From assembly GCA_913046025.1 (NCBI GenBank), contig CAJWRP010000106.1, positions 1 to 7,167 on the forward strand: DNA of 7,167 nt, in the 5' to 3' direction. Source of the DNA: an uncultured Chloroflexota bacterium (GTDB taxonomy: Bacteria > Chloroflexota > Dehalococcoidia > SAR202 > UBA11138). A model generated the notes under the pieces. The model made no database searches. It saw only the letters and a program-made list of their open reading frames with translations, and had not been told where the DNA came from. The position numbers and the translations under genes were made by a program. Below, in pieces: positions 1-7,167 of this stretch (position 1 is the stretch's first letter; every line of letters begins with the position of its first letter).

Positions 1-2
1 GC

Positions 3-53
3 AATATTGATGAATCAACAGGAGCCTATGTCATCACTATCTCCGGACAATAA
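3..53 (+). CDS. C-terminal tail of an unidentified protein (partial)
   Basis: Reading from base 3 gives 16 residues ending in ...GAYVITISGQ and then TAA at 51-53. The alternating polar/hydrophobic beta-strand character fits the end of a real protein better than the other two frames, of which one hits stops at once. The piece is too short to assign a family. The other possible frame (base 1, stop at 58-60) reads a less protein-like peptide. Everything upstream is outside the window. Confidence 0.3.
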   Translation, partial: NIDESTGAYVITISGQ

Positions 54-156
54 CCTCCGATAGCATCCTCGCTATTCATCCAACAGCCCAATAGCTTCCT
101 CTAGGTGATTAGCTGCAACTTATGAAACCTGCGTGGAAAACTAATTAGTCAGTAGC

Positions 157-220
157 TTAGGTAATTATCGACCTAATCCGGCTAGAACCTAACGGCTAGG
201 AATCCCATGGGGGATTAGGT
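157..220 (+). promoter_or_regulatory. Structured leader with two mutually exclusive stems, upstream of the thioesterase
   Basis: ACCTAATCC (171-179) pairs perfectly with GGATTAGGT (212-220), a 9-bp stem. Its first six bases can instead pair with TTAGGT (157-162) across an 8-nt loop, so the two hairpins cannot coexist. Within the long loop, CCTA (188-191) can pair with TAGG (197-200). The arrangement resembles an attenuator or switch about 80 nt upstream of the start at 301, but no known riboswitch class is recognised. The same stretch carries copy A of a repeat found again at about 1895 and 1981, so a mobile or structural repeat is the competing explanation. Confidence 0.35.
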
Positions 221-226
221 ACAGTT
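180..226 (+). repeat. Intergenic repeat, copy A (GGCTAG...CCCATGGGG...TTAGGTACA)
   Basis: Contains GGCTAGGAATCCCATGGGG at 194-212, followed by GATTAGGTACA. The word GGCTAG also occurs 14 nt earlier (180-185), giving a degenerate internal duplication. Copies B (about 1895) and C (about 1981) share GGCTAG, three purines, TCCCATG and a downstream TACAA-like word. All three copies are in the same orientation and in non-coding DNA. Function unknown: a miniature mobile repeat or a structured RNA domain. Confidence 0.5.
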
Positions 227-300
227 GGTGGTATAGATTTATACATCCGATCCGCATGGTAGCCTTAGTGGGTCCTACTAAATACTAGAGTTAAAAATAA

Positions 301-1170
301 ATGAATGAATCAGTAATTCAACAGGCATTTTTCGAAAGAGATCCCAATAAATCAAACTTGTATTATCCAACTGTCCATGCAAGGGGTCCTTGGGATCCAT
401 CTACACTTCATGGCAGGGTTATTTCGGGCTTGCTGGCATATGAAGCGGAAACTAATCACAACACACCGCAAGAGATTGAAGATTTTCAAGTGTCCAGGGT
501 TACTGTGGATATGTTCAGGGTTCCTCCTATGGCTCCGTTGATGTTAGGGGGAGAAGTAGTAAGAACAGGTCGGAGGATCAAGGTAATTGATGTGCATGTA
601 ACCACAGAATATCCCGATATAGGATGGATTGAAATTGCCAGAGCAACCGTGGTTATGTTGCGAAAAACCCAGAATCCTAATGGCACGATCTGGACCACTC
701 CTAAGTGGGACATTAATGCGCCTGACGAAAATCTCCCCATGCCTTCCGAAATTGATGGAAGAAAACCAACAAAAGGACACAAACCTATATGGCAAACACT
801 GGAAGTTACGCCTGGTTCCCCTCATCAGCCTATTCAGTCGGGTACTGGTGGCACCATAGGGCGGCGGCGTGCGTGGATCAGGGAGATACATGAACTAATC
901 GCAGGTGAAATTACCAGTCCAATTGTAAGAGTCGCGCAAGTGGCCGATGTTGCTAATCCCTTCGCTAATTCAGGAACTCACGGACTCGTTTATATTAATG
1001 CTGATGTGTCTCTTTACCTGCACAGAAACCCAGAAGGTAATTGGATAGGTACAGAGAATTCTTATCATGATGCAGATAACGGGACGGCAGTAGGAACGGT
1101 AACTTTATATGACAAAACGGGAAATATAGGAAGTGCGACTGTTTGTGGTTTGGCTCAGGTTCCTATTTAG
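301..1170 (+). CDS. Acyl-CoA thioesterase-like protein, double-hotdog fold
   Basis: A 289-residue protein that I read as a TesB-like thioesterase-superfamily member, expected to hydrolyse acyl-CoA esters in the cytoplasm. The first hotdog shows LHGRVISGLLAYEAE (36-50), matching the buried central helix of the family, then a strand pair with RVTVDMFRVPPMAPL (66-80) and VVRTGRRIKVIDVHV (86-100). The second hotdog near the C-terminus has FANSGTHGLVYINADVSLYL (221-240), HRNPEGNWIG and TLYDKTGNIGSA (268-279), the usual R-x-P-x-G-x-W-I and YD-x-x-G-x-x-G pattern. Length fits a complete double-hotdog protein. ATG 301 is the only sensible start, yet no Shine-Dalgarno is visible in the A-rich stretch before it; a leaderless or weakly initiated message is possible. 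Substrate is unknown, and some relatives lack demonstrated thioesterase activity. Confidence 0.75.
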   Translation: MNESVIQQAFFERDPNKSNLYYPTVHARGPWDPSTLHGRVISGLLAYEAETNHNTPQEIEDFQVSRVTVDMFRVPPMAPLMLGGEVVRTGRRIKVIDVHVTTEYPDIGWIEIARATVVMLRKTQNPNGTIWTTPKWDINAPDENLPMPSEIDGRKPTKGHKPIWQTLEVTPGSPHQPIQSGTGGTIGRRRAWIREIHELIAGEITSPIVRVAQVADVANPFANSGTHGLVYINADVSLYLHRNPEGNWIGTENSYHDADNGTAVGTVTLYDKTGNIGSATVCGLAQVPI

Positions 1171-1233
1171 AGCTAACCGCTGTTTTTCTTTGAATACCCC
1201 AGACGGATTATGATGGACAAACGAGTTCAACGA

Positions 1234-1281
1234 TGCTTTGCAAGCAGGGGATCAGGGGTTCGAATTCCCTAAGCTCCACCA
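1234..1281 (+). ncRNA. tRNA-like 3' end resembling tmRNA (ssrA); fragment, possible att scar
   Basis: AGGGG (1254-1258), TTCGAAT (1259-1265) and TCCCT (1266-1270) form a T-arm with a canonical 7-nt loop and one G-U pair. It is followed by a 7-nt acceptor strand AAGCTCC (1271-1277), discriminator A and encoded CCA (1279-1281). The ending AGCTCCACCA is typical of tmRNA. The expected 5' partner (GGAGCTT or GGGGCTT) and a D-arm are not found at tRNA distance upstream, and the thioesterase occupies the space where the body of tmRNA would lie. TGCTT/AAGCA (1234-1246) forms a small hairpin just before the T-arm. A displaced ssrA 3' end is what site-specific integration into ssrA leaves behind, but no integrase or second copy is in the window. 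Confidence 0.5.
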
Positions 1282-1383
1282 CAATGCTAGGCGCGAAATA
1301 GCCCCCTAAGAGAGATTATGGGTACTCCACACCGAATAACTGTCATAAATTTGTTTTCGATTTATTTGGCCATGGGACATTAG

Positions 1384-1803
1384 ATGAATAGCCGTTTGCC
1401 AGACAAAGTGATTTTCTTTGATGGTTATTGCGTCGCTTGTAATAAGATGGTGGATTTCTTACTAGATAAAGATTCAGTCGGGTCGTTCAGATTCGCAACT
1501 CTACAATCAGAGATCGCCAAGATTACCCTTCCAGCATCCGGCTATCCGCTCCAATCTGTACAGAATTTGGATAATGTGGTCTATATAAGGCTTGGAAAAT
1601 TAATAATCAAATCTGATGCTATTTTATCTATAGCGGTCGACATTGGCGGCCTATACAAGGCTACAGCTCTCTTGTACGTGATACCAAAGTGGATCAGAGA
1701 TATGATTTACGATGCGTTTGCACAACGTCGATATGGTTGGTTTGGGAAGAATGAGTTTTGCCGTGTTCCTACTACAAACGAATTAACCAGATTCCTAGAC
1801 TAG
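1384..1803 (+). CDS. DCC-family thiol-disulfide oxidoreductase-like protein (DUF393)
   Basis: A 139-residue protein with the family signature near the N-terminus: a VIFFDGYCVACN block at 9-20, giving a CxxC pair at Cys16 and Cys19 after the conserved FDG. The family is named for its D-C-C pattern and is predicted to have a thioredoxin-like redox fold. The C-terminal block RYGWFGKNEFCRVP (116-129) matches the usual R-Y-x-W-F-G-K ending, and its Cys126 is a third cysteine. Length is normal for the family, so the gene looks intact. GGGA sits about 10 nt before the ATG as a weak ribosome site. The gene is AT-rich (18 of 60 bases G or C in 1561-1620 by hand count), unlike the right half of the window. 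Partner and substrate are unknown. Confidence 0.85.
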   Translation: MNSRLPDKVIFFDGYCVACNKMVDFLLDKDSVGSFRFATLQSEIAKITLPASGYPLQSVQNLDNVVYIRLGKLIIKSDAILSIAVDIGGLYKATALLYVIPKWIRDMIYDAFAQRRYGWFGKNEFCRVPTTNELTRFLD

Positions 1804-1883
1804 TTTGTTATGGCGTCTTCAAAACCAGTATTCCTTCTCAGAATAGCCTTATAAGCCTTAGTAACATCCTTGCAGTCTACTGA

Positions 1884-1934
1884 TGTATCCTCGTGGCTAG
1901 GGGTCCCATGAGAGATACAACGTCCCTAAGGTTG
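1884..1934 (+). repeat. Intergenic repeat copy B inside a strong stem-loop
   Basis: TGTATC (1884-1889) and CTCGTGG (1890-1896) pair with CCATGAG (1906-1912) and GATACA (1914-1919): 13 pairs with one G-U and one bulged A, enclosing a 9-nt loop CTAGGGGTC. CAAC (1918-1921) and GTTG (1931-1934) can form a second small hairpin. The shared repeat word GGCTAG-GGG-TCCCATG spans the loop and inner stem. No T-run follows, so it is not a simple intrinsic terminator for the DCC gene. The 1804-2021 interval shows no convincing gene. Confidence 0.5.
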
Positions 1935-1980
1935 TAATGCCTCTTTACTGACATCCTAGGGCCTCAGAGGGCTATCCAGC

Positions 1981-2010
1981 GGCTAGAAGTCCCATGGGGT
2001 TAGTACAACG
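1981..2010 (+). repeat. Intergenic repeat, copy C
   Basis: GGCTAGAAGTCCCATGGGG (1981-1999) followed by TTAGTACAACG. It begins 86 nt after the GGCTAG of copy B. Compared with copy A, it lacks a few bases after the CCCATGGGG palindrome but keeps TTAG-TACA. Its outer stem is weaker than in A and B: CTATCC about 1972-1977 against GGTTAG at about 1998-2003, with one mismatch. It lies immediately before the lipoprotein pseudogene and may have been part of that gene's leader. Confidence 0.45.
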
Positions 2011-2021
2011 GGGGTAGGGAG

Positions 2022-2367
2022 ATTAATCTCAAGCTCACAACATCATTTCTTCTACCAACAGCATTTATGTAGCTGCTGGTAGCTTGTGGCGCGGATGCTC
2101 AGCCATCACCTACGGCTTCTCCAACGGCTGTGCCCATGCCAAGACCTGCGTCGATACCAACGCCTGTCCAAGGTATTCCACTTAAGAGCGCATCCGCAAT
2201 TACCTCACTGCCCTCTAGCAAGGTATCAATACACATACGGAAATGTACGGAACAGGCGCTGACCCTAATATTATCACGCTTGGCCCCGAAGTTGGTGGTC
2301 ATCCATGTTGAGGACAGGGACCACCTAGACCGTAAATATGAGATTCAAGCGGGCTTTGGTTGACTAA
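2022..2367 (+). pseudogene. Decayed lipoprotein gene, possibly cupredoxin-like
   Basis: One frame reads INLKLTTSFLLPTAFM, a TAG (2070-2072), then LLVACGADAQPSPTASPTAV: a hydrophobic signal segment, a lipobox (LVAC) and a Pro/Thr/Ser linker, as in exported lipoproteins. The TAG sits inside the signal peptide and no good start precedes it (ATT at 2022 is where a start would fall). After the linker the best protein-like text jumps frames: EMYGTGADPNIITL (from 2240), KLVVIHVED (about 2286-2312), then GTT-TAG-TVNMRFKRALVD (2317-2364) before TAA at 2365. Read together these recall a copper-binding cupredoxin strand order in which the TAG at 2326 replaces a Trp codon. That family guess is tentative. 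A GTG at 2130 opens 77 codons, but they cover only the linker and mixed frames. Confidence 0.4.
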
Positions 2368-2401
2368 ACTGAGCATTTACCACTGCGTGAAAACCCAAGC
2401 C

Positions 2402-2430
2402 TTGACCCTCCACTACGCCCCTGCTAAACT
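2402..2430 (+). promoter_or_regulatory. Candidate sigma-70-type promoter for the OsmC gene
   Basis: TTGACC at 2402-2407 (5 of 6 matches to TTGACA) and TAAACT at 2425-2430 (4 of 6 matches to TATAAT) are separated by exactly 17 nt. Transcription would begin near 2437, leaving a leader of about 95 nt before the ATG at 2532. It is the best-spaced promoter pair seen in the window, and gives the selenoprotein gene its own transcript. Confidence 0.45.
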
Positions 2431-2437
2431 CACGCAA

Positions 2438-2451
2438 ATTCGATCGCGAAT
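2438..2451 (+). promoter_or_regulatory. Inverted repeat at the predicted transcription start (operator candidate)
   Basis: ATTCG-ATCG-CGAAT is a perfect 5-bp inverted repeat around a 4-nt centre, directly over the start predicted from the 2402-2430 promoter. A dyad in that position would suit a repressor. The palindrome at 5827-5838 (AAATTCGAATTT) uses the same ATTCG/CGAAT half-sites closed up. The regulator is unknown. Confidence 0.3.
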
Positions 2452-2459
2452 CCATTCAT

Positions 2460-2499
2460 GGCCGCACTGCCACAAGGGCCTTTTCCAGTAAGTGTGGCC
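2460..2499 (+). other. Leader hairpin upstream of the OsmC gene
   Basis: GGCCGCACT (2460-2468) pairs with AGTGTGGCC (2491-2499) over 9 bp with one G-U, leaving a 22-nt loop that contains GGGCC and TTTTCC. It lies in the predicted 5' leader, ending about 20 nt before the ribosome site. No T-run follows the stem, so it is not a classical terminator; a stabilising or regulatory leader structure is the likeliest role. Confidence 0.35.
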
Positions 2500-2531
2500 A
2501 GCCGGACATCCAAAATAAAAAGGACAAGACT

Positions 2532-3053
2532 ATGACGACTGATATTCCGCATGAGGTGATTGGGCCAGAGCTGCCCGAGGGCGGCACCAAGCGCACCATG
2601 GTGGTCGACTGCGAGCACGTCGAGAAGATGCTGCACAAGGGCACGCGAAACCAGTTCACCATATACTCCGACGAGCCTGAGCGCATCGGCGGCGACGACA
2701 ACTATCCCTCGCCACTGGCTTACATTGTTTCCGGCATAGGATTCTGACTGCTTACCCAACTGAAGCGGTACGCTACTATGAGGAAAATTCCCATCGGCTC
2801 AGCTAAGGTCCACGTCGAGATGGACTACTATCTGTCAGGATCAGTCCTGGCTGGAACGGTCAACAGCGGCGTCACAGGTGTTCGCTCTGACTTCGAGGTC
2901 ACTAGCGACGCATCTGAAGACGAGATACTGAACGTCATCCGTTTGGCCAAGCGCGGCTGCTTCGCCGAGCGCCTGGTGGAGACGGCAGTACCCGTCCAGA
3001 GCATGCTAAAGCTGAACGGCAAAGAGGCAACCGCCCGGCTCAACGAGAGCTAA
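2532..3053 (+). CDS. OsmC-family peroxiredoxin-like protein, probable selenoprotein (Sec72)
   Basis: Translating through the in-frame TGA at 2745-2747 joins two open segments into one 173-residue protein. OsmC/Ohr-type proteins reduce organic hydroperoxides using a cysteine at the start of the long central helix and a second cysteine later. Here GGDDNYPSPLAYIVSGIGF (53-71) is followed by the TGA (72) and LLTQLKRYA (73-81), exactly the P-x-P...G-x-x-Cys-L-x-T-x-L-x-x-Y-A site, so the UGA stands where the catalytic Cys belongs. The second Cys is Cys143 (AKRGCFAERLVE). The frame stays open and conserved for 101 codons after TGA. AAGGA at 2520-2524, 7 nt before ATG, decides the start. A SECIS-like hairpin follows the TGA. 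Decay is the rival view, as both neighbours are pseudogenes, but those carry other lesions; no other break occurs here. Stop overlaps the pfkB remnant by 4 nt. Confidence 0.85.
2756..2783 (+). promoter_or_regulatory. Candidate bacterial SECIS element
   Basis: AGCG (2764-2767) pairs with CGCT (2771-2774), closing the 3-nt loop GTA; the loop starts 20 nt after the TGA. Bacterial SECIS elements are coding-region hairpins shortly downstream of UGA, with a small apical loop having G at its first or second position, as here (G2768). Below an A-A mismatch the stem continues discontinuously: G2762-C2776, U2761-A2778, C2760-G2780 and CC (2756-2757) with GG (2782-2783). An alternative hairpin, CTGCTT (2748-2753) with AAGCGG (2763-2768), competes for the same bases and sits too close to the UGA. 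Assignment is by eye. Confidence 0.6.
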
Positions 3054-3550
3054 CTTTTACTGGCTAGTTCGTCAGTAGTGGGAGGCGATGCTCCGATCCT
3101 GGTGCAGGCCAGAACTGTCACGCGATTGGCCTATGCCATTGCGTCCGTTAGCGGGCGCTCCGATATGGTAGACATCGCCTCCTGCGACAGCAGACCTTGC
3201 CCGAAGAGGTGCGCCAACAGTCCAGCGTTAAAGGCGTCGCCTGCTCCCACTGTGTTCGCAATTTGGATTGACACTCCGGGTGCGTCAGTCTCGCAGCGTA
3301 GTGTGTAGCCATTGGCTCGACGCCCTCCATGCGTCCCTACGACAACGACCGGCCCTAGATCCAGCCAACGCCTCGCTACGTCCTCAGGTTGCTGATCTAA
3401 AAACAACCAGGAGAGGTCTTGCTGGCTGACCTTGACCAGATTCGCAAAGGGCACCAAACTCTCTATTCGGCGAAGGTAAGCGTGACGACTAAGCAGCGAC
3501 GGCTTGAAGGCGGCACCATTATAATTCAGCTTCGTGATACTTGGCGCAAT
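3050..3550 (-). pseudogene. Truncated PfkB-family sugar kinase with internal stop
   Basis: The minus-strand frame is open from about 3550, with a TAA at 3551-3553, down to TAG at 3050-3052. It shows the C-terminal half of a ribokinase/fructokinase-like protein: KPSLLSRHAYLRRIESL, ANLVKVSQQDLSWL, VVVVGTHGGRRANGY, then NTVGAGDAFNAGLLAHL, which contains the GAGD anion hole with the catalytic Asp. PfkB proteins are about 300 residues; the first 130-150, including the N-terminal sugar-binding motifs, are missing. A TAG at 3131-3133 interrupts the frame, after which ANRVTVLACTRIGASPP (the normal PfkB ending) continues in frame. A TTG at 3457 would start only an internal piece. With both a 5' truncation and a nonsense codon this is a remnant, not a working kinase. 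It converges on the OsmC gene, overlapping its last 4 nt. Confidence 0.8.
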
Positions 3551-3570
3551 TTACAAATTTAATGAAATTT

Positions 3571-3586
3571 ACGAAACACACGAAAC
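3571..3586 (+). promoter_or_regulatory. Tandem ACGAAAC direct repeats upstream of the LLM gene
   Basis: ACGAAAC occurs at 3571-3577 and 3580-3586, a 9-bp period, inside an AT-rich patch (3547-3590) that also has ATTTAC twice and AAATTT twice. It lies 67 nt before the ATG at 3653 and just beyond the point where the kinase remnant is cut off. It could be a regulator site or part of the promoter for the LLM gene; TTGGCG (3541-3546) with TGAAAT 16 nt later is a weak promoter match. Confidence 0.25.
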
Positions 3587-3652
3587 CTTAATGGCTATGC
3601 CCCTCTATTGCCTGGAAAAGTCGGGCCGCCGTCCAACGACAAGGACTAACGT

Positions 3653-4597
3653 ATGAGATATGGCTTCTATCTGCCCCACAACGGGCCGACAGCCAAACCT
3701 GGCGACCTAAAACAGATAGCCCAAAAAGGTGACCGCCTAAGCTTTGACTGCATGGTTGTAGGTGACCACGTGATGGTGCCGCGCCAGTCGGATTCCCAGT
3801 ATCCATATTCAATTGGCAACCAGGTGCCCTGGGGAGACGACGGCGAGCATCTAGAACAACTAACCGAGCTTACCTTCCTGGCGGGTATCACTGAACACAT
3901 TCGCATAGTGCCCAGCGTGATGATTGTTCCCTACCGCAATCCGCTGTTAACGGCGAAGATGCTGGCAACGATGGACGTGTTATCTGAGGGTCGGCTTACC
4001 GTGGGAGTAGGCGTCGGCTGGCTAGAAGAGGAGTTCGAAGCCCTAGACACACCACCCTTTGCCGAGCGTGGAGCAGTGACCAACGAATACATTCTTGCTT
4101 TCAAGGAGCTTTGGACCAGCGACATCCCGACCTTCGAGGGGAAGTACTGCCAACTGTCCAACATTAGCTTCTCTCCCAAGCCGGTCCAGAAGCCTCACCC
4201 GCCGATATGGGTTGGTGGCAACAGCAGGCCCGCCATGCGTCGAGCGGTGGAACTAGGCGACGCGTGGCACCCGGTTGGCGCTACGCCAGCGACTCCACTG
4301 GAACCTGAAGAGCTATCCGCTAACCTTGAATATATAAAACGCCACGCCGACAAAATCGGTCGCGACCCGGCAGAGGTAGAAATCGCCATGAAGGCGCCGC
4401 TGTACGACAAAGAGGCAACAGCGTCGGGGCCGAGACGAAGATTCTCTGGCACCGCCAACCAGGTAGCGGAAGACATTGCTGTCTACTCCGATATTGGCGT
4501 CGGCCATCTTATTTTCGACACCCGCAGCGACGACCTGAGCCACTCCCTGGAGCGCATGGCCTGGCTGGCTGAAGACGTTATGCCACAGGTGAACTAA
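3653..4597 (+). CDS. LLM-class flavin- or F420-dependent oxidoreductase
   Basis: A 314-residue luciferase-like monooxygenase-fold protein. MRYGFYLPHNGP at the start, DCMVVGDHV (32-40), VMIVPYRNPLLTAKMLATMD (89-108), LSEGRLTVGVGVGW (110-123), FEGKYCQL (161-168) and HPPIWVGGNS (182-191) are the usual strand-end motifs of the TIM barrel. Such enzymes oxidise or reduce small organics with reduced FMN or coenzyme F420; this layout is closest to predicted F420-dependent oxidoreductases of the Rv2161c type, but the cofactor cannot be settled by eye. Length is normal and the frame intact. AAGGA (3641-3645), 7 nt before ATG, matches the OsmC gene's ribosome site. It is the first of three plus-strand catabolic genes; the 374-nt gap before the SDR argues against one tight operon. 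No signal peptide, so cytoplasmic. Confidence 0.88.
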   Translation: MRYGFYLPHNGPTAKPGDLKQIAQKGDRLSFDCMVVGDHVMVPRQSDSQYPYSIGNQVPWGDDGEHLEQLTELTFLAGITEHIRIVPSVMIVPYRNPLLTAKMLATMDVLSEGRLTVGVGVGWLEEEFEALDTPPFAERGAVTNEYILAFKELWTSDIPTFEGKYCQLSNISFSPKPVQKPHPPIWVGGNSRPAMRRAVELGDAWHPVGATPATPLEPEELSANLEYIKRHADKIGRDPAEVEIAMKAPLYDKEATASGPRRRFSGTANQVAEDIAVYSDIGVGHLIFDTRSDDLSHSLERMAWLAEDVMPQVN

Positions 4598-4737
4598 TCT
4601 ATTTGGCTACCCAGCCGCTGGCTCCGCTGCACAGGTAGAGTACATCTGACGAGGAATCAAACTTCACCAGCCCCGATCTGGGTTGAGTTACAAATCTGAC
4701 GCACTTAGATTGCCAGTACCACGTTATTTAGCCGCCC

Positions 4738-4743
4738 TATAAT
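4738..4743 (+). promoter_or_regulatory. Consensus -10 box, possible promoter of the SDR gene
   Basis: TATAAT matches the sigma-70 -10 consensus at all six positions. No good -35 lies 16-18 nt upstream; the nearest candidate, TTGCCA at 4710-4715, is 22 nt away, which is too far for a standard promoter. Transcription from here would give a leader of about 220 nt before the SDR start at 4972. Confidence 0.3.
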
Positions 4744-4845
4744 AGCTACTTGAGTGATTTGCTAGATGAGAGCCATGGTAGAGGTCCTACATCGTTATGT
4801 TAACCCTGCCGTGTTGTTGAGGCCCGGCATAGCCATTGCAACACT

Positions 4846-4872
4846 CGCCATCGCCACAGGAACGCGATGGCG
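4846..4872 (+). other. Strong 9-bp hairpin in the SDR upstream region
   Basis: CGCCATCGC (4846-4854) and GCGATGGCG (4864-4872) are perfect complements closing a 9-nt loop CACAGGAAC. There is no following T-run, so an intrinsic terminator is unlikely. It lies 99 nt before the SDR start and may be a leader structure or a repeat. Confidence 0.45.
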
Positions 4873-4971
4873 GCGGGCTTGATTACTGGTTGACCTGTAC
4901 GGAATTGAGTACCATATCGCTAGTGAATCGCGTCATCGCATTCCAGGACTATTTGAGAGGTAATCGAAGAA

Positions 4972-5766
4972 ATGGATTTTAATCTAAAAGGCAAAGTTGC
5001 CATTGTTGGCGGAGGAAGCAAGGGACTGGGTCGAGCCAGCGCACAGGTGTTGGCGGAAGAGGGTGCGAAAGTTGCCATCTGCGCCCGCACGCTAGCAGAC
5101 CTTGAAACGGCAGCCAGCGAGATACGGGAGTCTACCGGCAGCGAGGTCTTCGTTTTTGCTGGCGACCTGGACAAGCCCGAGACAATCGAAGACCTAGTGG
5201 GCCAAACTGTTGGCCACTTTGGAAGACTCGACATTCTGGTTAACAACTCCGGTGGACCTCCTCTGGCGAGAGCGGCGACCGCAACCGAGGAGCAGTGGGC
5301 TACCTCAGTTCAGCGCTCCCTGCTGTTCTTCGCCCGCATGTGCAGAGCAGGCATTCCTCACATGAAAAAGCAGGGCGGCGGCAGGATTATTAACATCCTC
5401 GCCAGCACTGTGTACCAGCCAATCGACAATTTGGCCCTGTCGGGCGCGACACGTATGGGTGTGGTCTCATACGCCAAGAGTCTCTCGGATGAGATCGGCA
5501 AGGACGGCATCCTGGTAAACAACGTCTGTCCCGGCGCACTGCTAAGCGAACGCATGCTGGCCAACACGCAAAACCGTGCCGATGCCCAGGGCGTTACGCT
5601 AGAGGAGGCGCTCCAGGGCCGAGCTGACGAGACCTCCGTAGGCCGCGTTGGTGACCCCATGGAACTGGCATACCTGGTGGGATTCCTCGCGTCTGATAAG
5701 TCCAGCTACATTACCGGCACAACAATGCTGGTGGACGGCGGTATGGTCCGCTCGGTACTTTCGTAG
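4972..5766 (+). CDS. Atypical short-chain dehydrogenase/reductase family protein
   Basis: A 264-residue Rossmann-fold SDR. The dinucleotide motif GGGSKGLG (13-20) replaces the textbook TGxxxGIG; DLD (65-67), NNSG (91-94), the long helix, PG (188-189) and a VDGGM ending are all in place. The start follows GAGAGG (4955-4960) at 11 nt. The active site is odd: after Ser145 (ILAST), the block that should read YxxxK is NLALSGATRMGVVSYAKSL (153-171), so Tyr is replaced by Leu156 and Lys by Thr160. This matches a recognised divergent SDR group with LSN-type motifs, often misannotated as FabG. It may use other residues or work without classical hydride-transfer chemistry. It lies between an oxidoreductase and an amidohydrolase, 97 nt before the latter, suggesting a shared catabolic role. 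The substrate is unknown. Confidence 0.88.
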   Translation: MDFNLKGKVAIVGGGSKGLGRASAQVLAEEGAKVAICARTLADLETAASEIRESTGSEVFVFAGDLDKPETIEDLVGQTVGHFGRLDILVNNSGGPPLARAATATEEQWATSVQRSLLFFARMCRAGIPHMKKQGGGRIINILASTVYQPIDNLALSGATRMGVVSYAKSLSDEIGKDGILVNNVCPGALLSERMLANTQNRADAQGVTLEEALQGRADETSVGRVGDPMELAYLVGFLASDKSSYITGTTMLVDGGMVRSVLS

Positions 5767-5826
5767 ACCATCTAGCTTATCCAAAGAAATTGTTGCGGCG
5801 TTCAAAGATGGGTCACCGCAACATTC

Positions 5827-5838
5827 AAATTCGAATTT
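5827..5838. promoter_or_regulatory. Perfect 12-bp palindrome between SDR and amidohydrolase
   Basis: AAATTCGAATTT reads the same on both strands and lies 15 nt before the amidohydrolase ribosome site. Its half-site AATTCG is shared with the 2438-2451 dyad. It could bind a homodimeric regulator, but a 12-bp AT-rich palindrome can occur by chance. Confidence 0.25.
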
Positions 5839-5863
5839 ATCGTAGGAATGAAAAGGAGAGAAA

Positions 5864-6826
5864 ATGAGAAATATCGATATCCACGCGCACATTAGTCCCG
5901 AGCCCTTCATCGCGGCAATGAAGGCGGGTGAGAACTGGCATGGCATAACCGAGGACATCCTGCCCATGCACCTCCACAATCCCCGCACGGTCTGGACGCC
6001 CGAAGAGCGTTTGGCAGACATGAACTCGTGGGGCGCGGACATCCACGTGCTCTCAACCAACGCCCCTTTTTACCAGTACAACAGGGAGGCCTCCAAGACG
6101 GCGGCCATGCACCGAGACTGCAATGACTACATCGCAGGCCTGGTAAAGCAGTACCCCACGCGCTTCTCCGGACTAGCCACGCTTCCCATGCAAGACCCGG
6201 AAGCGGCGGCGGCAGAATTGGAACGTTCTGTTAAAGAGTTAGGCCTGAAAGGCGCAATGGTTGGCGACCACGTCAACGGCAAGACCTACGACAACCCGGA
6301 GTTCCGTCCCGTATGGAAGGTCGCCGAAGAGCTGGGAGCCGTCTTCCTGATACATCAAGGTGGCGACACGATCGTCAGTCCTCGCCTGGACGACTATCAC
6401 CTGTCCAACGCCATCGGCAACCTGGCCGACCGAACGGTGACCTTCGCCTCTTTCGTTTTCGGCGGAGTCATGGACGAGTTCCCCAACCTCAGGGTATGCC
6501 TAAGCCACGGTGGCGGGTATGTCTGCAATGGTATCGGACGCATGGACAGAGTTTGGCAGGTACGCACAGAAGCCAGGGCCAACAACACCAGAAAGCCCAG
6601 CGAGTACCTGCGCAACTTCTACTATGACAACCTGACGCATAGTGAGCCAGCGCTGCGCTACCTCATCGATACGGTGGGCGTGGACAAGGTACTGTTTGGA
6701 ACTGACTGGCCTTTCGACATGTGCACCGACTGGCCCATCTCAGACCTCCTGGCCATGGAGAGCATCACGCAGGAAGAGAAAGAGGCGATTCTATACAAGA
6801 ACCTTGAAGAGCTTCTAGGGCTGTAA
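5864..6826 (+). CDS. Amidohydrolase family 2 protein, ACMSD-like metal-dependent decarboxylase/hydrolase
   Basis: A 320-residue TIM-barrel amidohydrolase. Metal ligands are in the expected order: IDIHAHISP with His7 and His9, FLIHQGGD with His164, VCLSHGGGYV with His215, and LFGTDWPFD with Asp281. This is the ACMSD-like arrangement, whose members decarboxylate (aminocarboxymuconate semialdehyde, resorcylate) or hydrolyse ring-derived acids using one Zn2+ or Mn2+. FPNLRVCLSHGGG and KVLFGTDWPF are family hallmarks. Length is typical and no residue seems missing. AAGGAG (5853-5858), 5 nt before ATG, is the strongest ribosome site in the window. It follows the SDR by 97 nt in the same direction and ends 23 nt before a strong terminator, so it is the last gene of its transcript. 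Cytoplasmic. The substrate cannot be read from sequence. Confidence 0.92.
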   Translation: MRNIDIHAHISPEPFIAAMKAGENWHGITEDILPMHLHNPRTVWTPEERLADMNSWGADIHVLSTNAPFYQYNREASKTAAMHRDCNDYIAGLVKQYPTRFSGLATLPMQDPEAAAAELERSVKELGLKGAMVGDHVNGKTYDNPEFRPVWKVAEELGAVFLIHQGGDTIVSPRLDDYHLSNAIGNLADRTVTFASFVFGGVMDEFPNLRVCLSHGGGYVCNGIGRMDRVWQVRTEARANNTRKPSEYLRNFYYDNLTHSEPALRYLIDTVGVDKVLFGTDWPFDMCTDWPISDLLAMESITQEEKEAILYKNLEELLGL

Positions 6827-6849
6827 TTCGCTCTATCTACTTCTAGTGA

Positions 6850-6886
6850 TAGAAAAGTCCTCTGCAATTGCAGAGGACTTTTTCTA
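6850..6886. terminator. Bidirectional intrinsic terminator
   Basis: AGTCCTCTGCAA and TTGCAGAGGACT form a perfect 24-bp palindrome, flanked by AAAA on the left and TTTTT on the right, with TAG/CTA pairing outside that. The RNA hairpin plus U-run works on either strand. It sits between the amidohydrolase and the minus-strand gene ending at 7030, so it can end both converging transcripts. Confidence 0.92.
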
Positions 6887-6910
6887 TGCTTCGATGGAAT
6901 TTTGTTGCCT

Positions 6911-6950
6911 GCCCTTCGGCAAGCTCGTGGCGAACGATAGTTTACGTTCG
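6911..6950. repeat. Hairpin-forming intergenic repeat-like element
   Basis: CCCTTCGGCAAGCTCGTGG is followed by CGAACG (6931-6936), an 8-nt spacer and CGTTCG (6945-6950), a 6-bp inverted repeat. The text resembles the widespread intergenic repeat CCCTTCGACAGGCTCAGGGCGAACG seen in many bacterial genomes; the match is from memory and imperfect. A second, wider dyad, TGCCAAT (6958-6964) and ATTGGCA (7014-7020), flanks the rest of the gap. No gene is seen between 6887 and 7029. Confidence 0.4.
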
Positions 6951-7029
6951 TGGAGAGTGCCAATTACACGAGCATCCACTGCCTACATCTACCGCTCGTT
7001 AGAGTGACAGACGCATTGGCAAGCCTGAC

Positions 7030-7167
7030 CTAATCGGATATGCCTAGCTCGCCCCGAAGGTCGCGAATGGTCTCGGCTCGCGTCCGCGTAGGCCTACGCT
7101 CCCTCATACCAATGGGCAGGTTCTCTACCTCAGGCACAACCTTAATTGAGACGAAGACAGGGCCTTC
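7030..7167 (-). CDS. C-terminus of a probable thiamine-diphosphate-dependent enzyme (partial)
   Basis: The minus strand is open from the window edge to TAG at 7030-7032, giving 45 residues that begin EGPVFVSIKVVPEVENLP and continue IGMRERRPTRTR. A G-P-x-x-V-x-I-K-V strand followed by a short basic tail is how the small ThDP-binding (sulfopyruvate decarboxylase beta-like) and larger acetolactate-synthase-like enzymes end, just after the last strand of the pyrophosphate-binding domain. The cofactor motif GDG...NN lies outside the window, so the assignment rests on this tail only. It converges on the amidohydrolase and shares the terminator at 6850-6886. It could instead be another alpha/beta enzyme with a similar last strand. 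Confidence 0.55.
   Translation of the reverse strand, partial: EGPVFVSIKVVPEVENLPIGMRERRPTRTRAETIRDLRGELGISD

Follow-up and report, generated by a model that had tools for sequence, protein, structure and literature searches.

A probable OsmC-related selenoprotein gene in an uncultured Chloroflexota bacterium of the Dehalococcoidia/SAR202 type

INTRODUCTION

OsmC-like selenoproteins have been reported from marine metagenomes, with three sequences in the Sargasso Sea data of 2005 (PMC1088965) and five in the GOS data of 2008 (PMC2398784), and an OsmC-like selenoprotein with the motif UxxT is tabulated in two other papers (PMC9312934 and PMC13188914), according to the accessible parts of these sources. 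The bacterial SECIS element is described, in the accessible part of PMC1088965, as a hairpin just after the UGA with a G in a small apical loop. A survey of 2006 listed three selenoproteins of three families in Chloroflexi (PMC1794560), with OsmC absent from its accessible text. Neither Chloroflexi nor any other word in Chloroflex- appears in the main text of PMC2398784, PMC13188914, or PMC9312934. The open literature, outside which most subscription journals lie, yielded no description of a Chloroflexi OsmC-like selenoprotein and no mention of the NCBIfam model NF041052 (OsmC_like_Se).

Here we describe a gene in a 7,167-nucleotide stretch of DNA (the window) for which a sequence-only reading had proposed an OsmC-family protein with UGA exactly at the catalytic cysteine. 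That reading had mentioned Sec-containing OsmC-like proteins in marine metagenome surveys, correctly as judged from the accessible text of PMC1088965 and PMC2398784, and had allowed that the family might not be new; it had indeed been reported in 2005 and 2008, and a curated model for it exists.

RESULTS

A single TGA interrupts the OsmC-like frame

The gene comprises the following features.

2532 to 3053, plus strand: probable OsmC-related selenoprotein gene, 173 codons plus the stop TAA at 3051 to 3053, start ATG at 2532
2745 to 2747, plus strand: UGA codon 72, predicted from comparison with homologues to specify selenocysteine at the reactive (peroxidatic) site of the OsmC fold
2521 to 2524, 7 nt upstream of ATG 2532: AGGA, candidate ribosome-binding site, by direct reading

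The AGGA may be the ribosome-binding site of the OsmC-like gene. Between 2532 and 3053 there is one in-frame TGA (2745 to 2747), followed by 101 codons with no other stop; the two alternative frames 3' of this TGA contain five and four stops. When the window gene was compared with six relatives, dN/dS was 0.11 to 0.31 downstream of the TGA, indicating that this stretch is maintained as protein, and 0.10 to 0.34 upstream (five of six values computed). Frame reading thus confirmed the earlier claim of one continuous frame interrupted by this TGA alone, and the absence of a further stop, together with the low dN/dS, bore out the claim that the downstream codons carry no other lesion.

The TGA is conserved in relatives from independent assemblies

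A contig scan of genomes with peptide patterns that excluded codon 72 returned 17 loci. Fifteen were intact Chloroflexota relatives from independent assemblies, with record titles naming Chloroflexi, Dehalococcoidia, or SAR202 and identities of 59 to 87%, and TGA was present at codon 72 in all 15. The nearest relative (L001, 87% identity to the window gene) also preserves the downstream gene order of pfkB, luciferase-like, SDR, and amidohydrolase genes. The sequence-only reading had raised the questions of whether close relatives carry Cys or TGA and whether the TGA might be a sequencing error. The answer to the first is TGA throughout, and, since the 15 relatives are independent, the codon is neither a sequencing error nor a local lesion.

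The remaining two loci were set aside. L016 (6001 to 6540, SAR202-II-177A) retains the TGA and has a frame break upstream and a small deletion downstream of it, which may reflect either error or decay; it was omitted from counts, alignments, and the tree. L017, from Verrucomicrobiota (40% identity over 63 residues), was rejected as a spurious match whose frame continues into another protein.

A class-wide search of 294 genomes gave 20 matches in 18 genomes; the reactive column itself held TGA in 16 matches and Cys in four. A phylum-wide search of 400 genomes, in which up to eight candidates per genome were scored so that the counts are lower bounds, gave at least 56 matches in at least 53 genomes, at least 29 of them with an internal TGA. 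The position of the TGA was checked in the 30 phylum-wide loci that were fetched: it lay at the reactive column in 26, and four had no TGA. Removal of repeats left 52 distinct intact Sec-type genes, the window gene included. The UGA column is conserved across genes 24 to 87% identical to the window gene, and position +3 from Sec is Thr in 46 of the 52 and Ser in six (L053, L055, L059, L060, L070, and L074). Two genomes carried two OsmC genes each: two different Sec-type genes in G135 (L047 and L059), and one Cys-type and one Sec-type gene in G292 (L054 and L060).

A SECIS-like hairpin is supported by comparison

The putative hairpin downstream of the UGA has the following parts.

2761 to 2777, plus strand: SECIS-like hairpin region, by comparison
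2764 to 2767 and 2771 to 2774, plus strand: paired core AGCG/CGCU, with loop GUA at 2768 to 2770, in the window
2762 and 2776, plus strand: extra pair G-C across an A-A mismatch, in the window

The hairpin lies about 20 nt 3' of the UGA, and its core stem starts 17 nt after it. Among the 16 closest genes, 57 positions have one conserved degenerate amino acid, and only codons 79 to 81, the three under the stem AGCG-GUA-CGCU, keep the codon as well. Random picks of three among these 57 positions would yield a run in 7 of 29,260 combinations, and excess codon identity in these genes peaks over codons 77 to 84.

All distinct Sec genes except L050 were folded, which gave a set of 51. Ten of the 51 (L046, L047, L048, L049, L059, L060, L063, L064, L066, and L067) were left out of the covariation set because their hairpins are one or two bases off register, leaving 41. 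In these, 88.3% of cells were paired, two-sided changes occurred in six of seven pairs, one pair occurred as A-U, C-G, U-A, and G-C, and the apical-loop G was conserved in 41 of 41 rows. Paired cells and covariation were above all 500 shuffles; the number of pair types was not above shuffles (177/500). As the 41 genes had been chosen after the registers were known, the count was redone on all 51: paired cells and covariation again exceeded all shuffles, and pair types (377/500) and two-sided pairs (364/500) were not above them.

Against synonymous shuffles, the 51 genes had a mean z of −1.8, with 38 below −1. Folded alone, the window hairpin was unremarkable (z of −0.15 and −0.22 with dinucleotide shuffles and +0.36 with synonymous shuffles). 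A continuous stem of at least four pairs was found at that distance in 50 of 51 genes, L012 having only two continuous pairs in the hairpin; the window stem has four, a length equalled at 14% of the other codons of the gene. Six Cys-type control genes had one to three of the seven pairs in register, and stems of six to eight pairs occurred elsewhere in the stretch in the controls L054, L089, and L090. No Rfam family was found in the window at gathering scores. Covariation and the invariant codons point to a SECIS element by comparison, the window hairpin alone not being significant.

Genomes of relatives encode the selenocysteine machinery

In the genomes of 16 relatives, matches above the curated cut-off were found for SelB in 14, SelA in 15, tRNA-Sec in 15, and SelD in 16, compared with 2, 1, 5, and 2, respectively, of 14 control genomes. 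The gaps among the 16 (two for SelB and one each for SelA and tRNA-Sec) possibly stem from incomplete assemblies. ARAGORN reported tRNA-SeC with anticodon tca at all 15 loci submitted, the subthreshold match of G016 having been left out. The machinery that the sequence-only reading had proposed to look for, namely SelA, SelB, SelD, and tRNA-Sec(UCA), is thus present in relatives' genomes. SelA was also above the cut-off in every one of 17 additional genomes that had an OsmC match. Since the OsmC matches found in three of these were all of the Cys type, SelA alone cannot separate Sec from Cys forms.

The SelD genes of G001 to G016 themselves have one in-frame TGA, with the full gene in 15 of 16 and a fragment in G011. 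SelD is likely a second selenoprotein of these lineages.

The UGA falls at the reactive position of an OsmC subfamily

Two further features were delimited by alignment.

2670 to 2675, plus strand: Asp47-Glu48, invariant in a 42-row alignment
2958 to 2960, plus strand: Cys143, the second cysteine and proposed resolving residue, invariant in the same alignment

Profile scores of the joined protein were computed with Cys written for Sec. Pfam OsmC (PF02566) matched residues 54 to 156, spanning the TGA, with 54 bits (cut-off, 27.5), and NF041052 gave 164.6 bits against a curated cut-off of 95. The part downstream of the TGA alone scored 90.3 bits, under that cut-off. All eight distant Sec forms tested passed (112 to 175 bits). 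The same search supplied two Cys forms, of which one passed (97.1) and the other narrowly failed (94.4), and the Cys-type proteins P0003 and P0010 reached 152.5 and 144.1 bits.

Across the 42 rows, the column of position 72 holds Sec or Cys only, with Cys in 11 of 11 Cys-type rows, and the only invariant positions are D47, E48, G53, P59, Y64, C/U72, A139, and C143. Positions 72 and 143 both align with cysteines of the OsmC-like chain 3cje. These data agree with the earlier claims that the TGA lies exactly at the reactive OsmC cysteine and that the second cysteine is retained. Glu48 is presumably the active-site acid, by analogy with Ohr. OsmC/Ohr-type chains ranked top in the structural list, with 10 to 22% identity over ranks 1 to 34, and wherever the Ohr and OsmC models of NCBIfam were listed, family members scored far under the cut-offs of these models.

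Public records and the distribution of Sec and Cys forms

Homologous proteins in a large protein database (n = 28) comprised nine full-length Cys-type proteins, one with Trp, and 18 fragments of 95 to 108 residues confined to the part downstream of the UGA. The nine (P0003 to P0007, P0010, P0014, P0020, and P0023) are 38 to 49% identical to the window protein. The Trp record, P0002, has Trp at the place of codon 72, a position held by TGA in L042, a very similar gene. Public annotation thus truncates the Sec-OsmC gene at the UGA (18 of 28) or reads it as Trp (one record).

A tree of 67 rows (52 Sec and 15 Cys) required six label changes, at least three of them forced by well-supported branches. 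Shuffled labels required 13.7 changes on average, and none of 500 shuffles gave as few as six. The tree was midpoint rooted, has several long branches, and gives no direction of change between Sec and Cys. Since a Sec-type query was used to gather the sample, most of which is Chloroflexota, its excess of Sec is no census.

Other features of the window

A weak tmRNA-like match lies at 1100 to 1281 on the plus strand (10.9 bits, E value of 0.015, gathering score of 47) and terminates in a tmRNA-type 3' end (GGGTTCGAATTCCC...GCTCCACCA); ARAGORN found no gene there, and the match could be an integration-site remnant. G+C is 0.42 to 0.49 across positions 1 to 2400 and 0.53 to 0.59 in most later windows, and the low-G+C part together with the tmRNA-like end might be a sign of foreign DNA. 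No match in L001 to L016 was found for the thioesterase (301 to 1170) and DCC1-like (1384 to 1803) proteins. A noncoding 20-nt repeat, CGGCTAGGAATCCCATGGGG, occurs in three copies (193 to 212, 1894 to 1913, and 1980 to 1999) that are 75 to 100% identical. On the minus strand, 3131 to 3457 encodes a PfkB kinase fragment covering only profile positions 181 to 269 of 302; a similar fragment is found at the same place in L001, and this is probably a decayed gene.

DISCUSSION

The conserved UGA, the covarying hairpin, the machinery in relatives, and the curated family model together support a Sec residue at the reactive OsmC position, as the sequence-only reading had claimed. We are therefore confident, on comparative sequence evidence, that the gene codes for a selenoprotein related to OsmC (NF041052) in Dehalococcoidia/SAR202-type Chloroflexota and that the UGA at 2745 to 2747 is read as Sec by the bacterial route. 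In this route, tRNA-Sec(UCA) would be charged via SelA and SelD and delivered by SelB to the UGA, with the SECIS hairpin downstream. The product has the fold of an OsmC/Ohr subunit. By analogy with the OsmC/Ohr family, Sec72 would be the peroxidatic residue attacking a hydroperoxide, and Cys143 would resolve it as a selenenylsulfide that is then reduced by a dithiol.

The TGA might instead be a sequencing error or nonsense mutation in a Cys-type OsmC gene, a pseudogene reading to which the existence of Cys-type homologues of 38 to 49% identity and the weakness of the window hairpin when folded alone would lend some weight. The 15 intact relatives, which come from separate assemblies and all have TGA at this codon, in effect refute it; purifying selection downstream of the TGA and codons that are invariant only under the hairpin also oppose it, and we give it almost no credence. 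TGA stops and the Sec machinery were the basis for judging a further alternative, in which a special tRNA or an altered genetic code has the UGA read as Trp or Cys. A gene caller's record (P0002) does have Trp there, and a Cys reading would fit the Cys homologues. Against this, the copies of the gene in L002 to L005 end in TGA, so UGA also terminates in those genomes, and the covarying hairpin and the set of tRNA-Sec, SelA, SelB, and SelD are specific to Sec. PMC5424206, checked for UGA as Cys in Chloroflexi, does not contain the term UGA in its accessible text. An altered code is thus very improbable.

More weight is due to the possibility that the protein is a selenoprotein and no peroxidase, acting as another electrophile reductant or as a thiol/selenol exchange protein. 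The solved Ohr/OsmC chains are distant (10 to 22% identity), members score far under the Ohr and OsmC model cut-offs where listed, and the literature covered held no assay of an NF041052 protein. The OsmC/Ohr fold, and two reactive positions that are invariant and aligned with the cysteines of 3cje, speak for a peroxidase, and we regard the other activities as unlikely. Peroxidase activity of the Sec-OsmC protein is a prediction from its relatives, as is the higher peroxidase reactivity that the sequence-only reading had expected of Sec at this position.

Comparison of the genes strongly supports a selenoprotein family that was initially predicted from a handful of marine reads, and places it in uncultured Chloroflexota of the Dehalococcoidia/SAR202 type. 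Its occurrence in Chloroflexota seems broad and, within the literature searched, undescribed; this breadth, with Sec commoner than Cys among the sampled sequences, may be new. A tentative extension, which we rate somewhat below even, is that Sec is long-standing and perhaps ancestral in the Chloroflexota OsmC family, with an old radiation (UxxT and UxxS forms, at times with two Sec paralogues or one paralogue of each type per genome), some Cys forms arising by Sec loss, and a redox defense far more selenium dependent than annotated. If so, the redox defense of abundant uncultured Chloroflexota would lean on selenium beyond what annotation conveys.

Among known systems, the Ohr/OsmC peroxiredoxins 1lql, 2onf, 1n2f, and 1qwi are Cys-type and 11 to 19% identical to the window protein, which has Sec at the place of their peroxidatic Cys and belongs by profile to a separate subfamily. 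The nine Cys-type database proteins belong to the same subfamily as the window protein and differ by Cys at position 72. With the known OsmC-like selenoproteins and NF041052, the window gene shares the OsmC domain, the replacement of the reactive Cys by Sec, and a SECIS-like hairpin downstream of the UGA. The known UxxT motif appears as ULLT in the window protein, with no difference in kind, whereas in six of the 52 collected Sec genes Ser replaces Thr at +3.
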